A stretch of 64,000 nucleotides of DNA from Desulforhabdus amnigena (GTDB lineage: Bacteria > Desulfobacterota > Syntrophobacteria > Syntrophobacterales > Syntrophobacteraceae). A program made the position numbers and the translations under genes. The notes beneath the pieces are model-generated. The model worked only from the letters and a program-made list of their open reading frames with translations. It had not been told where the DNA came from and searched no databases. Shown one piece after another: positions 1-64,000 of the stretch (the first letter of the stretch is position 1; each line of letters starts with the position of its first letter). The DNA lies in contig NZ_BSDR01000001.1 of NCBI RefSeq assembly GCF_027925305.1, positions 1,081,001 to 1,145,000 on the forward strand, written 5' to 3'.

Positions 1-1
1 A

Positions 2-139
2 TGGGCGGTATCCGAAGGACCAATTCTTGCATTCCAAACAACTGACGGGGAGCATCATATTCCTTTCATGCTGAAAAGCATCAACGCAAAAGCAATCTCT
101 CTCCCCCAACCGCAACCAGAAGTATCAGGAAGGGTTTGA
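2..139 (+). CDS. C-terminal tail of an unidentified protein, cut by the window edge
   Basis: An open frame runs in from the left edge and gives 45 residues before a TGA at 137-139, ten bases before the csrA start. The visible tail contains FMLKSINAKAISLP and a proline-glutamine-rich end. No family can be recognised from so little. Its close spacing to csrA suggests cotranscription. It could also be a chance frame. Confidence 0.35.
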   Translation, partial: WAVSEGPILAFQTTDGEHHIPFMLKSINAKAISLPQPQPEVSGRV

Positions 140-148
140 CTGAAAATC

Positions 149-412
149 ATGCTGGTTCTTACAAGAAAAAGCGGAGAATCCATAAGAATAGGCGATGACA
201 TCGAGATCGTTATCACTGAAATCGATCGAAAAAAGGTAAAGATCGCGATTCGAAGTCCAAAGCACATTCCCATTTATCGGTCTGAATTGTATGAAAAAAT
301 GCAGCAGGAAAATCGTGAGGCGGCTCATATGGACGCCAATGATTTGAACGATGCACTCAGCTTGTTTCATCCATGTAAACAACCTGGACCTCCGGAAAAT
401 CAAGAATCTTGA
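149..412 (+). CDS. csrA: Carbon storage regulator CsrA (translational regulator)
   Basis: An 87-residue RNA-binding protein of the CsrA/RsmA family. The family core is complete: N-terminal [12 protein letters not shown], followed by beta strands ending in KVKIAIRSP and [12 protein letters not shown]4, R6 and R44, which form the RNA-contact surface in characterised CsrA, are present. The last 30 residues form a longer tail than the about 61-residue enteric protein, as is common where FliW is present. It lies 32 bp upstream of fliW on the same strand, the usual csrA-fliW pair. CsrA dimers bind GGA motifs, often in hairpin loops, and block translation. The likely local target is the flagellin leader at 11014-11052. 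AGGAAGGG lies 14 bp upstream of the ATG, rather far for a ribosome binding site. Confidence 0.96.
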
Positions 413-444
413 AAAAACACTAAAAAGATGTCGGAAAGGAACTT

Positions 445-957
445 ATGCTGATCGAGACCTCACGTTTCGGCACGCTGGATGTGGAGGAGAGCAAATTCAT
501 CCGTTTTCCCTGGGGCATTCCGGCTTTTGAAGACCTCAAGCGATTCATTCTCATGGAACATGGTTCGGGACCCATCCACTGGCTTCAGGCGGTCGACGAT
601 CCCTCTGTCGCCTTCGTCGTTTGTCCTCCTGAAATTCCCGGAGTGAGCTATCGTATCCCTCCACATAAAAAGGAGCCTATTCAGCTCGAAGATGATCAGG
701 ACCTTGTGATATTGAACCTGGTCTCATCCATGCCCGACCAAAACCTCCTGCGGTTTCATGTGCGAAATCCCCTGCTTTTCAATACGGCCATGCGTCTTGC
801 CTATCAGTGGAGTATAGACCCCGAGGACCTTCCAAAATACCTGGAGACCCGCAACGGGGTCGCCCTGAGTCCGGACCCGGAAGACCCGACGGGAACCGCC
901 GCTTTTATCTACTGGAAACGGGAAAAAACAGAAAAGGCCCGACCGGTGTCTAAATAA
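445..957 (+). CDS. fliW: Flagellar assembly factor FliW (CsrA antagonist)
   Basis: A 170-residue FliW-family protein. It begins MLIETSRFGTLDVEE and has the conserved FPWGIPAFEDLKRF segment at about residues 22-35, then a beta-rich body and a short charged C-terminal tail. In studied systems FliW is bound by free flagellin; when flagellin is exported, FliW is released and binds CsrA non-competitively, relieving CsrA repression of flagellin translation. It follows csrA by 32 bp, so the two are probably one operon. Its 3' end overlaps the convergent HD-GYP gene by 8 bp. Length is typical for the family. Confidence 0.95.
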   Translation: MLIETSRFGTLDVEESKFIRFPWGIPAFEDLKRFILMEHGSGPIHWLQAVDDPSVAFVVCPPEIPGVSYRIPPHKKEPIQLEDDQDLVILNLVSSMPDQNLLRFHVRNPLLFNTAMRLAYQWSIDPEDLPKYLETRNGVALSPDPEDPTGTAAFIYWKREKTEKARPVSK

Positions 958-2215
958 AGTAATCCATGGGGGTTCGAGGGTTCAAATAATAATAGACCTC
1001 GGCCTGAACCTGCGAGGGGCGGAGGCTCCTTTTGATCGTCACATCCGGGTCATCTTCCAGCTCGAAAATCACCGCCTCCCGCTTGGGAACAGCCGGATCG
1101 TAAATCAGGATGTTCGGCCGCAGGCGGTCCTTTGGATTGATGGATATCACCATTCCGATCAAGCCATTGGAAAGCTCCACCAGGCTCCCCGGCGGATAGA
1201 TACCCATAACACGGATGAAACGAGACAAAAGACTTTCGTCGAACCGGTCCCGTATGCGGCAAAACATGTGACTCAACGCTTCGTGCGGCGTCATGGCCTC
1301 TTCCGGGTCCAGTGGATTGCAGAGGCTGTCATAAGTATTCGCAATCGATATCACCTTTGCAAGAAGGGATATCTCATCGGCTTTCAGCCGATCGGGATAC
1401 CCCTGACCATCATTGGTTTCATGATGCTGGCGAATGACTTTCAGGGATTCTTCCGGAAAGTCTTCTATTTGTTTCGCAATCTCTTCGCCATAAATGGGGT
1501 GAAGTTGCAGCAACTTGCGTTCTACAGGGGTGAGCGGCCCACGTTTGATAAGGTACTTCCTGGGAATACGCTGTTTGCCGACGTCATGAAAGAGGGCCCC
1601 GAGCCCAAGCCACCGCAGTTCCTCCTCCGTCAGTCCCACCTCCCTTCCCAGCAAAAGAGCCAGCAGGGCCACATTCAATGTGTGATAGAAAACGTCTTCA
1701 TTCAAGGATTTCACATGCATCAGGTTGATAACGACATCTCTTTGCGTCAGAAGGGATTCCACCATGGTTTGAAGCAAACTGTCGGCCTCGCCCTTTGCTT
1801 CGAGCGACCCCGTCGAGAGGCTTTTGATGACCCGTTTTGCCTGCCTGAAGGTTTTTTGGAATTCTCTTTCACACTTCTGGAATCTTCTTTGTTGTTCCTT
1901 CAGGCGGCGAATACGTTCCTGCTTACGTTTCTGCAGTATGGGATCCGCATCCGCAGGTTTTTTGAAAACGGAAGCAACATCAAGTGCTTCGGGCACACCG
2001 ACTTCAGCGGGCGGCAAAGGCGGCTGATCGCTTTTCTCCGGCTTATAGACCACACTGGAAATTCCCAAATCCTTCAGAACCTTGATTTGATTCTCCGACT
2101 TGATTTTGAAGCTATTGAAAGCAAACGGATGTTCAATCCAGCGCAACTCCAGTCGAACATAAACCCCCACGCGCAACCGATCCAGTGATATACGCTGCTC
2201 CGACATCACTACCAT
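950..2215 (-). CDS. HD-GYP domain cyclic-di-GMP phosphodiesterase (DUF3391-HD-GYP)
   Basis: About 421 residues, cytoplasmic. The N-terminal 100 residues resemble DUF3391 (LRVGVYVRLELRWIEHPFAFN). A charged coiled-coil linker follows, then an HD-GYP domain with the metal-binding motif LFHDVGK, the second histidine pair RQHHE and the GYP signature in GQGYPDRLKADEI. All key residues are present, so hydrolysis of c-di-GMP is predicted. Start choice: AAGGGA lies 5 bp before the ATG at 2215, while an upstream in-frame ATG at 2242 lacks a good ribosome binding site. The gene is convergent with fliW and overlaps it by 8 bp. A repeat lies upstream. It may tune c-di-GMP for motility, inferred from position only. 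Confidence 0.9.
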   Translation of the reverse strand: MVVMSEQRISLDRLRVGVYVRLELRWIEHPFAFNSFKIKSENQIKVLKDLGISSVVYKPEKSDQPPLPPAEVGVPEALDVASVFKKPADADPILQKRKQERIRRLKEQQRRFQKCEREFQKTFRQAKRVIKSLSTGSLEAKGEADSLLQTMVESLLTQRDVVINLMHVKSLNEDVFYHTLNVALLALLLGREVGLTEEELRWLGLGALFHDVGKQRIPRKYLIKRGPLTPVERKLLQLHPIYGEEIAKQIEDFPEESLKVIRQHHETNDGQGYPDRLKADEISLLAKVISIANTYDSLCNPLDPEEAMTPHEALSHMFCRIRDRFDESLLSRFIRVMGIYPPGSLVELSNGLIGMVISINPKDRLRPNILIYDPAVPKREAVIFELEDDPDVTIKRSLRPSQVQAEVYYYLNPRTPMDYFI

Positions 2216-2395
2216 TTCGTTCCCTTTTTTTATACCCTGCACCGGAAAAAGAATGTCCCCGTCGAGGAAAACCTGTCAAAATCCCGGGAAATCAATGTAT
2301 GAAGTATGAATCGGTATATTGCCCGTATCACTTGAAACAAAACATCCTTCCAACATCACACCGGTTCATTCTCTCCAGCAATTCTCATTTTAAAA

Positions 2396-2473
2396 AACAC
2401 CCCCCTGCCCACCCTCAAGGGGGGAATTTTTAGGATAAAATCCCCCTTTGAAGGGGGATCAAGGGGGATGTCG
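2396..2473. repeat. G/C-run palindromic repeat between HD-GYP and Uma2 genes
   Basis: Part of the 355-bp gap 2243-2597. Runs of five to six C are followed by TCAAGGGGGG and then CCCCCTTTGAAGGGGG, making nested palindromes. The same words recur at 6.3, 8.1, 18.3, 20.7, 27.6 and 33.5 kb. This copy looks like abutting fragments of two repeat families. No coding content was seen in the rest of the gap. Confidence 0.7.
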
Positions 2474-2597
2474 GAAACGTCCATATCATGAGAGACATCC
2501 AAAATGAGCATTGCTGCATTCTCTCGTTGAAAAGCGGGGACGATCAAGTTAGAGTTTCACTCGAAGTTCTTTCGAAAATCATTCGAAGGAGACCACC

Positions 2598-3164
2598 ATG
2601 AGCGAAACCGCACTGAAAAAAGTGACCTATGAAGATTTGTATTCAATCCCCGAAAATGCTGTGGGGGAAATCATCGACGGCGAACTGGTCGTTACTCCCA
2701 GGCCATCGAGAAGGCACACTTTTGCAAGTTCTGCGTTAGACAAAGAAATAGGCCCGCCCTACCAATTCGGCCGTGGCGGCGGTCCCGGCGGCTGGATCAT
2801 CATTATTGAACCGGAAATTTCCCTGGGAGAGGATATCCTTGTTCCTGACCTTGCAGGCTGGAAAAAGGAACGCTTCCCCTATTCCGAGGAAACCAACTGG
2901 ATCTCGGTCCCTCCGGATTGGGTCTGCGAAGTCCTCTCGCCGGGCACCGTTCGCACGGATCGGACCCGAAAAATGCCGATTTACGCCCGGCACGGAGTGA
3001 GTCATCTCTGGTTGATGGACCCCGAAGCCGAGATGATCGAGGTCTTCAGGCTGGAATCCGGGAGATGGGCGCTGCTGGGAGTATTTGCGGAAAACGACCG
3101 GATGAAAGCGGAACCGTTTGAAGAAATCGAACTCGCCCTGAACGACCTTTGGTTGAAGCCATAG
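2598..3164 (+). CDS. Uma2-family (DUF820) putative restriction endonuclease-like protein
   Basis: 188 residues of the Uma2 family, which has a PD-(D/E)XK nuclease-like fold. Visible family marks are the N-terminal YEDLYSIPENAVGEIIDGEL with TPRPSRRH, the acidic pair around PEISLGEDILVPDLAGWKKER, and CEVLSPGT followed by RKMPIYARHGVSHLWLMDPE. The D of PDLAGW, the E of CEVLSPG and a following basic residue would be the catalytic set. AAGGAG lies 6 bp before the ATG. It is one of three paralogues in the window (see 12.4 and 13.1 kb) and differs most in its middle part. Family function is unproven; such genes are often dispersed in multicopy with mobile elements. No link to flagella is known. Confidence 0.85.
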   Translation: MSETALKKVTYEDLYSIPENAVGEIIDGELVVTPRPSRRHTFASSALDKEIGPPYQFGRGGGPGGWIIIIEPEISLGEDILVPDLAGWKKERFPYSEETNWISVPPDWVCEVLSPGTVRTDRTRKMPIYARHGVSHLWLMDPEAEMIEVFRLESGRWALLGVFAENDRMKAEPFEEIELALNDLWLKP

Positions 3165-3177
3165 ATTGGGTTGAAAA

Positions 3178-3215
3178 ATCTGCCCCCCTCCTTGCCCTCC
3201 TCAAGGGGATTGGCA
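3178..3215. repeat. Short G/C-run repeat fragment
   Basis: CCCCCCTCCTTGCCCTCCTC followed by AAGGGGATTGG, a partial copy of the palindromic G/C-run repeat seen elsewhere in the window. It fills most of the space between the Uma2 gene and asnB. Confidence 0.5.
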
Positions 3216-3251
3216 TCGGGTTAAGAAAAGAGCTAACGGGAATAGACGAAT

Positions 3252-5138
3252 ATGTGTGGGATAGCCGGCATTTTCAACCCTCAGGGACTCGATGATTCTG
3301 TTCTCCATGTCCATCGAATGATCCAGGCCATCAGGCACCGCGGCCCTGACGCCGAGGGATTCCATGTGGAAAAACAGGCCCAACTGGGCTCCTGCCGCCT
3401 CAGCATCATCGACGTGGACGCCGGTCCTCAACCCATCTGGAGCGAAGACGGCCGCACATGCATCGTTTTCAATGGAGAGATCTACAACTATCGGGAACTT
3501 CGTGAGCAACTGGCGGAACATGGGCGGTTATTCCGAACGCACACCGACACGGAAGTGGTCCTCCAGGCCTACCTGAAGTGGGGGAATTCCTGTGTTGAAC
3601 GCTTCAAGGGGATGTTCGCATTCTGCATCTGGGATTCCCGCCGCCAAAGCCTCTTTCTGGCTCGCGACCACTTTGGCATCAAGCCCCTTTACTACTCTCG
3701 ACTGCCTGACGGGACCTTCCTTTTTGGTTCTGAAATCAAGGCCATTCTGACGCATTCCGCAATACAGAGGGAAGTGAACCCCCAGGCCATCGACAATCTT
3801 TTTACCTTCGGGTTCAACACTGCTCCCCACACTTTTTTTCAGGGCATCGAACAACTGCTACCGGGGCATATTCTCAAGGTCGACCGCCACGGAATCAAAA
3901 TGGCCCCCTATTGGGACATCCCTGCAGAACTTCCCTACCTGCACGGCGATGACTGCGAACTTATAGAGCGGTTTCGCGGCAAACTGCAGGAAGCGGTGCG
4001 GCAGGGGGTGGTCTCGGACGTTCCCGTGGGCGTCTATCTGAGCGGCGGCATCGATTCCTCCGCTATCGCCGCCCTGTATTCAAAATCAACCGACCAACCG
4101 GTCAAGACCATAACCATCACTTTCGATGGAGCGGACTACGACGAACGCGACTTCAGCAGAAGCGTCGCATCCTCGCTGGCAGCCGAACATCACGAATTCA
4201 AATGTTCCATCGGCGCCGAAGAGATCGGACCCATGGTCCGCGCCCTGGAAAACCCCATTGTCTCCCTCTTGCACCTTCCCCTGTATCTTCTTTCCGGAAA
4301 GGCGAAGGAACTGGGACTCAAAGTGGTGCTCTCCGGCGACGGCTCCGACGAAATCCTTGGAGGCTACGATTATTTCAAGCAACTGAAGTGCATGGAATTC
4401 ATCAAAAAAGGCGGCCCCTGGAGAAAGTCCGTCCTCAAGCGTCTCTATCCAACCCTGCAGGATTCTCAACTGGCTCCCATGCACGAACACCTGGCCCGCG
4501 CCGCCGAGAGATTTCCCGTGAATCACCCGGCGATCCCTTACCGTTACCGGGAATTCCAGTTCAAAGAACAGCTCTATTCCAGGAGGTTCGCTCAGCGCCT
4601 TTCTCATTTTGCGCAGGAACCCGTCCAATTGGCCAATGTAGGAAGATTCAGCCACCGCCCCGCCTTCGATCAGGCCATCTATCTCGAAACGAAACTTCGC
4701 TTACTCAATCTAACCCTGCCGCTGGCAGACAAAATGGGTATGACCCACTCGGTGGAAGTGCGGCCCCTTTTCCTCGACCACGAACTCGTGGAATTGCTCT
4801 TTCAGATCCCGCCCCACCTGAAGATGCAGGGATTGAACGAAAAGTTCCTTCTGAAAGAAAGCATGAAGGGGATTGTACCCGAAACCATCCGTGCGAGGCG
4901 AAAGCAGCCTTTCAATCCTCCCGCTCCCTGGTTTCTCAAAACCATGGACGAACTGGTGATGGAATACCTTTCTCCCGGTAAAGTCCGGGAGGCGGACTAT
5001 TTCGATCCACAGTTCGTTCAGGAATTGCTGATTCAACATCGCAAGGGGGGATCACTGGATCTTTCGGGACTGATCGTGGTGGTCTTTTTTATTCAGATGT
5101 GGCACGAAGTGATGATCAATGGAAAGGACATGATTTGA
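3252..5138 (+). CDS. asnB: Asparagine synthase (glutamine-hydrolysing), AsnB family
   Basis: 628 residues. It begins MCGIAGIF, so after Met removal Cys is the N-terminal nucleophile of a class II glutamine amidotransferase domain (about 1-210; RHRGPDAEG, FNGEIYN and GMFAFCIWD are visible). The synthetase domain follows with the ATP-binding SGGIDSS motif at about residue 262 and LSGDGSDEILGGYDY, which normally binds aspartate and pyrophosphate. All key residues appear intact. It would make asparagine from aspartate, glutamine and ATP in the cytosol. AsnB-type enzymes also amidate other carboxylates in surface polysaccharide loci; no other sugar genes lie nearby, so this is not favoured. It is a non-flagellar gene between the csrA-fliW and fliS-fliD blocks. 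Confidence 0.93.
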   Translation: MCGIAGIFNPQGLDDSVLHVHRMIQAIRHRGPDAEGFHVEKQAQLGSCRLSIIDVDAGPQPIWSEDGRTCIVFNGEIYNYRELREQLAEHGRLFRTHTDTEVVLQAYLKWGNSCVERFKGMFAFCIWDSRRQSLFLARDHFGIKPLYYSRLPDGTFLFGSEIKAILTHSAIQREVNPQAIDNLFTFGFNTAPHTFFQGIEQLLPGHILKVDRHGIKMAPYWDIPAELPYLHGDDCELIERFRGKLQEAVRQGVVSDVPVGVYLSGGIDSSAIAALYSKSTDQPVKTITITFDGADYDERDFSRSVASSLAAEHHEFKCSIGAEEIGPMVRALENPIVSLLHLPLYLLSGKAKELGLKVVLSGDGSDEILGGYDYFKQLKCMEFIKKGGPWRKSVLKRLYPTLQDSQLAPMHEHLARAAERFPVNHPAIPYRYREFQFKEQLYSRRFAQRLSHFAQEPVQLANVGRFSHRPAFDQAIYLETKLRLLNLTLPLADKMGMTHSVEVRPLFLDHELVELLFQIPPHLKMQGLNEKFLLKESMKGIVPETIRARRKQPFNPPAPWFLKTMDELVMEYLSPGKVREADYFDPQFVQELLIQHRKGGSLDLSGLIVVVFFIQMWHEVMINGKDMI

Positions 5139-5260
5139 TGCCGCTAGGGGAACCGGACTTTCGCGCGAAAACCTGAAACTCCAGGGAACGGATTCATCTC
5201 ATCCCTGCCTGGTTGCGCCGCCTGTGGAAGACGGCGCTACCGTCTGACTCCAGGGAAGGG

Positions 5261-5644
5261 TCATATCCTGCCTTGCAGATCCCAATGCGGGCGGTTAGCT
5301 TCCTTTCCATAGGTCTCCACGCACTTTCTTCCCCTTACATGCGAAACCAAAGCCTCCAACGTGCAGTTCCGGCAAAACTCCAGCCGGCTCACGACGGCCC
5401 GAACTTCCTCTCGGACTTTTTCCGCGAGAGGCAGCAGACCGGGGTTGTTACTGAAACCAGCCTGCTGCAATGTCTCGGTCAATATGGCGTGCTCCTGCGC
5501 CAGGGCCTGGAGCGAAGCGATGGGCTCGACCTCTTCATCGTTCTCATCTTCTAAATCCGCCAGCACCGCCTGAATCCTTTGCGTCACTGACAGAAGCTTT
5601 TGCAGTAGATTCTCATGCGTCCCGGATGGTGACTCACACGGCAT
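5261..5644 (-). CDS. Putative FliT-like flagellar export chaperone
   Basis: 127 residues, mostly alpha-helical and acidic, with predicted coiled-coil stretches around LLSVTQRIQAVLADLEDENDEE and LPLAEKVREEVRAVVSRLEF. No diagnostic motif is seen. Its start overlaps the fliS stop by 11 bp and it follows fliD-fliS, the position of fliT in many genomes. FliT binds the filament cap FliD and keeps it export-ready. It has two Cys in CRNC near the C-terminus. Identification rests on position, size and helical character. A generic small flagellar chaperone is the alternative. Confidence 0.55.
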   Translation of the reverse strand: MPCESPSGTHENLLQKLLSVTQRIQAVLADLEDENDEEVEPIASLQALAQEHAILTETLQQAGFSNNPGLLPLAEKVREEVRAVVSRLEFCRNCTLEALVSHVRGRKCVETYGKEANRPHWDLQGRI

Positions 5645-6101
5645 AACTCAGTCTCCGGGTTGGAACCGGCGTTCCTACCACTCCCGCGACCGGCGCCGGG
5701 GCCGCCGGTTGCTGCACCGCTTGAGCCGCCAGTTGTTTTGCCGCTCCTTCAAAACCTTCTTTCAGTTCAACAACCACCTTTTCCACTTCGTCCAGTCTAT
5801 GAACGTCGTTATGGAGGTTCGCTTCCGTCAGTCTGCCCATCATCCATTGATAGAGGTCGGCCAGGTTCGTGGCCATCTCCCCGCCGGCTTCGCGATCGAG
5901 GGCGCAATCCAATTCGGTCAAAAGGGCAATGATACTGGAAATGGCTTCTCCCTTGCGCGCACTGTTGCCTGCCGTCATCGCATCCCGTGCCTGGTGCAGA
6001 AACCCCACCAGCCCTTCATATACCATCACCACCAGTCGTTCCTTGTCATAAATGGCATTCACCGCAGTTTTTTGATACGCATGATGTGCGTAAGGGGTCA
6101 T
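5634..6101 (-). CDS. fliS: Flagellar export chaperone FliS
   Basis: 155 residues. FliS family marks: N-terminal YQKTAVNAIYDKERLVVMVYEGLVGFL, a four-helix body with LTELDCALDREAGGEMATNL and LYQWMMGRLTEANL, then an Ala/Pro-rich C-terminal tail that is not part of the usual fold. FliS binds the C-terminal D0 helix of flagellin in the cytosol and delivers it to FlhA. Start choice: GGGAGGAGT lies 7 bp before the ATG at 6101; an upstream in-frame ATG adds 19 residues without a ribosome binding site. It lies downstream of fliD and overlaps the fliT-like gene. A 115-bp repeat lies between fliD and fliS. Confidence 0.93.
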   Translation of the reverse strand: MTPYAHHAYQKTAVNAIYDKERLVVMVYEGLVGFLHQARDAMTAGNSARKGEAISSIIALLTELDCALDREAGGEMATNLADLYQWMMGRLTEANLHNDVHRLDEVEKVVVELKEGFEGAAKQLAAQAVQQPAAPAPVAGVVGTPVPTRRLSYAV

Positions 6102-6244
6102 AGTATTCACTCCTCCCGTATGGTACTGTAAAGTCAACAGGTTATATAGGTTGTACATGCTCAGCGCGGATGATATCCCAGCTCCTTGATGACCCTGATA
6201 GGGGTAATCGAATGAAACGGCTGCGTAATTGCGAAGATCAGTAC

Positions 6245-6356
6245 TAAGAGCTTATCCGAAAACCTACCCCGGCAGCGGCCCCCCCTGGTCCCTCCTCGAG
6301 GGGGGGATTAAAGGGGGGTGTCGCAAAGTCCACAGGGGGGGGCGGATAGGTTCTAA
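6245..6356. repeat. MITE-like repeat, family A, copy 1 (between fliD and fliS)
   Basis: About 112 bp, bounded by TTATCCGAAAACC on the left and GGATAGGTT on the right, with the core CCTCCTCGAGGGGGGG and GGGGTGTCGCAAAGTCCAC. The same order of words occurs at 18272-18378 and 20655-20774, with other copies at 8065-8165 and 33437-33662. It has no coding capacity. It probably forms a strong hairpin in the fliD-fliS transcript. Confidence 0.85.
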
Positions 6357-6391
6357 AGCCCCGACTACCGGCAAAAACTCATGCATCCCGA

Positions 6392-7816
6392 TCATTTGTT
6401 GCTATTCTGCCAGGATTCAATCTGCTGGGTCAGAAAATCTCCCGTTTTCTGGTATTGTGCCAAAAGCGTTTCCAGGTTCTGGAACTGAGTTTTCAGGCGA
6501 GTTTCTGTATTGCTCACACGTGTCTCATATTTTTCAATGTCTTCGTCGATACGGTCTATACTGGTTTGAATACCCTTGGTCCGGACAGTCAAATCACCAT
6601 CGTTGGTATTGAGAATACCGTCCAGCGCATTCACCAGGCGCACGCCGAATCCCTTGTTTTCTCCGCTTTTAGTGGTGAAAAACGCTGCCACGCCACTAAA
6701 ATTGTTTTTAAGAGTCCCGTTTAAAACCGTGGAATCTACTTCGAGCCTGCCCTCCTTGTTCATGGCGATGCCCAGGTCTGAAAGCCTGTTCAACCCCTCT
6801 GCGGCTCCCGGGACCATATCCGCAACCATATTTCTCAACTTCCTGCGGATCTGATTGGTTGTGCCGTCGCCCAGCAGGCTCCCCGCCTTTTCGGTTTCGC
6901 TGTCGTAGCTCTGAGCATCCTTGAAAAAATCGACGACCGCATTGTATGCATCAACAAAGGCATTCACCTTGGAAGCAATGGCCTCCGTATCCCGTGACAC
7001 GGTGAGAGTCTCGGTCTTTCCCGTTTCTGTCGTTCCCTTGAGAGTCAGGGTGACCCCCTTGATGACGTCGCCCACGGTATTGGTGGACCGGTGTATCCCC
7101 TCCACGCCATCCACCGTCAAAATCGCGTCCGAAGCGGCCTGGGTCTCCGTGAGATGGTTGTTGTCCCCTCCCGCCACGAACAGAAGGCGCGAGAGCCCCG
7201 TCTCGTCCGTCACGTCCCCGGTGTCTTCAGGGTCCGACGGTGTTTCCGCCGTCACCTCCAGGCGGATGGTATTTGCTTCCCCGGTGCTCTGTCCGGTGAG
7301 AGTGAGGTAGACTTTGTCCCCGTCCGTAATGACTGAAGCCTGAATGTCCTTCTGTTTTTCATTGATGAGATTGGCTACATCCGCCAGCGTGTCGTCCGCG
7401 TTCGTGGTGATTTCCACGGAGGTCCCCTCGCCCAGCTGCAGAGTGAAAGTCCCTGCCCCCACGGCCTCATGGGCACCGAAAGCGGCACTCTTGACCTTGT
7501 GTACCTGGGCTAGCGACTCGACGCTGATATTGTATGCGCCGCTCCTGGCCGTCGAGAAAACAGATGCCGAAAAGGCGTCCGTATCGCTCGACACTCCGGT
7601 ATAAGCATTCATATCCGACGCAGAATCCAAAGCCGAAGCCGCTGTGCGGAGGGTGGACAGCGCGCTTTGAAGGCTCCCGTATGCGGTCAGCTTCACCTCG
7701 TAGGCCGCTTGTTTTGCCTGCAGTTTGGTGATGGGCTGCCGCTCCAGTTCGATCAACTGAGAGATCACACTATCGGTGTCAATCCCGGAAACCAGCCCGC
7801 CCACTGAAAATCCCAT
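6392..7816 (-). CDS. fliD: Flagellar filament cap protein FliD (hook-associated protein 2)
   Basis: 474 residues. The N-terminal FliD domain starts GFSVGGLVSGIDTDSVISQL, with a heptad-rich stretch ending ALSTLRTAASALDSASD. The centre has a flagellin-IN-like segment (SAFGAHEAVGAGTFTLQLGEGTS). The C-terminal FliD domain includes FVDAYNAVVDFFKDAQSYD and LGDGTTNQIRRKLR and ends in a coiled coil with RVSNTETRLKTQFQNLETLL. FliD caps the growing filament and folds incoming flagellin. Start choice: GGGGGGAG lies 5 bp before the ATG at 7816, giving the usual N-terminus; a longer frame adds 25 residues without support. It is followed by fliS and a fliT-like gene in the same direction. Confidence 0.95.
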   Translation of the reverse strand: MGFSVGGLVSGIDTDSVISQLIELERQPITKLQAKQAAYEVKLTAYGSLQSALSTLRTAASALDSASDMNAYTGVSSDTDAFSASVFSTARSGAYNISVESLAQVHKVKSAAFGAHEAVGAGTFTLQLGEGTSVEITTNADDTLADVANLINEKQKDIQASVITDGDKVYLTLTGQSTGEANTIRLEVTAETPSDPEDTGDVTDETGLSRLLFVAGGDNNHLTETQAASDAILTVDGVEGIHRSTNTVGDVIKGVTLTLKGTTETGKTETLTVSRDTEAIASKVNAFVDAYNAVVDFFKDAQSYDSETEKAGSLLGDGTTNQIRRKLRNMVADMVPGAAEGLNRLSDLGIAMNKEGRLEVDSTVLNGTLKNNFSGVAAFFTTKSGENKGFGVRLVNALDGILNTNDGDLTVRTKGIQTSIDRIDEDIEKYETRVSNTETRLKTQFQNLETLLAQYQKTGDFLTQQIESWQNSNK

Positions 7817-7962
7817 GACTGTCTCCCCCCTTCCGGTAAGATATTGCAACAACTCCACGCCCTCCCGCAAAAGGAAGGCTAAACAACTCACCAGGATGAT
7901 TCAAAAACTCCCTTTCATTCCAGGCGAGGGTCGTTCCTGGTCCTCATGATCACTGTCACATT

Positions 7963-8032
7963 AACCACAGAGACACGGAGAAAAACCCTCAAATGAAACC
8001 TCTGTGTTCTCCGTGTCTCCGTGGTTCAAATG
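7963..8032. repeat. CACGGAG-type repeat, family B, short copy
   Basis: An inverted repeat with AACCACAGAGACACGGAGAA on one arm and TTCTCCGTGTCTCCGTGGTT on the other, separated by about 25 bp. Longer relatives lie at 20.5, 26.8, 51.0 and 61.6 kb. Together with the next repeat it fills much of the 442-bp fliD to flagellin gap (7817-8258), in which no gene or convincing promoter was seen. Confidence 0.8.
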
Positions 8033-8064
8033 AAATCCGACAATGTCGAGGTTGGAACCAGTCC

Positions 8065-8165
8065 GGAAACCTCCTGGGACTTTGGGACACCCCCCTTGGT
8101 CCCCCCTCGAGGGGGAAATTGAAGGGGGGTGTCCGCTGCCGGGGAAGGTTTTCAAAAAGGCTTTT
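8065..8165. repeat. MITE-like repeat, family A, copy 2
   Basis: Family A core in the opposite arrangement: GGACACCCCCCTTGGTCC, a CCCCTCGAGGGGG palindrome, then GGGGGGTGTCCGCTGCCGGG and GGAAGGTTTTCAAAAAGGCT. The right end matches the reverse of the left end of the 20.7-kb copy. Confidence 0.8.
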
Positions 8166-8258
8166 AATCATCCCTCGCCTCTCCCCCGAAAAAAGAGGGG
8201 ATCCTGCGTCAACAGCATCGAGAATCGGGGGGAAGGATCATTGGAAGCCGGCTAAAGA

Positions 8259-11006
8259 TTAGCCTTGTAGCAGACTCAGTACTTGCTGAGGCAGCTGGTT
8301 GGCCTGGGCCAGCATGGCCACGCCGGCCTGCTGGAGGATCTGGTACTTGGTGAGAGACGCCGTTTCCGCCGCGAAGTCGGCATCAACGATACGCCCGCTG
8401 GCGGCGGAGAGGTTTTCCGATACATTGCTCAGGTTGCTGATAGTGGCCTCGAAACGGTTCTGGACAGCACCCAGCTTGCCCCGGTTGCTGTCGACCTGCT
8501 TCAAGGCATTGTCTATGGCGGTGATCGCTTTGGTAGCGCCTTCAGCAGTAGAAATATCAACCTCAGAGAGGGCCATACCGGTTTTCCCACTGCCATAAGT
8601 ACCAACCGCTAATCCTGTGTTATCCAGATTGGCGGTGGTGCCTTTTTCGATGGTGAACTCCGAGGCGGAACTCAAGGTTAAAGTGCCAAAGCTCGTGCTT
8701 GAAGAGCCGAGAGCAGATACATTTGTGCCCATTAAGGTTGCTGCATCAGCGCCAGTCACGGAAATTGCGGAACCATTGGAAGCTGTCAATTTAAGCTCAC
8801 CATTTCCATCATCACTTGCTGTGACGCCTGTCTGAGTTGAATATTGATTAATGATATCCACTACATCACCAATGTCAGTGGGGTCAGCGACGCTTTTTAT
8901 ATTTACACCGTTTATTGAGACATCAAAAGCGGCATCGTATGCACCACCTGTGCTTGTTATAGCAGTACTGCTGGCTGTTGACTTAATCCCGGTATTGGCA
9001 CTGTTCAATCCATTACCAAACTGAATATTGATGTTTCGACCATCCGCAGCCACCAGCTTGATGCCGTTCTCCATACTATTGGTATCTACAGCCGTGACTC
9101 CGGTTTGTTCAGAGATCGCATTGATGGCCGCAATTACTGCCGAACGGTTACTGGCTGCCACATTTGCGTCGGTTCCGACAGCTGCCACTCCAATATTTGA
9201 GGTCTCCACACCATTGATGGTGATTGTACCCGTTCCTGCGGCAGCACCGGTCATATTAGCCCCATCGACTGAAGTGGCATTGGTCACGGCTGTAACACCC
9301 GTTTGACCGGAGACCGCATTAATGGCAGCCGCTTTGGAAATCGCGCTCGCAGCACTCAGTTTGGATGCATCCGATGCTGAAACTGCACTGGAATAGCGTG
9401 AGTAAGTGTCTGAACTCGCCTGGGAAGCTCCCACTAAGACACCGTTGATTTTCACATCCCCCGTTCCCATAGCCAATCCATTATTGGAGGTGGTTGACGT
9501 GTAGGCTGTCTGCGAACTGTACGTACCGGCTACAAGCCCTGCGTTGGCAACATTGGCATTGGCCCCTGCTCCGGCAGTGATGACAATCTCTTTGTCTGAA
9601 GTCAGAGTATAACTGCCATAATCGGTACCAGCATCGGTCTGGACAGTAGTCTTTCCACCGCCAGTGGTAATATCAATGCCTGTAGTGCCTTCATCAAAGA
9701 TGCTGCCGGCATCACCATCGGTATCAATATCGGACAAAGAGACCCTGATTTCGCGACCGTCTGCAGCGACCAACTTCACACCACTGGAATCATCTCCACC
9801 ATCTACCGCCGTGACACCTGTTTGGGAAGAAATCGCATTGATAGCTTCGATGACACTTTTTCGGCTCGTGGCGGCATCCGTATTCTGGGCCAAGGTCACA
9901 ATAGCTGTATCAACACCGTTTACGGTGATAACCCCTTTGATATCACCCACGGAATAATCAGCGCCACTCATATCAGCCCCATCGCGCTCATTCGAAGTCA
10001 ATCCACGGATACCTGTCGTGCTGGCGTCGAATCTTCCATCAGTCTGATCAAATTTGATCGTAATGTTGCGCCCATCCGCTGCCGTAAGGGTCACGCCGGT
10101 TTCATCCTGTCCTGTATCGGCAGCTGTCACCCCTGTCTGTCCAGAAACCATGTTGATCGCCTGGACAACGGCGGCCCGACTTGCAGCAGTGTCAGAGGTC
10201 GTGGTAATATTCACCTCCACACCGTTTATGGTAATCTTGCCTTTGCCTTCAGCCCCTACCATTGAAGCACCTTCTACCACATTCACATCAGCCTTGGCAG
10301 TAACCCCAGTTTGAGTAGAACTGGCGTTGATGGCCGCCGCTTTAGCTATAGCGCTGGAAGCCTTGCTGGAGGAAGGGTAAGAAGCTGTATCATCTGCTGC
10401 AGAAGAACTTCGGATGGTTACACCGTTGATAATCAAATCACCTTCACTAATGGCGGAGCTGCTGCCTCTTGCCGTAAGAGCTGCAGTGTTGCTCACTCCC
10501 AGCTTGTCCGTCCTGGTGGAATCCACGGTGACACTAAGAGTCTGGCCGGCATTGGCACCGATCTGGAAATTCTGGGCTTTGAAACTGCCGTCCAGCAGCT
10601 TGGTACCGTTGAATTCCGTCTGGGTGGCGATGCGCTCAATTTCGTCCAGGAGTTGCGAGGCTTCATCCTGGAGAGCAGCGCGGTCATCGGCGCTGTTGGA
10701 TGCATTGGCAGACTGGACGGCCAATTCACGCAGCCGCTGAAGGTTGGTGGTAACCTCACTGAGCGCGCCTTCCGCCGTCTGAGCCAGGGAGATGCCGTCG
10801 TTGGCGTTGCGAACGGCCTGATCCAGACCGCGAACCTGAGCGTTCATGCGGTTGGAGATGGCGAGGCCGGCTGCATCGTCTTTAGCACTGTTGATGCGAA
10901 GACCCGAGGAAAGCCGTGCCAGTGATTTTTGAAGAGCGCTCTGCGTCTTGTTGACATTGCGCTGTGCGGTTAGAGAAGAAACGTTGGTATTAACGGTAAG
11001 TGCCAT
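8259..11006 (-). CDS. fliC: Flagellin, giant form with repetitive central region
   Basis: 915 residues, about twice a typical flagellin. Residues 1 to about 175 are a canonical D0/D1 N-terminus (MALTVNTNVSSLTAQ, SSGLRINSAKDDAAGLAIS, NDGISLAQTAEGAL). The last 95 or so are the canonical C-terminus (VQNRFEATISNLSN, ADFAAETASLTKYQILQQAG, ANQLPQQVLSLLQ). The 640 residues between form a surface region with six QTGVTA units, each paired with a TINGV-type strand and often an AADGR-N/E-I strand; these resemble flagellin-IN motifs. Start and ribosome binding site (AAGGAGG, 7 bp upstream) are unambiguous. The leader carries a CsrA-type hairpin and both sigma-54 and sigma-28 promoter candidates. FliS, FliT-like and FliD genes follow. 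Confidence 0.97.
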   Translation of the reverse strand: MALTVNTNVSSLTAQRNVNKTQSALQKSLARLSSGLRINSAKDDAAGLAISNRMNAQVRGLDQAVRNANDGISLAQTAEGALSEVTTNLQRLRELAVQSANASNSADDRAALQDEASQLLDEIERIATQTEFNGTKLLDGSFKAQNFQIGANAGQTLSVTVDSTRTDKLGVSNTAALTARGSSSAISEGDLIINGVTIRSSSAADDTASYPSSSKASSAIAKAAAINASSTQTGVTAKADVNVVEGASMVGAEGKGKITINGVEVNITTTSDTAASRAAVVQAINMVSGQTGVTAADTGQDETGVTLTAADGRNITIKFDQTDGRFDASTTGIRGLTSNERDGADMSGADYSVGDIKGVITVNGVDTAIVTLAQNTDAATSRKSVIEAINAISSQTGVTAVDGGDDSSGVKLVAADGREIRVSLSDIDTDGDAGSIFDEGTTGIDITTGGGKTTVQTDAGTDYGSYTLTSDKEIVITAGAGANANVANAGLVAGTYSSQTAYTSTTSNNGLAMGTGDVKINGVLVGASQASSDTYSRYSSAVSASDASKLSAASAISKAAAINAVSGQTGVTAVTNATSVDGANMTGAAAGTGTITINGVETSNIGVAAVGTDANVAASNRSAVIAAINAISEQTGVTAVDTNSMENGIKLVAADGRNINIQFGNGLNSANTGIKSTASSTAITSTGGAYDAAFDVSINGVNIKSVADPTDIGDVVDIINQYSTQTGVTASDDGNGELKLTASNGSAISVTGADAATLMGTNVSALGSSSTSFGTLTLSSASEFTIEKGTTANLDNTGLAVGTYGSGKTGMALSEVDISTAEGATKAITAIDNALKQVDSNRGKLGAVQNRFEATISNLSNVSENLSAASGRIVDADFAAETASLTKYQILQQAGVAMLAQANQLPQQVLSLLQG

Positions 11007-11013
11007 GATAAAT

Positions 11014-11052
11014 CCTCCTTGAAAGGTCCCTTATGGACTTCCTTGTCCATAA
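11014..11052 (-). promoter_or_regulatory. CsrA-binding hairpin and GGA-containing ribosome binding site in flagellin leader
   Basis: Reading the minus strand, an 8-bp perfect stem TTATGGAC/GTCCATAA (11045-11052 with 11031-11038) encloses the six-base loop AAGGAA. Eleven bases further on is AAGGAGG (11014-11020), the Shine-Dalgarno sequence, 7 bp from the ATG. A GGA in a hexaloop plus a second GGA in the ribosome binding site is the two-site arrangement known for CsrA repression of Bacillus subtilis hag. Binding here is inferred from structure and from csrA-fliW at the other end of this block. Confidence 0.8.
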
Positions 11053-11199
11053 ACCGGGTAAAAACTAATAAATGATATCAATAATTGGATCGACGATTCT
11101 TAGATGCTGCGCCCTGTTTCATCCCCTTTGCCTCTCTCTGCCTTTCCATCACCTCCTTTTCGTCATGCGAGTGCATTCTCATTCATCCACTTGGTCATT

Positions 11200-11227
11200 C
11201 CATCGGCAAGGCTTTTGACAGACTTGA
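11200..11227 (-). promoter_or_regulatory. Sigma-28 (FliA) promoter candidate for flagellin
   Basis: On the minus strand TCAAGTCT (11220-11227), 12 bp, GCCGATGG (11200-11207). It matches TAAAGTTT and GCCGATAA at six of eight positions each and has the same spacing as four other candidates in the window. It would give a leader of nearly 190 nt containing the CsrA hairpin. Confidence 0.6.
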
Positions 11228-11253
11228 GAAAAATGTAGATAAAAAACTCAAGA

Positions 11254-11268
11254 GCAAGACACATACCA
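11254..11268 (-). promoter_or_regulatory. Sigma-54 -24/-12 promoter candidate for flagellin
   Basis: On the minus strand TGGTATGTGTCTTGC, preceded by C and followed by T. GG and GC are exactly 10 bp apart, as required for the -24/-12 elements. The predicted start is near 11243, about 237 nt before the flagellin ATG and upstream of the sigma-28 candidate, so flagellin may have tandem promoters. Confidence 0.6.
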
Positions 11269-11282
11269 GGTGATGTCCAGGG

Positions 11283-11701
11283 AGTATCACACACAGACTC
11301 AGGGGCTGGAGGTTGACGAAACACGGGCTTCCGGGAATGTCGGCCGAGGTGGGGGTAAAGCGAAAGGTCGGCAATGAGGGGGATAAAAACAGGAAAAACT
11401 TTCCAGGCGGACGAGAAAAAAACTCCCTTCCACTGCATATTACAAGAACCGAGCTTTATCCCTCCCTCAGGGGGAGAAGCAGTTTGTTCAAGTACCCGGC
11501 AGAAGTTATTTAACATTCCTGGTAGTTACAGATTACGTCATTCCAGCATGCTTTTAGCCGGAATCCAGCCATACGGCACATTCTCTGGATACCGGCTTTC
11601 TCCGGTATGACAGTTTGAAAATATTAAGAAATTTCTGTTCAGGCACTTGATTCAACAGCATTGTGAACAGGGCCGAGGGGTGACGGGATTCCGAAAGGTC
11701 C
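11283..11701. other. Non-coding gap between flaG and flagellin promoters, with a GTCATTCC repeat
   Basis: A family C repeat lies at 11534-11612: CGTCATTCCAGCATGCTTTT, GCCGGAATCCAG, then CTGGATACCGGCTTTCTCC. A CCCTCAGGGGG palindrome lies near 11463. An open minus frame here ends in hydrophobic residues but has no family resemblance and spans the promoters; it is not called as a gene. Confidence 0.55.
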
Positions 11702-12121
11702 TTAAACGGTTTCTTCGAAGAGCACGCCGCGCAATTCCTTCAACTTCTCACGGAATTTCAGCACATCGTCCGGAGGCAGCTGCCGGATCATTTCACCGGT
11801 TTTAGAATCTATAACCTGAACCACCACATCTCCGGTTTTTTCGTCGACTTTAAAATTCAAATCAATCTTGAGCATTCCCAGATACTCTTCGATGTCCTGA
11901 ACCATCGACTCCACTTCTTCAGGATTACTCCCGGATTTGGAAGCATTTGTTCCAAAAAATTTGTGTTGAGTCTTCTGATCTTCCGTTCCCAGTTTTTTGG
12001 TAGATCCCCCCTGGGCTTTGGCGACGGGGGGGATGGTCCGTTCTTCGTTAAGTCTTTCTCCCCGGCTGCCCCAGGCTCCCACGGCAACTACGTTCCCAAT
12101 GTTTTTTGCATCTATTTCCAT
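11702..12121 (-). CDS. flaG: FlaG family protein
   Basis: 139 residues. The N-terminal 60 residues are variable. The C-terminal half is the FlaG domain, with LKIDLNFKVDEKTGDVVVQV followed by IDSKTGEMIRQLPPDDVLKF. FlaG proteins affect filament length in Pseudomonas, Vibrio and Campylobacter; the mechanism is unclear. Start choice: AAGGAG lies 8 bp before the ATG at 12121; an in-frame upstream start adds 24 residues without a ribosome binding site. It lies upstream of flagellin in the same direction but about 700 bp away, with its own sigma-28 promoter candidate at 12178-12205. Confidence 0.9.
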   Translation of the reverse strand: MEIDAKNIGNVVAVGAWGSRGERLNEERTIPPVAKAQGGSTKKLGTEDQKTQHKFFGTNASKSGSNPEEVESMVQDIEEYLGMLKIDLNFKVDEKTGDVVVQVIDSKTGEMIRQLPPDDVLKFREKLKELRGVLFEETV

Positions 12122-12177
12122 CGGACTTCTCCTTACATACAAATAAAGGCTGCATCCCTCCAAAATACTCCTCACCA

Positions 12178-12205
12178 GTATCGGCATCACCATTGGGAAG
12201 CATTA
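12178..12205 (-). promoter_or_regulatory. Sigma-28 promoter candidate for flaG
   Basis: On the minus strand TAATGCTT (12198-12205), 12 bp, GCCGATAC (12178-12185). The predicted start is near 12171, about 50 nt before the flaG ATG. The -10 matches GCCGATAA at seven of eight and the -35 matches TAAAGTTT at six of eight. Confidence 0.75.
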
Positions 12206-12370
12206 GACTTTTTCTCTTGAATTCAAAAAGTCGGTGCCCAACCATTGGTATTCTGCCTGGTTTGGGCACGTGCTTGCCGCCTTTGCAAATCTTGCCGCTT
12301 TTTTTTTGAAATGACAGAAAGGGAGATCTCCGACAAACCGCCAGGGAGGGAAAGAATAGAGTGATCTCTT

Positions 12371-12979
12371 TTAGAACGATGGTTGGATTGGTGGGTCCCC
12401 AGATGATTCCCTGCGCCGTTCCCCGCGCCAGAGATCAGACAGGTTGATTTCAATCTCGGTAAAAGGCTCCGCCCGCACTTTGGCGTCTTCCACATAAAGA
12501 CCGGCAACCATCCAGTTGCCGTGCTCTAGCCGAAACACGTCGAGAGTCTCGGCTACGGGGTCGATAAGCCAGAAATATGGAACTCCACGCCGGGCATAGA
12601 TAGGCATCTTTTCCATCTTGTCCCTTTTGAGAGTACTGGGTGAAAGCACTTCACAGATCCAATCCGGCACAACCGAGATCCAGTTGTGGGGTTCTTCGTC
12701 AGGAAACCTCTCTTCTTTCCACCCGGCCAGATCCGGAACCAAAATATGTTCCCCCAGCCCGATTTCAGGTTCCATCAGGATAATCCACCCGCCGGGTCCG
12801 CCACGCCCAAACTGGTATGGTGGTATTACTTCACCACCCAAAGCTGTCGCAGTGTAAATGTGTTTCCTCGACGGCCTGGGAGTGACAACCAATTCCCTGT
12901 TGATGATCTCTCCAGTCATGTTTTCCGGGATACTGAAAAGATCTTCGTAGGCGGCTTTTCGCTTTACCGGTTCCGACAT
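12371..12979 (-). CDS. Uma2-family (DUF820) protein, second paralogue
   Basis: 202 residues with the same order of family blocks as the copy at 2.6 kb: YEDLFSIPENMTGEIINREL, TPRPSRKH, PEIGLGEHILVPDLAGWKEE, ICEVLSPSTLKRD and MPIYARRGVPYFWLIDP. The predicted active-site D, E and K-rich segment are present. GGAGG lies 7 bp before the ATG. Its C-terminus is about 15 residues longer than the neighbour at 13.1 kb, with an Arg/Glu/Ser-rich tail. It is close to that neighbour, so a tandem duplication is likely. Biochemical role is unknown. Confidence 0.85.
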   Translation of the reverse strand: MSEPVKRKAAYEDLFSIPENMTGEIINRELVVTPRPSRKHIYTATALGGEVIPPYQFGRGGPGGWIILMEPEIGLGEHILVPDLAGWKEERFPDEEPHNWISVVPDWICEVLSPSTLKRDKMEKMPIYARRGVPYFWLIDPVAETLDVFRLEHGNWMVAGLYVEDAKVRAEPFTEIEINLSDLWRGERRRESSGDPPIQPSF

Positions 12980-13076
12980 TGTTTCGCCTCCTCAAGAAGG
13001 CCGGATCTCATCCGAAGCGTGGTATAGTTCAATAGCATTGCCCTCAAGGGGTTCCTCACGAGCTCGCCTGCAGGTC

Positions 13077-13676
13077 TTACTCCTTCGTCGATTCCTCGAG
13101 CGGCCGTCTGAAACGTGTTTCGAGCCATAGATCACTGAGATTGATTTCGATATCGATAAACGGCTCTGTCCTTACTTTGTCGTTTTCCATATAGACGCCT
13201 GCCAGCACCCAGTCGCCGTCTTGCAGGCGAAAGGCGTCGAGGGTTTTAGCTATCGGATCGATAAACCAGAGATATGAAACTCCATGCCGTGCATAGATCG
13301 GTGTCTTTTCAACCTTATCTCTTCTGAGAGTGCTGGGTGAGAGCACTTCGCAGATCCAGTCCGGAGGAACCGATATCCAGTTGTGAGGCTCTTCTTTCGG
13401 GTATCTTTCCCGCCTCCAGCCGGCCAGATCCGGGACCAGGATGTCCTCTCCGAACCCGATTTCCGGCTCAATGAGAATAATCCATCCTCCTGGTCCTCCT
13501 TCTCCAAACTGATAGGAGGGGCCCAACCTGTATCCCAGGGAAGAGGTTGTTTCAACATGATTTCTAGATGGCCTGGGAGTAACGACCAATTCCCCGTTGA
13601 TGATCTCTCCGGTCATGTTTTCCGGAATACTGAAAAGATCTTCGTAGGTAGCTTTTCGCTTTGCCGGTTCCGACAT
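13077..13676 (-). CDS. Uma2-family (DUF820) protein, third paralogue
   Basis: 199 residues, near-identical to the 12.4-kb copy over the N-terminal 30 residues (KRKATYEDLFSIPENMTG). It carries the same putative nuclease core: PEIGFGEDILVPDLAGWRRE, ICEVLSPSTLRRDK, TPIYARHGVSYLWFIDP. Ribosome binding site GAAGGAG lies 6 bp before the ATG. It lies 97 bp upstream of its paralogue and 37 bp downstream of a broken ATPase fragment, all on the minus strand, a small accessory island between flaG and the lipoprotein gene. Function unknown. Confidence 0.85.
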   Translation of the reverse strand: MSEPAKRKATYEDLFSIPENMTGEIINGELVVTPRPSRNHVETTSSLGYRLGPSYQFGEGGPGGWIILIEPEIGFGEDILVPDLAGWRRERYPKEEPHNWISVPPDWICEVLSPSTLRRDKVEKTPIYARHGVSYLWFIDPIAKTLDAFRLQDGDWVLAGVYMENDKVRTEPFIDIEINLSDLWLETRFRRPLEESTKE

Positions 13677-13713
13677 TGCTCATTCTCCTTCTGCAGGGCA
13701 TGCCGGTGATGCA

Positions 13714-13872
13714 TCAAGGCGCAAAATGCGAACGTTCCATCTCCGCCATCATTTCCACGTACTTGGGACCGTAGATGAAAAGCAGGTTTTCCGGACGTTC
13801 GGCGATCCAGTCGCTCAAGGCTGCAAGTTCCCTGGATCGATTGATGAATGCCGGCTCTTTGGTACAGTTCAT
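13714..13872 (-). pseudogene. Remnant of a P-loop ATPase (archaeal-type AAA, PF01637-like)
   Basis: A 52-residue frame with a good ribosome binding site (GAGAGGAG). It starts with FINRSRELAALSDWIAERP and LLFIYGPK, a close match to the N-terminus of archaeal-type ATPases, where the sequence goes on to SSGKT, the Walker A loop. Here the match stops exactly at GPK and is followed by 15 unrelated residues and a TGA, so Walker A and the whole catalytic body are missing. An internal deletion that fused the N-terminus to the C-terminal end of the old gene would explain it. It might still be translated as a short peptide. Confidence 0.7.
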
Positions 13873-14041
13873 AGACGGTTCTCTCCTCTCATGATCGAAT
13901 CGGACGAGGCATCTCCTGTGAATAGACCTCTGCCTGGTGCACCTCGATCATGGTTTATTTGTATTTCACGGGATAAACGAAGACAAGGACAATATTTGAA
14001 ATATAAACAGCTGGAACGGGGGGCCTTCAGAAAATAAAGAG

Positions 14042-14069
14042 TCAAGAATTTACTATTCTCTGCCGATAG
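14042..14069 (+). promoter_or_regulatory. Sigma-28 promoter candidate for the lipoprotein gene
   Basis: TCAAGAAT (14042-14049), 12 bp, GCCGATAG (14062-14069). The -10 matches GCCGATAA at seven of eight positions. The predicted start is near 14076, about 130 nt before the lipoprotein ATG. It places an otherwise unknown gene in the late flagellar regulon. Confidence 0.7.
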
Positions 14070-14206
14070 AAAAAAGTGTGCGGATAACGGGTGTTATGGA
14101 TACTTGCAAACGGCTGAGATCCGAACCTCTTCCGGTCTGGTAGGAGTGGCTTCGATTCTCATGCGTGCGGAGTATATTCGATGACCGAAGGGATCCTAGA
14201 ATCATC

Positions 14207-14902
14207 ATGGATAGAGCAGACATAACGAAGGCTAAATTCCAAAACTTGTGGCACAGGTTTCATTTCCAGGCTTCGCGCGGTTGGCGGCAGTCATCTTTGC
14301 CTGCTTTTTTTATCCTGGTCCTGGTCACCCTCAACGGCTGCATTTCCCTGGTCAATGTCGATTCCCCGGGGACCATCACCGTCTCTCCCATGGATGTCCA
14401 TGTGGAATCGGACCCATTCAGGAATCCCGTGAAAAAACTCGGCATCACCCAGTTTTCCGAACCCTCTTACCTGCCGGGAGCGGGTCGGGAAGTCGCCGCG
14501 ATTTTCCAGCAGGAATTCCTCAAGAAATCGGTTTTCCGGCAAACCGTGCTCATCTCTCGAGTGGTGAAAAGCAGGGAGGAAGCCATTTATTGGGGATGGA
14601 AGGAAAACTGTGATCTGGTGATGTTTGCAGACATACCTTACGTCTTCGATGGTTCGGGAAATCAGGCGACGCAGCTGAAGCTCGATGTGGAAATATGGGA
14701 TGTGCGTTCAGGAAGGCAGCTCTGGTATTTTCAGCAGAACGCCTGTTCCCTGCCGGGGCCCGATGTCGATTTTTACTGGACAACGGTTGCAGGAGAGCCC
14801 GCCGCGCGCTATAAAGTGCTGGCGAGGCAGTTGGGCGGACAGGCGGCGGAAGTCTTGACTCCACCGGACAATTCCACGGGTTGGCGCAATTGGTGCTTTT
14901 AG
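14207..14902 (+). CDS. Predicted outer-membrane lipoprotein, late flagellar regulon
   Basis: 231 residues from the ATG at 14207; a GTG at 14165 would add 14. The signal peptide has a Lys/Arg-rich start, a hydrophobic core SLPAFFILVLVTLNG and a lipobox Cys at about residue 45 (LNGC). The residue after Cys is not Asp, which favours outer-membrane sorting. The mature part has an alpha/beta look with VKKLGITQFSEPSYLPGAGR and VAAIFQQEFLKKSVFRQTV, like periplasmic domains of the CsgG/TolB-N type; this is weak. It may be a motor- or ring-associated lipoprotein such as Vibrio FlgO/FlgP, suggested only by the sigma-28 promoter. No confident family assignment. Confidence 0.75.
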   Translation: MDRADITKAKFQNLWHRFHFQASRGWRQSSLPAFFILVLVTLNGCISLVNVDSPGTITVSPMDVHVESDPFRNPVKKLGITQFSEPSYLPGAGREVAAIFQQEFLKKSVFRQTVLISRVVKSREEAIYWGWKENCDLVMFADIPYVFDGSGNQATQLKLDVEIWDVRSGRQLWYFQQNACSLPGPDVDFYWTTVAGEPAARYKVLARQLGGQAAEVLTPPDNSTGWRNWCF

Positions 14903-14940
14903 ATTTTGTCACATGGCAAAGAGACGTTTTCAAGGTATCA

Positions 14941-14963
14941 CGGAACCGTTCGTTACGGTTCCG
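14941..14963 (+). terminator. Hairpin downstream of the lipoprotein gene
   Basis: CGGAACCGT / ACGGTTCCG form a perfect 9-bp stem with loop TCGTT, 39 bp after the lipoprotein stop. No T-run follows, so it is a stem-loop that may protect the 3' end rather than a classic intrinsic terminator. Confidence 0.5.
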
Positions 14964-15023
14964 ATGGGTCTAAGGTGTTTGAAATGAGAAGATGATCCGT
15001 GACCAAAAATAAAGTCGGGGGGA

Positions 15024-15719
15024 ATGTTGGAATCACCTATCAGGATACTCATTGCCGATGACGATGATTTATGCCGTGAAATACTCCGCGATGCCATACA
15101 GGGCGAGGACGTTTTCGTAAAGATCGCAGCCGATGGCGTGGATGCCCTGGAGATGCTCGGAAGTTCTCCCTTCGATATCCTGATCACGGACCTCAACATG
15201 CCCCGCATGGACGGACTCACCCTTCTGGGGCATGCGCGAGAACTCCATCCCCACATTCTTTCCATCATCATCACAGGCTTCGGCAGCCTAGAATCAGCCA
15301 TCGAAGCCATCAGGCGAGGGGCATACGATTACGTTCAAAAGCCTTTCAAGCTGGAAGAAATTTCTGTCGCCATAAGAAACGCCAAAGAAAAGATCACTAT
15401 TCTAAGAGAGAAAACGCAACTTTTGAAGGAGCTTGAAGAGGCTCATCGAAAGCTCCAATATTATGCCTCTTCACCGTGTGGAGAAAGTGATTCCCCCAAT
15501 GACACGGTAGAACCAGGGGAAGGCAAAGGAACGTTCTATCTCTTTCCCCGTCACATCTTGCCCCTCTCCTTTCTACAAATTCCTCAAACGGATTCCTCGC
15601 GCATATTGACCGAACTCGAACGGCTCAAGAAGTTGAAACAGGACCGAATCATCAATGAAAATGAATTCGAACGTCTCAAAAAGCGAATCATGGATAGAAC
15701 GGGACCGGGCGCTTCATGA
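15024..15719 (+). CDS. Response regulator with C-terminal SHOCT-like domain
   Basis: 231 residues. The receiver domain (about 5-120) has acidic residues ADDDD at 11-15, phospho-acceptor D56 in ITDLNMP, and the Lys switch in YVQKPFKLEE. A short coiled coil and a linker of about 50 residues follow. The last 30 residues, LERLKKLKQDRIINENEFERLK, match the SHOCT pattern (short C-terminal two-helix domain). No DNA-binding domain is present, so output is probably by protein contact. Its stop overlaps the next gene by ATGA, giving a three-gene operon with an HD-GYP regulator and a kinase. Confidence 0.88.
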   Translation: MLESPIRILIADDDDLCREILRDAIQGEDVFVKIAADGVDALEMLGSSPFDILITDLNMPRMDGLTLLGHARELHPHILSIIITGFGSLESAIEAIRRGAYDYVQKPFKLEEISVAIRNAKEKITILREKTQLLKELEEAHRKLQYYASSPCGESDSPNDTVEPGEGKGTFYLFPRHILPLSFLQIPQTDSSRILTELERLKKLKQDRIINENEFERLKKRIMDRTGPGAS

Positions 15720-17227
15720 AAATTCTCATCGTTGAAGACGATATACTGCTTGGCGACATGCTGAAAGAATCTCTCCAACATTTGGAGCATGAAAGAGTGG
15801 AGGTTTCAACCACCGGTAGAAATGCTCTGAAATGCATTGAAGAAGAACTCTTCGATTGCGTGTTTGTGGACCTCAACCTTCCCGATATCTTTGGAGTGGA
15901 CCTGCTCAATGAGATCAAACGTCAAGATCCAGCACTCCCGGTGATCATGATGAGCGGCCATCCTACCATGGACTACGCCATGGATGCCATGCGCAAGGGC
16001 GCGTCCGATTTCCTCACCAAACCCTTTACGCTCCAAAACCTGGTTTTGACCCTTGAACGGGTCACCAAGGAAAAGAAGCTCCTCATGGAGAACCTCCGCC
16101 TGAAGTGGGAAAGCCAGACACGCAGGCAACTGGAGGCCGTGAACCAGCAGCTCCAGGAAAGAATCCAGGAACAAACGAGGCTTTTCGAAATTGCCAGGGA
16201 CCTCGACGAGATACATTCCGATGGCGACCTCTATGGAAGAGTCGCTCAAATCTCTTCCGACATTACCCGTTCCCCCAATGTCGCAGTCTTCCTGCTTCCC
16301 CCTGAAAAGGACAAACTTGTACTTCTCGCCGGCCACGGCATGGACGGATTATCCGGCAAGGATTGCATCTTTTCCGCCAATCGTTTGCAACTCAAAGAGC
16401 TGGCTTTTGAAGAAGCCTACCCCGCGGCTTGTCCGTCACACGAATTGATAGGTTCGCCCCATCTCCAAAAGTACAACCTGGAGGACGCAACACTTTCCTG
16501 CTGGCCTCTGAAAATACGGGGAGAGTTGTTCGGTTTCCTCATGACGTTTCGCGACAGGTCTTCTGCGGCACTTTCCGCTTCACAGCTAAAACTCATGGAT
16601 TTCCTTACCAGGAAGACGTCCTTGGCCATGGAAAACCTGGCACTTTATGAAAACCTGATCAGCAACTTTTACGGAATCCTCAGATCCCTCGTGAATGCTT
16701 TGGAGGCCAAGGATCCCTATACGGGAAAACACTCTGAAAGAGTCACCCTCTACGCCGAGCGTATTGCGCTATCCATGGGCAGCTCTCCGGCATCTATCGA
16801 ATCTTTGCGCACAGCCGGGTACCTTCACGACATCGGCAAGATGGGTATAGCAGACAAAATCCTCAATAAACCATCGGCCCTGACCCACGAAGAATTTGAG
16901 CTTATCAAAAAACACCCAGTGATCGGTGAAACCATTGTTGCGGATCTGGGGCTGAGCCCGGAGGAGCGATCCATCATTCTCCATCATCATGAGCGATGGG
17001 ACGGCAGGGGCTATCCTCACGGTCTGCGGGGGGAAGAAATTCCACAACCGGCCAGAATCGTAGCGGTAGCCGATGCTTTCGATGCCATGACTTCAAAGAG
17101 AGCTTATCGAAAAGCGCTTTCCGCAAAGGAGGCCCTCAAGGAAATAATCGACAACCGGGGCACACAGTTTGCTCCCGACGTCGTGGATGCCTTCAGAGAG
17201 ATTATGCAGAGGAAACAAAAGGAATGA
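15716..17227 (+). CDS. Response regulator: REC-GAF-like-HD-GYP (c-di-GMP phosphodiesterase)
   Basis: 503 residues. REC at 1-120 with EDD at 7-9, phospho-acceptor D52 in VFVDLNLPD and the Lys in FLTKPFT. A helical linker leads to a GAF-like domain at about 155-310 (FEIARDLDEIHSDGDLYGRV and LMDFLTRKTSLAMENLALYE). HD-GYP at about 325-500 has EAKDPYTGKHSERV, LHDIGKMGIAD, HHHERWDGRGYPHGLRGEEI and VADAFDAMTSKRAYRKALS. All catalytic residues are intact, so phosphorylation-controlled breakdown of c-di-GMP is expected. It overlaps both neighbours by ATGA, which implies translational coupling with the downstream kinase. Confidence 0.93.
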   Translation: MKILIVEDDILLGDMLKESLQHLEHERVEVSTTGRNALKCIEEELFDCVFVDLNLPDIFGVDLLNEIKRQDPALPVIMMSGHPTMDYAMDAMRKGASDFLTKPFTLQNLVLTLERVTKEKKLLMENLRLKWESQTRRQLEAVNQQLQERIQEQTRLFEIARDLDEIHSDGDLYGRVAQISSDITRSPNVAVFLLPPEKDKLVLLAGHGMDGLSGKDCIFSANRLQLKELAFEEAYPAACPSHELIGSPHLQKYNLEDATLSCWPLKIRGELFGFLMTFRDRSSAALSASQLKLMDFLTRKTSLAMENLALYENLISNFYGILRSLVNALEAKDPYTGKHSERVTLYAERIALSMGSSPASIESLRTAGYLHDIGKMGIADKILNKPSALTHEEFELIKKHPVIGETIVADLGLSPEERSIILHHHERWDGRGYPHGLRGEEIPQPARIVAVADAFDAMTSKRAYRKALSAKEALKEIIDNRGTQFAPDVVDAFREIMQRKQKE

Positions 17228-18060
17228 GCAGAATCATGAAAAAACAAGTGACCTGGAACGGATTGGAAACACTTCCTGAAGAATACCTCGAATTGCTCTT
17301 TGAGAAAGACCGGCAAGGCCAATGGGGACAGTGGGTTCATGGGCTCATCCACAATATCAACGGCCCCCTGTAGAATATTTCCATGCTGCTCGAAATGCTG
17401 ATTCAGGAGCATACACGCCTGGCGCAAATGCCTCAAACCTCTGAATGGCAGAATGACGAAGACCGGCAGACATTGACCGACAAGCAGTCCCGCAGATTGA
17501 ACCAATTGAATCAGCAGGTCGGAATCCTGGGAGAGATGCTGCGGGACTTCATGCTGCTGCACCAAATAGAACAAAGCGAATCCGAAGTGGACCTCAGGTT
17601 GGTAGTCAATAAATTGGCTTGCGTGTTCCGTGCCGATCCCTTTTTTAAACATCAGGTCAAGCTCGACCTCCAATTGACCGAAAACCTCCCTCTCGTTCGA
17701 ATTTTCGGACGCCACCTGGTTCCCTCCCTGGTTCACTTGATCGATAACGCTCTCATTTCCATGCGGCAAGCCCCTCAAAAACAACTCACCATCAGAGGCT
17801 ACGTTGAGGATCAGTGGATTTGTCTTCTTTTCAAGGATTCGGGATGCGGGGTCGATCCCGACTGCAAGAGAGAAGACCTCTTCCGACTCTTTCGCTCTCA
17901 TTGGCCTGAACCCCTTCAAAAGTCAAAGAGAGATGAAGGACATTTCGGTTTTGGGTTATATGCCGTTCAGCATCTGCTCGGTCCATACGGCGTTAAAACG
18001 TCTTTGAAACGTGATGGTGATGGAACCGCCGTCACCCTGAGGATTCCGCCGTCCTCCTGA
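17224..18060 (+). pseudogene. Histidine kinase interrupted by an in-frame amber codon
   Basis: One frame runs from ATG 17224 (overlapping the previous stop) to TGA 18060, broken only by TAG at 17371-17373, codon 50. Before it is a dimerisation helix with HGLIHNINGPL, the H-box, with H43 as the likely phospho-acceptor. After it the helix resumes with NISMLLEMLIQE. Related kinases usually have Gln here, and CAG to TAG is one change. The ATPase domain is intact: N-box LIDNALISM, DSGCGVD, and GHFGFGLYAVQHLL. An ATG at 17383 could restart translation but would leave the H-box out. TAG is used as a normal stop by several neighbours, so routine readthrough is unlikely. Recent inactivation or a sequencing error are the leading explanations. 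Confidence 0.8.
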
Positions 18061-18233
18061 ACCCAACCGGTTCATATCCTCATGACTGCCTATACGTTAT
18101 TGGGAAAGTTTTGCCCCGGTCGCAGCAACTTATTCCCTTCCTGATCAACGGCAGTTGTTCGACCCAAAATTCTGTAAAATGTAATCATTTGAAATCAAAA
18201 GAATAAAGTGGAGTTAGAATCAGTGGATTGCCT

Positions 18234-18248
18234 TGGCAGGCTCCTTGC
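18234..18248 (+). promoter_or_regulatory. Sigma-54 promoter candidate upstream of the 18.4-kb gene
   Basis: TGGCAGGCTCCTTGC followed by T: TGGCA at -24, TTGC at -12, 10 bp between GG and GC. The predicted start is near 18260. A family A repeat lies between this promoter and the gene, so the leader would be about 170 nt with a strong hairpin. Confidence 0.8.
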
Positions 18249-18271
18249 TTGATACATGACCACATATGGCT

Positions 18272-18378
18272 ATCCGGAAACTTCCTGGTACTTTGGCCCC
18301 CCTTCAATTCTCCCTTTCGAGGGGGGATCAAAGGGGGATGTCGCAAAGTCCACAGGGGGAGTGGATAGGCTTTTATTT
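18272..18378. repeat. MITE-like repeat, family A, copy 3
   Basis: Bounded by CTATCCGGAAACTTCC and GGATAGGC, with internal CCCCTTCAATTCTCCC, TCGAGGGGGG and GGGATGTCGCAAAGTCCACA. It lies between a sigma-54 promoter candidate and the gene at 18430. It occupies most of the non-coding stretch 18061-18429. Confidence 0.85.
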
Positions 18379-18429
18379 GCGTGGAGCTGCATTTTGAAGG
18401 CATAATTCTAAAATTGCAGGAGCAATAAA

Positions 18430-18900
18430 ATGAAAATCGAACAGCTTCCGGGAAACCTGGATCAGGTCAGCCGGGAAAGAATCAAGGAAAAGAGTTCCGT
18501 TGACAAAAATCAACTTTTTTCCGAACTGCTGGAACAAGAACAAACAGCCAGGAAGACCATTTCCGACGGCTTTGAATTTTATCCCCCCTCCATCAACCCT
18601 TTGAACGGCATACTCTCGGCGTCAACCATTCCGGTCCCTGCCGGCGAAGACCAGCAAACCCTGAAAGCTCTTGACAGCGTGATGAACCGGTTGGAACAGG
18701 TGGAACAGTCTTTGCGAGGCGATGCGGTCGATCCGCAGGAAGTGGGATCGGCCCTGGATAAGATCTCGCAGGAATTGCCCGGCCTGCAACAGCAGGTGAG
18801 CCAACTTCCCGGGGACCATCCCCTGAGGCAAATCGCTGAAGAAGTCAGCGTACTCTGCTACGTGGAATCCACCAAGTGGAACCGTGGAGACTACTTTTAG
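18430..18900 (+). CDS. Conserved hypothetical protein in the chemotaxis region
   Basis: 156 residues, soluble, no signal peptide. The N-terminal third is basic and polar (IEQLPGNLDQVSRERIKEK). The C-terminal half is a predicted helical bundle with LEQVEQSLRGDAVDPQEVG and ISQELPGLQQQVSQLPGDH, ending in YVESTKWNRGDYF. No family recognised. The sigma-54 promoter candidate and position upstream of cheR suggest a flagellar role. AGGAG lies 8 bp before the ATG. Size and helical content would fit a chaperone-like or rod/hook accessory protein, a guess only. Confidence 0.75.
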   Translation: MKIEQLPGNLDQVSRERIKEKSSVDKNQLFSELLEQEQTARKTISDGFEFYPPSINPLNGILSASTIPVPAGEDQQTLKALDSVMNRLEQVEQSLRGDAVDPQEVGSALDKISQELPGLQQQVSQLPGDHPLRQIAEEVSVLCYVESTKWNRGDYF

Positions 18901-18906
18901 GGTGGG

Positions 18907-18974
18907 AGGCTGTTTTTCTGGTTCGCCAAATCTTGCCCCCCCTCAAGGAGAGAATTTTAAGACAGCCTCTTATA
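18907..18974. repeat. Repeat family D, partial copy
   Basis: GAGGCTGTTTTTCTGGTTCG, CCAAATCTTG, CCCCCCCTCAAGG, then GAATTTTAAGACAGCCTCTT. Ends are inverted relative to each other (GAGGCTGT / ACAGCCTC). The same words make up the full copy at 27501-27649. Confidence 0.75.
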
Positions 18975-19010
18975 GAGAGGAGACCACGAAGCATGAAAAA
19001 AGAAATTGTT

Positions 19011-19038
19011 TAAAGTGAAGGGAAACATAAGCCGATTA
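19011..19038 (+). promoter_or_regulatory. Sigma-28 promoter candidate for cheR
   Basis: TAAAGTGA (19011-19018), 12 bp, GCCGATTA (19031-19038). Six of eight and seven of eight matches to the FliA consensus. The predicted start is near 19045, about 50 nt before cheR. It probably drives the whole cheR to cheZ run on the plus strand. Confidence 0.85.
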
Positions 19039-19096
19039 TTCGCCTGAAGCACGGTGGGTTGAAAAAGAGTACTCAACATGTGTAAGGGCGGCAGCG

Positions 19097-19927
19097 ATGG
19101 AATTGTCACTTTCCGAAGGACTTTTTCGCAAGTTCAGTCACCTGGTGTACGAAAATTGCGGAATCAACTTGCACGACGGCAAGAAAGCCCTCCTTCAAGC
19201 AAGGCTCAATAAAAGGCTCAGAGCCAGGGGGCTCCCATCCTATGAAGCCTATTATAAATATCTCACCTGCTCCAGAGATGGGGAAGAACTGACCCACTTC
19301 CTGGACTGCATTTCCACGAATCTCACCTATTTTTTCAGAGAAGTGCAGCATTTTGATCTTCTTGAACAAGTTTTGTTGCCCAAGTTGTTGGAAGTCAAAC
19401 AAAAGCAGCGTACAAACCGCATTCGCGTCTGGAGCGCGGGTTGCTCTACGGGTGAAGAACCCTACAGTGTGGCAATGTCTATCGCTTCGCATATCCCGGA
19501 TCTCGACCGTTGGGACTTCCGAATTCTTGCGACAGATATTTCGACACGTGTATTGGCTATCGCCTCAAGAGGCATGTACCACCGATCCAAGATCGCCAAG
19601 GTTCCGGCGCTTTTTAGACAAAGGTACTTTCAGTCCTCCAGAAGCGATGGAGAAGGCAACGATTTTCAAATTGTGCCTGCCATACGAAATCTCATCGCTT
19701 TTAGACGGCTGAATCTCAAAGAGCCCTATCCTTTCAAGGGTCCTTTCGATTTCATTTTTTGCCGCAACGTAATGATTTATTTCGACAAGAAAACTCAGGA
19801 ATCCCTGATTCAGCGCATGGCGGAGTACCTGAGTCCTGGAGGATACCTTTTTGTAGGGCATTCTGAAAGCCTGACCGGCCTGAATCACCCTCTCACTTAT
19901 GTAAAACCAGCTGTCTACCGAAAATAA
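19097..19927 (+). CDS. cheR: Chemotaxis protein methyltransferase CheR
   Basis: 276 residues, usual length. It methylates glutamates on chemoreceptors using S-adenosylmethionine. The N-terminal helical domain ends in THFLDCISTNLTYFFREVQHF. The SAM-binding domain has WSAGCSTGEEPYSVAM (motif I), ILATDIS and FDFIFCRNVMIYFDK, and ends with GGYLFVGHSESLTGL. All hallmark residues are present. A sigma-28 promoter candidate lies 59-86 bp upstream. First gene of a chemotaxis set with cheD, cheX, cheB, cheY, cheA and cheZ. No receptor gene is in the window, so receptors are encoded elsewhere. Confidence 0.97.
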   Translation: MELSLSEGLFRKFSHLVYENCGINLHDGKKALLQARLNKRLRARGLPSYEAYYKYLTCSRDGEELTHFLDCISTNLTYFFREVQHFDLLEQVLLPKLLEVKQKQRTNRIRVWSAGCSTGEEPYSVAMSIASHIPDLDRWDFRILATDISTRVLAIASRGMYHRSKIAKVPALFRQRYFQSSRSDGEGNDFQIVPAIRNLIAFRRLNLKEPYPFKGPFDFIFCRNVMIYFDKKTQESLIQRMAEYLSPGGYLFVGHSESLTGLNHPLTYVKPAVYRK

Positions 19928-19964
19928 GAAAAATGGAATATCCGTGCGAGAGAATTGAGTCGAT

Positions 19965-20447
19965 ATGCGAAAAGTCATCGGAGTAGCGGATATGGCGGTC
20001 ACCAGTCAGCAGAACGAAACTCTGATCACCTATTCCCTGGGTTCGTGCATCGCGGTGATCATTTTTGACCCTGTGGCAGGAGTGGGCGGAATGCTGCACT
20101 ACATGCTTCCCGAATCCGCCATGGATCCGGAAAAGGCCAGAATCAAGCCGGCAATGTTTGCCGATACGGGAATTCCCATGTTGTTCAAGCAGAGCTATCA
20201 GTTGGGAGCGACCAAGAAAAATCTGATCGTCAGGATCGCAGGCGGATCACAAATCCTTGACGAAAAAGGTTTTTTCAACATCGGCAAGCGCAATTACCTG
20301 GCCTTGAGAAATATTCTGTGGCGGAACAACGTGCTGGTGAAACAGGAACATGTCGGCGGAAATGTCAATCGAACCGTTCGTCTCGAAATGAGTACCGGAC
20401 GGGTTTTTTTGAAGATTTCAGGCCAGGGCGAAATGGAAATGTCATGA
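19965..20447 (+). CDS. cheD: Chemoreceptor glutamine deamidase CheD
   Basis: 160 residues. CheD converts receptor glutamines to methyl-accepting glutamates and can stimulate CheC/CheX-type phosphatases. The catalytic Cys lies in TYSLGSCIAVIIFD and the His in GGMLHYMLPES; the third conserved element, GGSQILDEKGFFNIGKRNY, is present, so an active enzyme is expected. It follows cheR by 37 bp. A cheX-type phosphatase gene lies 0.7 kb downstream, consistent with the CheD-CheX/CheC partnership known from Bacillus and Thermotoga. Confidence 0.95.
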   Translation: MRKVIGVADMAVTSQQNETLITYSLGSCIAVIIFDPVAGVGGMLHYMLPESAMDPEKARIKPAMFADTGIPMLFKQSYQLGATKKNLIVRIAGGSQILDEKGFFNIGKRNYLALRNILWRNNVLVKQEHVGGNVNRTVRLEMSTGRVFLKISGQGEMEMS

Positions 20448-20500
20448 GTGTCCAGGAAGAGTCTTCTTCAGAATATTTGTGGCTGACGAACATCTTAGGA

Positions 20501-20608
20501 ACCGGCGGATTCCAATATCCCTTTATTCACCACGGAGGCACGGAGAAGATTGTGGAATTTCCCCGTGATCTCTGTGGTGAATGGGGTTTTCAAGAGCGGC
20601 TCACTCCT
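20501..20608. repeat. CACGGAG-type repeat, family B, copy in cheD-cheY gap
   Basis: GGCGGATTCCAATATCCCTT, TATTCACCACGGAGGCACGG, a shortened centre, GATCTCTGTGGTGAATGGGG and TTTTCAAGAGCGGCTCACTC. Same orientation as the 26.8-kb copy and inverse to those at 51.0 and 61.6 kb. Confidence 0.85.
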
Positions 20609-20654
20609 TATAGAAGGTTCGCCGGGGATAGTCGCAAGCATGCACATTCGACTT

Positions 20655-20774
20655 AGAGCCTATCCGAAAACCTTCCTCGGCAGCGGACACCCCCCTTCAA
20701 TTCTCCCGTCGAGGGGGGGGGGACCAAGGGGGGTGTCGCAAAGTCCACAAAGGGGTTCGGATAGACTTTTAGAA
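20655..20774. repeat. MITE-like repeat, family A, copy 4
   Basis: The cleanest copy: GCCTATCCGAAAACCTTCC, GGCAGCGGACACCCCCC, TTCAATTCTCCCGTCGAGG, then GGGGTGTCGCAAAGTCCAC and GGGGTTCGGATAGAC. The ends TATCCGAA and TTCGGATA are inverted repeats. It stops 10 bp before the CheY-like gene. Confidence 0.88.
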
Positions 20775-20784
20775 AGAGGCGATA

Positions 20785-21187
20785 ATGTCCTACAATATTC
20801 TCATCGTGGATGATTCTGGGTCAATGCGAAAGATCATCAAGAAAATCCTCCTCGTTTCCGGTTTCGACCTGGGGGAATGGTGGGAAGCTGAAAACGGGCA
20901 GGCAGCATTGAAGATACTCCAGGACCATTGGGTGGATTTAGTCTTATCCGACCTGCACATGCCCGTCATGAACGGTCTCGAATTATTGCAGGCCCTGAAA
21001 AAGGAAAAGAACTGGAGTGACCTGCCGGTGGTCTTCATTACGACCGAGTCCAACGAGAACCGACTGAATGAATTGTTGGCACTGGGTGCAAGGGGCTATA
21101 TCCGCAAGCCTTTTCGCCCTGAAACAATTCATGCCCATCTATCTGAGATTATGGGGGAACCCAATGCAAAGGGAATGGCAATCAGCG

Positions 21188-21207
<20 letters not shown>
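20785..21207 (+). CDS. CheY-like single-domain response regulator
   Basis: 140 residues, one receiver domain plus a 15-residue tail. Acidic pair at 9-10 (ILIVDDSGSMRK), phospho-acceptor D56 in VLSDLHMPVMNG, conserved Thr in FITTES and Lys in YIRKPFRPE. It is translated together with cheX, which overlaps its 3' end by 20 bp. It differs from the second CheY at 22.8 kb mainly in the 27-35 region and the tail. One of the two may bind the motor and the other act as a phosphate sink; which is which cannot be told here. Confidence 0.92.
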
Positions 21208-22733
<1,526 letters not shown>

Positions 22734-22789
22734 CAAACAAATGAATGTAATTTTTCCAGTTGGTTGGAATAAAAGCAGAGGAGTGAACC

Positions 22790-23173
22790 GTGGCTTATAA
22801 AGACATGACCGTTCTGGTTGTTGATGATTTTTCGACCATGCGTCGCATTTTGCGTAACATTCTACGGGACCTTGAGTTCAAGAATATCCTTGAAGCCGAA
22901 AATGGCGCCTCAGCTCTCGATATTTTGAATTCCCAGGAGGTTCATCTCGTTGTTTCCGACTGGAACATGCCCAAAATGACGGGCCTGGAGCTCCTAAAAA
23001 GTGTGCGGGCGACAGAGAAAATCAAAGATGTGCCGTTCCTGATGGTTACAGCGGAAGCGCAGAAGGAAAATATTGTCGAAGCCGTAAAAGCAAAAGTCAG
23101 CAACTACATTGTCAAGCCTTTTACGGCAGCCACTCTCGCTGAAAAGCTGGCAAAAATACTGCCCCCGAATTAG
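22790..23173 (+). CDS. cheY: Chemotaxis response regulator CheY
   Basis: 127 residues, starting at a GTG with AGAGGAG 8 bp upstream. Typical CheY: VVDDFSTMRRILRNILRDL, phospho-acceptor D57 in VVSDWNMPKMTG, conserved Thr in MVTAEAQKENI and Lys in YIVKPFTAATL. The N-terminus is very like enteric CheY. It lies immediately before cheA and is the most likely motor-binding CheY, acting on FliM, whose N-terminal CheY-binding motif is present at 53.9 kb. TAG stop. Confidence 0.96.
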   Translation: MAYKDMTVLVVDDFSTMRRILRNILRDLEFKNILEAENGASALDILNSQEVHLVVSDWNMPKMTGLELLKSVRATEKIKDVPFLMVTAEAQKENIVEAVKAKVSNYIVKPFTAATLAEKLAKILPPN

Positions 23174-23197
23174 GGATGAACCAGGAGTGCAAGGATA

Positions 23198-25357
23198 ATG
23201 AAATCCGAAGATACTGTTTTATCCCTCGATGAAATCCGGGAGCTACTCACAAATGGTGTCATCGCAGCAAGCGACGACCTCATGGGCATGGGGGAGTGTC
23301 TCAACCTGCTGGAACATGCGGAACAGGCATGCGATCTTTCGGAATCATCCAGGAGAAAAATACTCAAGCTCAAAGAAATCATCAACCGGCTCATACTCGA
23401 TGAATCCAGAGATCCGGAGTCAGACTGGGGTACGGTTCAGAATTTGTTGAACGGTCTTTTTTCGAGTACCTCCGATGAAGATTCGCCGATGGATTTCGAT
23501 CTGGATGATTTGGGAAACCTCGATCGATGCAGAGAGGAAATGATCCTTGAAGGCGATGCCCCTTCAAGCGAAACGGCGGAGACATATGACCCGGAATTGC
23601 TCAAGGATTTCATCGAAGAAGCGAAAGAGCATCTGGCATCCATAGAGATCAACATGCTCTCTCTTGAAGCGAACCCGGAAGACGAGGAAGCCATAAACGC
23701 CGTATTTCGTCCATTCCACAGCATCAAGGGGGTCGCGGGGTTCCTGAACCTGGGTGAGATTCATCATTTAAGCCACGAAGTCGAGAACCTTCTGGACGCA
23801 GCGCGCGCGGGCACCATTGTCGTCACGGAAAACATGATCGACATCGTTTTGAATGCCGTGGATATCCTCAAGGTGCTCCTCCAGGAACTGGAAAAATCTT
23901 CTGTCCAGGGAACCGGGATCGGCTCTCTTTCGCAACTGGTAGAGCCCTTCCTGGAAAAAGTGAGAAGCCTCCAATCGCCCGATGTTCAAGAGCAAAAACC
24001 CGCCACGAAGAAACTCGGTACGATCTTGGTCGAAAAAGGGCTTGTGGATGAAAAAGTCATACAAGAGGCAGTGAAGGCGAGCAAGTCAAAAGGGACGAAG
24101 CTGGGGGAAGAACTCGTTTGCATGGGTGCGGTCGATCCGAGGGACGTCTCCGAGGCTCTCGGCGAACAGCGCAAGATCAATGAAAATACAGCCTCTGTCC
24201 GCATAGATACTCAAAAACTGGACAATCTCGTGGACATGGTGGGAGAGCTGGTCATCGCCCAATCCATGGTCCTCCAGAACCCGGATCTGCAGAATATCAA
24301 GGATCAGAAACTCCAAAAAGATATCGCGCAATTGGGGCGGATTACCGCCGAACTCCAACGCATCAGTCTTTCCATGCGTATGGTTCCCATAAAGAGCACC
24401 TTCCAAAAAATGATTCGTCTTGTCCGGGATGTGTCCAAGAAAGCAGGCAAAAATGTGGTCTTGGAAATGAAAGGGGAGGAAACGGAGATCGACCGGAACA
24501 TGGTCGAAGAGATTTATGAGCCGCTGGTGCACATGATTCGCAATTCCATCGACCACGGAATAGAGTCTCCCGAGGAAAGGACGGAAGCCGACAAACCGGC
24601 GCAAGGAACCGTTTTCCTAACAGCAGAGCAAAAGGGAGGCAATATACTCATCAACATTCAGGACGACGGTCGAGGGCTGGATGTGAAAAGAATCCATGCC
24701 CGGGCCGTGGAACGGGGCATTATCGGAGCAAATGAGCCTCTCGAAGAAAGGGAAGTGTATGATCTCATCTTTCATCCCGGCTTTTCAACCAAAGACCAGG
24801 TAACAGAAGTTTCGGGCCGGGGTGTTGGAATGGATGTGGTGAAAAAGAGCGTGGAAAGGCTGCGAGGTAAAATCGAAATATCCAGCTCAAAAGGAAATGG
24901 CACCCGATTCAACCTCAAGCTGCCCCTCACGATGGCTATCATTGACGGAATGATCGTACGGGTGGGTGAGGAACGTTTTGTAGTCCCCACCATAGCCCTC
25001 AAGGAATCGCTCCGGCCGGCTCGAGAAGCCTATCTGACAGTGCAGGGCAAAGGTGAACTGATCAAAGTGAGGGAACAACTCATGCCCCTCATCCGGCTTC
25101 ATGAGATTTTTGAAGTGGAACCCCGATACCGAAATCCATGGGAAGGATTGCTCTTGGTGGTCAATGAAGACAATCGCTCGTATTGTCTGCAGGCGGATGA
25201 AATTATCGGGCGCCAGGAAGTGGTGATCAAAAGTCTCGGAACGACACTGCGTCATCTCGGCGGAATTTCAGGGGGAGCCATTCTTGGGGATGGAAAAGTT
25301 GCCTTGATCGTTGATGTCAAAGGTATCGTGAGTCTCTACGAGGACAAATTAAGATGA
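23198..25357 (+). CDS. cheA: Chemotaxis histidine kinase CheA with MshEN-like insert
   Basis: 719 residues. Residues 1-120 are an acidic helical extension with no recognised family. The Hpt (P1) domain follows with H174 in FRPFHSIKGVAGFLNL. At 272-324, where P2 would be, two 24-residue units start KLGTILVEKGLV and KLGEELVCMGAV, separated by the five residues KSKGT; this is the spacing of MshEN (GspE-N-like) c-di-GMP-binding domains. P3 (IDTQKLDNLVDMVGELVIAQ), P4 with HMIRNSIDHGIE, DDGRGLD and SGRGVGMDVVKKS, and a CheW-like P5 follow. It phosphorylates CheY and CheB. The first position of each MshEN-like unit is Lys rather than Arg, so ligand binding is uncertain. The stop overlaps the CheZ gene (ATGA). 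Confidence 0.95.
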   Translation: MKSEDTVLSLDEIRELLTNGVIAASDDLMGMGECLNLLEHAEQACDLSESSRRKILKLKEIINRLILDESRDPESDWGTVQNLLNGLFSSTSDEDSPMDFDLDDLGNLDRCREEMILEGDAPSSETAETYDPELLKDFIEEAKEHLASIEINMLSLEANPEDEEAINAVFRPFHSIKGVAGFLNLGEIHHLSHEVENLLDAARAGTIVVTENMIDIVLNAVDILKVLLQELEKSSVQGTGIGSLSQLVEPFLEKVRSLQSPDVQEQKPATKKLGTILVEKGLVDEKVIQEAVKASKSKGTKLGEELVCMGAVDPRDVSEALGEQRKINENTASVRIDTQKLDNLVDMVGELVIAQSMVLQNPDLQNIKDQKLQKDIAQLGRITAELQRISLSMRMVPIKSTFQKMIRLVRDVSKKAGKNVVLEMKGEETEIDRNMVEEIYEPLVHMIRNSIDHGIESPEERTEADKPAQGTVFLTAEQKGGNILINIQDDGRGLDVKRIHARAVERGIIGANEPLEEREVYDLIFHPGFSTKDQVTEVSGRGVGMDVVKKSVERLRGKIEISSSKGNGTRFNLKLPLTMAIIDGMIVRVGEERFVVPTIALKESLRPAREAYLTVQGKGELIKVREQLMPLIRLHEIFEVEPRYRNPWEGLLLVVNEDNRSYCLQADEIIGRQEVVIKSLGTTLRHLGGISGGAILGDGKVALIVDVKGIVSLYEDKLR

Positions 25358-26754
25358 TGATATCGGTAGAAAAAGAAGATTGGATCGAACTGATTCAAGC
25401 ACTCAAGAATATCAGTGAAAAAACATCCTCATGGGTCGACGTGGAGAGCGATACCGAGGAGATCGCTGAATCTCAAAAGCTCCTGCAGTCTTTTCATACT
25501 ACTGCCGCCATGTTGGGCCTCCAACAGCTGGAAGAGGCCGGTGTCGCCCTGGAAAAGTATTTGCTCAAGCCAAAGGAACCGGGGAGCAATGGAGAAGTTC
25601 CATCCAATTTCAATCTCGCTGTAGATGCCTTGCTGACCAGGCTCGAAAACACTCATGAAACGGAATATCACAACGTGTCGTGTGTTGAGGAAATCACCTC
25701 CATACTGGAGGGGGCTTTCCATGCTCCCCCGGAAAGCACAACCCTTGCGGAAAAGGATGTGCTCCCAACGCCGGAGTCTTTGACGGAATTATCCAAGGAA
25801 GAGACAAGACGGCAGGTAGCTGCTGGAGATGCGGATCACTCTGCCGCCGGTTTTGACGATCTGGATCAAATTGTATCCAAGCTCGGCGGACAGCTGATCA
25901 TAAACAGGGAAACTGCTGAAAATGGAAAAGGGTCTTTCCAACTCCATTTTCCATCGGACCCGGACATCTTGAAACGCATCGGGACATTGCTGGCGCCATG
26001 CGACCCCAATTCGCAGTTTGCTTCACAATTGAACAATCGAGACACCAAAGTGGAGGCAATCCTGACCGGTATCAAGAAATTTATGAACGCTCTTTCCAGC
26101 GGCAACCTTGCGGAGGCCCAGGAGATCCTGCTTTCTTTCCAGGAAAAACAGCAGCAGGCAGGACTTTTTGTGGAGATAGGAACTCTGGCCAGAGACCTGC
26201 ACAATTCCTTGAAGAGCTTTATGAACACTATGGATCCCGCCTTGAAGGACCTGGTTATGGACAAACTGCCGGACTCGGGCAACCGCCTGGAACATATTCT
26301 GCAAATCACGGAACATGCTGCGACCACCACCCTGGATCATGTTGAATCATTGCAGAAAAGAAATCAGATGGACCAGGCCAATCTGGAGAAACTCCAAAAG
26401 ATTCTATCCGGCCTCAAAGCCATCGGGGAACCCGCTCAGGCTCGTCTCACGGATAGCGGTACCCTACTCGATCAACTGAGTGCTTCTGCCATTCAAACCC
26501 GTGATGATTTGATCACGATACTCACCGCTCAAGATTATCAAGATCTGACGGGACAGATCATCTTGAAGATTATCAATTTATTGAACGATCTCCAGCTCAA
26601 AATGGTGAATCTCATTCGAACTTTCGGGGTGGCGATCGATGATCGGAAGAAGACCCAGTCGGAAGAATTGTATGGACCAGCACATCAAGGAAAACTGGGT
26701 GCACTCCATTCTCAGGATGATGTGGACAACCTGCTGGCTGAATTCGGTTTCTAA
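25354..26754 (+). CDS. cheZ: CheZ-type CheY-P phosphatase with long N-terminal extension
   Basis: 466 residues, over twice the 214 of enteric CheZ. The C-terminal half is CheZ: a long helical hairpin, the catalytic stretch AQDYQDLTGQ (D397 and Q401, equivalent to D143 and Q147 of E. coli) and the CheY-binding tail DDVDNLLAEFGF. The N-terminal part (about 1-110) is helical and resembles an Hpt domain with SFHTTAAMLGLQQLEEAG around H48, but it lacks the Lys-Gly after the His, so phosphorylation is doubtful. An acidic linker separates the halves. Translationally coupled to cheA. The fusion may dock CheZ to the receptor array, an inference. Confidence 0.9.
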   Translation: MMISVEKEDWIELIQALKNISEKTSSWVDVESDTEEIAESQKLLQSFHTTAAMLGLQQLEEAGVALEKYLLKPKEPGSNGEVPSNFNLAVDALLTRLENTHETEYHNVSCVEEITSILEGAFHAPPESTTLAEKDVLPTPESLTELSKEETRRQVAAGDADHSAAGFDDLDQIVSKLGGQLIINRETAENGKGSFQLHFPSDPDILKRIGTLLAPCDPNSQFASQLNNRDTKVEAILTGIKKFMNALSSGNLAEAQEILLSFQEKQQQAGLFVEIGTLARDLHNSLKSFMNTMDPALKDLVMDKLPDSGNRLEHILQITEHAATTTLDHVESLQKRNQMDQANLEKLQKILSGLKAIGEPAQARLTDSGTLLDQLSASAIQTRDDLITILTAQDYQDLTGQIILKIINLLNDLQLKMVNLIRTFGVAIDDRKKTQSEELYGPAHQGKLGALHSQDDVDNLLAEFGF

Positions 26755-26755
26755 G

Positions 26756-26895
26756 GGAGTTGGCGGATTCCAATATCCCGTTATTCGCCACGGAGACAAG
26801 GAGAGAACGGAGAAGATTTTGGAATTCTTAAGGGATTCCTCCGCGATTTCTGTGCCTCCGTGGTAAATGGGGATTTCAAGAGCGACTCACTCCCG
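26756..26895. repeat. CACGGAG-type repeat, family B, copy between cheZ and cheW
   Basis: About 140 bp: GGAGTTGGCGGATTCCAATA, TCCCGTTATTCGCCACGGAG, TTTTGGAATTCTTAAGGG, GATTTCTGTGCCTCCGTGGT, TTTCAAGAGCGACTCACTCC. It occupies nearly all of the space between the convergent cheZ and cheW genes. The inner arms pair as CACGGAG / CTCCGTG. Confidence 0.88.
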
Positions 26896-26940
26896 CCCCC
26901 TCGCCCCTATCCCTAAAGACGGGCAAGGGGGGTATACTCT

Positions 26941-27435
26941 TTATGCCGCGTTCAAGGCAAGGCAAAGTTCCTGGGCGGTAAGGATCTTATCGATAGCCAG
27001 GAGGATCTTGACACGGCCATCGGTTTTGGCCATTCCCAGGATATAATCCGTATCCAGTTTGGTTCCAAATTGTGGAGTTTCCTCTATATCGTCATTCCTG
27101 ATCTGCACCACCTCCGATACGGAATCCACAACGATACCCATCATGGTCGACCCGGAGTTGCTGAAAATCTCTACGACAATGATACAGGTGCGTTCGGTAT
27201 ACTCCTGGGAAGCCATTCCAAACTTGAGTCTCAGGTCTACCACCGGAATCACCTTGCCGCGCAGGTTTACAACGCCCTTAACAAAATCGGGAGTTTGAGG
27301 CACCGTTGTAATGGGCATCATCCCTATGATTTCTTTGACCTTCAGTATTTCTATTCCGTAGTCCTCATCTGCCAGGGTGAAAGTTAGATACTTTCCTCCT
27401 CTATCCATTTTGATCTTGCTCGTTTGATCTTCCAT
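26941..27435 (-). CDS. cheW: Chemotaxis coupling protein CheW
   Basis: 164 residues, CheW domain throughout: KYLTFTLADEDYGIEILKVK, KGVVNLRGKVIPVVDLRLKFG and GIVVDSVSEVVQI. It links receptors to CheA. Start choice: AAGGGAACGGG directly precedes the ATG at 27435; the open frame extends 86 codons further through a repeat and is not considered coding. The gene is on the opposite strand from cheA and convergent with cheZ. It has its own sigma-28 promoter candidate at 27684-27711, with a 149-bp repeat in the leader. Confidence 0.95.
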   Translation of the reverse strand: MEDQTSKIKMDRGGKYLTFTLADEDYGIEILKVKEIIGMMPITTVPQTPDFVKGVVNLRGKVIPVVDLRLKFGMASQEYTERTCIIVVEIFSNSGSTMMGIVVDSVSEVVQIRNDDIEETPQFGTKLDTDYILGMAKTDGRVKILLAIDKILTAQELCLALNAA

Positions 27436-27500
27436 CCCGTTCCCTTCATGACGATGTTGAAGATTCGAAACCGCCAGGGCATTACACCCCGGCAAGGTCT

Positions 27501-27649
27501 TAGAGACTGTCTGAAAATTCCTCTGCCTGGGAGCCGAACCTGCTTCGACTCCCCCCTTGAGGGGGGCCTGGAGGGTGTCAAGATTTGGCGAACAGGAAAA
27601 ACACCCCCCAAGCCCCCCCTCAAGGGGGGAATTTTGAGACAGCCTCTTA
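27501..27649. repeat. Repeat family D, full copy with terminal inverted repeats
   Basis: Left end TAGAGACTGTCTGAAAATTCC (first 20 bases 27501-27520) pairs with the right end GGAATTTTGAGACAGCCTC; about 18 of 21 positions match. Inside are CCCCCCTTGAGGGGGG and CCCCCCCTCAAGGGGGG palindromes and CAAGATTTGGCGAAC. It lies inside the predicted cheW leader. Confidence 0.85.
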
Positions 27650-27683
27650 CAGCAAAAATGCAAGGTCTGCATATCCTGAAGGT

Positions 27684-27711
27684 TTATCGGCATTGCCCGA
27701 GAAGGACTTTA
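27684..27711 (-). promoter_or_regulatory. Sigma-28 promoter candidate for cheW
   Basis: On the minus strand TAAAGTCC (27704-27711), 12 bp, GCCGATAA (27684-27691). The -10 is a perfect match to the FliA consensus and the -35 matches six of eight. The predicted start is near 27677, about 240 nt before the cheW ATG, the gap being filled by the family D repeat. Confidence 0.85.
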
Positions 27712-27739
27712 ACAAGGTTTTTCGAGGTGGTCAGAAACA

Positions 27740-28798
27740 TCATCCCTGTGCCTGACGGTCTTCGAGCATTGCGAGCGCCATGCCCTTTTCTTCTTTAAAT
27801 CTGGCCCTGACAGCGGCACGCACACTCGGAGTCGAAAGTCCGAACTTCGAAGCACGCATAGCATAAACGTTTTCTATTATTTGTTTTTCCGTGATCTCTT
27901 TTCCCGAAGATTGAATCCGCTCGACCGCCTCACTGAAAAGATTGGCCGCCCCATGAGGACCATGCTGAACGGCGGTGCTCCAAAGCACCTGTTGAAGCAC
28001 TCCGGATTGTGCGCTGATATCCACACCGGTTTTTTCCTGAATTTCATTTAGAGCAACATTGTAATGAGATTCTTGAATGAATTCTTCCTGCAGTTTCTCG
28101 AAACGAACCGGATCTTCTTGTGCAATTCGATTCCATTCCCTGGGCATACTTCCGTCAGTGCCTCCCGTATCGGCAGGGCCCGATTCCCGAAGTCTTGCAG
28201 ACCACTTAGGGGCATGCTTATCTAAAAATTCCAAAAAGTTCCGCAAGGTTCCCTGACGGGATGAAATCTGAAACATGCCATAGGAAGTTCCACCGTTTCT
28301 ATCGTACCCTATGGCCCCCACGCCGGCGCTGCCCGATTCGAATTGCGCAGACAAGGAACCCAGGTCATAGGAGCTTTTACTGTGTGAATGAATGGGCGAT
28401 TCCCCTGCAGCCGCCATAATCGGATTCCGGGACTTAAAATTCCCCATGCGGCCGGCCAGTTCGTAGGCTCTCAACACCATCCCGCCGCTCGAATGAGCCA
28501 TCGCCTGCAAAAAGGCCGAAGTCGCCAACTCTGCGAGACCCCCGCTCTGATTCGGCAAAGAGACGGCATCGTTTGAAAACTGTAAGACTGCATTCCGGCA
28601 AATGAAATGTCCCAAGGGTGGCTCAATCCCACGGCCGCCATCCGCTCCCGATGATTCTCTCCCCATATCGGTGCCGACCCGATTCAACACGGCGTCAAAC
28701 CGTTGTTCTCCTTTTGCATGCGGCAGGTAATTGCGAGTTTCGTCAACTTTTTCGCCGCTTGATCGTTGCCCTTGAGGAGCGGTGATTTTGAATGCCAT
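27740..28798 (-). CDS. Putative lysozyme-like peptidoglycan hydrolase
   Basis: 352 residues, no signal peptide. The N-terminal 140 residues are low-complexity and polar. The C-terminal domain has SLSAQFESGSAGVGAIGYD, then GGTSYGMFQISSRQGTL, a lysozyme/chitosanase-like active-site layout with E154 as the likely acid. QQVLWSTAVQHGPHGAANLF supports the same fold, seen in phage-type murein hydrolases. No Sec signal fits export through the flagellar apparatus, as with FlgJ. FlgJ in this cluster lacks a muramidase domain, so this protein may be the enzyme that opens the cell wall for the rod; this is inference. GAGGAG lies 6 bp before the ATG. Confidence 0.7.
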   Translation of the reverse strand: MAFKITAPQGQRSSGEKVDETRNYLPHAKGEQRFDAVLNRVGTDMGRESSGADGGRGIEPPLGHFICRNAVLQFSNDAVSLPNQSGGLAELATSAFLQAMAHSSGGMVLRAYELAGRMGNFKSRNPIMAAAGESPIHSHSKSSYDLGSLSAQFESGSAGVGAIGYDRNGGTSYGMFQISSRQGTLRNFLEFLDKHAPKWSARLRESGPADTGGTDGSMPREWNRIAQEDPVRFEKLQEEFIQESHYNVALNEIQEKTGVDISAQSGVLQQVLWSTAVQHGPHGAANLFSEAVERIQSSGKEITEKQIIENVYAMRASKFGLSTPSVRAAVRARFKEEKGMALAMLEDRQAQG

Positions 28799-28851
28799 GG
28801 ATGACTCCTCTCTACAAATATCCTTGCTTGCCTTGCTGAATGAGAAAACGA

Positions 28852-30522
28852 TTACAATACCAACACGTTGTTTCGGCCCCCGGTTTTCGCTTCATACAGG
28901 GCCCTGTCCGCACGATCAAAAACATCTTCCTCTTTCTGATCCAGGGGTTCGACCTGTGTCCCCCCGACGCTGATGCGAACGATTATCTGTTTGCCTTGAT
29001 AGAAGAAACGGGTTTTTTCGATGGAAGAGTGTATCTTTTCGGCGACTTTTTTCATGGCTTCTCGATCTGTTCCGGGAAGGATTACAACAAATTCATCCCC
29101 ACCGTAGCGACTCAAGAAGTCGGAAACACGCAAAATCCCCTTGACCTTGTTGATCACTTCCTTCAGACACAGGTCCCCCGCTGCGTGACCATAACTGTCG
29201 TTGACATTCTTGAAGTCATCCACATCCAGCAAGAGCATGGAAAAAACCTGCCCATAGCGGGTATAACGCTGAAATTCTTCTTTGAGCCGCTGTTCATAAG
29301 CCCTTCGGTTATGGATATTCGTGAGAGGATCAATGAAGGCTTCCCTCTCAAGATTCCTGGCCCTCTCCTGGATCTGATCGATTTCCGTTTTTACATTCTC
29401 TATTTTCTTTTGGAGTCCCCCCAGTTGCTCATGGGCCTCGGCCAGTCTTTTCTCGTCTTCTCGACGCTTCATTTCAAGAGCGGAACGGATCGTAGCTATT
29501 TTAGTGATCACCAGTTTTTTTAACTCACCCAAATCAGTACTGACATCCATGGACCGCTTCATATCATCCATCTGAGTTTCAATGATCAGATTGAAATCGG
29601 CATTTGCCTGGTGCGCCTGACGCCTGCCATTGAGAGAGGAAAAAAGATGACTTTCCATTTGTACGAGGTTTTCATTGATTTCTGAGATGAACTGAGCGAT
29701 TTGCTTGCGCTCTTCTGAAATGCTTTTGATGGAAAACTCTATAAAGGCAAGAATGTCTTTTTTTATTGAAAAAAGTTGCGAAGGATCGGCACTGCGTTTG
29801 ATTTTCTGTTGCAGTTCGGATAAACCGTTCACATCCCTTTTCCCCAGATCGTTTGTGACCACCTGAAGGACATCCAGGTAAATCTCTTGAAGTTCTTTCA
29901 GGTACAAGCCGCCGGGTTCTCCCGGTTCCCTGAGGTCCTTCGCTTTTTTGAAAAGTCTTCCCCAAACCGGGGAAGAGTGATTGGAGATAGCGGGGGGCAA
30001 CAGATCCTCCTCACCCAACTTTACAAAGATTTCCTTTATATTGCTGAGGGACTTCTCGAGGTCGGCCAAATCTGTGTCTTTGAACAATAAGGATTTGAAA
30101 TCGTTCAGGGCGCAGTAGAGCGAATCATTCGCCGATGCTTGAATCCACGTCAGGAAGGTGGACAAGGAACGTCTATAAAATGTTTGCAGTTGCTCCTTTT
30201 CCTCCTGAAGTTCTATCACGTGATTGAAAAGACGTTCTTTCTGAGACTTGAGGATAAGAATTTCATTCTTCATGGTTTTGAGTTCAGCTTTCGTTTGATC
30301 CGGACATTGTAAAGACAAACCATTGCAACAGGATATTTCCGATATCAGATGAAAAACATCCTCTCTCGCAGAAAGGGCCTGGCACAGAGAAGAAGATGCA
30401 AGCGGCCGGCGCTGTGCAGAGATCTCCTTTAAAGCTTCAATGACGATTTCCGACAACCTTCCCATATTTTTGCCAAGCTCTTGAGAATCCTGACCCCGCC
30501 CCATCGGCACTCCCTCATCCAT
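28852..30522 (-). CDS. Diguanylate cyclase with long coiled-coil N-terminus
   Basis: 556 residues, cytoplasmic. The GGDEF domain covers the last 170 residues: FIDPLTNIHNRRAYEQRL, LLDVDDFKNVNDSYGH and RYGGDEFVVILPG. The inhibitory I-site RVSD lies five residues before GGDEF, so product inhibition is expected. Residues 1-380 are almost wholly helical with several coiled coils (MKNEILILKSQKERLFNHVI, LQKKIENVKTEIDQIQERAR) and no known sensor. It makes c-di-GMP from two GTP. Possible starts at 30522 and 30504 are both supported by a ribosome binding site. It lies between the lysozyme-like gene and the four-Cys gene, same strand. It opposes the two HD-GYP proteins in the window. Confidence 0.92.
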   Translation of the reverse strand: MDEGVPMGRGQDSQELGKNMGRLSEIVIEALKEISAQRRPLASSSLCQALSAREDVFHLISEISCCNGLSLQCPDQTKAELKTMKNEILILKSQKERLFNHVIELQEEKEQLQTFYRRSLSTFLTWIQASANDSLYCALNDFKSLLFKDTDLADLEKSLSNIKEIFVKLGEEDLLPPAISNHSSPVWGRLFKKAKDLREPGEPGGLYLKELQEIYLDVLQVVTNDLGKRDVNGLSELQQKIKRSADPSQLFSIKKDILAFIEFSIKSISEERKQIAQFISEINENLVQMESHLFSSLNGRRQAHQANADFNLIIETQMDDMKRSMDVSTDLGELKKLVITKIATIRSALEMKRREDEKRLAEAHEQLGGLQKKIENVKTEIDQIQERARNLEREAFIDPLTNIHNRRAYEQRLKEEFQRYTRYGQVFSMLLLDVDDFKNVNDSYGHAAGDLCLKEVINKVKGILRVSDFLSRYGGDEFVVILPGTDREAMKKVAEKIHSSIEKTRFFYQGKQIIVRISVGGTQVEPLDQKEEDVFDRADRALYEAKTGGRNNVLVL

Positions 30523-30636
30523 CCCTTTGTCGGGTGGTCAAAGTCTTTTCCCTGCCCACCGTCATAGCCCCAGACATCACCCTGGTAGACAACACTCTGC
30601 TTTTGCCCACCAGACGGTAGAAGCCTCGTTGTCATT

Positions 30637-30822
30637 CTATGTCACCGGACTCACTTTGACCGGTTTCAATTCAAACAACTGACAGACCATTCCGGATGTC
30701 CCATGAACCAATGTATCGGGATACCGCCTGGAGCGTAGCCCCCAAGCCTTGCAGCCATACGGCAGGTTGCGATCCCATGTGATAAAAAAGTGCTTGCATT
30801 TTATACAGGTTATGTTTTTCAT
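30637..30822 (-). CDS. Small four-cysteine protein (putative zinc-binding)
   Basis: 61 residues: CIKCKHFFITWDRNLPYGCK, then SGMVCQLFE. The CxxC, C, C pattern fits one zinc site. Small proteins with this arrangement (CxxC-H-F/Y-T-W-D, PYGC, SG-x-x-C) are conserved near flagellar and other genes in deltaproteobacteria and are sometimes mislabelled uracil-DNA glycosylase. Function is not known. It lies divergently from the flgM operon and 115 bp upstream of the diguanylate cyclase. Confidence 0.75.
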   Translation of the reverse strand: MKNITCIKCKHFFITWDRNLPYGCKAWGLRSRRYPDTLVHGTSGMVCQLFELKPVKVSPVT

Positions 30823-30938
30823 TCCTCACTTCTCATGCAAAATTATTGATTGAAAATTGTGTGAAGGGGGGCGCTTTTTGTTTCTGTCTGTCCCGGATCT
30901 CACCAATGTTAAAAAGCGAATTTCGTGCCATTTTAAGC

Positions 30939-30952
30939 GCTTGTCGACAAGC
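30939..30952. promoter_or_regulatory. Perfect 14-bp palindrome in a divergent intergenic region
   Basis: GCTTGTCGACAAGC lies between the four-Cys gene and the flgM-operon gene, about 75 bp upstream of the sigma-28 -35 box. It could be an operator; nothing identifies the protein. Confidence 0.3.
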
Positions 30953-31025
30953 CATCCGCATAAATGAAGGATTTAAGAGATTGGAGGCTCGCTTCTCTTT
31001 GACCCGGGTAAACCGCATTTATTTT

Positions 31026-31052
31026 TTAAGTTTCCTATGCAGATGCCGATAA
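31026..31052 (+). promoter_or_regulatory. Sigma-28 promoter for the small gene-flgM operon
   Basis: TTAAGTTT (31026-31033), 11 bp, GCCGATAA (31045-31052): seven of eight and eight of eight matches, with the classic 11-bp spacing. The predicted start is near 31059, only about 16 nt before the next ATG, leaving room just for the GGAGGAG ribosome binding site. The best FliA promoter in the window. Confidence 0.9.
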
Positions 31053-31074
31053 TATTATCGTTGGAGGAGCTGAC

Positions 31075-31335
31075 ATGAGAATAACTTCCCATCTGGTGCA
31101 GAACGTAATTCGGAACTACAGCAAACAACTACAGCGTTCGAAACTTTCTGCCGGGTCGGACGTCCCTGACGCAGAACGCAAAAGAATGCCATCTGCAAAT
31201 GTCAGCATATCTGAAGAAGCCGGACGGCAAATGATTTTGCAGCATTTCGCATCCCAGACGAAAGACTTGAATGAATCCACTTACTGTGACGGGAATGACC
31301 AACTGACAATCACACTTCCGATTCCTGTAGATTGA
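31075..31335 (+). CDS. Small conserved flagellar-cluster protein
   Basis: 86 residues, no membrane segment. It contains LVQNVIRNYSKQLQRSKL, then VSISEEAGRQMILQHFASQT. No named family is recognised; small proteins of this look occur before flgM in deltaproteobacterial flagellar clusters. It has a strong sigma-28 promoter and a strong ribosome binding site (GGAGGAG, 7 bp). The stop is followed by flgM about 230 bp later, so the two are probably cotranscribed. Confidence 0.75.
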   Translation: MRITSHLVQNVIRNYSKQLQRSKLSAGSDVPDAERKRMPSANVSISEEAGRQMILQHFASQTKDLNESTYCDGNDQLTITLPIPVD

Positions 31336-31565
31336 GAAACAATTACAAAATGGTTAAAAATACAAAAATAAGAATGGCCATTTCCCGGAAGAAACCAGTT
31401 GGACTGAGGAGAAAAAATCACATCAGACCCTTTGTGATGGAGAAAGTCTTGGGGCAAAAAGGAAAAAAATTCCTACCTTTCAGAGCGAACTTGCTCCATA
31501 CTGTTTCCGGTAAGGCTTCCATCATCGCTCGGATACTCAAGAAAGAATTGAAGAGGCTTTACAAC

Positions 31566-31862
31566 ATGGACATCAAGCAACTCAACACCTATAGTGCTCC
31601 ACACATCGAACGCCCACAGGAAACGTTTCTTCGGAACAAATTGGAAGACAATGAGTCGGAAAACAAGACTCCAATGGTGACGCAGGACCGTGTGGAATTA
31701 TCCGATAAATACCAGGAAATGAACCGGCTGACGAAAGTCTCCATGGATCGGGAAGAAATTCGCACGGAGGTTGTAGACCATTATCGTAATCTCCTGAAGA
31801 ATGACGCGTATTCGATAGATGCTGAAAAGATTGCAGAAAAGATGATCTCTGAGCTGTTTTGA
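31566..31862 (+). CDS. flgM: Anti-sigma-28 factor FlgM
   Basis: 98 residues. The C-terminal FlgM region has DRVELSDKYQEMNRLTKVSM, REEIRTEVVDHYRNLLKNDA and AEKIAEKMISELF, the FliA-binding helices. The N-terminal half is polar and probably disordered, as required for export. FlgM holds FliA inactive until hook completion, then is exported. The frame stays open for 78 codons upstream, rich in Lys and Arg, up to the preceding stop, so a longer form is possible; the usual FlgM length favours the ATG at 31566. Expression from the sigma-28 promoter at 31.0 kb gives the expected feedback. Confidence 0.92.
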   Translation: MDIKQLNTYSAPHIERPQETFLRNKLEDNESENKTPMVTQDRVELSDKYQEMNRLTKVSMDREEIRTEVVDHYRNLLKNDAYSIDAEKIAEKMISELF

Positions 31863-32497
31863 TTTTCAACCCCATACGATCACGAAACCGCCAAAAATCA
31901 ACACGGCATGTCAGTAGATTGACAAACTGTTGGAGTTCAAAGCACCTGGATGTACGGCTGAAGCAGAGAGAATTCAGAGAATTCCTTGTCCCTATTTTCT
32001 TTTCCCGAGGCAGCGAAGCTTTCATGGCAACTCCCTTGTCTGCCCTTTGACGCTTCATAATGAACAGTTTCTTATCGTATATCCCTCTCATAAACGGAGC
32101 GGTTACAATAAAGAATGAAAAAGCGCAGATGGAAGATTGGATACTTATAGCGCGACAGGAATGGAACAAAGGAAGAGACGCGATTGTCTCCTCCTTTGTT
32201 CACCAAGAGATAAAGGAGTTGCAGAGAGAAAGCCGCCTACCCAGAGAGCAAGCAAATGATGTCTGAGTGTCTCACGCCATTCGCTTGAAAGTTCCCGCCA
32301 TAAAATCAGATCATTGAATCCTCAGTACAGCTCTACATTGAAAGGTGAACAAAATGCGGTTGCCGTCACCCTGGTGAAAGCTGGGATCCAGAAAAGCTTA
32401 ATTGACCTGGATTCCGACTTTCGTCGGAATGACGATGGATAGACTCCACCGATTTTGTACGCTTGTTTGTGTGGGGCTGCACTCAGCAAAGCTTATT
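31863..32497. other. Long gap between convergent flgM and flgL, with a family C repeat
   Basis: 635 bp. A family C repeat lies at 32365-32434 (GTCACCCTGGTGAAAGC, GGATCCAGAAAAGCTTAATT, GACCTGGATTCC, TTTCGTCGGAATGACGA), inverted relative to the copy at 33499-33611, so flgL is flanked by an inverted pair. A 45-residue frame at 32129-32266 (starts MEDWILIARQEWNKG) is open but has no ribosome binding site or family match. The rest shows nothing. Confidence 0.6.
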
Positions 32498-33412
32498 TTA
32501 CAAATACTGTGCCAAATTTAGGCCGTTGAGCATACTTGTGACTTGGAGCGCGGCCTGGTAGGCGGTTTGCTTTTGCTGCAATTGCAATATTGTTCGAACC
32601 ATATCGGCATCCTCTATCTGTGACAGGTTGGACTTTTGTCCTATTTCCATATCATCCAGGAAGTTCTGCCGCCGTTCGAGACCTGCCAGGCGGGACCCGA
32701 CTATAGAGGTTTGTTTGGAAAATCCTTCGATAGCCGTATCGATAAATTCCATCTCCTGGCTGATGGCATCCGTATCTCCATCCGCAATGGCCTTTCTGAG
32801 CTTGACAAGATGTTGCAAGCTGTTCTCCCCATCGCCTGCCGGGTCGTAAAGAAAAGTATCCGCTCCACTCACATTCACTTTCTGCTCACTGGATTCTCCC
32901 ACCCGAACCGTGAAGGTACCTTCTAAATTACTCTCAACCGAAATGGGATAATTGCTGTTTGCAGCATTGGCTTCAGAAAGATCGAAAGGCGGTTGCCCAC
33001 TGTTCACCGCAAAAAGATAGCGACCCTGATATTTCTGATTGCCAACCGATACGGCTTCTTCAAGGATCTGGTCCAATTCGGACAAATAGGCCGTGTCCTT
33101 TTCACTCAAAGTTCCATTGATCGATCCTATTGCGATTTCTTTTGCTCTTACAAACAAATCCGAAAGCTGATTCAAAGCATTCTCGGTGGCATTCCCCCAA
33201 CTGACGGCAAAATCAATATTCTTGGAGTATGCTTCAAGTTTTTTTAGCCCTTGTTTGATATCCATGGACCCAGCCCACCCCATGGGATCATCGGAAGGCT
33301 TTGCCAGTCGTTTTCCAGATGAAGCAGCAATTGACAACTGTGCCAGGTCGGCATTCAGTCTGCCAAGATTTGCAGCCGTTCCTTCGTGGCTGGACGCTAA
33401 AGTGACTCTCAT
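32498..33412 (-). CDS. flgL: Flagellar hook-filament junction protein FlgL (HAP3)
   Basis: 304 residues, flagellin-like ends. N-terminus MRVTLASSHEG, then AASSGKRLAKPSDDPMGWAGS; C-terminus MVRTILQLQQKQTAYQAALQ and VTSMLNGLNLAQYL. A variable middle holds LEGTFTVRVGESSEQKVNVS. It links FlgK to the filament. AGGGGG lies 5 bp before the ATG. Last gene of the flgF to flgL run; separated from flgK by 256 bp holding a nested pair of repeats. Confidence 0.95.
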   Translation of the reverse strand: MRVTLASSHEGTAANLGRLNADLAQLSIAASSGKRLAKPSDDPMGWAGSMDIKQGLKKLEAYSKNIDFAVSWGNATENALNQLSDLFVRAKEIAIGSINGTLSEKDTAYLSELDQILEEAVSVGNQKYQGRYLFAVNSGQPPFDLSEANAANSNYPISVESNLEGTFTVRVGESSEQKVNVSGADTFLYDPAGDGENSLQHLVKLRKAIADGDTDAISQEMEFIDTAIEGFSKQTSIVGSRLAGLERRQNFLDDMEIGQKSNLSQIEDADMVRTILQLQQKQTAYQAALQVTSMLNGLNLAQYL

Positions 33413-33436
33413 GGGTGCCCCCTCTTTCTTTTCTTA

Positions 33437-33662
33437 GAACCACCTATCCTTGGCAGCGAACATTCCCCTTCAATTCCCCCTCGAGGTGAGACTAAAGGCA
33501 ATGCCGTTGACTTAACCAACTTTCGTCATTCCGACGAAAGCCGGAATCCAGGTCAATTAAGCTTTTCTGGACCCCGGTTTTCACCGGGGTGACTTTAAGT
33601 CAACAACATTGGGGACTAAAGGGGGTGTTCCAAAGCCCATAGGAGGTTTCTGGATAGGCCCT
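33437..33662. repeat. MITE-like repeat, family A, copy 5, interrupted by a family C element
   Basis: Left part ACCTATCCTTGGCAGCGAAC and CCCTTCAATTCCCCCTCGAG; right part GGGGGTGTTCCAAAGCCCAT and GGATAGGCCC. Between them lies the 113-bp element at 33499-33611. Without it the two halves would form an ordinary family A copy of about 110 bp. Confidence 0.85.
33499..33611. mobile_element. Family C MITE-like element with terminal inverted repeats and target duplication
   Basis: 113 bp with ends CAATGCCGTTGACTTAA and TTAAGTCAACAACATTG (15 of 17 bp inverted match). The core has GTCATTCCGACGAAAGCCGG, AATCCAGGTCAATTAAGC and ACCCCGGTTTTCACCGGGGT. GACTAAAGG occurs at 33490-33498 before it and at 33614-33622 after it, consistent with a target duplication made when it entered the family A repeat. 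No coding capacity, so it would need a transposase from elsewhere. Confidence 0.8.
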
Positions 33663-33668
33663 TGGTCC

Positions 33669-35093
33669 TTATACCATGTCGATAACGGTCTTGAGTAAGT
33701 CTGCAGTCATTTGAATTATTTTTGCAGCAGCCTGATAAACCTGCTGATTTTTGAGCATATCGACCATTTCTTCATCGATGGAAACACCTGAAACCGATTG
33801 TTGTTGCGCCTCCAGTTCACTCACCAGACTTCCGTAGAACTCCACTTTAGAATCGGCATCACTCTGTTGAATCCCTATTTTGTAATGAATGTTGCTCAAA
33901 AAATGTCCAAATGTGAAGTCGCCCAACTCGCCAAAGCTGATGCTTTCATCCTGCATCTTTGAAATTTCAAGTGAAAGTTCCGAAATGTTCTGAATCTCAT
34001 TGTTGGTTTCCGTGGCCATGCTCTTCGCCAAATCCGAAACGACCTGAATACTTTCGGCTGGATTCCCAGAGCCTCCCGTTTCAAATACGGGGTATAAGGA
34101 ATTGATTTGCTCAGCCAGGTTATCAGCGAAACTATTCAGCTGATCGAGTGAATCGTCTATCACATGCCGAGCTTTGATCAATCCATTCAGACTTCCGCCG
34201 GAAATCTCACCCTCCCCCGGCGAAGGTGTGACCGCCACTCCAGAGGAAGCAGCGGAATCGTAGTCGAAGGAACGATATTCAATCAGCTTTCCCTCCACGG
34301 AGTCGGTTGCCAGGGTCAGCTCTCCGGCTTTGTCGTGAGAGACAAGCACCACGGGGTCCGTACTCGAGTTTCTGTAATCGAGGGTAACCGTCAGAGACCC
34401 GTCCTGCTCTTCGCTATAGCGAATGGGGATGATTTCTGAAAGATCCTTGATCGCCTGATAACGTTGATCTCGAAGATCGTTTGCCGTCCGGCCCGGGTTT
34501 TCCGACAAACGAATCTCCGCGTTCATGGACGCTATCCGGTCCAAAAGAGCATTGACTGTGCTCTTTACTGAGCCATCGTTTCCGACCGCCCTTTCAAGTT
34601 CGCCATTGATGTCTTCCGCCAGACCTTCAAGATTATGGTAGGCACCATTGATCTCCTCCACCAAACGCTTTGCCGCTTGAGCGACCCCTTCTTTTTCCGT
34701 CTCTCCGGTCGGATTCCGGTGAAGCAGATCCCAGGACTCCCAAAACGAACCCAACGCACCTGAAATTCCCGATTCCCCATCGTCCGAAAAATATGCCTCT
34801 ACCAGGCTTAAGTGAGAAGTCAGCGTCTCCGATTGCGATTTTTCAGAAATACTATTTACAAGACGCCGTTCGACAAACTGATCACGCTGCTGCACCACCG
34901 TGGCAACATTGGCCCCCATGCCAACCCAGCCGCCACGGAATCGATACGCCGGATTCGTACTCATGACAACTTTCTGGCGTGCATAAGCCGCATTGTCGGC
35001 ATTGGCTATATTGTGCGACGTTGTCTGGATGGAAACCTGAGTATTCAGAAGCGTATTCTTGGCAACTTCCAGAGTAAAGTTCAGGCTACCCAT
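33669..35093 (-). CDS. flgK: Flagellar hook-associated protein FlgK (HAP1)
   Basis: 474 residues. N-terminus FTLEVAKNTLLNTQVSIQTT and SHNIANADNAAYARQKVVM (the rod/hook family ANNLAN-type motif). Middle GSFWESWDLLHRNPTGETEK. C-terminus SGVSIDEEMVDMLKNQQVYQ and AAAKIIQMTADLLKTVIDMV. It caps the hook and joins it to FlgL. AGGGAG lies 7 bp before the ATG. It starts 2 bp after the flgN stop, so the pair is coupled. Confidence 0.95.
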   Translation of the reverse strand: MGSLNFTLEVAKNTLLNTQVSIQTTSHNIANADNAAYARQKVVMSTNPAYRFRGGWVGMGANVATVVQQRDQFVERRLVNSISEKSQSETLTSHLSLVEAYFSDDGESGISGALGSFWESWDLLHRNPTGETEKEGVAQAAKRLVEEINGAYHNLEGLAEDINGELERAVGNDGSVKSTVNALLDRIASMNAEIRLSENPGRTANDLRDQRYQAIKDLSEIIPIRYSEEQDGSLTVTLDYRNSSTDPVVLVSHDKAGELTLATDSVEGKLIEYRSFDYDSAASSGVAVTPSPGEGEISGGSLNGLIKARHVIDDSLDQLNSFADNLAEQINSLYPVFETGGSGNPAESIQVVSDLAKSMATETNNEIQNISELSLEISKMQDESISFGELGDFTFGHFLSNIHYKIGIQQSDADSKVEFYGSLVSELEAQQQSVSGVSIDEEMVDMLKNQQVYQAAAKIIQMTADLLKTVIDMV

Positions 35094-35095
35094 GG

Positions 35096-35563
35096 CTATA
35101 TCTCCCTGCTGACCCTGAGTCCCTTCAACGACATCTTACTGAGCGGATTCGAATTATTCCCGGAGTAGCTTCCTCCGACCAGGACGTTGAGATATTCCCG
35201 GCAGTATTCCAACGATCCTTCAACGAGAACATGATTCATACGGTTCATACGCTCGATCTCAAGGAGATTACCCATGAAAGTCTTGACACTCTCGCTTTCT
35301 CCCAGGGTGGTATCCTCCTCGCCAATCCTTTCGAGTTCTCCCAGCATCTGCGTCATACGCTGTATCAGAAATTCCTTTTCCGGAAGGAGCTCCAAAAGCC
35401 TATCGCTTTGAAAATGCTTCAAGGCTTCAAACTCTTCATGGAGTATCCGCATCAAGCTCTGAACCGTCTTGCTAAAGGCTTCCAAGAGGCTTGATTGAAA
35501 CTCTGAAACATTGGAAGATTCCGGGTCGGATACATTCAGACAAGAGCGATTATCATGACTCAT
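35096..35563 (-). CDS. flgN: Flagellar export chaperone FlgN
   Basis: 155 residues, helical: LLEAFSKTVQSLMRILHEEF, EALKHFQSDRLLELLPEKEF, MGNLLEIERMNRMNHVLVEG, ending SLKGLRVSREI. This is the usual FlgN layout for the chaperone of FlgK and FlgL, which lie directly downstream. A TTG one codon upstream is possible. No strong ribosome binding site is visible. Identification combines helical profile, size and position. Confidence 0.85.
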   Translation of the reverse strand: MSHDNRSCLNVSDPESSNVSEFQSSLLEAFSKTVQSLMRILHEEFEALKHFQSDRLLELLPEKEFLIQRMTQMLGELERIGEEDTTLGESESVKTFMGNLLEIERMNRMNHVLVEGSLEYCREYLNVLVGGSYSGNNSNPLSKMSLKGLRVSREI

Positions 35564-35660
35564 CAATGGATTACACTTTCTTTGAAGGATCAGAGATCAG
35601 ATCGAAACATGCGGAATATAATTTACGGCACGAAAGATTTTGCCATCAAAGCACGCCTGT

Positions 35661-35963
35661 TCATGAATCTTCCCGACCATCCTTCTGAATCAAGGGTAAA
35701 AGTTGCCGATACAGAGTCTCTCCCAACCCTAACTCGCCGCTTTTGCTCATCATCCTTGCGACGGACTCGTTCATCATCCCTTCGTAGACCTCCCGCCCGG
35801 TGTCTGCAGATTCGGTGCTGAGGGAGTTCTGCCTCATATCCTTCAGGAGATTGTTCATCATGATGGCTTCGAAGCTCTGACAACACTCTTTGAGCCGGTT
35901 CTTTTGATTTTCCCCATCCCTGTTCGGTTCCGGATTCACACGTGACGCGCCGATTTTCAGCAT
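35661..35963 (-). CDS. flgJ: Rod-binding protein FlgJ, muramidase-less form
   Basis: 100 residues from ATG 35963 (GGAGG 5-6 bp upstream); a GTG at 35996 would add 11. It is only the FlgJ N-terminal rod-binding domain: CQSFEAIMMNNLLKDMRQNS, YEGMMNESVARMMSKSGELG and LGETLYRQLLPLIQ. The C-terminal glucosaminidase of enterobacterial FlgJ is missing, as in many deltaproteobacteria. It acts as the rod cap. The separate lysozyme-like protein at 28 kb may do the wall cutting. It lies between the motB pair and flgN. Confidence 0.88.
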   Translation of the reverse strand: MLKIGASRVNPEPNRDGENQKNRLKECCQSFEAIMMNNLLKDMRQNSLSTESADTGREVYEGMMNESVARMMSKSGELGLGETLYRQLLPLIQKDGREDS

Positions 35964-35992
35964 CTTTTCCTCCATGACTTCACAAAACCGGA

Positions 35993-36742
35993 TCACTTCT
36001 CCCTTTTGAAAATGATTTCGACTCTGCGATTCATCTCTCTACCCGCCTCAGTTTCGTTGGAAGCAATGGGATGCGAGCTTCCATAACCGCCCATGCCCAT
36101 CTGCCTCGGATCCGTATCACATCGATTCAAGAGGAACTCAAGCACCGCCTGAGCCCGCGCCAGCGAAAGATCTTCATTGGATGCAAAGCTTTGCGTATGG
36201 ATCGGAATGTTGTCCGTGTGCCCTTCAACAAAAACGGAATAGTTGGATTCACGAATAAAATCCCCTAGTTTCATTAGGATTGGAAAAGCTCGTGGATTGA
36301 GTGTTGCGCTCCCCTTTTCAAACAACAGCTTGTCTCCAAATATAAATGAGAATTTTCCCGTTGCACGGGATCTTTTCACCCATACGGCATTACCCGAGGA
36401 AACGAGAAGATTGAATTTTTGATCGGAAGAAACTTCTTCTTTTCTGACCTCGTCCAGGTCGCGAATATCCAGCACATAAACACTCTGCAGACTCTTGCAG
36501 AGGTCTTTGATGGCCAGGTCCCTCGGCAGAATGACGCTTTCATGGTCGTTATAATAGAGCGCGCCACTGGAGGCGGAAAAGTTGTTGAAGGCTATTCTGA
36601 AAGCGCGTTGGTTCAAGGAAGACATCGACAGGAGAAGAACGAAAAAGGTGAGAAGCAGAGTACACAGGTCGGAAAAGGTCACCAACCACGAAGCCTCTCC
36701 CCCTCCGTTGCCTTCCCCTTCCTGATTCTTCTTCTTTCTCAC
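35993..36742 (-). CDS. motB: MotB-family stator protein, second copy
   Basis: 249 residues. A single transmembrane helix at about 22-42 with the essential Asp D25 in VTFSDLCTLLLTFFVLLLSM. A plug/linker region of about 90 residues follows. The OmpA-like domain (about 125-245) has FIFGDKLLFEKGSATL, VFVEGHTDNIPI, NEDLSLARAQAVLEFLL and REMNRRVEIIF for peptidoglycan binding. The FFVLLLS helix resembles the sodium-type PomB, but ion choice cannot be proven. GTG start. It follows the first motB by 44 bp; the two are different (the second has a more canonical OmpA domain). Confidence 0.9.
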   Translation of the reverse strand: MRKKKNQEGEGNGGGEASWLVTFSDLCTLLLTFFVLLLSMSSLNQRAFRIAFNNFSASSGALYYNDHESVILPRDLAIKDLCKSLQSVYVLDIRDLDEVRKEEVSSDQKFNLLVSSGNAVWVKRSRATGKFSFIFGDKLLFEKGSATLNPRAFPILMKLGDFIRESNYSVFVEGHTDNIPIHTQSFASNEDLSLARAQAVLEFLLNRCDTDPRQMGMGGYGSSHPIASNETEAGREMNRRVEIIFKREK

Positions 36743-36786
36743 CCCGCCCCCATTCCTGTTTCAGGCTCTCTTCGCTACAAAGAAAT

Positions 36787-37617
36787 TCAGAAGTTCTCTT
36801 TCGTTTCGTTCTTTTCAGCGGGAAACACTTGAAAGAAAAAATTCTTATAGCTGAATCCTTTCGCTGGAACCGATCTGACCTCCAGCAAAGCTTCAGGGAT
36901 GATTTCATCCTTTCCAACAATGATATCCACCCGCTGATTTCGGCTGCCCATCTCCACTTGCTGTTCACTCTTCACGATGGGATAATAATAACTGAATCCA
37001 TTGGCGATCATTTGTTCCTCAGGAACTCCAGCCTGCCCAAAAAAAGTGTAGATGACCTGTGCCCGCTTGCTTGAAAGGTACCAGGAACGCTCCTGTATGT
37101 GGTCTTTATAGATGCCATTTTTCAATATCTCGTGGATGTCTGTGTGCCCCTGAATCTCGATTTCCCTTTTTGTGGACTTCAAGTAACTCGCCAGGCGGAT
37201 CAGATAGTCTTTAATTCCCGGGCAAATCTCTGCGGATTGAGGAAAAAAGAGGATCTTCTCACTGATGCGAATGATGATTCTGTCGTTTTCCTGAAGGACT
37301 TGAATATCGGCATCCACATTATTCTGCATGGTGATTTCTTTGAGCATTTCAATATCGACACCCTCGCTCTTATTGATGGGAGAAGTGAATTCCCGTGGAT
37401 CCGAACCCTTCTCTTTGCCGATGGCGGAGCGCCCTCCACTGAGAAATCCAAAGGCGCCTACAAGGGAATCGAGAGCCTTCCGCTGACGCGTTTCATCGAT
37501 GGTCGACATGCTCAGAAGAAGAACAAAAAAGGTCAAGAGCAAGGTGGTCAGGTCTGCAAAGGTAGTGAGCCAACTGGCCCCCGGTGAACTTTCTTCCTGC
37601 TTTTTTTTCCTGGCCAT
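36787..37617 (-). CDS. motB: MotB-family stator protein, first copy
   Basis: 276 residues. Transmembrane helix at about 19-39 with Asp D22 in TTFADLTTLLLTFFVLLLSM. Longer periplasmic linker than the second copy. The OmpA-like domain has IRISEKILFFPQSAEICPG, IEIQGHTDIHEI and LSSKRAQVIYTFF; the segment SRNQRVDIIVGKDE is present, followed by a 35-residue extra tail. The GHTDI sequence lacks the usual Asn/Asp and the insert IYKDHIQERSWY is unusual, so it may bind the wall or a ring partner differently. No motA precedes it. It lies 15 bp after flgI. Confidence 0.88.
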   Translation of the reverse strand: MARKKKQEESSPGASWLTTFADLTTLLLTFFVLLLSMSTIDETRQRKALDSLVGAFGFLSGGRSAIGKEKGSDPREFTSPINKSEGVDIEMLKEITMQNNVDADIQVLQENDRIIIRISEKILFFPQSAEICPGIKDYLIRLASYLKSTKREIEIQGHTDIHEILKNGIYKDHIQERSWYLSSKRAQVIYTFFGQAGVPEEQMIANGFSYYYPIVKSEQQVEMGSRNQRVDIIVGKDEIIPEALLEVRSVPAKGFSYKNFFFQVFPAEKNETKENF

Positions 37618-37632
37618 GAGGCAATACCCGGT

Positions 37633-38751
37633 TTAAATGAATTCAAGTTCAGCCTGCATCGCCCCGGCTGCGCGAATGGCTTGTAGAATGTTGATAAGAT
37701 CACGAGGGGTAGCCCCAATGGCATTCAACCCCTTGACCACCTGACCGATGGTTACGCCTCCTCCCACAATGGATATATGCCCCTTCTCTTCTTCTACATT
37801 CACTTCGCTTTGAGGAACTACGACCGTCTGTCCCTTACCGAAAGGCTGGGGTTGAGAAACGCTGGGCGTTTCAGAGATCTGGACCGTCAGATTCCCATGG
37901 GCCACAGCCACAGGAGAAATCCGAACATTCTCCCCTATCACGATGGTCCCTGTCCGTTCATTGACCACAATTTTGGCTACTTCATCGGGTTGAACTTCTA
38001 TGCTCTCCACCCGGCTGATAAGCCCCACAATATTTTGCTGATAGCTTTCCGGAACCTGTACCTTGATGGTCGCTGCATCCATTGCCTGTGCAACAGAGTC
38101 TCCCAAGGTCTCGTTGACTCTTTTAGAGACCTTATTGGCCGTGGAAAAATCGGGATTGCTCAATACCAGATCCAACTGCTGCAAATTACCATAAGGCACG
38201 GGAACTTCCTGTTCGACAAGAGCACCACCACTCACAAAACCGACTGTCGGGTGGTTTTTTTGCACTCCGCTCCCACTGGCCCCCGATACGCTGAAGCCAC
38301 CTACAGAAATGGGGCCCTGGGCCACGGCGTAGGTTTTTCCATCGGGCCCCTGGAGCGGGGTCATCAGGAGGGTTCCTCCCTCCAGGCTCTTGGCGTCGCC
38401 TATGGAAGAAACCTGAACATCCACCCGGCTTCCTTTGCGCACAAACGACGGCAGTTTGGCTGTCGCCATGACCGCCGCTACATTTTTCACCTTGACCTGA
38501 TCCGGATTGACATGGATGCCCATGTTGTCAAGCAGGTTTGCCAGAGTATTTACGGTAAACTGCGTTTTGTTGTTGTCGCCGGTGCCGTTCAATCCGACAA
38601 TGAGCCCATAGCCGATCAACTGATTGGGGCGGTCTCCCATAAAGGAAGCGATATCTTTAATTCTCGCAGCGGAAGCAGGAAAGACATGGAACTGAAGCAG
38701 AAGAAACACGCTCAACAAAAGAAACAGATTTCGTCTGAACACCTCACACAC
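37633..38751 (-). CDS. flgI: Flagellar P-ring protein FlgI
   Basis: 372 residues. Sec signal peptide (LFLLLSVFLLLQFHVFPASAA) cut near residue 28. Mature FlgI marks: ARIKDIASFMGDRPNQLIGYG, LIVGLNGTGDNNKT, QVSSIGDAKSLEGGTLLMTP and GRAGAMQ-like C-terminus AIRAAGAMQAELEFI. It forms the periplasmic P ring. GTG start at 38751; a GTG three codons later is also possible. 3 bp gap to flgH. Needs FlgA as chaperone, encoded two genes upstream. P and L ring genes fit a Gram-negative envelope. Confidence 0.96.
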   Translation of the reverse strand: MCEVFRRNLFLLLSVFLLLQFHVFPASAARIKDIASFMGDRPNQLIGYGLIVGLNGTGDNNKTQFTVNTLANLLDNMGIHVNPDQVKVKNVAAVMATAKLPSFVRKGSRVDVQVSSIGDAKSLEGGTLLMTPLQGPDGKTYAVAQGPISVGGFSVSGASGSGVQKNHPTVGFVSGGALVEQEVPVPYGNLQQLDLVLSNPDFSTANKVSKRVNETLGDSVAQAMDAATIKVQVPESYQQNIVGLISRVESIEVQPDEVAKIVVNERTGTIVIGENVRISPVAVAHGNLTVQISETPSVSQPQPFGKGQTVVVPQSEVNVEEEKGHISIVGGGVTIGQVVKGLNAIGATPRDLINILQAIRAAGAMQAELEFI

Positions 38752-38754
38752 CTC

Positions 38755-39543
38755 TTAGAAAGGGGAAACCAAATCGAAGAGCTGAAGCAGCCAGCCCGGT
38801 TTCTGTTGCTGAGTGAGCGGCCCCTTGCCTTCAAAGAAGATCTTGGCATCCGCAATATTTTGTGAAAGAACCGCATTGTTCCTGCTGATGTCATTGGGCC
38901 GCACGACCCCTTCCAAAACAATCTGCTGCATTTCATTGTTCACCTTGGTCCATCGCGAACCCCTGATGAGCAAATTGCCGTTTGGCAGAATATCCACGAC
39001 TGTTGCCGTCATATACGCTGTCATGGAATCCGACTTGGACGTGCTGCCGGCTCCAGTAAAACCACTCCCGAATGTGCCCTCATACCCTCCAAATTCCACG
39101 GGATTGAGAATGGTTTTGTTGCCTGCAGTCAAGCCATTGAATTTGAAGTTGCCATTCATGGTCTTTTCCCGGCTGGTATCCGTCATTGACGACTTGCTGG
39201 CCTTGGATATTTCGCTGACCGTTATGGTGAGAATGTCACCGATCTTTCGAGCTTTAATGTCCTGGAACATGGAGCTATTGCCTTCCACCCACAAAGAACC
39301 GCTGGGAGGTTGTTGCACGGACTTATATTCCTGCACTATCGAAGGGGGTTGCGAGGTGGGGATGGTCATTTGCGCAGGAGGGACGGGATTCAAGGGAGGA
39401 GCTTCGACTTTGTGAAGCTGTTGAGATGCACACCCAAAAAAGAAGAACAGCAATAGGAATGGAAGGATTTTAACCGCCCTCGCCATGGAGAAATATCGAC
39501 AGAAAAATGAAATCAATTCTAAGACTCGCTTCACCTGGGACAT
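38755..39543 (-). CDS. flgH: Flagellar L-ring lipoprotein FlgH
   Basis: 262 residues. Lipobox Cys at residue 39 (LLFFFFGC). The signal peptide would be long because the best ribosome binding site (GGAGGG, 4 bp) serves the ATG at 39543; an internal Met 19 residues later would give a normal signal but has no ribosome binding site. FlgH body: SLWVEGNSSMFQDIKARKIG, DILTITVSEISKASKSS, GNLLIRGSRWTKVNNEMQQI and VLEGVVRPNDISRNNAVLSQ. It forms the outer-membrane L ring. Confidence 0.95.
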   Translation of the reverse strand: MSQVKRVLELISFFCRYFSMARAVKILPFLLLFFFFGCASQQLHKVEAPPLNPVPPAQMTIPTSQPPSIVQEYKSVQQPPSGSLWVEGNSSMFQDIKARKIGDILTITVSEISKASKSSMTDTSREKTMNGNFKFNGLTAGNKTILNPVEFGGYEGTFGSGFTGAGSTSKSDSMTAYMTATVVDILPNGNLLIRGSRWTKVNNEMQQIVLEGVVRPNDISRNNAVLSQNIADAKIFFEGKGPLTQQQKPGWLLQLFDLVSPF

Positions 39544-39564
39544 GAATCCCTCCGTGCTATCCCG

Positions 39565-40611
39565 TCAGGGAATCGCATAAACCGTTTCCCCATCAACGAC
39601 TCTGCAATCGATCGTGCGCCTTGATTTTATGTTCGACACACGGATGGTAGCACCCTCGCTACCCTCTTCCAGACTCTTTCCACTTGCTGTCACGCGCAAA
39701 CCTGGTTGTTCATACACAATGGTGACCGCATCACCACGCTTGAGGGCGAGAGGTTCATCGAAGTCCTCAAGCTTCAGGGGCTGCAAAAATCCCACATCCC
39801 GCAAGAGGCGCTTGCCGATCACCTGGTCCGATTGAGTAACAAAACCCACAGCCCCATCCGCTACATTGATGCGCTTTTCTTCAATATCTGAAGGCCCCAC
39901 CACGCTATTGCGCTTCATGGGGTGGCGGGAGTGCAGAACATTCTGGTAGAGTTCCACCCGCCCCGATACTTTGGCGCTGTCGATCTTTTTCCCATCCACA
40001 TAAAAATCGATTTCGACCGCTACATCGCCCAAACAACGCTCCCCGGGAGAGGCGTTTACTCTATAAGTGACTTCTCCCGCAGGCATTGACAGATTGTCGT
40101 CACACCGGATGTTGTTGATGACGATATCGCTCGCATCCCTGGAGATGCGAGCCAAAATGAATTCGCGAAAAATTTTCTCAATTTTTTCCCGGTGGATCTG
40201 AACCGATTCGCTGACCACGACGATTCGGTCGGGCAATCGGATCGTAAACTCCGACGGATCGTACCCGTGGTCGCTGAGAAACGTATTGAGATAACTGCGT
40301 AATCGATCACCTTGAACGAATTTCTCTTCACCCACTGCAGGACTTTGTCCGATGCTTTCCCGGCTCAAAAGAACCTTCAGATCGGCTGGAACCGTGTTTG
40401 AGTCAAAAAGATCCAACAAAGAGACATCTTTTCCTTTAACTTCCACTCTATCGAGCCCGTTCAACTCCTGACTGTAAGCCTGAGACTCACAGGGAAACGA
40501 TGGCCACCACACACCACCCGGCAGTCCCCAGGAAATCAACTGCAAAACAAAAAAGAACATGAGGCTCTGCTGCAAGAGTGTTCCACCCATCGGGCTCACT
40601 TTCCTGATCAT
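39565..40611 (-). CDS. flgA: Flagellar P-ring chaperone FlgA
   Basis: 348 residues with an N-terminal signal (SLMFFFVLQLISWGLPGG). FlgA proteins are often about 220-250 long; the extra part is an N-terminal domain with LDLFDSNTVPADLKVLLSRE. The C-terminal SAF-like domain has VVGPSDIEEKRINVADGAVG, IGKRLLRDVGFLQPLKLEDF and GDAVTIVYEQPGLRVTASG. It assists P-ring assembly in the periplasm. Start overlaps the flgG stop (TAATG), so translation is coupled. Confidence 0.92.
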   Translation of the reverse strand: MIRKVSPMGGTLLQQSLMFFFVLQLISWGLPGGVWWPSFPCESQAYSQELNGLDRVEVKGKDVSLLDLFDSNTVPADLKVLLSRESIGQSPAVGEEKFVQGDRLRSYLNTFLSDHGYDPSEFTIRLPDRIVVVSESVQIHREKIEKIFREFILARISRDASDIVINNIRCDDNLSMPAGEVTYRVNASPGERCLGDVAVEIDFYVDGKKIDSAKVSGRVELYQNVLHSRHPMKRNSVVGPSDIEEKRINVADGAVGFVTQSDQVIGKRLLRDVGFLQPLKLEDFDEPLALKRGDAVTIVYEQPGLRVTASGKSLEEGSEGATIRVSNIKSRRTIDCRVVDGETVYAIP

Positions 40612-41393
40612 TATGCTTTTACATTATTTGCGATCTGGAGCATTTCATCCGAAGCCTTGATGACCTTGGAATTGGCTTCATAAGCCCTTTGACCAACAAT
40701 CATATTGACCATCTCTTCTACGACATCGACATTGGCATTTTCCAGAAACCCCTGGAGCAGGCTCCCCAAGCCATCGCTGCCGGGCTGTCCGTCGGTCGCT
40801 TCCCCCGATGCCTCTGTAGGAACAAAGTAATTCTTCCCTATACTGGAAAGCCCTGCAGGATTGGGGAAATCCGTAATGTTCAGGGTTTCGTTGGCCACTA
40901 CATTTCCCGCCTGATCTACCGCCGTCAAAGTTCCCCCGGCGTCGATATTGATGGTCGTAGCTGTCACGGGAATGGCGATCTCGGGCTGAAGACGGTTTCC
41001 CTCGGAATCACAAATGAATCCTTCTTCATTCAACTTGAAGGTGCCTGCGCGTGTATAGACCTCTTCCGATCCTCGCAACACCTTGAAAAAACCTTTGCCT
41101 TCAATTGCAAGATCAAGTTTGTTGCCGGTTTCCACAAAATTTCCCTGAGTGAAATTTTTCTGAACGGAAACGGTTTTCGTTCCCATACCCACCTGAACTC
41201 CCACTGGAAGCTGAGCATCATTGGAAGTCTTGGCACCTGGAGGTATAATGTTTTGGTACATCAGATCTTCGAAGTTGGCGCGGCTCTGTTTGTACCCCGT
41301 CGTATTGGCGTTGGACAAATTGTGGGCGATCACGTCCATATTCAACTGCTGTGCTCCCATACCGGTCGCTGCTGTCCAAAGACTGCGAATCAT
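40611..41393 (-). CDS. flgG: Flagellar distal rod protein FlgG
   Basis: 260 residues, standard length. N-terminus MIRSLWTAATGMGAQQLNMD and VIAHNLSNANTTGYKQSRAN; FEDLMYQ; DLAIEGKGFFKV; C-terminus LENANVDVVEEMVNMIVGQR and AYEANSKVIKASDEMLQIAN. These are diagnostic for FlgG. Part of the flgF-flgG-flgA-flgH-flgI run. Confidence 0.97.
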   Translation of the reverse strand: MIRSLWTAATGMGAQQLNMDVIAHNLSNANTTGYKQSRANFEDLMYQNIIPPGAKTSNDAQLPVGVQVGMGTKTVSVQKNFTQGNFVETGNKLDLAIEGKGFFKVLRGSEEVYTRAGTFKLNEEGFICDSEGNRLQPEIAIPVTATTINIDAGGTLTAVDQAGNVVANETLNITDFPNPAGLSSIGKNYFVPTEASGEATDGQPGSDGLGSLLQGFLENANVDVVEEMVNMIVGQRAYEANSKVIKASDEMLQIANNVKA

Positions 41394-41409
41394 GCTTTCT
41401 GCCTCCTCG

Positions 41410-42117
41410 TTACTGGCTGCCCAATTTGTTGATCAATTGAGAATCTTCCTGTTGAAAAAATTGCAGCGTTTTTTGATAAGCCTCGTAATTTCTCTGGGTA
41501 TCGATCATAAGCGCCATTTCTTCCACTGGATTGAAGTTTGCTTCCTCCAGTGATCCCTGCTGCACGATGGTATCCGGTGCCGGAACAGGCTGTACATTCT
41601 CTTCTTTGGGCTTGAAATAACCATTGTCTGTTTTTTCCAGCAACGAATTCTCAGAAAACTTGACTATATCGAGAGTATCCACCGCCGCATATTCACCATT
41701 TCCAAGACCATCGGACTCTCCCTTGTCAAGTATTTGACCATTTCGTTCTATGCGCACATCAGCTCCGGATAACGTGATGGGGCCATTTTGGCCCAACACC
41801 GGCCACCCTTCCTGTGTCACCAGAACATTGTCTTTGTTGAGGCTCAAATTGCCTTCACGCGTATAGACCGTTCCCTTGTCACTTTGTACACGCAGGAACC
41901 CTTCCCCGGAGAGCGCGACGTCAAGGGGCTGTCCAGTATTCCTCATATTTCCCTGATCCATTCGCGTGTAAGTCGTCTGGCGGATAAAATCACTGAAGTG
42001 GACATTGTCTTTCTTGTAGCCTGCAGTCTCGATATTCGAGAGATTGTTCGCAATCACTTCCAGACGTTTTTCCTGTTGTCTGGCTCCCAACACAACGGCA
42101 TGAAGTCCTAATCGCAT
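41410..42117 (-). CDS. flgF: Flagellar proximal rod protein FlgF
   Basis: 235 residues. N-terminus LHAVVLGARQQEKRLEVIAN, NLSNIETAGYKKDNVHFSDF; DVALSGEGFLRVQSDKGTVY; C-terminus EEANFNPVEEMALMIDTQRN and YEAYQKTLQFFQQEDSQLIN. Start choice: AAGGAG lies 9 bp before the ATG at 42117; an ATG seven codons earlier overlaps the ribosome binding site. First gene of the rod, ring and junction run; a sigma-54 promoter candidate lies just upstream at 42149-42164. Confidence 0.93.
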   Translation of the reverse strand: MRLGLHAVVLGARQQEKRLEVIANNLSNIETAGYKKDNVHFSDFIRQTTYTRMDQGNMRNTGQPLDVALSGEGFLRVQSDKGTVYTREGNLSLNKDNVLVTQEGWPVLGQNGPITLSGADVRIERNGQILDKGESDGLGNGEYAAVDTLDIVKFSENSLLEKTDNGYFKPKEENVQPVPAPDTIVQQGSLEEANFNPVEEMALMIDTQRNYEAYQKTLQFFQQEDSQLINKLGSQ

Positions 42118-42148
42118 GGCCTTGCTCTCCTTTTGCATTCTTTAGAGA

Positions 42149-42164
42149 AGCAACGATAATGCCA
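42149..42164 (-). promoter_or_regulatory. Sigma-54 promoter candidate for the flgF operon
   Basis: On the minus strand TGGCATTATCGTTGCT, 10 bp between GG and GC, very like the fliK promoter TGGCATTTCTCTTGCT. The predicted start is near 42138, about 21 nt before the flgF ATG. It would drive flgF to flgL. Confidence 0.85.
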
Positions 42165-42479
42165 GGAAATGAATTCCCTCGCATTGCCAGGTCTGAAGCC
42201 GGTACACGGCGATGGAAGCCCTCACACCACTAGAAGCTCTGCAATCCAAATTCAAAAAAAAGTCCGTTCGCAGGCAAGATTTTCCTCTTATCTTCTTCCT
42301 TAGGGAATTTCCTGCAAAAAGACTTATCGAGATCGATTCATATCTTCGGTCAGGACCTGATTTTCAGATTATTGTTCCGAATATTTCTCGAAAGGAAAAG
42401 ACCGAATGACTTGCAGAGGATTTCAAGACGAAAAGCAAAGTAAAATCGGTAGGATATGAGCCTTGGGGAATAGATCGAT
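42165..42479. other. Gap between the SwrB-like gene and the flgF promoter
   Basis: 315 bp, somewhat A/T-rich. No open frame with a ribosome binding site, no copy of the repeats found elsewhere. A binding site for an NtrC-type activator would be expected here but none can be identified by eye. Confidence 0.4.
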
Positions 42480-42962
42480 TCAACGACTGGAGTACATCTT
42501 CTTAAGGTTCAGAATCAGCTCTACTTCTCCGAGCGGTTTCTGCAAGCGTTTGGCAATGGCTTCCGCCGCAAGCCCCTTATTGGCAAGTTTGAAGACCTTA
42601 TCATGGTCATTGCCCTTTGGAGGAGCAAGAGGCGCAGGGTTATTGACAACCGCCACGGATTGTGCCCCTTCAAGACGTTTGCAGACCTTCTCCGCTTCAT
42701 TCAAACGATCATCCAATTTAGCCAGGATGTTTTGGAGCAGCATCTTTCTCTCATGAAGATTTGCATCGAACTCCGTGGTGATAGCGGTGGTTTCTTCAAG
42801 TATTTTTTCCAAAGTCTGAATGAGTTCCTCCGCCCCGTCCAGGGGCCGCGAACGTCTCCCGAGAAGAAGGAACAACAGAATAATGAGCCCCACGTCCAGA
42901 ATGATCTGCAACATGAGTGTAAAAGACATTTGGCTGCCGAACCAGCTTTGGAAAATTTCCAT
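42480..42962 (-). CDS. SwrB/DUF2802-like membrane-anchored flagellar protein
   Basis: 160 residues. N-terminal transmembrane helix (LMLQIILDVGLIILLFLLLG), then a coiled coil (LIQTLEKILEETTAITTEFD, LLQNILAKLDDRLNEAEKVC), a Pro/Ala linker, and a C-terminal helix-turn-helix-like end with LANKGLAAEAIAKRLQKPLG. This is the layout of DUF2802 and SwrB-like proteins found next to fliA in many genomes. SwrB promotes assembly of the FliM/FliN ring in Bacillus. Role here is inferred from family and position. Confidence 0.75.
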   Translation of the reverse strand: MEIFQSWFGSQMSFTLMLQIILDVGLIILLFLLLGRRSRPLDGAEELIQTLEKILEETTAITTEFDANLHERKMLLQNILAKLDDRLNEAEKVCKRLEGAQSVAVVNNPAPLAPPKGNDHDKVFKLANKGLAAEAIAKRLQKPLGEVELILNLKKMYSSR

Positions 42963-42981
42963 TCATATCTCCGGTTTTCGC

Positions 42982-43707
42982 TCACAACCGATCCAGCTTG
43001 ATGATCTTGATCAATCGAATTCTACATTGAGGCAGCGTGTTTTTAAGATGATCGGCCAAAGCATTCTGCAAAATGTTTTCCCAATATTTATACGTGTTAC
43101 GCACCGGCGCCTGTGCGAGTAGGAATTTATAGATCACATCCCGCAGTAGAACATTGCCATGCGAAAAAAAAATATAGGATTCCCGGCCTTCAAGCGTCAA
43201 CTCCAGCTCAATGGAAACCAGATCTCTTTCCTCTTTGGACTGAGCCAGAAAAAAGAATTCCAGGTTTTCCACATACAACGGAACAGGAATCGGATATCTG
43301 ATTATATTGGCCCCATCAGATGCCACTCTCTTCGATTTTGCCAACCCCTTGGAACGCAAAAATACCACACAGGCGATTGCCAGACCTATCACCAGGAAGG
43401 CCACAAGCCAGACGAAAAGGATCTTCCAGACGAAAACAGGCCGTTTCAGACCAACCTCATGGCTGGAGGAGGCCGGTTCGAGTGAAGATTCACATTCGGA
43501 AGAGGATTCCCCCGACAAATCGGGCGTAAAATATGGATCCAGTTCAATGCTCACCGAATCCTCTTCATCCTCTGACGGTTCATCTATCTCAAGGGAAAAC
43601 CTTTCATTGGATGTTTCTTCCCCCTGAATCCCGACAAATTCCTCATCTAAATGCCTGCCTTCGGTAGATGCCTGGGGAAGTATTCTCTCGAATGCTTCAT
43701 CTTTCAC
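42982..43707 (-). CDS. FliL-like membrane protein with acidic N-terminal extension
   Basis: 241 residues. Residues 1-85 are highly acidic and Ser-rich (IDEPSEDEEDSVSIELD). One transmembrane helix (ILFVWLVAFLVIGLAIACVV) follows. The periplasmic part has SIELELTLEGRESYIFFSHG, LRDVIYKFLLAQAPVRNT and ILQNALADHLKNTLPQ, the topology of FliL C-terminal domains. A canonical FliL is at 54 kb, so this is a second member. FliL rings surround stator units; two MotB types and two FliL-like proteins may be related. GTG start. It lies between fliA and the SwrB-like gene. Confidence 0.75.
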   Translation of the reverse strand: MKDEAFERILPQASTEGRHLDEEFVGIQGEETSNERFSLEIDEPSEDEEDSVSIELDPYFTPDLSGESSSECESSLEPASSSHEVGLKRPVFVWKILFVWLVAFLVIGLAIACVVFLRSKGLAKSKRVASDGANIIRYPIPVPLYVENLEFFFLAQSKEERDLVSIELELTLEGRESYIFFSHGNVLLRDVIYKFLLAQAPVRNTYKYWENILQNALADHLKNTLPQCRIRLIKIIKLDRL

Positions 43708-43913
43708 CTTTTGAATTTTTCCTTCAATCGCATACAGTTTTTTTCATCAAAATAATCTTGAGGTTCCAGCCCATCCTCATGGGATCTTCCATACTCGTGC
43801 GCGTCCTTTCAATGAACTCCCATGGCCGGAACGGTCACAACGAAAAATGAAAAAGGCAAAGAGATGCAAGCCAATATGGAAAGCGGGAAACGCTCTTGAA
43901 AGGCGATGTTATT

Positions 43914-43942
43914 ATGAGCCATGAGCTATGAACCATGAGCCT
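43914..43942. repeat. Short direct repeat ATGAGCCATGAGC
   Basis: ATGAGCCATGAGC followed by TATGAACCATGAGCC in the 254-bp gap after fliA: three near-copies of a 7-bp (CATGAGC/ATGAACC) unit. Minor feature. Confidence 0.5.
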
Positions 43943-43961
43943 TTTTTCATATAAACTTCGT

Positions 43962-44849
43962 TCAAGAAACAGTCTGTTCACACCACTGATCCTGCAATCG
44001 GTCCGGAAGGTCTTCCCTCTTGAGCTTCCTTGCCAGCCGACTGCGCAGTTTTAGAATCGCTTTCGTATGAATCTGGGAAATACGCGATTCCGTGTAATCC
44101 ATGACCGCGCCGATTTCTTTCATGGTCAATTCTTCATAATAATACAGGGCCAACAACTGCTGTTCTTTTTTGGAAAGACTGCTGATAGCCTCTGCAAGGT
44201 GTTTCTTCAGTTCTGCCCGATACGTCTTCTGGAAAATTTCATCTGATTCCGAGGGCAACGTACCATTGATTTTACCTTCCCCCACCGCATCAAAAATGTC
44301 TTCGGGCACTAGAGAAATTCCCTTGATTTCATCCAATAGCTTGAAAAGTTGCTCACAAGAAATCCGGAGCTCGGCGGCAATTTCCTCATCCAGGGGAGCG
44401 CGCCCCAGTCTTTGTTCCAGGAGCAGACAGGTCTTGGAGAGCTCATTGCTTTTTTGACGGAGCGAGCGCGGCACCCAATCCATGGCCCGGATCTCATCCA
44501 ACATGGCCCCCCTTATACGAATCTTGGCATATGAAGAAAAAGAAATCCCCTGGCCGGGATCAAACTTCTCAAAAGCATCGATCAACCCAATCATCCCCGA
44601 ATTGATCAGATCATCTGCAGACACATGAGCCGGAAGTCTGGCAGCCAATCGCAGCGCCATATATTTCACGATGCCGGAATGCTTGATTATGGCCTCTTCT
44701 CGGTCCATGGATTCTTGAGATGCAGCGTTATACTGGGATGGGTAGCAATTTCTGCTCAAGAGCTGTGCGGGGCGTTGCATCTGAGAGGAATTCTTGCACT
44801 GAAGTTCTTTTGGCAACATAGGATTTTTCTTCATTCTGGGGTTATACAT
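43962..44849 (-). CDS. fliA: Flagellar sigma factor FliA (sigma-28)
   Basis: 295 residues. Sigma region 2: VKYMALRLAARLPAHVSADD, LINSGMIGLIDAFEKFDPGQ and ISFSSYAKIRIRGAMLDEIR; the AMDWVPRSLRQ motif is typical for FliA. Region 3 has LGRAPLDEEIAAELRI. Region 4 has LSKKEQQLLALYYYEELTMK, EIGAVMDYTESRISQIHTKA. It directs transcription from the GCCGATAA-type promoters listed here and is held by FlgM. An N-terminal extension of about 45 residues precedes region 2. The start overlaps the flhG stop by 8 bp. Confidence 0.96.
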   Translation of the reverse strand: MYNPRMKKNPMLPKELQCKNSSQMQRPAQLLSRNCYPSQYNAASQESMDREEAIIKHSGIVKYMALRLAARLPAHVSADDLINSGMIGLIDAFEKFDPGQGISFSSYAKIRIRGAMLDEIRAMDWVPRSLRQKSNELSKTCLLLEQRLGRAPLDEEIAAELRISCEQLFKLLDEIKGISLVPEDIFDAVGEGKINGTLPSESDEIFQKTYRAELKKHLAEAISSLSKKEQQLLALYYYEELTMKEIGAVMDYTESRISQIHTKAILKLRSRLARKLKREDLPDRLQDQWCEQTVS

Positions 44850-45729
44850 TCAATAACCTTTTCCAAAAAAACTGAATGGTTCCCTGGTTGATACGAGGAG
44901 GAATCTTTTCAATACGATTGGCAACCATGTGAAAGGCTTTCGAGGCGGGTGAATTTGGAAAGAGATCCAGCAGAGGCCTCTGATGCAAAACCGCTTTTTG
45001 AATATTTGGATCGTGAGGAATACTCCCCAGATAATCCAAGGAGAGCCCATCCAGAAAGTGGTCCGCCACTTTGCTTATATTCCCGAAAATCACCTTTCCC
45101 GCTTTCTCATCTTCCACAGAATTCGCAAGGACCTTGAAATAACGCTCTCCATGGCGGGTGAAGAGCACTTTGATGAGGGCATATGCATCAGTGAGGGATG
45201 TGGGTTCGGGGGTCACTACCACGATCCTCTCCTGAGCCGCCAGATTGAAATAGAGGACCGTATCGGAAATGCCGGCTCCCGTATCGATGAGCAGAATATC
45301 GATCTCCGTTTCCAGGTCTTCCAGTAATTCGAGGAAGAGCAGTTTTTGTTCGTCGGAGAGTTGAGTCAGTTGCTGCACCCCGGAAGATGCCGGCATGATA
45401 CGGATATTGCCCGGCCCTCTCACCAGGACTTCGCTGAATTTCCTGTTGCCTGCAAGTACATGACTGACGTTGAACTTCGGTGTCAGCCCCAACAGAAGGT
45501 CTATATTCGCCAGCCCGAGATCGGCATCCATAATCAGCACTCGCTTTCCCAGCTGATCGAATGCCAGGGCCAGATTTACCACGATGTTGCTTTTTCCAAC
45601 CCCCCCCTTCCCACTGCTGACAGTCATCACACGTATCGATTGATGCCCGGGAGACAGGGGGTGCGAAAAAGAGCTTTTCCAGCGGGCTTCCCGCTCTCTT
45701 TTGCTACGCAAGCCCAATGCTTGATCCAT
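44842..45729 (-). CDS. flhG: Flagellar number regulator FlhG (MinD-like ATPase)
   Basis: 295 residues. Deviant Walker A SGKGGVGKSNIVVNLALAF, switch DADLGLANIDLLLGL, Walker B IDILLIDTGAGISDTV, and TPEPTSLTDAYALIKVL. FlhG limits flagellar number through FlhF and, in some species, the sigma-54 activator FleQ. The N-terminus lacks the DQA-x-LR motif for FlhF activation in its exact form but starts MDQALGLRSKRE, which carries it in essence (DQALGLR). AAAGGAG lies 4 bp before the ATG. Encoded between flhF and fliA. Confidence 0.93.
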   Translation of the reverse strand: MDQALGLRSKREREARWKSSFSHPLSPGHQSIRVMTVSSGKGGVGKSNIVVNLALAFDQLGKRVLIMDADLGLANIDLLLGLTPKFNVSHVLAGNRKFSEVLVRGPGNIRIMPASSGVQQLTQLSDEQKLLFLELLEDLETEIDILLIDTGAGISDTVLYFNLAAQERIVVVTPEPTSLTDAYALIKVLFTRHGERYFKVLANSVEDEKAGKVIFGNISKVADHFLDGLSLDYLGSIPHDPNIQKAVLHQRPLLDLFPNSPASKAFHMVANRIEKIPPRINQGTIQFFWKRLLNV

Positions 45730-45730
45730 A

Positions 45731-46834
45731 CTACTCCTTTCCATTCCGACCTTTTTTCGCAGGAAAGAGAAACGTGAGCAACCGTTTAGGAGTTGCCAAC
45801 TCAATGTCTTCGGGAACCTGCTGCCCTGTCCCCAGATATGAAACAGGATAAGGAAAACGAAGAAGCTGATTGATGATGGAACCAATGCTGAGCGTTTCAT
45901 CAATCTTGGTAAATATGAAGCTATGTATGTTCATAGGGTGGAAATGAATGATGGTCTGCTTCAGATCACTGTCTTTCACCGTAGCGCTCAGAACGAGAAA
46001 GTGCCGAATGTCATCCATATTCCCAAAAACAGCCTGGAGATCCTTGATATGATCCGGATTTATGAAATTCTTTCCACTGGTATCCACCAACACGACATCG
46101 TGGTGCCCAAACTGCATTCTGGCATTGCGCAGTTCCGCATTGGTCTGGACCACCAGGAAGGGAATGTTGAGGATGTCTGCATAGGTACCGAGTTGATTCA
46201 CTGCGCCGATGCGGTAGGTATCGACCGAAATGATACCGACCTCAAGATTCCGCTTTATTTTGAGAAAAGCGGCCAACTTGGCCAGACTGGTGGTCTTCCC
46301 CACGCCTGTAGGCCCCACAAAGGTAAAGGTGTGGGGCGCTCCGATATTCGGAGGAAGATCATGGAAAGGACGAGAAAAATTGATTTTTTCCAGAAGCTTC
46401 CTGCAAAATCCCTCCATGACCCTGCGCTTGTCCAGGCATTCCATCTTCATTGCGCTCAGCACATCGTTCAAAAGGACATAGCAATGCTTTTCATCCAGTC
46501 CACGAACTATGAGGCTGTGGTAGACTTCCGCAAGCGGTTGTTGCATCTGCAATTTGCTGTAGTAGTCCTTGGATGAAATGAGCATGGACAAAAAGCTTTT
46601 GATTTCCTCGATATCATTTCGTGAATGCAGATCCAATCCATCTACCGGTGCCGGTTTGGCAATGAGAGGTTCCCCCCTGTCCGGTTCAGCAGCAGCCGTC
46701 ACCTCAACGTAGGTTTCCATCGGAGAAACAGTCACCTTCCTGTTTCCGAGGATGAGCGCATCCTCACCCAGTTCTTTCCTTACCTGGGCCAGGGCCTCGT
46801 TGACAGTGGAAGCTTTGAAAGTCCTAATTTGCAT
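45731..46834 (-). CDS. flhF: SRP-type GTPase FlhF
   Basis: 367 residues. N-terminal B domain (MQIRTFKASTVNEALAQVRK, ELGEDALILGNRKV), N domain and G domain with FVGPTGVGKTTSLAKLAAFL, ISVDTYRIGAVNQLGTYADI, VLVDTSGKN and FTKIDETLSIGSIINQLL. It sets polar flagellar position and recruits the first basal-body parts, so a polar flagellum is predicted. Start overlaps the flhA stop by 11 bp. Confidence 0.95.
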   Translation of the reverse strand: MQIRTFKASTVNEALAQVRKELGEDALILGNRKVTVSPMETYVEVTAAAEPDRGEPLIAKPAPVDGLDLHSRNDIEEIKSFLSMLISSKDYYSKLQMQQPLAEVYHSLIVRGLDEKHCYVLLNDVLSAMKMECLDKRRVMEGFCRKLLEKINFSRPFHDLPPNIGAPHTFTFVGPTGVGKTTSLAKLAAFLKIKRNLEVGIISVDTYRIGAVNQLGTYADILNIPFLVVQTNAELRNARMQFGHHDVVLVDTSGKNFINPDHIKDLQAVFGNMDDIRHFLVLSATVKDSDLKQTIIHFHPMNIHSFIFTKIDETLSIGSIINQLLRFPYPVSYLGTGQQVPEDIELATPKRLLTFLFPAKKGRNGKE

Positions 46835-48926
46835 GCGTGAGCCTGATTATCCCGATGGATTGAATTTCCAGATGTCCGCTCAATTCATTGTGGCTGAGCA
46901 CGACGACGTCGGACAGAAAGCGTTCCAGAAGTTTCTTCAAATGCCTGCGCACCATGGGCGAGCAGAGGATTACGGGATGAAACCCCATATTCAGAACCTT
47001 CTTGACTTCAACATTGGTCGCTTGGATGAAGGATTTCAAAAAATCGGGCTCCAAAGCCAGGAAGGCTCCCTGGTCCGTTTTCTGAATGCTTTTGCTGATC
47101 CGCTCTTCCAAATCCTGCTGTAGAGTGAGAACCTTCAGTTCCCGTCCCTCCCCTTCATACGGCCTGGTGATCGTACGCGCCAGGGCCTGACGCACATATT
47201 CCGTCAATATTTCAGGATCCTTGACGATAGCGGCATGATCCGCCAGGGTTTCGCACACGGTCTGGATGTCCCGTATGGAAACGCGCTCCCGGATAAGATT
47301 CTGCAATACCTTCTGAATGCTTCCCACGGACAGGAGACCGGGGACGAGCTCTTCAATCAGTTTCGGCTGAGATGCAGCCAGGTTGTCCAGAAGATTCTGA
47401 GTTGTCTGGCGGCTCAGGAGTTCGTCGGCGTGCCTCTTGAACAGCTCCGTCAAATGGGTCGCTGCAATGGTGGAAAGGTCAATGACCGTGTAGCCCTTTC
47501 CCACCGCCGACTCATATTCTTTCTCCGGGATCCAGACTGCGGGAAGACCGAAAGTGGGATCCTTGGTGGGAACTCCCTTGATATCCTGGAAGCTGTCCCC
47601 CGAACTGAGGGCAAGATAATGCCCGATCATCAGTTCACCTTTGCCAATGACGTTCCCTTTGAGCAAAACCCGGTATTCGGCGGGCTTGAGCTGCAAGTTG
47701 TCGCGCACATGCAATGCAGGCACGATGATCCCGTATTCCATGGCCAGCTGTTGTCTGATGGCCTTGATGCGGGGCAGCAGATCCCCTTTTTGTGACTCAT
47801 CCACCAGAGGAATCAATCCGTAGCCCACTTCCAATTCCAGGATGTCCAAAGGCGGAGGAAGTTCCCCGAATTCAGGGGGAGATGCCGCCTGAGCCTGCTC
47901 CTGGTCCTCTTTGGGAACCTCGCTCTTTTCCTTTCTCTTCAACAGGGCCAAACCGGCATACAGGAGCCCTGCCCCTACCAGGATCAAGGGAATGGCAGGG
48001 AATCCGGGAACCAGCGCAAGTACGCAGAGCATTGCACCCGCTATGACGAGCGGCTTGGGTTGTATGCTGAACTGTTCCCCGAAGGCCTTTCCCATTCCCA
48101 CGTTCGATTCTGCCCGGCTTACCAGTATGCCTGCCGAAGACGAGATGATCAGTGCAGGAATCTGTGAAACCAGACCATCGCCGATGGAGAGCAGAGTGTA
48201 GTTTTTCAAGGCATCCACGATGTTCATGTGGTTTTGGAGAACTCCAATGGTCAAACCGCCGACGACGTTTATAAATGTGATGAGAATCCCGGCGATGGCA
48301 TCCCCCCGCACGAACTTGCTGGCACCATCCATCGTGCCATAAAAGTCGGCTTCCCTTCGAACCTCCTCTCGCCTACGGCGCGCTTGTACATCACTGATCA
48401 TTCCCGAATTCAGATCCGCATCGATGCTCATCTGTTTTCCGGGTAGAGCATCCAGAGTAAACCGCGCAGTGACCTCAGAGATTCGCTCGGTACCCTTGGT
48501 AATCACCATGAAGTTGATGATCACGAGGATGACGAACAGGATGAAACCAACGGCGTAGTTTCCTCCGACGACAAATTGACCGAAGGCATTGATGATGTGA
48601 CCCGCGGCAGCAGGCCCCTCATGGCCTCGTAAAAGGATCAGGCGCGTACTGGCGACATTCAGGGCCAGCCGAAAGAGGGTCGTGATCAGAAGAACGGAGG
48701 GAAAAATAGCGAAATCCAGGGGCTTTAGAGAATAGACGGCGGTCAGCATAATGACCAGGGAAGAAGCGATATTTACAGCCAGTAACATATCCAGGAAAGT
48801 GCTGGGCATGGGCAGAAGCATGACGGATAGGATCATCACGACCCCGAGTCCCATCATGGCATCGCTGTCGGATGCGCGTTTGAGGCGCTCCATGAATGAA
48901 TTCATTGCAGAACCGGACGCTTGCAT
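46824..48926 (-). CDS. flhA: Flagellar export gate protein FlhA
   Basis: 700 residues. N-terminal membrane part with about eight helices (MMGLGVVMILSVMLLPMPST, LAVNIASSLVIMLTAVYSLK, GHIINAFGQFVVGGNYAVGF) and the conserved cytoplasmic FHIPEP loop around RISEVTARFTLDALPGKQMS and DADLNSGMISDVQARRRREE. The C-terminal cytoplasmic domain binds chaperone-substrate pairs (YGLIPLVDESQKGDLLPRIK). Intact and of usual length. The gene overlaps flhF and follows flhB by 7 bp. Confidence 0.97.
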   Translation of the reverse strand: MQASGSAMNSFMERLKRASDSDAMMGLGVVMILSVMLLPMPSTFLDMLLAVNIASSLVIMLTAVYSLKPLDFAIFPSVLLITTLFRLALNVASTRLILLRGHEGPAAAGHIINAFGQFVVGGNYAVGFILFVILVIINFMVITKGTERISEVTARFTLDALPGKQMSIDADLNSGMISDVQARRRREEVRREADFYGTMDGASKFVRGDAIAGILITFINVVGGLTIGVLQNHMNIVDALKNYTLLSIGDGLVSQIPALIISSSAGILVSRAESNVGMGKAFGEQFSIQPKPLVIAGAMLCVLALVPGFPAIPLILVGAGLLYAGLALLKRKEKSEVPKEDQEQAQAASPPEFGELPPPLDILELEVGYGLIPLVDESQKGDLLPRIKAIRQQLAMEYGIIVPALHVRDNLQLKPAEYRVLLKGNVIGKGELMIGHYLALSSGDSFQDIKGVPTKDPTFGLPAVWIPEKEYESAVGKGYTVIDLSTIAATHLTELFKRHADELLSRQTTQNLLDNLAASQPKLIEELVPGLLSVGSIQKVLQNLIRERVSIRDIQTVCETLADHAAIVKDPEILTEYVRQALARTITRPYEGEGRELKVLTLQQDLEERISKSIQKTDQGAFLALEPDFLKSFIQATNVEVKKVLNMGFHPVILCSPMVRRHLKKLLERFLSDVVVLSHNELSGHLEIQSIGIIRLTHAN

Positions 48927-48933
48927 TCGCTCT

Positions 48934-49998
48934 CTATTTTGTGCGTGTTTGCTTTTGTTGGTAGACGTAGGCCAGCACTTTGGCTACGGCTCGATACAAA
49001 GAAATCGGAATGGTCCCCTCAAGTTTCACTTCCTGATACAAAGCACGTGCCAATGGTGGATTTTGAATTACAGGGACTCCATGTTTTCGCCCCACTTCGA
49101 TGATCTTCCTGGCGACAAAATCGACGCCTTTTGCGACGACTTTAGGTGCTTCCATCTGCTGCTTGTATTGGAGGGCGACTGCGTAGTGGGTCGGGTTGAC
49201 GACTATTGCCGTAGCCTTGGGGACTTTGGCCATCATGCGTTGTCGCGCGAGGGCACGCTGGATGGAACGAATGCGCGATTTGATCTGCGGGTTGCCTTCC
49301 GACTGCTTGTGTTCTTCCTTCACCTCCTGTTTGGTCATCATGAGATCCTTCCGATGCTGCCAGGCTTGATAACAGTAATCGGCGATGCCCAGAACGATCA
49401 TGATGAGAGAGACTCGAACCAAAAGTTTCAGACTCAGATGTCCGAAGACTTCCAGGATCTGTGGCAGTTCCTGCTGCACCATGGGGAGAAAGAGATCCTC
49501 ACCATCCCTGAATACACTGTACACGACCCAGCCCACGATCATGATCTTGAGAATCGACTTCACCAACTCTATGAGAGAGCGTATCGAAAAGATCTGTTTC
49601 AGACCTTGAAAGGGGTTCAGTTTCGAAAACTTGGGCTGAACGGCCTTCAAAGAAAAGTTCAAGCCTCTGGTTTGTATTATATTGATTCCGACAGCGATCA
49701 GGAGAATGGAAATGACCGTGGGAGCAATCATGGTAAAGAAATGAATCAATACATGCCCCATGGATTCTTTTACGGACGGGAGTGTCAGTGTTGAACTGAA
49801 CCCTTGACTCCAGAGTTCCCTGAGCATTTGTCCAAACTGATCAAAAATGACACCGTTGCTCAGATAAAGGACCATCCCTCCCCCCAATAAAACGGCAGCA
49901 GAGTTCAGTTCCCTGCTCTTGGGGATTTGTCCCCGTTCTCGAGCCTCGCGCAACTTTTTTTCTGTGGGTTTTTCACTCCTATCCTGTCCACCTGACAC
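48934..49998 (-). CDS. flhB: Flagellar export switch protein FlhB
   Basis: 354 residues, four transmembrane helices and a cytoplasmic C-terminal domain with the autocleavage motif in AIVVNPTHYAVALQYKQQME (cut between Asn and Pro). N-terminus DRSEKPTEKKLREARERGQI is diagnostic. It switches export from hook to filament substrates together with FliK. GTG start with AGGAG 8 bp upstream. Follows fliR by 90 bp. Confidence 0.97.
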   Translation of the reverse strand: MSGGQDRSEKPTEKKLREARERGQIPKSRELNSAAVLLGGGMVLYLSNGVIFDQFGQMLRELWSQGFSSTLTLPSVKESMGHVLIHFFTMIAPTVISILLIAVGINIIQTRGLNFSLKAVQPKFSKLNPFQGLKQIFSIRSLIELVKSILKIMIVGWVVYSVFRDGEDLFLPMVQQELPQILEVFGHLSLKLLVRVSLIMIVLGIADYCYQAWQHRKDLMMTKQEVKEEHKQSEGNPQIKSRIRSIQRALARQRMMAKVPKATAIVVNPTHYAVALQYKQQMEAPKVVAKGVDFVARKIIEVGRKHGVPVIQNPPLARALYQEVKLEGTIPISLYRAVAKVLAYVYQQKQTRTK

Positions 49999-50088
49999 GA
50001 AAAATGCTCCTGAGCTCTCGTCAAAAAACCTGCCTTGTCAATTTTTTGTCCCAAAAAACCTTGATATTAGAGGCGGGCAAGGAATCTC

Positions 50089-50859
50089 CTATCCGGTGAT
50101 CACGCGAAGGTACTCCATGAGTTGCATGAGGAATTGACCCGTTGCAGCTCCCCACACGGAAACGGAAAATCCCATAAAAAGGAGCCCCAAGAATATGGTG
50201 AGAGGAAAGCTTGTTGTAAGTATGTTGATTTGAGGAGAAAATTTGGCAATCAAGCCCAATGCGACATTCATGAGCATCAGCACGATGAGCACGGGTGCGG
50301 CTATCTTGAGGGCGATCACGAACAGGTACCCCGAGAGGGCGACCATTCGGGAATAAGTGAGATGCTTTAAAAAGAATCCGCCCATGGGAATTGTTCTGAA
50401 GCTTTCCACGATGGTCTGAATGATCATGTGATGTCCATCGAAACTGAAAAGAAGCAAAACTGCGAGCAAATTGAACCATCTGCTGAGGACCATCACCTGT
50501 GCGCCGCCTTGCGGGTCAACGACCTGTGCAAATCCCAACCCCATCTCCACACTGATTATTTCTCCCGCCAAATGAAAGGCCGCCAGCACCAAAAGCATGG
50601 ACAGAGAAAGCACCATTGCCAGGAGGATTTCCCCTAGAACAACCAGAACAAAGGCCACAGGTTCCAGGGGCAGAGGGGTGACCACGGAGCGGAGAAAGGG
50701 GAAAAAAAAAGCTCCCAGAGCCAGGGATACGCCAGCCTTCACCATATTCGGAATCTGTCCTCCGGTGAAGAGCGGGATCATGAATAAAAGGAGGCTGATC
50801 CGGAGCAAAATGGAAAAAAAGATTGCGATTTCATTAATATCGATATGAAAAGTCGTCAC
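50089..50859 (-). CDS. fliR: Flagellar export apparatus protein FliR
   Basis: 256 residues, five to six transmembrane helices: FFSILLRISLLLFMIPLFTG, FVLVVLGEILLAMVLSLSML, GEIISVEMGLGFAQVVDPQG, with FAGEIIG-like AGEIISVEMGL conserved. Ends LMQLMEYLRVITG. GTG start. Separated from fliQ by 241 bp holding a 143-bp repeat, unusual inside the normally tight fliPQR block. Confidence 0.93.
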   Translation of the reverse strand: MTTFHIDINEIAIFFSILLRISLLLFMIPLFTGGQIPNMVKAGVSLALGAFFFPFLRSVVTPLPLEPVAFVLVVLGEILLAMVLSLSMLLVLAAFHLAGEIISVEMGLGFAQVVDPQGGAQVMVLSRWFNLLAVLLLFSFDGHHMIIQTIVESFRTIPMGGFFLKHLTYSRMVALSGYLFVIALKIAAPVLIVLMLMNVALGLIAKFSPQINILTTSFPLTIFLGLLFMGFSVSVWGAATGQFLMQLMEYLRVITG

Positions 50860-50950
50860 TCCCTCTCACCTCTTCCCGAACCGATTTTCGCAATAGAGCC
50901 ATCGCACGAAAGATTCTCAACCCAAAATTTGAAAACCGGAGAGAATGCTT

Positions 50951-51093
50951 AGGGAGTGAGTCGCTCTTGAAATCCCCGTTTACCACGGAGGCACAGAGAT
51001 CAAGGAGGAGCTCCATAAGAATTCCAAAATCTTCTCCGTGCCCTCCGTGTCTCCGTGGTGAATAACGGGATATTGGAATCCGCTGACTCCCTC
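50951..51093. repeat. CACGGAG-type repeat, family B, copy inside fliPQR
   Basis: Reverse orientation to the 26.8-kb copy: GGGAGTGAGTCGCTCTTGAA, ATCCCCGTTTACCACGGAGG, AAGAATTCCAAAATCTTCTC, CGTGTCTCCGTGGTGAATAA and CGGGATATTGGAATCCGC. About 143 bp, non-coding, between fliQ and fliR. Confidence 0.88.
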
Positions 51094-51100
51094 ATACCTT

Positions 51101-51370
51101 TCACCGAATCCACTGAGGAAAGTTTTGCAGGATTTCTCTCAGAAACTGAGCCATCTCGTTCAACATCCAGGCCCCGAAAAAAAGCAGCGCCAAAAAAGTC
51201 ACGACAATCTTTGGAACAAAGGTGATGGTCTGTTCCTGGATTTGGGTGACTGCCTGAAAAAGACTGATCCCCACCCCCACAACCAAACTGACGAGAAGAA
51301 CCGGCATGCTGGTAAGAAGTGTAATCTCGATGGCCTCCCGGGCCAGGCCTATAATAAAATCAGAAGTCAT
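51101..51370 (-). CDS. fliQ: Flagellar export apparatus protein FliQ
   Basis: 89 residues, two transmembrane helices: LAREAIEITLLTSMPVLLVS, LVVGVGISLFQAVTQIQEQT, then FVPKIVVTFLALLFFGAWML. A textbook FliQ. Start choice: AGGAG lies 6 bp before the ATG at 51370; the frame extends ten codons upstream into the fliP end without support. Confidence 0.94.
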   Translation of the reverse strand: MTSDFIIGLAREAIEITLLTSMPVLLVSLVVGVGISLFQAVTQIQEQTITFVPKIVVTFLALLFFGAWMLNEMAQFLREILQNFPQWIR

Positions 51371-51380
51371 GGCTCGCTCC

Positions 51381-52139
51381 TCACAGATAGCTCTTGACAA
51401 GAGAGCCGACCAGCATGTTCCAGCCGTCCACCAGCACGAAGAGCATGAGTTTGAAAGGCAAAGAGATCATTACGGGAGGAAGCATCATCATGCCCATGGA
51501 AAGGAGGATACTGGACACCACCATGTCCATAATGATAAAAGGGACATATAGTAAAAATCCAATCTGGAAGGCCGTTTTGAGTTCACTGATGACAAAGGCC
51601 GGGATCACTGTGGCGAGTGAGAGCGATTCGGCATTCTGAGGTTTTTCCTCCTGGGAAAAAGATATGAAAAGCGCCAGATCCTTTTTACTGGTCTGCCGAA
51701 GCATGAAGTCTTTGAGCGGTGTCACTCCCCTCTTCAAAAACTCTTCACCGGTAATTTCATGCCGGGTGTAAGGAACGATGGCGTCCTTTTGAATCTTTTC
51801 CCAGACAGGCTGCATAATGAAAAAAGTCAAAAACAGCGCCAGACCGATTATCACTTGGGTGGGAGGAGACTGCTGCGTGCCGATAGCCTGGCGGAGAAAG
51901 CTTAAAACAACCGCCACCCGGGTGAATGAGGTGGTCATGATCAGAATGGCGGGAGCCACAGAAAGGACAGTGAGGAGAAAAACGACTTGAAGGATTCCGG
52001 AAATCTGTTTTGGAGCCTGCGGGTTGTCCAGGTCGAAGCTCAATCCGGGAAAATGAATCTCAGACGCCCAACCGCCGACAAGCTGGAAACCCAAGATGAA
52101 GATGACGGCAACAAATAGAATAAACCACTTTTTTTTCAT
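51381..52139 (-). CDS. fliP: Flagellar export apparatus protein FliP
   Basis: 252 residues, signal peptide (KKWFILFVAVIFILGFQLVG) and four transmembrane helices. Diagnostic stretches: LLTVLSVAPAILIMTTSFTR, VAVVLSFLRQAIGTQQSPPT, QVIIGLALFLTFFIMQPVW and PFIIMDMVVSSILLSMGMMM. Start taken as ATG 52139; a GTG seven codons upstream is possible and neither has a strong ribosome binding site. 10 bp to fliQ. Confidence 0.95.
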   Translation of the reverse strand: MKKKWFILFVAVIFILGFQLVGGWASEIHFPGLSFDLDNPQAPKQISGILQVVFLLTVLSVAPAILIMTTSFTRVAVVLSFLRQAIGTQQSPPTQVIIGLALFLTFFIMQPVWEKIQKDAIVPYTRHEITGEEFLKRGVTPLKDFMLRQTSKKDLALFISFSQEEKPQNAESLSLATVIPAFVISELKTAFQIGFLLYVPFIIMDMVVSSILLSMGMMMLPPVMISLPFKLMLFVLVDGWNMLVGSLVKSYL

Positions 52140-52183
52140 ATTGTTACATTCAAATCCCACTTTTCGGGAAGATGTCGAAGACT

Positions 52184-52489
52184 TCAGACTTCTTCTGAAG
52201 GAACGCCTGTGGGCTTATCAAGAGGTGTAAGCAGCTGTATGCCCTGGGGGGAAACGCCCATCAGAAGCACCTGCTCCTGTGACTTGACCACGACCAAATA
52301 GTTTTTGGGATCCAGATAATGACGGCTCAAAACCTGAATCCATTCGTTATCACCTGTTTTTTTTATCCAGGAACTGAAATGTCTGACCACATAAAGCCCC
52401 AGAATCAGCAAGGCCAGGACAAGAGCGAGGCTGCCCGCTACACGGAGCAACTGTATTCCAAGGTCCATCAACAGCTGTGATCCTTCCAT
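52184..52489 (-). CDS. fliO: Flagellar biosynthesis protein FliO
   Basis: 101 residues. One transmembrane helix (VAGSLALVLALLILGLYVVR), then a cytoplasmic domain with VLSRHYLDPKNYLVVVKSQE and QVLLMGVSPQGIQLLTPLD, the FliO pattern. FliO helps assemble the FliP ring. The short N-terminus before the helix is typical. Between fliN and fliP. Confidence 0.85.
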   Translation of the reverse strand: MEGSQLLMDLGIQLLRVAGSLALVLALLILGLYVVRHFSSWIKKTGDNEWIQVLSRHYLDPKNYLVVVKSQEQVLLMGVSPQGIQLLTPLDKPTGVPSEEV

Positions 52490-52573
52490 GCCTTCAGGTC
52501 ACAGGCACATCCTGCGACGAGCGGGTCACTTTGAAGAAATTCTTCCCATCCGTACCGGATTGAAACCGCCCAC

Positions 52574-52945
52574 TTACCCGAGTTGCTTGACTCGTTCCAT
52601 GGGACTGATGATATCCGTGATTCGAACACCGAATTTTTCATTCACGACAACCGGTTCTCCCCGGGCAATGAGCTTTCCATTGACCAGGATTTCCAAAGGT
52701 TCGCCTGCCAGTTTGGTGAGTTCGATCACTGATCCCTGCCCCAGTTGCAGGAGGTCATTGATGATCATGGTGGTGCGTCCCAATTCGGCGGAGAGGTGTA
52801 AAGGAATGTCCAAAATGAAATCCAGGTCTCTCACCATCTCTTTTTTTTGCTGACTCGACTCGAACTTGGGAAATTCCGCCTTCCCATCTCCGGAAGTCAG
52901 GCTCTCTTTGTTTTTTTCACTGAGGACGTTCTCACTTTCAGCCAT
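52574..52945 (-). CDS. fliN: Flagellar motor switch protein FliN
   Basis: 123 residues. The C-terminal SpoA domain has LDFILDIPLHLSAELGRTTM, LLQLGQGSVIELTKLAGEPL, ILVNGKLIARGEPVVVNEKF and GVRITDIISPMERVKQL. Standard FliN. Start overlaps the fliM stop by 8 bp. It forms the C ring base with FliM and binds FliH. Confidence 0.96.
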   Translation of the reverse strand: MAESENVLSEKNKESLTSGDGKAEFPKFESSQQKKEMVRDLDFILDIPLHLSAELGRTTMIINDLLQLGQGSVIELTKLAGEPLEILVNGKLIARGEPVVVNEKFGVRITDIISPMERVKQLG

Positions 52946-53954
52946 AATTATGAATCCTCTTGGATACCCCTTCCGAAACAGGAGAATTGACGACTTCAGT
53001 CACCTGAATTGCGTGATTTCCTCTTGAAATACCTGGAGACGCCTTAAATTTTTGAATGCCCTCGATGTTTACTCGAAGGGGTTGATGAACTTCCTGGTCC
53101 AGAATCAGAACATCTCCCACTTCGAGATGAAGCAGATCACGGCCTTTGATTGCTGCTGTTCCCAGTTCCACCAGGACTTCCACCTCCACTTCCATCATTC
53201 GCCGTTTGAGTCGTTCGATCCAATCCAGGTCAACCTCAAGCTGATCGCTTTGATAGCTTGCGTAGAGCCTCGATCGAATGGGCTCAATGGTGGAATAAGG
53301 TAAACAGAGGATGATCTTACCGATGGAGCGTTCCAATTCCAGTTCGAAATGAATCACAATGACCAGATCCGTTGGAGCCACAATGGTGGCGAATTGTGGA
53401 TTGACTTCGGACCGTACCAACTGAAAATTGACCGGAACGACGGGTTTCCAGGCATTGTCCAGATCATTGAGCGCACCGCCGACCACCTTATGAATCACAC
53501 GCTGCTCAATGCTGGTAAAATCCCTTCCCTCCACTTTGAAGCTGCTTTTCCCGCTGCCGCCGAAAAAACAGTCCATCAAACTGAAAATGAGACGACTCTC
53601 TATCACGAGCAGAATATGCCCACGCAGCGGTTCCATTTTGACAATATGAAGACTCGTGGGTACCGGCAAAGTGCGAAGGAACTCTCCGAACTTCACCATG
53701 TCTGTTTGAGTGACGGTAATATCAACTATTTTTCGCAGTGATGCGGAGAGACTGACCCGATGGAGCCGTGCAAACCGGTCGTTGATGATTTCCAGCGTGG
53801 GCATACGTCCGCGGATAATCCGATCCTGACTGGTGAGATCGTAGACACGGACAGCGTCTGGATTCTCTTCAACCTCGGGTTCGGACTCGATCGCCCCGTC
53901 CGAAATACCTCTGAGGAGGGCATCAACTTCCTCTTGGGAAAGGACTTTTTCCAT
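52938..53954 (-). CDS. fliM: Flagellar motor switch protein FliM
   Basis: 338 residues. N-terminal CheY-P docking motif VLSQEEVDALLRGI. CheC-like middle domain with MPTLEIINDRFARLHRVSLS, GHILLVIESRLIFSLMDCFF and FGG. C-terminal SpoA domain with VEVEVLVELGTAAIKGRDLL, LEVGDVLILDQEVHQPLRVN. It lies between fliL and fliN. Presence of the docking motif supports direct CheY control of rotation. Confidence 0.97.
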   Translation of the reverse strand: MEKVLSQEEVDALLRGISDGAIESEPEVEENPDAVRVYDLTSQDRIIRGRMPTLEIINDRFARLHRVSLSASLRKIVDITVTQTDMVKFGEFLRTLPVPTSLHIVKMEPLRGHILLVIESRLIFSLMDCFFGGSGKSSFKVEGRDFTSIEQRVIHKVVGGALNDLDNAWKPVVPVNFQLVRSEVNPQFATIVAPTDLVIVIHFELELERSIGKIILCLPYSTIEPIRSRLYASYQSDQLEVDLDWIERLKRRMMEVEVEVLVELGTAAIKGRDLLHLEVGDVLILDQEVHQPLRVNIEGIQKFKASPGISRGNHAIQVTEVVNSPVSEGVSKRIHNYG

Positions 53955-53973
53955 GGGCTTAGACTTATTTTCC

Positions 53974-54459
53974 TTACTGAACCAAAAAATCAGTAAAAAA
54001 AACTTCCTTGACCTGGCCCTTTGTGAGAAGGCGATTCAACTTGACCATCATTTCCCTTTTCAGAATGTCTTTACCGTTGGGCGTCGCGATATCATCATAT
54101 GCTTTTGCCGACAAAAGCATCAATATGGTATCCCGAACTGCATAAGTACGTGTTTTAATTTCATCTTCTACGAGAGGATTATCCAAAAGGACCTGGATAT
54201 TCACTTTCAAGTACCTTTTGCCGCCTGGATCCGCCAGGTTCACCAGAAAAGAATCCATCTGGTGGGTAATCTGAGGCGCCTCCTTGGCGGCAGCGGGCGC
54301 GTCGCTCCGGCCTGTTGAAAGAAACATCCTCCACCCAAAGAACCCACCCCCACCAAGAAGAACGAGAGCCAGAACTCCAATGATTACCCATTTCATACCC
54401 GATGATTTGCCGCTCCCAACCTCCTGCGGATTATCTTTTCCATTCCCTGCTCTAGCCAT
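53974..54459 (-). CDS. fliL: Flagellar basal body protein FliL
   Basis: 161 residues. One transmembrane helix (WVIIGVLALVLLGGGGFFGW), a short linker, and the periplasmic FliL domain with MDSFLVNLADPGGKRYLKVN, IQVLLDNPLVEDEIKTRTYA and VRDTILMLLSAKAYDDIATP. It supports stator function. Next to motA and fliM. A divergent second FliL-like gene lies at 43 kb. Confidence 0.95.
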   Translation of the reverse strand: MARAGNGKDNPQEVGSGKSSGMKWVIIGVLALVLLGGGGFFGWRMFLSTGRSDAPAAAKEAPQITHQMDSFLVNLADPGGKRYLKVNIQVLLDNPLVEDEIKTRTYAVRDTILMLLSAKAYDDIATPNGKDILKREMMVKLNRLLTKGQVKEVFFTDFLVQ

Positions 54460-54505
54460 AAACCGGAAAACTCCTTCCTCTTTTCAAAAAGTTGGCTAGA
54501 CGCCC

Positions 54506-55270
54506 TTACTTGAACGCGCTTTGCCGCGAATTTGGCGGTACGAATACCAACAGCTTTTGCTCGATGATTCTTGGATTATCCCCACCGGCAATGGCCATGA
54601 TTCCGCAGATGATCATTTCTTTTATGGCCGTCTCTTCCTTGCTACGTTTGCGAAGTTTTCCCGCCATGGGGATGCAGAGCAGGTTCGCTCCGATCGCTCC
54701 GTAAAACGTCGTGAGCAGCGCGACAGCCATGGCGGGTCCGATGGTGGATGGATCGGACATGGTCTGAAGCATCTGCACCAATCCAATGAGCGTGCCGATC
54801 ATTCCCATCGCCGGGAAGAAAGTCGCCATGGTATTCATGATTTCACCACCTGTGCGATGCCTCTCCTCAAGATATTCCACTTCCGTCTCAAGTATTTCAC
54901 GAATGGAATCCGGCTCGATTCCATCGATGGCAAGTTGTAAACCCTTTGCCAAAAATTCGTCATCGATATTGCCCAGTTCCGACTCCAAGGCCAGAATGCC
55001 TTCCTTCCTCGCCTTATTGGCAAGTTCTATGAACATGGGAATGATTTCACTGCTGTTCCAAGGTTTGGTGAAGAAGCAATGCTTGGCAACATTGAAAACC
55101 GAGAACACTTCTTTGAGCGGGTGGTTGATCATCGTCGCTCCAAGCGTCCCCCCCATGACAATCATTATGGACGGGTAGTCGACAAATACACCCAGTCCGC
55201 TTCCCATAACAATGGAAAGAAAGACCAGAGCAAAAGCCACGACAATGCCGATTACAGTTGCTAAGTCCAT
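54506..55270 (-). CDS. motA: Flagellar stator protein MotA/PomA family
   Basis: 254 residues, four transmembrane helices. N-terminus MDLATVIGIVVAFALVFLSI and GLGVFVDYPSIMIVMGGTLG are like PomA of sodium motors. The cytoplasmic loop has ELANKARKEGILALESELGN with the conserved Arg and Glu used for FliG contact. Helices 3-4: PAMGMIGTLIGLVQMLQTMS and VALLTTFYGAIGANLLCIPM. The only motA in the window, followed by fliL, not by motB; the two motB genes are 17 kb away. A weak sigma-54 promoter candidate lies 111 bp upstream. Confidence 0.95.
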   Translation of the reverse strand: MDLATVIGIVVAFALVFLSIVMGSGLGVFVDYPSIMIVMGGTLGATMINHPLKEVFSVFNVAKHCFFTKPWNSSEIIPMFIELANKARKEGILALESELGNIDDEFLAKGLQLAIDGIEPDSIREILETEVEYLEERHRTGGEIMNTMATFFPAMGMIGTLIGLVQMLQTMSDPSTIGPAMAVALLTTFYGAIGANLLCIPMAGKLRKRSKEETAIKEMIICGIMAIAGGDNPRIIEQKLLVFVPPNSRQSAFK

Positions 55271-55380
55271 AAACAGTCAAAAACCCTGGTGTTGATTGAC
55301 GGTAAGTACGATTACAACAGACAGCCATTCCGACCTGAATCGAGCCACCGTTTCGTTCAACCTGCTGCACAGACCGGCAC

Positions 55381-55396
55381 TGCAGGCGGGTGGCCA
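55381..55396 (-). promoter_or_regulatory. Possible sigma-54 promoter upstream of motA
   Basis: On the minus strand TGGCCACCCGCCTGCA: GG and GC 10 bp apart, TGGC and TGCA match, but the middle of the -24 box is weak. It would start the motA-fliL-fliM transcript about 100 nt upstream of the ATG. Confidence 0.4.
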
Positions 55397-55908
55397 CAAA
55401 CCTCATCCCTACGTATCGGAGCCATGGATTTTATGCCGTAGGGTGGCGAGCCTTATGCCCACACGAACCAACCTCAGTGTTTCGAATCAGTCAAATCGGG
55501 TCGATTGTGCTGGAAGTTACCACAAGACTGGAAAAGCAACGAACATGCCATGGCAGGATAATGAAACAAGGCAGAAACATGCAGGAGCAGCTGAAATAAA
55601 GAATCCGTCCCTGACTGAAGGACATTGCGCTTGATGAAGCGCAAAACGGGGCGGACTCTTCAAAACGAGAAGAGGGATGTTCCTTGAAGTTTTATGAAAG
55701 ACACTACCTCGTCAAACCAAATCACAAATTGTCATTTTTTTGACAAGCATCATCTCAAGCGACTGCTCTACCGTGAACGGTTGAAACCTTGACCTCCGCA
55801 GGAACAGTTGGAAGCCGCTCCTGCGAAAGCACAATCATCAACCATTGCGACCATACCGGGGCAGAGTATGGATTCAGCATCCCCGAAACGGCACTGAATC
55901 CTTCAATG
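55397..55908. other. Gap between flgE and the motA promoter region
   Basis: About 510 bp without a supported gene. GGATTCAG (55870-55877) and CTGAATCC (55894-55901) form an 8-bp stem 8 bp after the flgE stop, with a 16-nt loop and no T-run; it may mark the end of the fliK-flgD-flgE transcript. AATCATCAACCATTGCGA near 55830 is shared with 61508-61525, next to a family B repeat. Confidence 0.45.
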
Positions 55909-56745
55909 CTATCTTACGAGATTTATGGTCGTATCCAGCATATCCCTTGCTGTTGTGATGGACTTACTGTTGGCATTGTAGCTTGCCTGGTAGATGATCA
56001 TATTCACCATCTCCTTGGCTAAATCCACATTGGAACCCTCTAAAGTGTATCCGGCGATATCTCCACGCAGTGTCTCGTTGTTCGTGACGTCAATGGGACT
56101 CTTGGATTCGGGGCCGACGCTGTAGAGATTGCCACCCTTGCGAATCAGTCCACCTTCGTTGGGAAAAATAACAATTTTCACCGGATTTCCAATCATTTCT
56201 GGATCCGTACTCAAAGTTGTATCCGTGGGATATCCCCAAATCTGTCCCTTGTTATCTACATAGAAGTTGGTGTGCGAAGGACTGTTTGGTGTTGCTTCAA
56301 CTCTTATGGGCTGACCATCCGCTCCCAATACGGCATATCCCTGGTAGTTCACCAAATAGCCCGACTTATCGACGTGAAAGCTACCATCCCGCGTATAGAA
56401 AGTCTGACCGTTAACCGTAGCGGCACCGCTATCATCCAAAGAAATCTTGGCTACAGCGAAATAGCCCTGGCCGTTGATCGCCATATCTGACCAGGACGTC
56501 GTGGTGGAAAAAGAACCTTGAGCGAAGTCAGTGGCCACACCCAGAGCAACACTGCCGGCTCCCCGTCTGTCAGTATCTTTAGATTGAGTGTTATAATAAC
56601 TACTTACCATGTCACCAAAACGCGCTGCGTTGGATTTGAATGCTGTAGTACCCGTATTGGCAACGTTGTCACTCGTTACTTCCAAAGCCGTGCTGAAGCT
56701 GTTCAATCCGCTGACGCCATTTGACATTGCACTGGTTATAGACAT
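55909..56745 (-). CDS. flgE: Flagellar hook protein FlgE (short form)
   Basis: 278 residues. N-terminus SNGVSGLNSFSTALEVTSDN and VANTGTTAFKSNAARFGDMV; WSDMAINGQGYFAVAKIS; YTRDGSFHVDKSGYLVNYQG; C-terminus LEGSNVDLAKEMVNMIIYQA and SYNANSKSITTARDMLDTTI. Short for FlgE (often 400 or more), with little of the surface domain. Its place directly after fliK and flgD supports a hook protein rather than FlgF/FlgG. A second, larger hook protein gene elsewhere cannot be excluded. GGGAGG lies 6 bp before the ATG. Confidence 0.85.
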   Translation of the reverse strand: MSITSAMSNGVSGLNSFSTALEVTSDNVANTGTTAFKSNAARFGDMVSSYYNTQSKDTDRRGAGSVALGVATDFAQGSFSTTTSWSDMAINGQGYFAVAKISLDDSGAATVNGQTFYTRDGSFHVDKSGYLVNYQGYAVLGADGQPIRVEATPNSPSHTNFYVDNKGQIWGYPTDTTLSTDPEMIGNPVKIVIFPNEGGLIRKGGNLYSVGPESKSPIDVTNNETLRGDIAGYTLEGSNVDLAKEMVNMIIYQASYNANSKSITTARDMLDTTINLVR

Positions 56746-56820
56746 GGTAATCCTCCCTGTTGCCGATCATAAGTGTTTTTTGATTTAAAACTTTACACCC
56801 CAAAATGTAATCTGTCCTCA

Positions 56821-57528
56821 TCAGACAGTTCCTGATCCATCCATTTCACGAACCTCAGAGATTGTCCCTGCGGACACTTTCACGCCATTCGGCCCACCGA
56901 TAATAAATTGGGGATTGTCTTGATCAAGGCTTAAGGCATATATTTTACCGCTCACGGTTTGGGTCGCCTCCGTGAAATTTCCATCGGCATCGACAGCTTC
57001 CACTTGAACATGATAGGTTCCATCCGGCACAACCTCCCCGGAATCGTTCTTTCCATCCCACTCAACCTCGTAAGTCCCCGACTCCTGGTTCCCCAGTGAA
57101 ATCGTACGGATAAGTGTCCCTCGATCATCCAGGATCTTCAGACTCACCTCAGCCGAAACATTCAACTCATATGAACTTTTGGATGTTTCTCCATCGGTCA
57201 ATTGTATGCTGTCGTCCACCGCTACCACATCCCTTCCGATCAACTGGGCCATTTGCCCGTAATTGATGGACGTCAAGTAATCTTTTTGTTTGAGAATGTT
57301 TGCATTGACCTGAGAAAGCTGCTCTACCGTGCTGAACTGCGCCAATTGAGCTGCGAGTTCATATGATTCCAGTGGGTTTGTCGGGTCTTGATTTTCCAGC
57401 TGAGTCAAGAACAAGTTCAAAAAACCGTTCATGTCAATCCGGTTGCCGCCGGTTGATGTTTCCGACTGTGCACTGCTTTGAGAGACTCCCATCAGGCTGC
57501 CCGCCGATTCTATTCCTGTAATTGCCAT
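56821..57528 (-). CDS. flgD: Hook cap protein FlgD
   Basis: 235 residues. N-terminus MNGFLNLFLTQLENQDPTNP, LESYELAAQLAQFSTVEQLS (FlgD signature). Middle AQLIGRDVVAVDDSIQLTDG. FlgD Ig-like/Tudor-like C-terminal region: GTYEVEWDGKNDSGEVVPDG and TYHVQVEAVDADGNF. It is the scaffold for hook assembly. Between fliK and flgE. GGAAGAG lies 6 bp before the ATG. Confidence 0.95.
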   Translation of the reverse strand: MAITGIESAGSLMGVSQSSAQSETSTGGNRIDMNGFLNLFLTQLENQDPTNPLESYELAAQLAQFSTVEQLSQVNANILKQKDYLTSINYGQMAQLIGRDVVAVDDSIQLTDGETSKSSYELNVSAEVSLKILDDRGTLIRTISLGNQESGTYEVEWDGKNDSGEVVPDGTYHVQVEAVDADGNFTEATQTVSGKIYALSLDQDNPQFIIGGPNGVKVSAGTISEVREMDGSGTV

Positions 57529-57580
57529 AGCTCTCTTCCCTTCTGTACCGATTCACTCGGCTGCCGTTTGAAATCTCTTC

Positions 57581-60019
57581 CTATGCGAAGAAACTGATGC
57601 GACGATTATCGTTTTCTGATTTGTAGGCTGACCCGGCTGTGGAGAGTCGCGACCCGTTCAGTCTTTCTAAAACCTTGCTGCGCCCACCCTTGACACTGAA
57701 CTGTTCGAAGTTCCTGTGGGAATTTTTTTCCTGCCCTTCCTGCCTGACATTCACATGGAGTTGGCTCAGTATGAGCCCCTGGTCCTGCAATTGCTGTCGC
57801 AGGAGTGATACATTTTGCATGAGCAGGTTCTTGGCCTGTTCGTTCTCCGTGGAAAGCCACGCAATCACCTGGTCGTGTTTTGTTTCCACCTGCAGGACCA
57901 ATTTTCCCAGATGCTTGGGTGTCAGTTCCAGCGTCAATTGGTTTCGCTCTTTTTCATGAAGCTCCACAAGGCGACGACTCAGATCTCCTGCCCATGAATC
58001 ATCTTGAAGAGAAAGAACGGCTTCGGGAGCGCGCGCAGGTTCGCCGGAACCAACCGACCGACCGGTTACCGAAGGACTGAAGGCACTGCCCAAGTCCGTT
58101 GCATCAACCCCGAGATCATCCCGATCTTCCTCAAGAACCGGATCTCCCCCCTGTTCTCCCGGCCCGCAGCGATCCTTTTCAGATATACCTCTGCCCTGGT
58201 CGGAGTTCGCCGGACGGGCATCGAAAGGTACTTGGGGAGTATTGCGAGCATCTTTTGCCTCCAATCCTTCCGGATCTTCAGCGCCTGATCCGCTCACCTT
58301 TCCTCGGGGAGCATCCTTTCCGGATACTTGGCGATCTTTTGAATCGGCCTCGGGGAACTTTTCAAGGATGGAAACACCGTGCCCTTCAAGATTGGAAGAG
58401 TCCTTCTTCACCAAAACGGTTGTAGCGGGGTCCGCTTTTTCCAAAATGGATTCGTGAGGGACATCTCCATCCGCTCCAGAATGCCCGGGCTCTTCCCTTT
58501 CCGCCTTTTGGATCACCCGATCCAGGCCTTCCAGGAATTGATCCGGATCGCCTATTGGAATTTCCGATGCTTTGACTATTGGAATTTCCTTCTTGAACGA
58601 CTGATCAGGAGCTTCCTCCTGCCCCAATGCGCTGCTTCTCCCTTCCAAGATTTCACCTGCTTCCAGAAAAGATTTCGGCGAAGAAAACAGGATATCATCC
58701 CTTTCCTGGAAAGAATCGGTGGAAGAGGATTTGCCCCCTCCATATTGCCGAATTGCAAACCCATCTCCACCACCATCGGCCAATTTCTCTACAGTTTCCT
58801 GTATGTCGCTTATTCTGACCTTTTGAGGCTTCTCACTCCTTATATTTCCTTGCCCTGCCGTTACGTAGGGCGAGTTTTCTTTTTCCATTCCAGAGACCGG
58901 CAAAGCATTTGTCTCAAATATTTCATCTGAATCCTTCTCAGTAAGACAGGTAGTCTCAAAGGTGGCACTGTCTGATGTGTCCTCACCGAATCCAGTGAAA
59001 AGAAGAGCTGTTCCGGGTTCCTTCACAGGTGTGTTCAACTCGGCATCTGCAGCTACCGAAACATGCAAGTCTCTTTCGGCCTTTTTGCTCTTGCCACTGT
59101 CACCCAAGGTTGGCTCATGCAGTGACTCGGCAGCAATGGGCTTATCAATGTTCGTCCAAAGGTCACTATGTGTTTTTCGAAAATCAGGAATGGCGAAAGA
59201 AGGAAGACCGCTTCGAAGCAGCCTTCTCGACTCTTGTTTGGAAACAACGGGGGCCATTCCCCCCTTGACACTCTCTTGCGCCGAGGCTGTATGCCCGTTT
59301 GTATGAGCCTGTTCCTGAAGAGGAGCCTTTTTTAGCACTGCATCATTGACACATTCGACGATACGGTTCAGTAACCCTTTAAATTCTTTTACGGTATAGA
59401 AACCCTTGGGTTTCAGCTGGATTCTTTCAATCGTTTCGGGAGGCATTCCCTGCATCAATTGGAGTGATCCGACAAGTTCTGCGACATCCTGAGCACTCGC
59501 TTTGTTCTCATTTATAGAGTCTTTCGTCTTCTGTCCGTATGCATCCAGGATTCCAACGAGGGCATTGAATGGGACTCCACCCTCTGCGTTTACCGAACTC
59601 AAGCAGCTTTTCCTTGCTTCGGCAGGCAGTTGAAAATTTGCCAGGATTTTCTCCACAGCTACAGAATTGAGAACGACGAGTTGTTCACGCGTCTTCGTTT
59701 CAGAAATCGTTTTTCCCACGGTAGCAGGAACATTTTGCCGGGACACGGCAGAAGCTTTTGCAGCTTCCTGCGGCTTGCCTTTTTCGGTCGAGGCAGGTGG
59801 AGTTTCGGTTTTAGAGGACTTGAGGGTTGTCTTCTCAGGGACCGACAATTTCTCACCTTGAACAGGAACCCGTAGAGTGCTATTCCCCTCACAACAACCG
59901 CATTGCTTTTGCAATTCCTTGGAAAATTCGTTCGTTAAAATGCCTTCGCCGATCTCTTTTTTCGCTTTAGAAAGAAAGCTCATCATCAATTGACTTGCGG
60001 AAATCTGAGTGGCTTGCAT
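57581..60019 (-). CDS. fliK: Flagellar hook-length control protein FliK (long)
   Basis: 812 residues, twice the enteric length. The C-terminal domain (about 690-770) is FliK: LVELHEKERNQLTLELTPKH, LGKLVLQVETKHDQVIAWLS and LLRQQLQDQGLILSQLHVNV. The rest is a long, hydrophilic, Ser/Glu/Lys/Pro-rich, probably unfolded ruler with no internal repeats seen; it has a CGCC cluster near residue 42. FliK measures the hook and triggers FlhB switching. A longer ruler would predict a longer hook. A strong sigma-54 promoter candidate lies 65 bp upstream. Confidence 0.92.
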   Translation of the reverse strand: MQATQISASQLMMSFLSKAKKEIGEGILTNEFSKELQKQCGCCEGNSTLRVPVQGEKLSVPEKTTLKSSKTETPPASTEKGKPQEAAKASAVSRQNVPATVGKTISETKTREQLVVLNSVAVEKILANFQLPAEARKSCLSSVNAEGGVPFNALVGILDAYGQKTKDSINENKASAQDVAELVGSLQLMQGMPPETIERIQLKPKGFYTVKEFKGLLNRIVECVNDAVLKKAPLQEQAHTNGHTASAQESVKGGMAPVVSKQESRRLLRSGLPSFAIPDFRKTHSDLWTNIDKPIAAESLHEPTLGDSGKSKKAERDLHVSVAADAELNTPVKEPGTALLFTGFGEDTSDSATFETTCLTEKDSDEIFETNALPVSGMEKENSPYVTAGQGNIRSEKPQKVRISDIQETVEKLADGGGDGFAIRQYGGGKSSSTDSFQERDDILFSSPKSFLEAGEILEGRSSALGQEEAPDQSFKKEIPIVKASEIPIGDPDQFLEGLDRVIQKAEREEPGHSGADGDVPHESILEKADPATTVLVKKDSSNLEGHGVSILEKFPEADSKDRQVSGKDAPRGKVSGSGAEDPEGLEAKDARNTPQVPFDARPANSDQGRGISEKDRCGPGEQGGDPVLEEDRDDLGVDATDLGSAFSPSVTGRSVGSGEPARAPEAVLSLQDDSWAGDLSRRLVELHEKERNQLTLELTPKHLGKLVLQVETKHDQVIAWLSTENEQAKNLLMQNVSLLRQQLQDQGLILSQLHVNVRQEGQEKNSHRNFEQFSVKGGRSKVLERLNGSRLSTAGSAYKSENDNRRISFFA

Positions 60020-60083
60020 TTTCTATCCTGCGTTCACAAGTGATTCTCAAGTCCCTGTTCGTTCATCGTTTGCGCTTTATAAA

Positions 60084-60098
60084 GCAAGAGAAATGCCA
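60084..60098 (-). promoter_or_regulatory. Sigma-54 promoter for fliK-flgD-flgE
   Basis: On the minus strand TGGCATTTCTCTTGC followed by T. TGGCA and TTGC with 10 bp between GG and GC. The predicted start is near 60072, about 53 nt before the fliK ATG. The best match of the set. Confidence 0.88.
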
Positions 60099-60343
60099 GG
60101 AGGGATTACAATCATTTTATGTATGAATTGCATGCAGATAGGACCATTGCTTGATCCAAAGCAAATGATACCGAACCGCGGCTCTGGAAAATTTTTCTCA
60201 TTTCCACTCGCCATTGCTCATAAGGCCGGCATTGACCGCAGGACCTCGGAGGCCCAAAAGAAAAAACTCAAGAAAAGACTGACTCGTTGAATCCTGGTTT
60301 TGAGGAGATAGGACCAAAAGTTCTGTGTATCGGGGCAATCAAA
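60099..60343. other. Gap upstream of the fliK promoter
   Basis: 245 bp between the MotE-like stop and the fliK promoter. A plus-strand open frame crosses it (about 65 residues ending KKKLKKRLTR), but it covers the sigma-54 promoter and has no family match, so it is not called. Upstream activator sites would be expected here. Confidence 0.4.
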
Positions 60344-60979
60344 TCAATGGGTGGAAAGGACCTGAGAGATCTTCGCAGCTTTTTTGGTGTCCATATTGGC
60401 CAATATGTTCGCGGCGGCATCTGTATTCATGACTGAAATCACATTCACCACCAGTTGTTCATCCAAATTTTCCAATAACTTTGCAGCTTCTTTGGTTTTC
60501 ATCGTTTCATAAATCTTGGCAAGAGAACGAATCTTGGCATTTTGATTGGCTTCTTTTTCACTTCTGAAATTCTGGATTTCCTTTTGTATGGCTGTAAGCT
60601 CCTGGAGCTTCTTTTCGATATCCCTTTCCATTTGCTGCAGATATTCCTGTCTCTGTTGAATCTCTTTTTCCTTGCGTTTCAGATCTGCCTCTTTTTGATC
60701 CAGGTAGGAAATTTTTTCTGCCGGCGAAACCGTTGCAACCGAAGTCGACTTGTTTTGAGAAGAAGACTGAGCCATCTTATTTTTCTGTTCTTCCGCAAGA
60801 ACATCAGGAGCAGAGAGCCACTTGCGGTCCCATTCTTTCTCATTGCAGAAAAAACCGAAAGTGAGCGCAAGTTTGAGAGACACTACCCCCAACAGAATCC
60901 AAAAGATATTCCCCCACCAACCTTTCTCCTTCTTCTTGTGCGGTTTGGAGTCCGTTTTTTCGTTTTTAATCTTTTTCAT
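60344..60979 (-). CDS. MotE-like protein (MgtE N-like domain, coiled coil)
   Basis: 211 residues. Lys-rich N-terminus, transmembrane helix (GNIFWILLGVVSLKLALTFG), a coiled coil (LDQKEADLKRKEKEIQQRQE, YLQQMERDIEKKLQELTAIQ) and a C-terminal MgtE-N-like helical domain (MKTKEAAKLLENLDEQLVVN, VMNTDAAANILANMDTKKAA). This matches the MotE/YlxF-type protein encoded after fliJ in many flagellar operons; MotE stabilises the stator protein MotC in alphaproteobacteria. It overlaps fliJ by 14 bp. Confidence 0.82.
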   Translation of the reverse strand: MKKIKNEKTDSKPHKKKEKGWWGNIFWILLGVVSLKLALTFGFFCNEKEWDRKWLSAPDVLAEEQKNKMAQSSSQNKSTSVATVSPAEKISYLDQKEADLKRKEKEIQQRQEYLQQMERDIEKKLQELTAIQKEIQNFRSEKEANQNAKIRSLAKIYETMKTKEAAKLLENLDEQLVVNVISVMNTDAAANILANMDTKKAAKISQVLSTH

Positions 60980-61409
60980 GGAAGCCCTTTAGAATTGAGA
61001 TTTCGTCCAGCTCTTTTTGCTCTTTGTGGGCCTGAAGATAGCGATGTTCCTGCAGCTCTTTTTCTTCAAGGCACTCTAACATTTTCACCGCCTTTTCACA
61101 CTCGAGCAAAGCACCTTTTTTTTCCTCCACTTCCTGAGAGGCTTTCATTAACTCATTACGTAGATTTTGCAATTGTCGCGCCAAAGATGCTCCGTAATCC
61201 TTAAAGCAAAGATAAGCCGCCACATTCATTCCCCGGCTTTGATCATCTTCACAGAGTTTCGCATGATGAGCGATCTGTTGAATGATTTCCAATTCCTTAC
61301 TTTTCAGTTCCTGGTAGCGACATTGAACCACAGCCAAATCACTTTGGCATTTTTTTAGATTGAATTGGCGCTGTTTCAAAAGGGCTTCGAAACGAAATTG
61401 GAAAATCAT
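60966..61409 (-). CDS. fliJ: Flagellar export protein FliJ
   Basis: 147 residues, coiled coil throughout: FQFRFEALLKQRQFNLKKCQ, SDLAVVQCRYQELKSKELEI and RNELMKASQEVEEKKGALLE. The N-terminal FRFEALLKQRQ is typical. FliJ sits in the FliI hexamer and couples to FlhA. Start at ATG 61409 with AGGA 5 bp upstream. It follows fliI with a 300-bp gap caused mostly by a family B repeat; normally the two are adjacent. Confidence 0.88.
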   Translation of the reverse strand: MIFQFRFEALLKQRQFNLKKCQSDLAVVQCRYQELKSKELEIIQQIAHHAKLCEDDQSRGMNVAAYLCFKDYGASLARQLQNLRNELMKASQEVEEKKGALLECEKAVKMLECLEEKELQEHRYLQAHKEQKELDEISILKGFHEKD

Positions 61410-61536
61410 CACATTCCTAATAACTTATAATAATGAGAAGGTTAAGGACAACAGTCGGTCCGGAGATTTTAGATCGAGGCGAGGACGCCAGTCCCACAAG
61501 AGCGCCATCATCAACCATTGCGAGCATAAACCTGGA

Positions 61537-61662
61537 GAGCGAGTCGCTCTTGAAATCCCCATTTACCACGAAGGCACAGAGATCACGGAGGAATCCCACA
61601 AGAATTCCAAAATCTTCTCCGTGGTGAATAACGGGATATTAGAATCCGCCAACTCCCTTACA
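61537..61662. repeat. CACGGAG-type repeat, family B, copy between fliI and fliJ
   Basis: Reverse orientation: GAGCGAGTCGCTCTTGAAAT, CCCCATTTACCACGAAGGCA, AAGAATTCCAAAATCTTCTC, CGTGGTGAATAACGGGATAT. Preceded at about 61508 by CATCAACCATTGCGAGC, which also occurs near 55830. It breaks the usual fliI-fliJ adjacency. Confidence 0.88.
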
Positions 61663-61708
61663 AATGATTCTATATATCTTCAGGAGAAGAGTTATGGAAA
61701 ACCGGTAG

Positions 61709-63028
61709 TCATTCAAAAAGAGCTGCCAAGGAAGCCCGGGCTTCTTCAATAGTGCATTTTTCATCCACCGGCTGGCGCAGAAAATCATTGATTCTGTCTA
61801 TCATATCGATCGCATAGTCCGTTTCGGCATGGCTTCCCCTGATATAGGCCCCGATATGGATCATATCTTCACTCTCGTTATAGCGGGAAAGAGTCCGGGT
61901 CAATTTGGCTGCCAGGAATTTATCCTTTTCGTTGTGCAACCTGCTCGCCAAACGACTGACACTCTTGAGAAGATTGATGGCGGGATAATGCCGTTTCTGA
62001 GTGAGAGACCGATCCAAAACGATATGCCCATCCAGAATAGAGCGCACACTATCCGCTATGGGGTCTTCCATATCCCCGCCTTCCACCAGAACGGAGTAAA
62101 TGCCGGTAATAGAAGCCCTCTCAAAATTGCCCGCCCGCTCCAGAAGTCGAGGCAAGTGACTGAAAACACTCGGTGTATAGCCTTTTGTCGTGGGCGGTTC
62201 CCCGGCAGCCAGGTACACTTCCCGCGCCGCCATGGCAAACCGGGTAACGGAATCCATCATGAGAAGGACATCCCGCCCTTGATCACGGAAAAACTCGGCA
62301 ATGGCACAGGCAACATATGCCCCTCGCATACGAACGGTCGCCGGTTGATCGGAAGTAGCCACCACAACGACGGAATGTTCCAATCCATCCGCTCCGAGTT
62401 CACTCTCGAGAAATTCATTCACCTCTCTGCCACGCTCTCCAATGAGGGCGATCACATTGACATCAGCGGAAGTATAACGGGCAATCATCCCCAGAAGAGT
62501 GCTCTTGCCCACGCCCGATCCTGCAAAGATGCCCATTCTCTGCCCTTTGCCGATGGGCAGGAGACTATTGATACTGCGTATGCCAACATCCAACTGCTCC
62601 TTGATGACAGGACGTTCCATGCAATTGGAGATGTCCCCCGAAAGGGGATAGGAAATTCCTTGCAGCAAGGGCCCCTTGCCGTCTATGGGTTCGCCCATGC
62701 CATCTATCACACGGCCCAGAATGGAGGGATGCAAAGAAATGGCGCTCGCCTGGTGATGGGGCTGCACGGTATCCCCCGGCGCAATCCCGCTGAGAGGAGT
62801 CAAAGGGCTTAACTTGAGCCGCTTCTGATTGAAGCCGATGACCTCGGCATAGATCGGTTTAAAACCTCCTGCCGGCAAAATCTTGCAGACGTCTCCCAAT
62901 GCCGCCCTCAGGCCTGCCACTTCGACAATGTTGCCCACCAGGTAGACCACACGCCCGAACTTGCGCCACCTCGGAAAATCCTTGAAACGGGGAATCACCT
63001 GCCGCAATTTGAGATAGTCGTCATGCAT
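61709..63028 (-). CDS. fliI: Flagellum-specific ATP synthase FliI
   Basis: 439 residues from ATG 63028, the normal FliI length; a GTG 12 codons upstream is possible. F1-beta-like ATPase: Walker A FAGSGVGKSTLLGMIARYT, IGERGREVNEFLE, Walker B RDVLLMMDSVTRFAMAAREV, and YLAAGEPPTTKGYTPSVFSH, the FliI signature. It powers unloading of export substrates with FliH. It overlaps the fliH stop by 8 bp (ATGCATGA). Confidence 0.97.
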   Translation of the reverse strand: MHDDYLKLRQVIPRFKDFPRWRKFGRVVYLVGNIVEVAGLRAALGDVCKILPAGGFKPIYAEVIGFNQKRLKLSPLTPLSGIAPGDTVQPHHQASAISLHPSILGRVIDGMGEPIDGKGPLLQGISYPLSGDISNCMERPVIKEQLDVGIRSINSLLPIGKGQRMGIFAGSGVGKSTLLGMIARYTSADVNVIALIGERGREVNEFLESELGADGLEHSVVVVATSDQPATVRMRGAYVACAIAEFFRDQGRDVLLMMDSVTRFAMAAREVYLAAGEPPTTKGYTPSVFSHLPRLLERAGNFERASITGIYSVLVEGGDMEDPIADSVRSILDGHIVLDRSLTQKRHYPAINLLKSVSRLASRLHNEKDKFLAAKLTRTLSRYNESEDMIHIGAYIRGSHAETDYAIDMIDRINDFLRQPVDEKCTIEEARASLAALFE

Positions 63029-63788
63029 TTTCGAGATCTTCGGCTTCCATACCGGCCAATTCACCTCTTAAAGCTTCCTCCAGCAGGGCGAACTGGGTCT
63101 CTATACCGGCATCCAGCACCTGGATTTCGCTCTCCAACCGACACCCCCCCGGCGTCATTCCGGCATCGGCCTTTACCAAAAACGACCTGGAAACCTGTTC
63201 CATCCACTTTTCAAAGGGTGTATTTTTCTTGAGCATATCCAAATCCCTGGGATTCAAATAGAGTATAAGGCTTTGATTTTCTTCCGCTTCATTAAGCAAT
63301 GCCGTCATGAGCTGTGTCAAATTTTCAGGATTCATCGTCAGTTCTCTTTGAACGATACGCCGCACCATTGTGAGACAGGCATCGATAAACCACTGACGAT
63401 AGTCCTTGAATACCCCGGCAGGCAAGGATCCCAACTGTTTCAAGATATTTTCAAGTTGTTCCTGTATGATGGATGCGCTTTTCCGTCCATACTCAAAACC
63501 ATCCTTCTGCCCCTGCACGTACCCTTTTTCATAGGCGGTCTTTTCCAATTCCTGCGCGTGCCGCTCCGCTTCCAGCATTCGATTTCTAATGGCTTCCTCG
63601 AGGTCGTGCAACGCTTGGGAGGGCAAGTCATCGACATTCTCCGATTCACCTTCCAACCGGTCTTTTTCATCCTTCGCCACAAAAGAATTTCTTCCATCGA
63701 CATCCATCTCGATTTCAGAAAAATCAAAACGCTGCAATGGAGCATTCTCGGAAGCTTTAATGATTTTAGACAAGCGAATCTCCACCAT
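63021..63788 (-). CDS. fliH: Flagellar assembly protein FliH
   Basis: 255 residues from ATG 63788 (GGGGCGGG just upstream); an in-frame start at 63800 is possible. Coiled coil with RNRMLEAERHAQELEKTAYE, KGYVQGQKDGFEYGRKSASI, then the FliH domain with QWFIDACLTMVRRIVQRELT and GGCRLESEIQVLDAGIETQF. It regulates FliI and docks it on FliN. It overlaps fliG by 23 bp. Confidence 0.92.
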   Translation of the reverse strand: MVEIRLSKIIKASENAPLQRFDFSEIEMDVDGRNSFVAKDEKDRLEGESENVDDLPSQALHDLEEAIRNRMLEAERHAQELEKTAYEKGYVQGQKDGFEYGRKSASIIQEQLENILKQLGSLPAGVFKDYRQWFIDACLTMVRRIVQRELTMNPENLTQLMTALLNEAEENQSLILYLNPRDLDMLKKNTPFEKWMEQVSRSFLVKADAGMTPGGCRLESEIQVLDAGIETQFALLEEALRGELAGMEAEDLENA

Positions 63789-64000
63789 CCCGCCCCGCAA
63801 GAATGATGAGCCCTTCTTTTTCCATGCGCCTGGCGACGTTCAGAATATTCTGCTGAGCCGCCTCCACATCGCTCAAACGCGCAGGGCCCATGATCGCGAG
63901 ATCTTCTTGGAGCATCTCTCCAGCTCGTTTGGAAAGATTCTTGAAAATCTTGCTTTTCAACTCCTCGGAAGCGGTCTTGAGCGCCAGGGTGAGCTCCTCG
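63766..64000 (-). CDS. fliG: Flagellar motor switch protein FliG, C-terminal part (cut by window edge)
   Basis: 78 codons visible: ELTLALKTASEELKSKIFKN, LSKRAGEMLQEDLAIMGPAR, LSDVEAAQQNILNVARRMEK, EGLIILAGRDGGDSLV. This is the C-terminal torque-generating domain of FliG, which contacts MotA. The rest lies beyond the right edge, presumably with fliF, fliE, flgC and flgB. Confidence 0.95.
   Translation of the reverse strand, partial: EELTLALKTASEELKSKIFKNLSKRAGEMLQEDLAIMGPARLSDVEAAQQNILNVARRMEKEGLIILAGRDGGDSLV

Follow-up and report, generated by a model that had tools for sequence, protein, structure and literature searches.

A MshEN_N-like module in the P2 position of the chemotaxis kinase CheA of Desulforhabdus amnigena and its possible c-di-GMP input

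The abstract of a 2023 survey describes CheA as a kinase that has no sensor domain of its own (PMC10782961). The window analysed here, a stretch of 64,000 nucleotides from Desulforhabdus amnigena, is a flagellar and chemotaxis cluster and contains a cheA gene (positions 23198–25357, plus strand; 719 residues) whose product carries two similar 24-residue units between its phosphotransfer and dimerisation domains. This raises the question of whether the two units form a receptor module and whether c-di-GMP could enter the chemotaxis pathway at the kinase itself.

The protein contains all four domains expected of a CheA in Pfam, encoded on the plus strand: Hpt (P1; residues 133–224, positions 23594–23869; PF01627, 4e-14), H-kinase_dim (P3; residues 332–392, 24191–24373; PF02895, 2.3e-14), HATPase_c (P4; residues 441–578, 24518–24931; PF02518, 9e-19) and CheW-like (P5; residues 584–712, 24947–25333; PF01584, 5.2e-22). 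It is the sole protein found with an H-kinase_dim match in the D. amnigena genome. Residues 1–120 (23198–23557), which precede the Hpt domain, have no Pfam match at E ≤ 1 and are still recognisable in relatives (60% identity to locus L008). Between Hpt and P3, Pfam gives no match to a P2/CheY-binding domain at E ≤ 1, and P2 was set aside as the identity of the segment for want of a match; P2 is often missed by HMMER (PMC10782961).

The segment in question (residues 272–324, positions 24011–24169, plus strand) consists, exactly as the preliminary description had it, of two 24-residue units separated by a five-residue spacer, and is predicted to form four helices. Motif I is KLGTILVEKGLVDEKVIQEAVKAS (residues 272–295, 24011–24082), the spacer is KSKGT (residues 296–300, 24083–24097) and motif II is KLGEELVCMGAVDPRDVSEALGEQ (residues 301–324, 24098–24169). 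The earlier reading that KLG occurs twice and that the first unit lacks its final Gln is also borne out: KLG opens the units at residues 272 and 301, the first unit ends in Ser295 in place of the terminal Gln, and the second ends in Gln324. Positions 17 and 21 are occupied by Ile288 and Val292 in motif I and by Val317 and Leu321 in motif II, which are all large hydrophobic residues, with the consensus Leu at one of the four sites. The module is joined to P3 by a linker (residues 325–337, 24170–24208, plus strand), and the P3 anchor lies 15 residues after Gln324.

The homology of residues 272–324 to MshEN_N, the half of MshE and PilF that binds c-di-GMP, rests on the sequence evidence, and the predicted fold is in agreement with it. 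When the 71-residue segment alone is compared with PDB sequences by phmmer, it matches PilF (6F8L) at 1.2e-12 and MshE with c-di-GMP (5HTL) at 3e-6; a profile of 71 CheA modules matches the same entries at 2e-28 and 1.3e-11, respectively. An HMM built from 10 non-CheA module proteins scores the full CheA at 57.7 bits, compared with at most 16.3 bits among 20,000 shuffled copies of the segment, and matches 123 of 134 distinct CheAs gathered by similarity at 1e-3. Two members of this HMM come from the D. amnigena genome, where they adjoin PF05157 matches, and all 10 were picked with the alignment of the 71 CheA modules, so the HMM is not fully independent of it. The bit scores, the matches of both segment and profile to 5HTL and 6F8L, and the presence of the module in 123 of the 134 CheAs make a chance or unrelated helical repeat exceedingly improbable, despite the appearance of nitrile hydratase and fumarase among sub-threshold Pfam matches, the fumarase structures in the fold lists, and the fact that short helical hairpins can resemble such a module.

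The MshEN family of Pfam (PF05157) gives no match to the CheA at E ≤ 1 and is also absent among the 25 listed families matched by the 71 CheA modules. In a D. amnigena protein named from its sequence as a pilus/secretion-type ATPase (L001), PF05157 spans residues 57–139 of the scanned piece, and the two motifs lie at residues 4–56. The current PF05157 model thus represents the C-terminal half of MshEN, which is absent from CheA. Because the model begins after both motifs, its silence is not a valid test of the module, and PF05157 was rejected for this purpose as uninformative. The MshEN match first proposed is therefore upheld at the level of MshEN_N homology (57.7 bits; 5HTL 3e-6) and fails for PF05157, which covers the other half. 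Since PF05157 does not cover the module, CheAs annotated with nothing in the place of P2 may carry it. DUF4388 matches 61 of the 71 CheA modules at E ≤ 0.1; in the three cases for which the range is shown, 26–28 residues in the middle of the model match below the cut-off, and the resemblance looks like a shared helical hairpin. The matches to nitrile hydratase and to the fumarase C-terminus were discarded as sub-threshold.

AlphaFold applied to the alignment of 71 modules predicts four helices with a mean pLDDT of 83, forming a bundle that resembles residues 7–64 of 5HTL. In Foldseek, the model is superimposed on 5HTL with an rmsd of 1.0 Å over 56 columns (probability 1.00), and the seven top-ranked matches are c-di-GMP complexes of MshE and PilF GSPII-B; no match is found at E ≤ 0.001, the best E being 7.3e-3 for 5HTL. 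VIA-align also ranks 5HTL first in the PDB (Z 10.1 over 58 residues), followed by helical fumarases at about 7; for helical bundles, a Z below about 13 may reflect a common arrangement. In an AlphaFold model of CheA residues 120–719, the module is an autonomous bundle at residues 273–329, whose linker to Hpt is longer than the one to P3. The MshEN-like fold suggested in the preliminary description is thus what is predicted, with 5HTL as the best PDB match, and a conventional P2 fold is not predicted; on these models, a MshEN_N-like four-helix module occupies the P2 position of CheA. Residues 328–335, in the linker between the module and P3, have pLDDT values under 50, so that a rigid coupling of the module to P3 is unsupported beyond the constant linker length. 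A continuous helix running from the module into P3 was considered and is absent from the model of residues 120–719.

A survey of CheAs for this architecture, which had been suggested at the outset, finds the module to be widespread. The 134 CheAs were gathered through their likeness to the D. amnigena CheA (one round took the best 80 of 112) or to its module, so the figure of 123 is not a census. Nearest to a census is a sample of 69 Desulfobacterota genomes, a phylum label taken from the names of relatives. Among the 150 matches listed for this sample, a profile of module plus P3 spans both parts in at least 47 matches from at least 35 genomes, P3 alone in at least 45 matches from at least 27 genomes, and the module alone in at least 58 matches. 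Beyond Desulfobacterota, the module occurs in Brocadia and Kuenenia records (L096, L097) and in a Spirochaetia MAG (L100), all drawn from the best 80 of 112 similar loci. Eleven CheAs have no module, ten of which come from Planctomycetota or Phycisphaer(a/ae/aceae/ales) records; the remaining one, L054 (Desulfoferrobacter suflitae), belongs to a clade whose modules carry a single Gln. Two CheAs (L169 and L183) each contain two tandem MshEN_N-like modules, and four others (L172, L174, L176 and L178) have both Gln and a spacer of one residue, compared with the usual five to seven.

The residues that contact the ligand are unevenly conserved. Three rows (L107, L108 and L086) were dropped from the motif counts for an unreliable register or a deletion. 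Among the 120 readable CheA modules, 54 have both Gln, 65 (including that of D. amnigena) have the second only, and one lacks the second. Gln ends motif I in 55 of the 120 and motif II in 119, the latter comprising 54 of the 55 modules with the motif I Gln (the exception is L097) and all 65 modules without it. In the 65 one-Gln modules, position 21 of motif I is Leu in 34, Ala in 22, Val in 8 and Ile in 1. Motif II of the same modules has Leu or Ile at position 21, Lys or Arg at position 1, Ala20 and Gln24 in 65 of 65, and Arg22 in 61. Gly3 is invariant in both motifs, both by the motif-register script and in a MAFFT alignment of 71 modules, where the mean column identity is 39% and the motif II Gln stands at 90% or more; the script scored Gly3 and Gln24 among other positions, which favours finding them. 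Of the two departures noted in the preliminary description, KLG need not be degenerate, as (R/K/L)LG became the extended consensus in 2024 (PMC11731258) and the CheA module matches this start twice, whereas the missing first Gln is genuine and common to 65 of 120 modules.

This unevenness bears on the reading that the fold is degenerate, binds no c-di-GMP here and instead docks CheY/CheB or a PilZ-type adaptor through the motif II face, which we consider possible but doubtful. The module sits where P2 would be, the 65 one-Gln modules loosen at motif I Leu21 with motif II remaining tight, and PilZ has been solved in complex with a domain of this fold, the N-terminal one of X. citri PilB (7LKM, 7LKN and 7LKO are among the matches). 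However, a nucleotide site would be expected to retain the Gln of motif II that contacts the ligand and the Gly of both motifs, and these residues are retained. Moreover, a substitute for P2 docking is not required, because over half of CheAs have no P2 and show an unstructured region there in AlphaFold (PMC10782961).

A tree of the P3–P5 core, with SH-aLRT as its measure of support, was built from 128 of the 134 rows, omitting L062, whose length is unusual, and cores shorter than 280 aa. On this tree, the 66 modules that lack the first Gln are found in two 33-row clades, both with an SH-aLRT of 100, and in two Planctomycetota rows whose register is doubtful. The first clade includes the module-less L054, and the second includes L130, which has the Gln. 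The fewest changes that explain the first-Gln state on this tree are four. Both clades are surrounded by two-Gln modules, and Gln closes both motifs in most of the module-bearing ATPases, which makes loss of the first Gln more likely than gain; this Gln may have been lost once rather than twice.

The spacing around the module is nearly constant in the one-Gln class. From Gln24 of motif II to the P3 anchor, the one-Gln class has 15 residues in 63 of 65 modules and 14 in the other 2, a constancy that may come partly from relatedness; the two-Gln class has 14 to 25 residues in 48 of 51 anchored rows and more in 3, with 4 further rows having no P3 anchor. In the 63 one-Gln modules where the phosphoacceptor His was found, it precedes motif I by 92–101 residues. 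These distances would suit a structural spacer, that is, a folded module that keeps P1 and P3 a set distance apart without a ligand or partner, and L054, a member of the one-Gln clade, manages without the module, which also speaks against an essential role for it. A spacer, though, need not keep Gln24 and the Lys or Arg at position 1 of motif II, yet both are kept in 65 of 65, and we regard this explanation as unlikely. Compared with L008, the nearest relative (78% identity), dN is 0.18 for the module, 0.60 for the preceding linker, 0.09 for Hpt and 0.02 for P3, which indicates that the module evolves more slowly than the linker before it and faster than the core. dN was used in place of omega because synonymous sites are saturated in three of the four comparisons; the remaining one, with L022, gives an omega of 0.134 for the module. 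The comparisons with L008 and L059 gave identical numbers.

The evidence is evenly balanced on the reading that we put forward, a c-di-GMP input to CheA through predicted binding by the module, weakened or remodelled in the D. amnigena lineage. The ancestral, family-wide job of the module would most likely be c-di-GMP binding, with the ligand placed between the two 24-residue motifs. Binding would change the geometry of the P1–module–P3 segment and tune the reach of P1 to P4, making CheA itself a c-di-GMP effector; the simplest effect of ligand or partner binding would be an altered access of P1 to P4 or an altered dimer state of P3. In the D. amnigena lineage, the putative phosphate/ribose-contacting Gln of motif I has been lost and the second half-site kept, so that binding would probably be weaker (approximately micromolar, by analogy to the PilF single-Gln mutants) or remodelled. 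Weakened binding by the D. amnigena module is the most likely outcome, and lost binding is quite possible. Ser replaces Gln in motif I, and 22 of the 65 one-Gln modules also have Ala at motif I Leu21, both of which count against a c-di-GMP input. We infer the binding of c-di-GMP by the module, the effect on the kinase and the sign of that effect; the homology, fold prediction, position, conservation and one-sided loss come from the present analysis, and the ligands of MshEN_N and the effects of Gln and Lys changes from published work.

A more specific arrangement, which seems to us quite unlikely, would make the module one-sided in one or two Desulfobacterota CheA lineages. The Gua2 half-site (Lys301, Val317, Leu321 and Gln324) would be kept while Gua1 erodes, and both modules in a CheA dimer could share one c-di-GMP that locks the kinase dimer in a single state. 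One ligand would then bridge the P3-flanking modules, each giving one half-site and held at the fixed 15-residue distance from the dimerisation domain.

The messenger is likely made in D. amnigena, as the genome has five GGDEF and seven PilZ matches, which speaks for a c-di-GMP input. The GGDEF gene and two HD-GYP genes previously noticed nearby were found. They are a diguanylate cyclase-type gene with its GGDEF motif present (28852–30522, minus strand; PF00990, 6.2e-45), a receiver-GAF-HD-GYP phosphodiesterase-type gene with its GYP motif present (15716–17227, plus strand; PF13487, 2.5e-38), and a second HD-GYP-type gene with DUF3391 and HD_5, typed by its HD_5 match (950–2242, minus strand; PF13487, 7.8e-28). 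Directly upstream of cheA is a CheY-like single receiver (22790–23173, plus strand; PF00072, 8.2e-29), and a receiver-domain relative, counting any response regulator, occurs somewhere over 9.5 kb in 43 of 43 related loci. The cheZ gene (25354–26754, plus strand; PF04344, 5.7e-39) overlaps the cheA stop codon; its product has a long N-terminal extension with a weak Hpt match (PF01627, E 0.013) and is a possible Hpt-CheZ fusion. The window also contains two adjoining Uma2-type genes amid flagellar genes (12371–13676), a gene with a VgrG3-like C-terminal domain between a cheW gene and the GGDEF gene (27740–28798; PF21277, 9.4e-36), and a flagellin of 915 aa whose central region is long and which carries a hook-IN motif (8259–11006).

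The proposed link had been put forward as a candidate for an undescribed one, which does not hold in full, as Wang et al. (2016) already named CheA among MshEN proteins in one sentence that cites their Table 4 (PMC5013675). The 2023 survey of CheA lists P2, receiver and CheC/CheX as auxiliary domains, and the words MshEN, c-di-GMP and T2SS are absent from its main text (PMC10782961). Within the literature covered, a scope outside which preprints and most subscription papers fall, we found no c-di-GMP binding or kinase data for such a CheA module. The CheA module is genuine and under-described, a variant of a receptor module already known, carried by a kinase that is also known, and its c-di-GMP link is plausible. 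If CheA holds a c-di-GMP receptor, the messenger of the motile and sessile states would reach the chemotaxis pathway at its kinase, across a large, mostly anaerobic bacterial group. As CheAs occur naturally with two Gln, with one Gln and without the module, this question can be tested directly.

Tlp1, a PilZ chemoreceptor, is reportedly a c-di-GMP input to chemotaxis. Like MapZ-CheR1 and Cbp1, it is PilZ-based, and these systems act on receptor methylation or as receptors and not on CheA itself. In MapZ-CheR1 and in the PilZ chemoreceptor Cbp1, c-di-GMP acts on a chemotaxis component (PMC6370697, PMC6454048). The P2 domain of CheA shares the position between P1 and P3, but the present module is predicted to be a four-helix bundle instead and has no P2 match.

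The MshEN_N of Vibrio cholerae MshE (5HTL) resembles the CheA module in its 24+5+24 layout, its KLG or RLG starts, its Gly and hydrophobic positions and its four helices. In contrast to MshE, the CheA module has no MshEN_C or ATPase, carries Ser for Gln in motif I and resides in a chemotaxis kinase. Isolated VcMshEN_N binds c-di-GMP at 0.35 µM without MshEN_C (PMC5013675), so that the lack of MshEN_C in CheA does not exclude binding. The N-terminal part of PilF GSPII-C is the best PDB sequence match of the CheA module, and PilF GSPII-B shares with it a Lys, not Arg, at position 1 of motif I, where Lys goes with nanomolar affinity in PilF (PMC11731258). GSPII-B and GSPII-C both bind c-di-GMP (PMC11731258, PMC12002112); unlike the CheA module, they keep both Gln and have more of the GSPII domain after the motifs. 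Gln closes both motifs in MshEN receptors, whereas Ser295 closes the first motif in D. amnigena CheA. Single Gln-to-Glu changes in GSPII-B give 950 and 460 nM, and the double change abolishes binding (PMC11731258). In an engineered GSPII-A, Ile for both Leu of motif II weakens binding approximately 2.4-fold (PMC12002112). Wild-type GSPII-A of Thermus PilF, with His for Gln in motif I and several changes in motif II, does not bind (PMC12002112), which indicates that a related fold may be ligand-free. The non-binding GSPII-A (9G1W) and XpsE (2D27/2D28) have the fold of the CheA module and lost Gln positions: GSPII-A has lost both Gln and the Arg and Gly of motif II, and XpsE has also lost Gly and Leu positions. 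Compared with these two, by the extended consensus, the motif I Gln is the sole loss of the CheA module.
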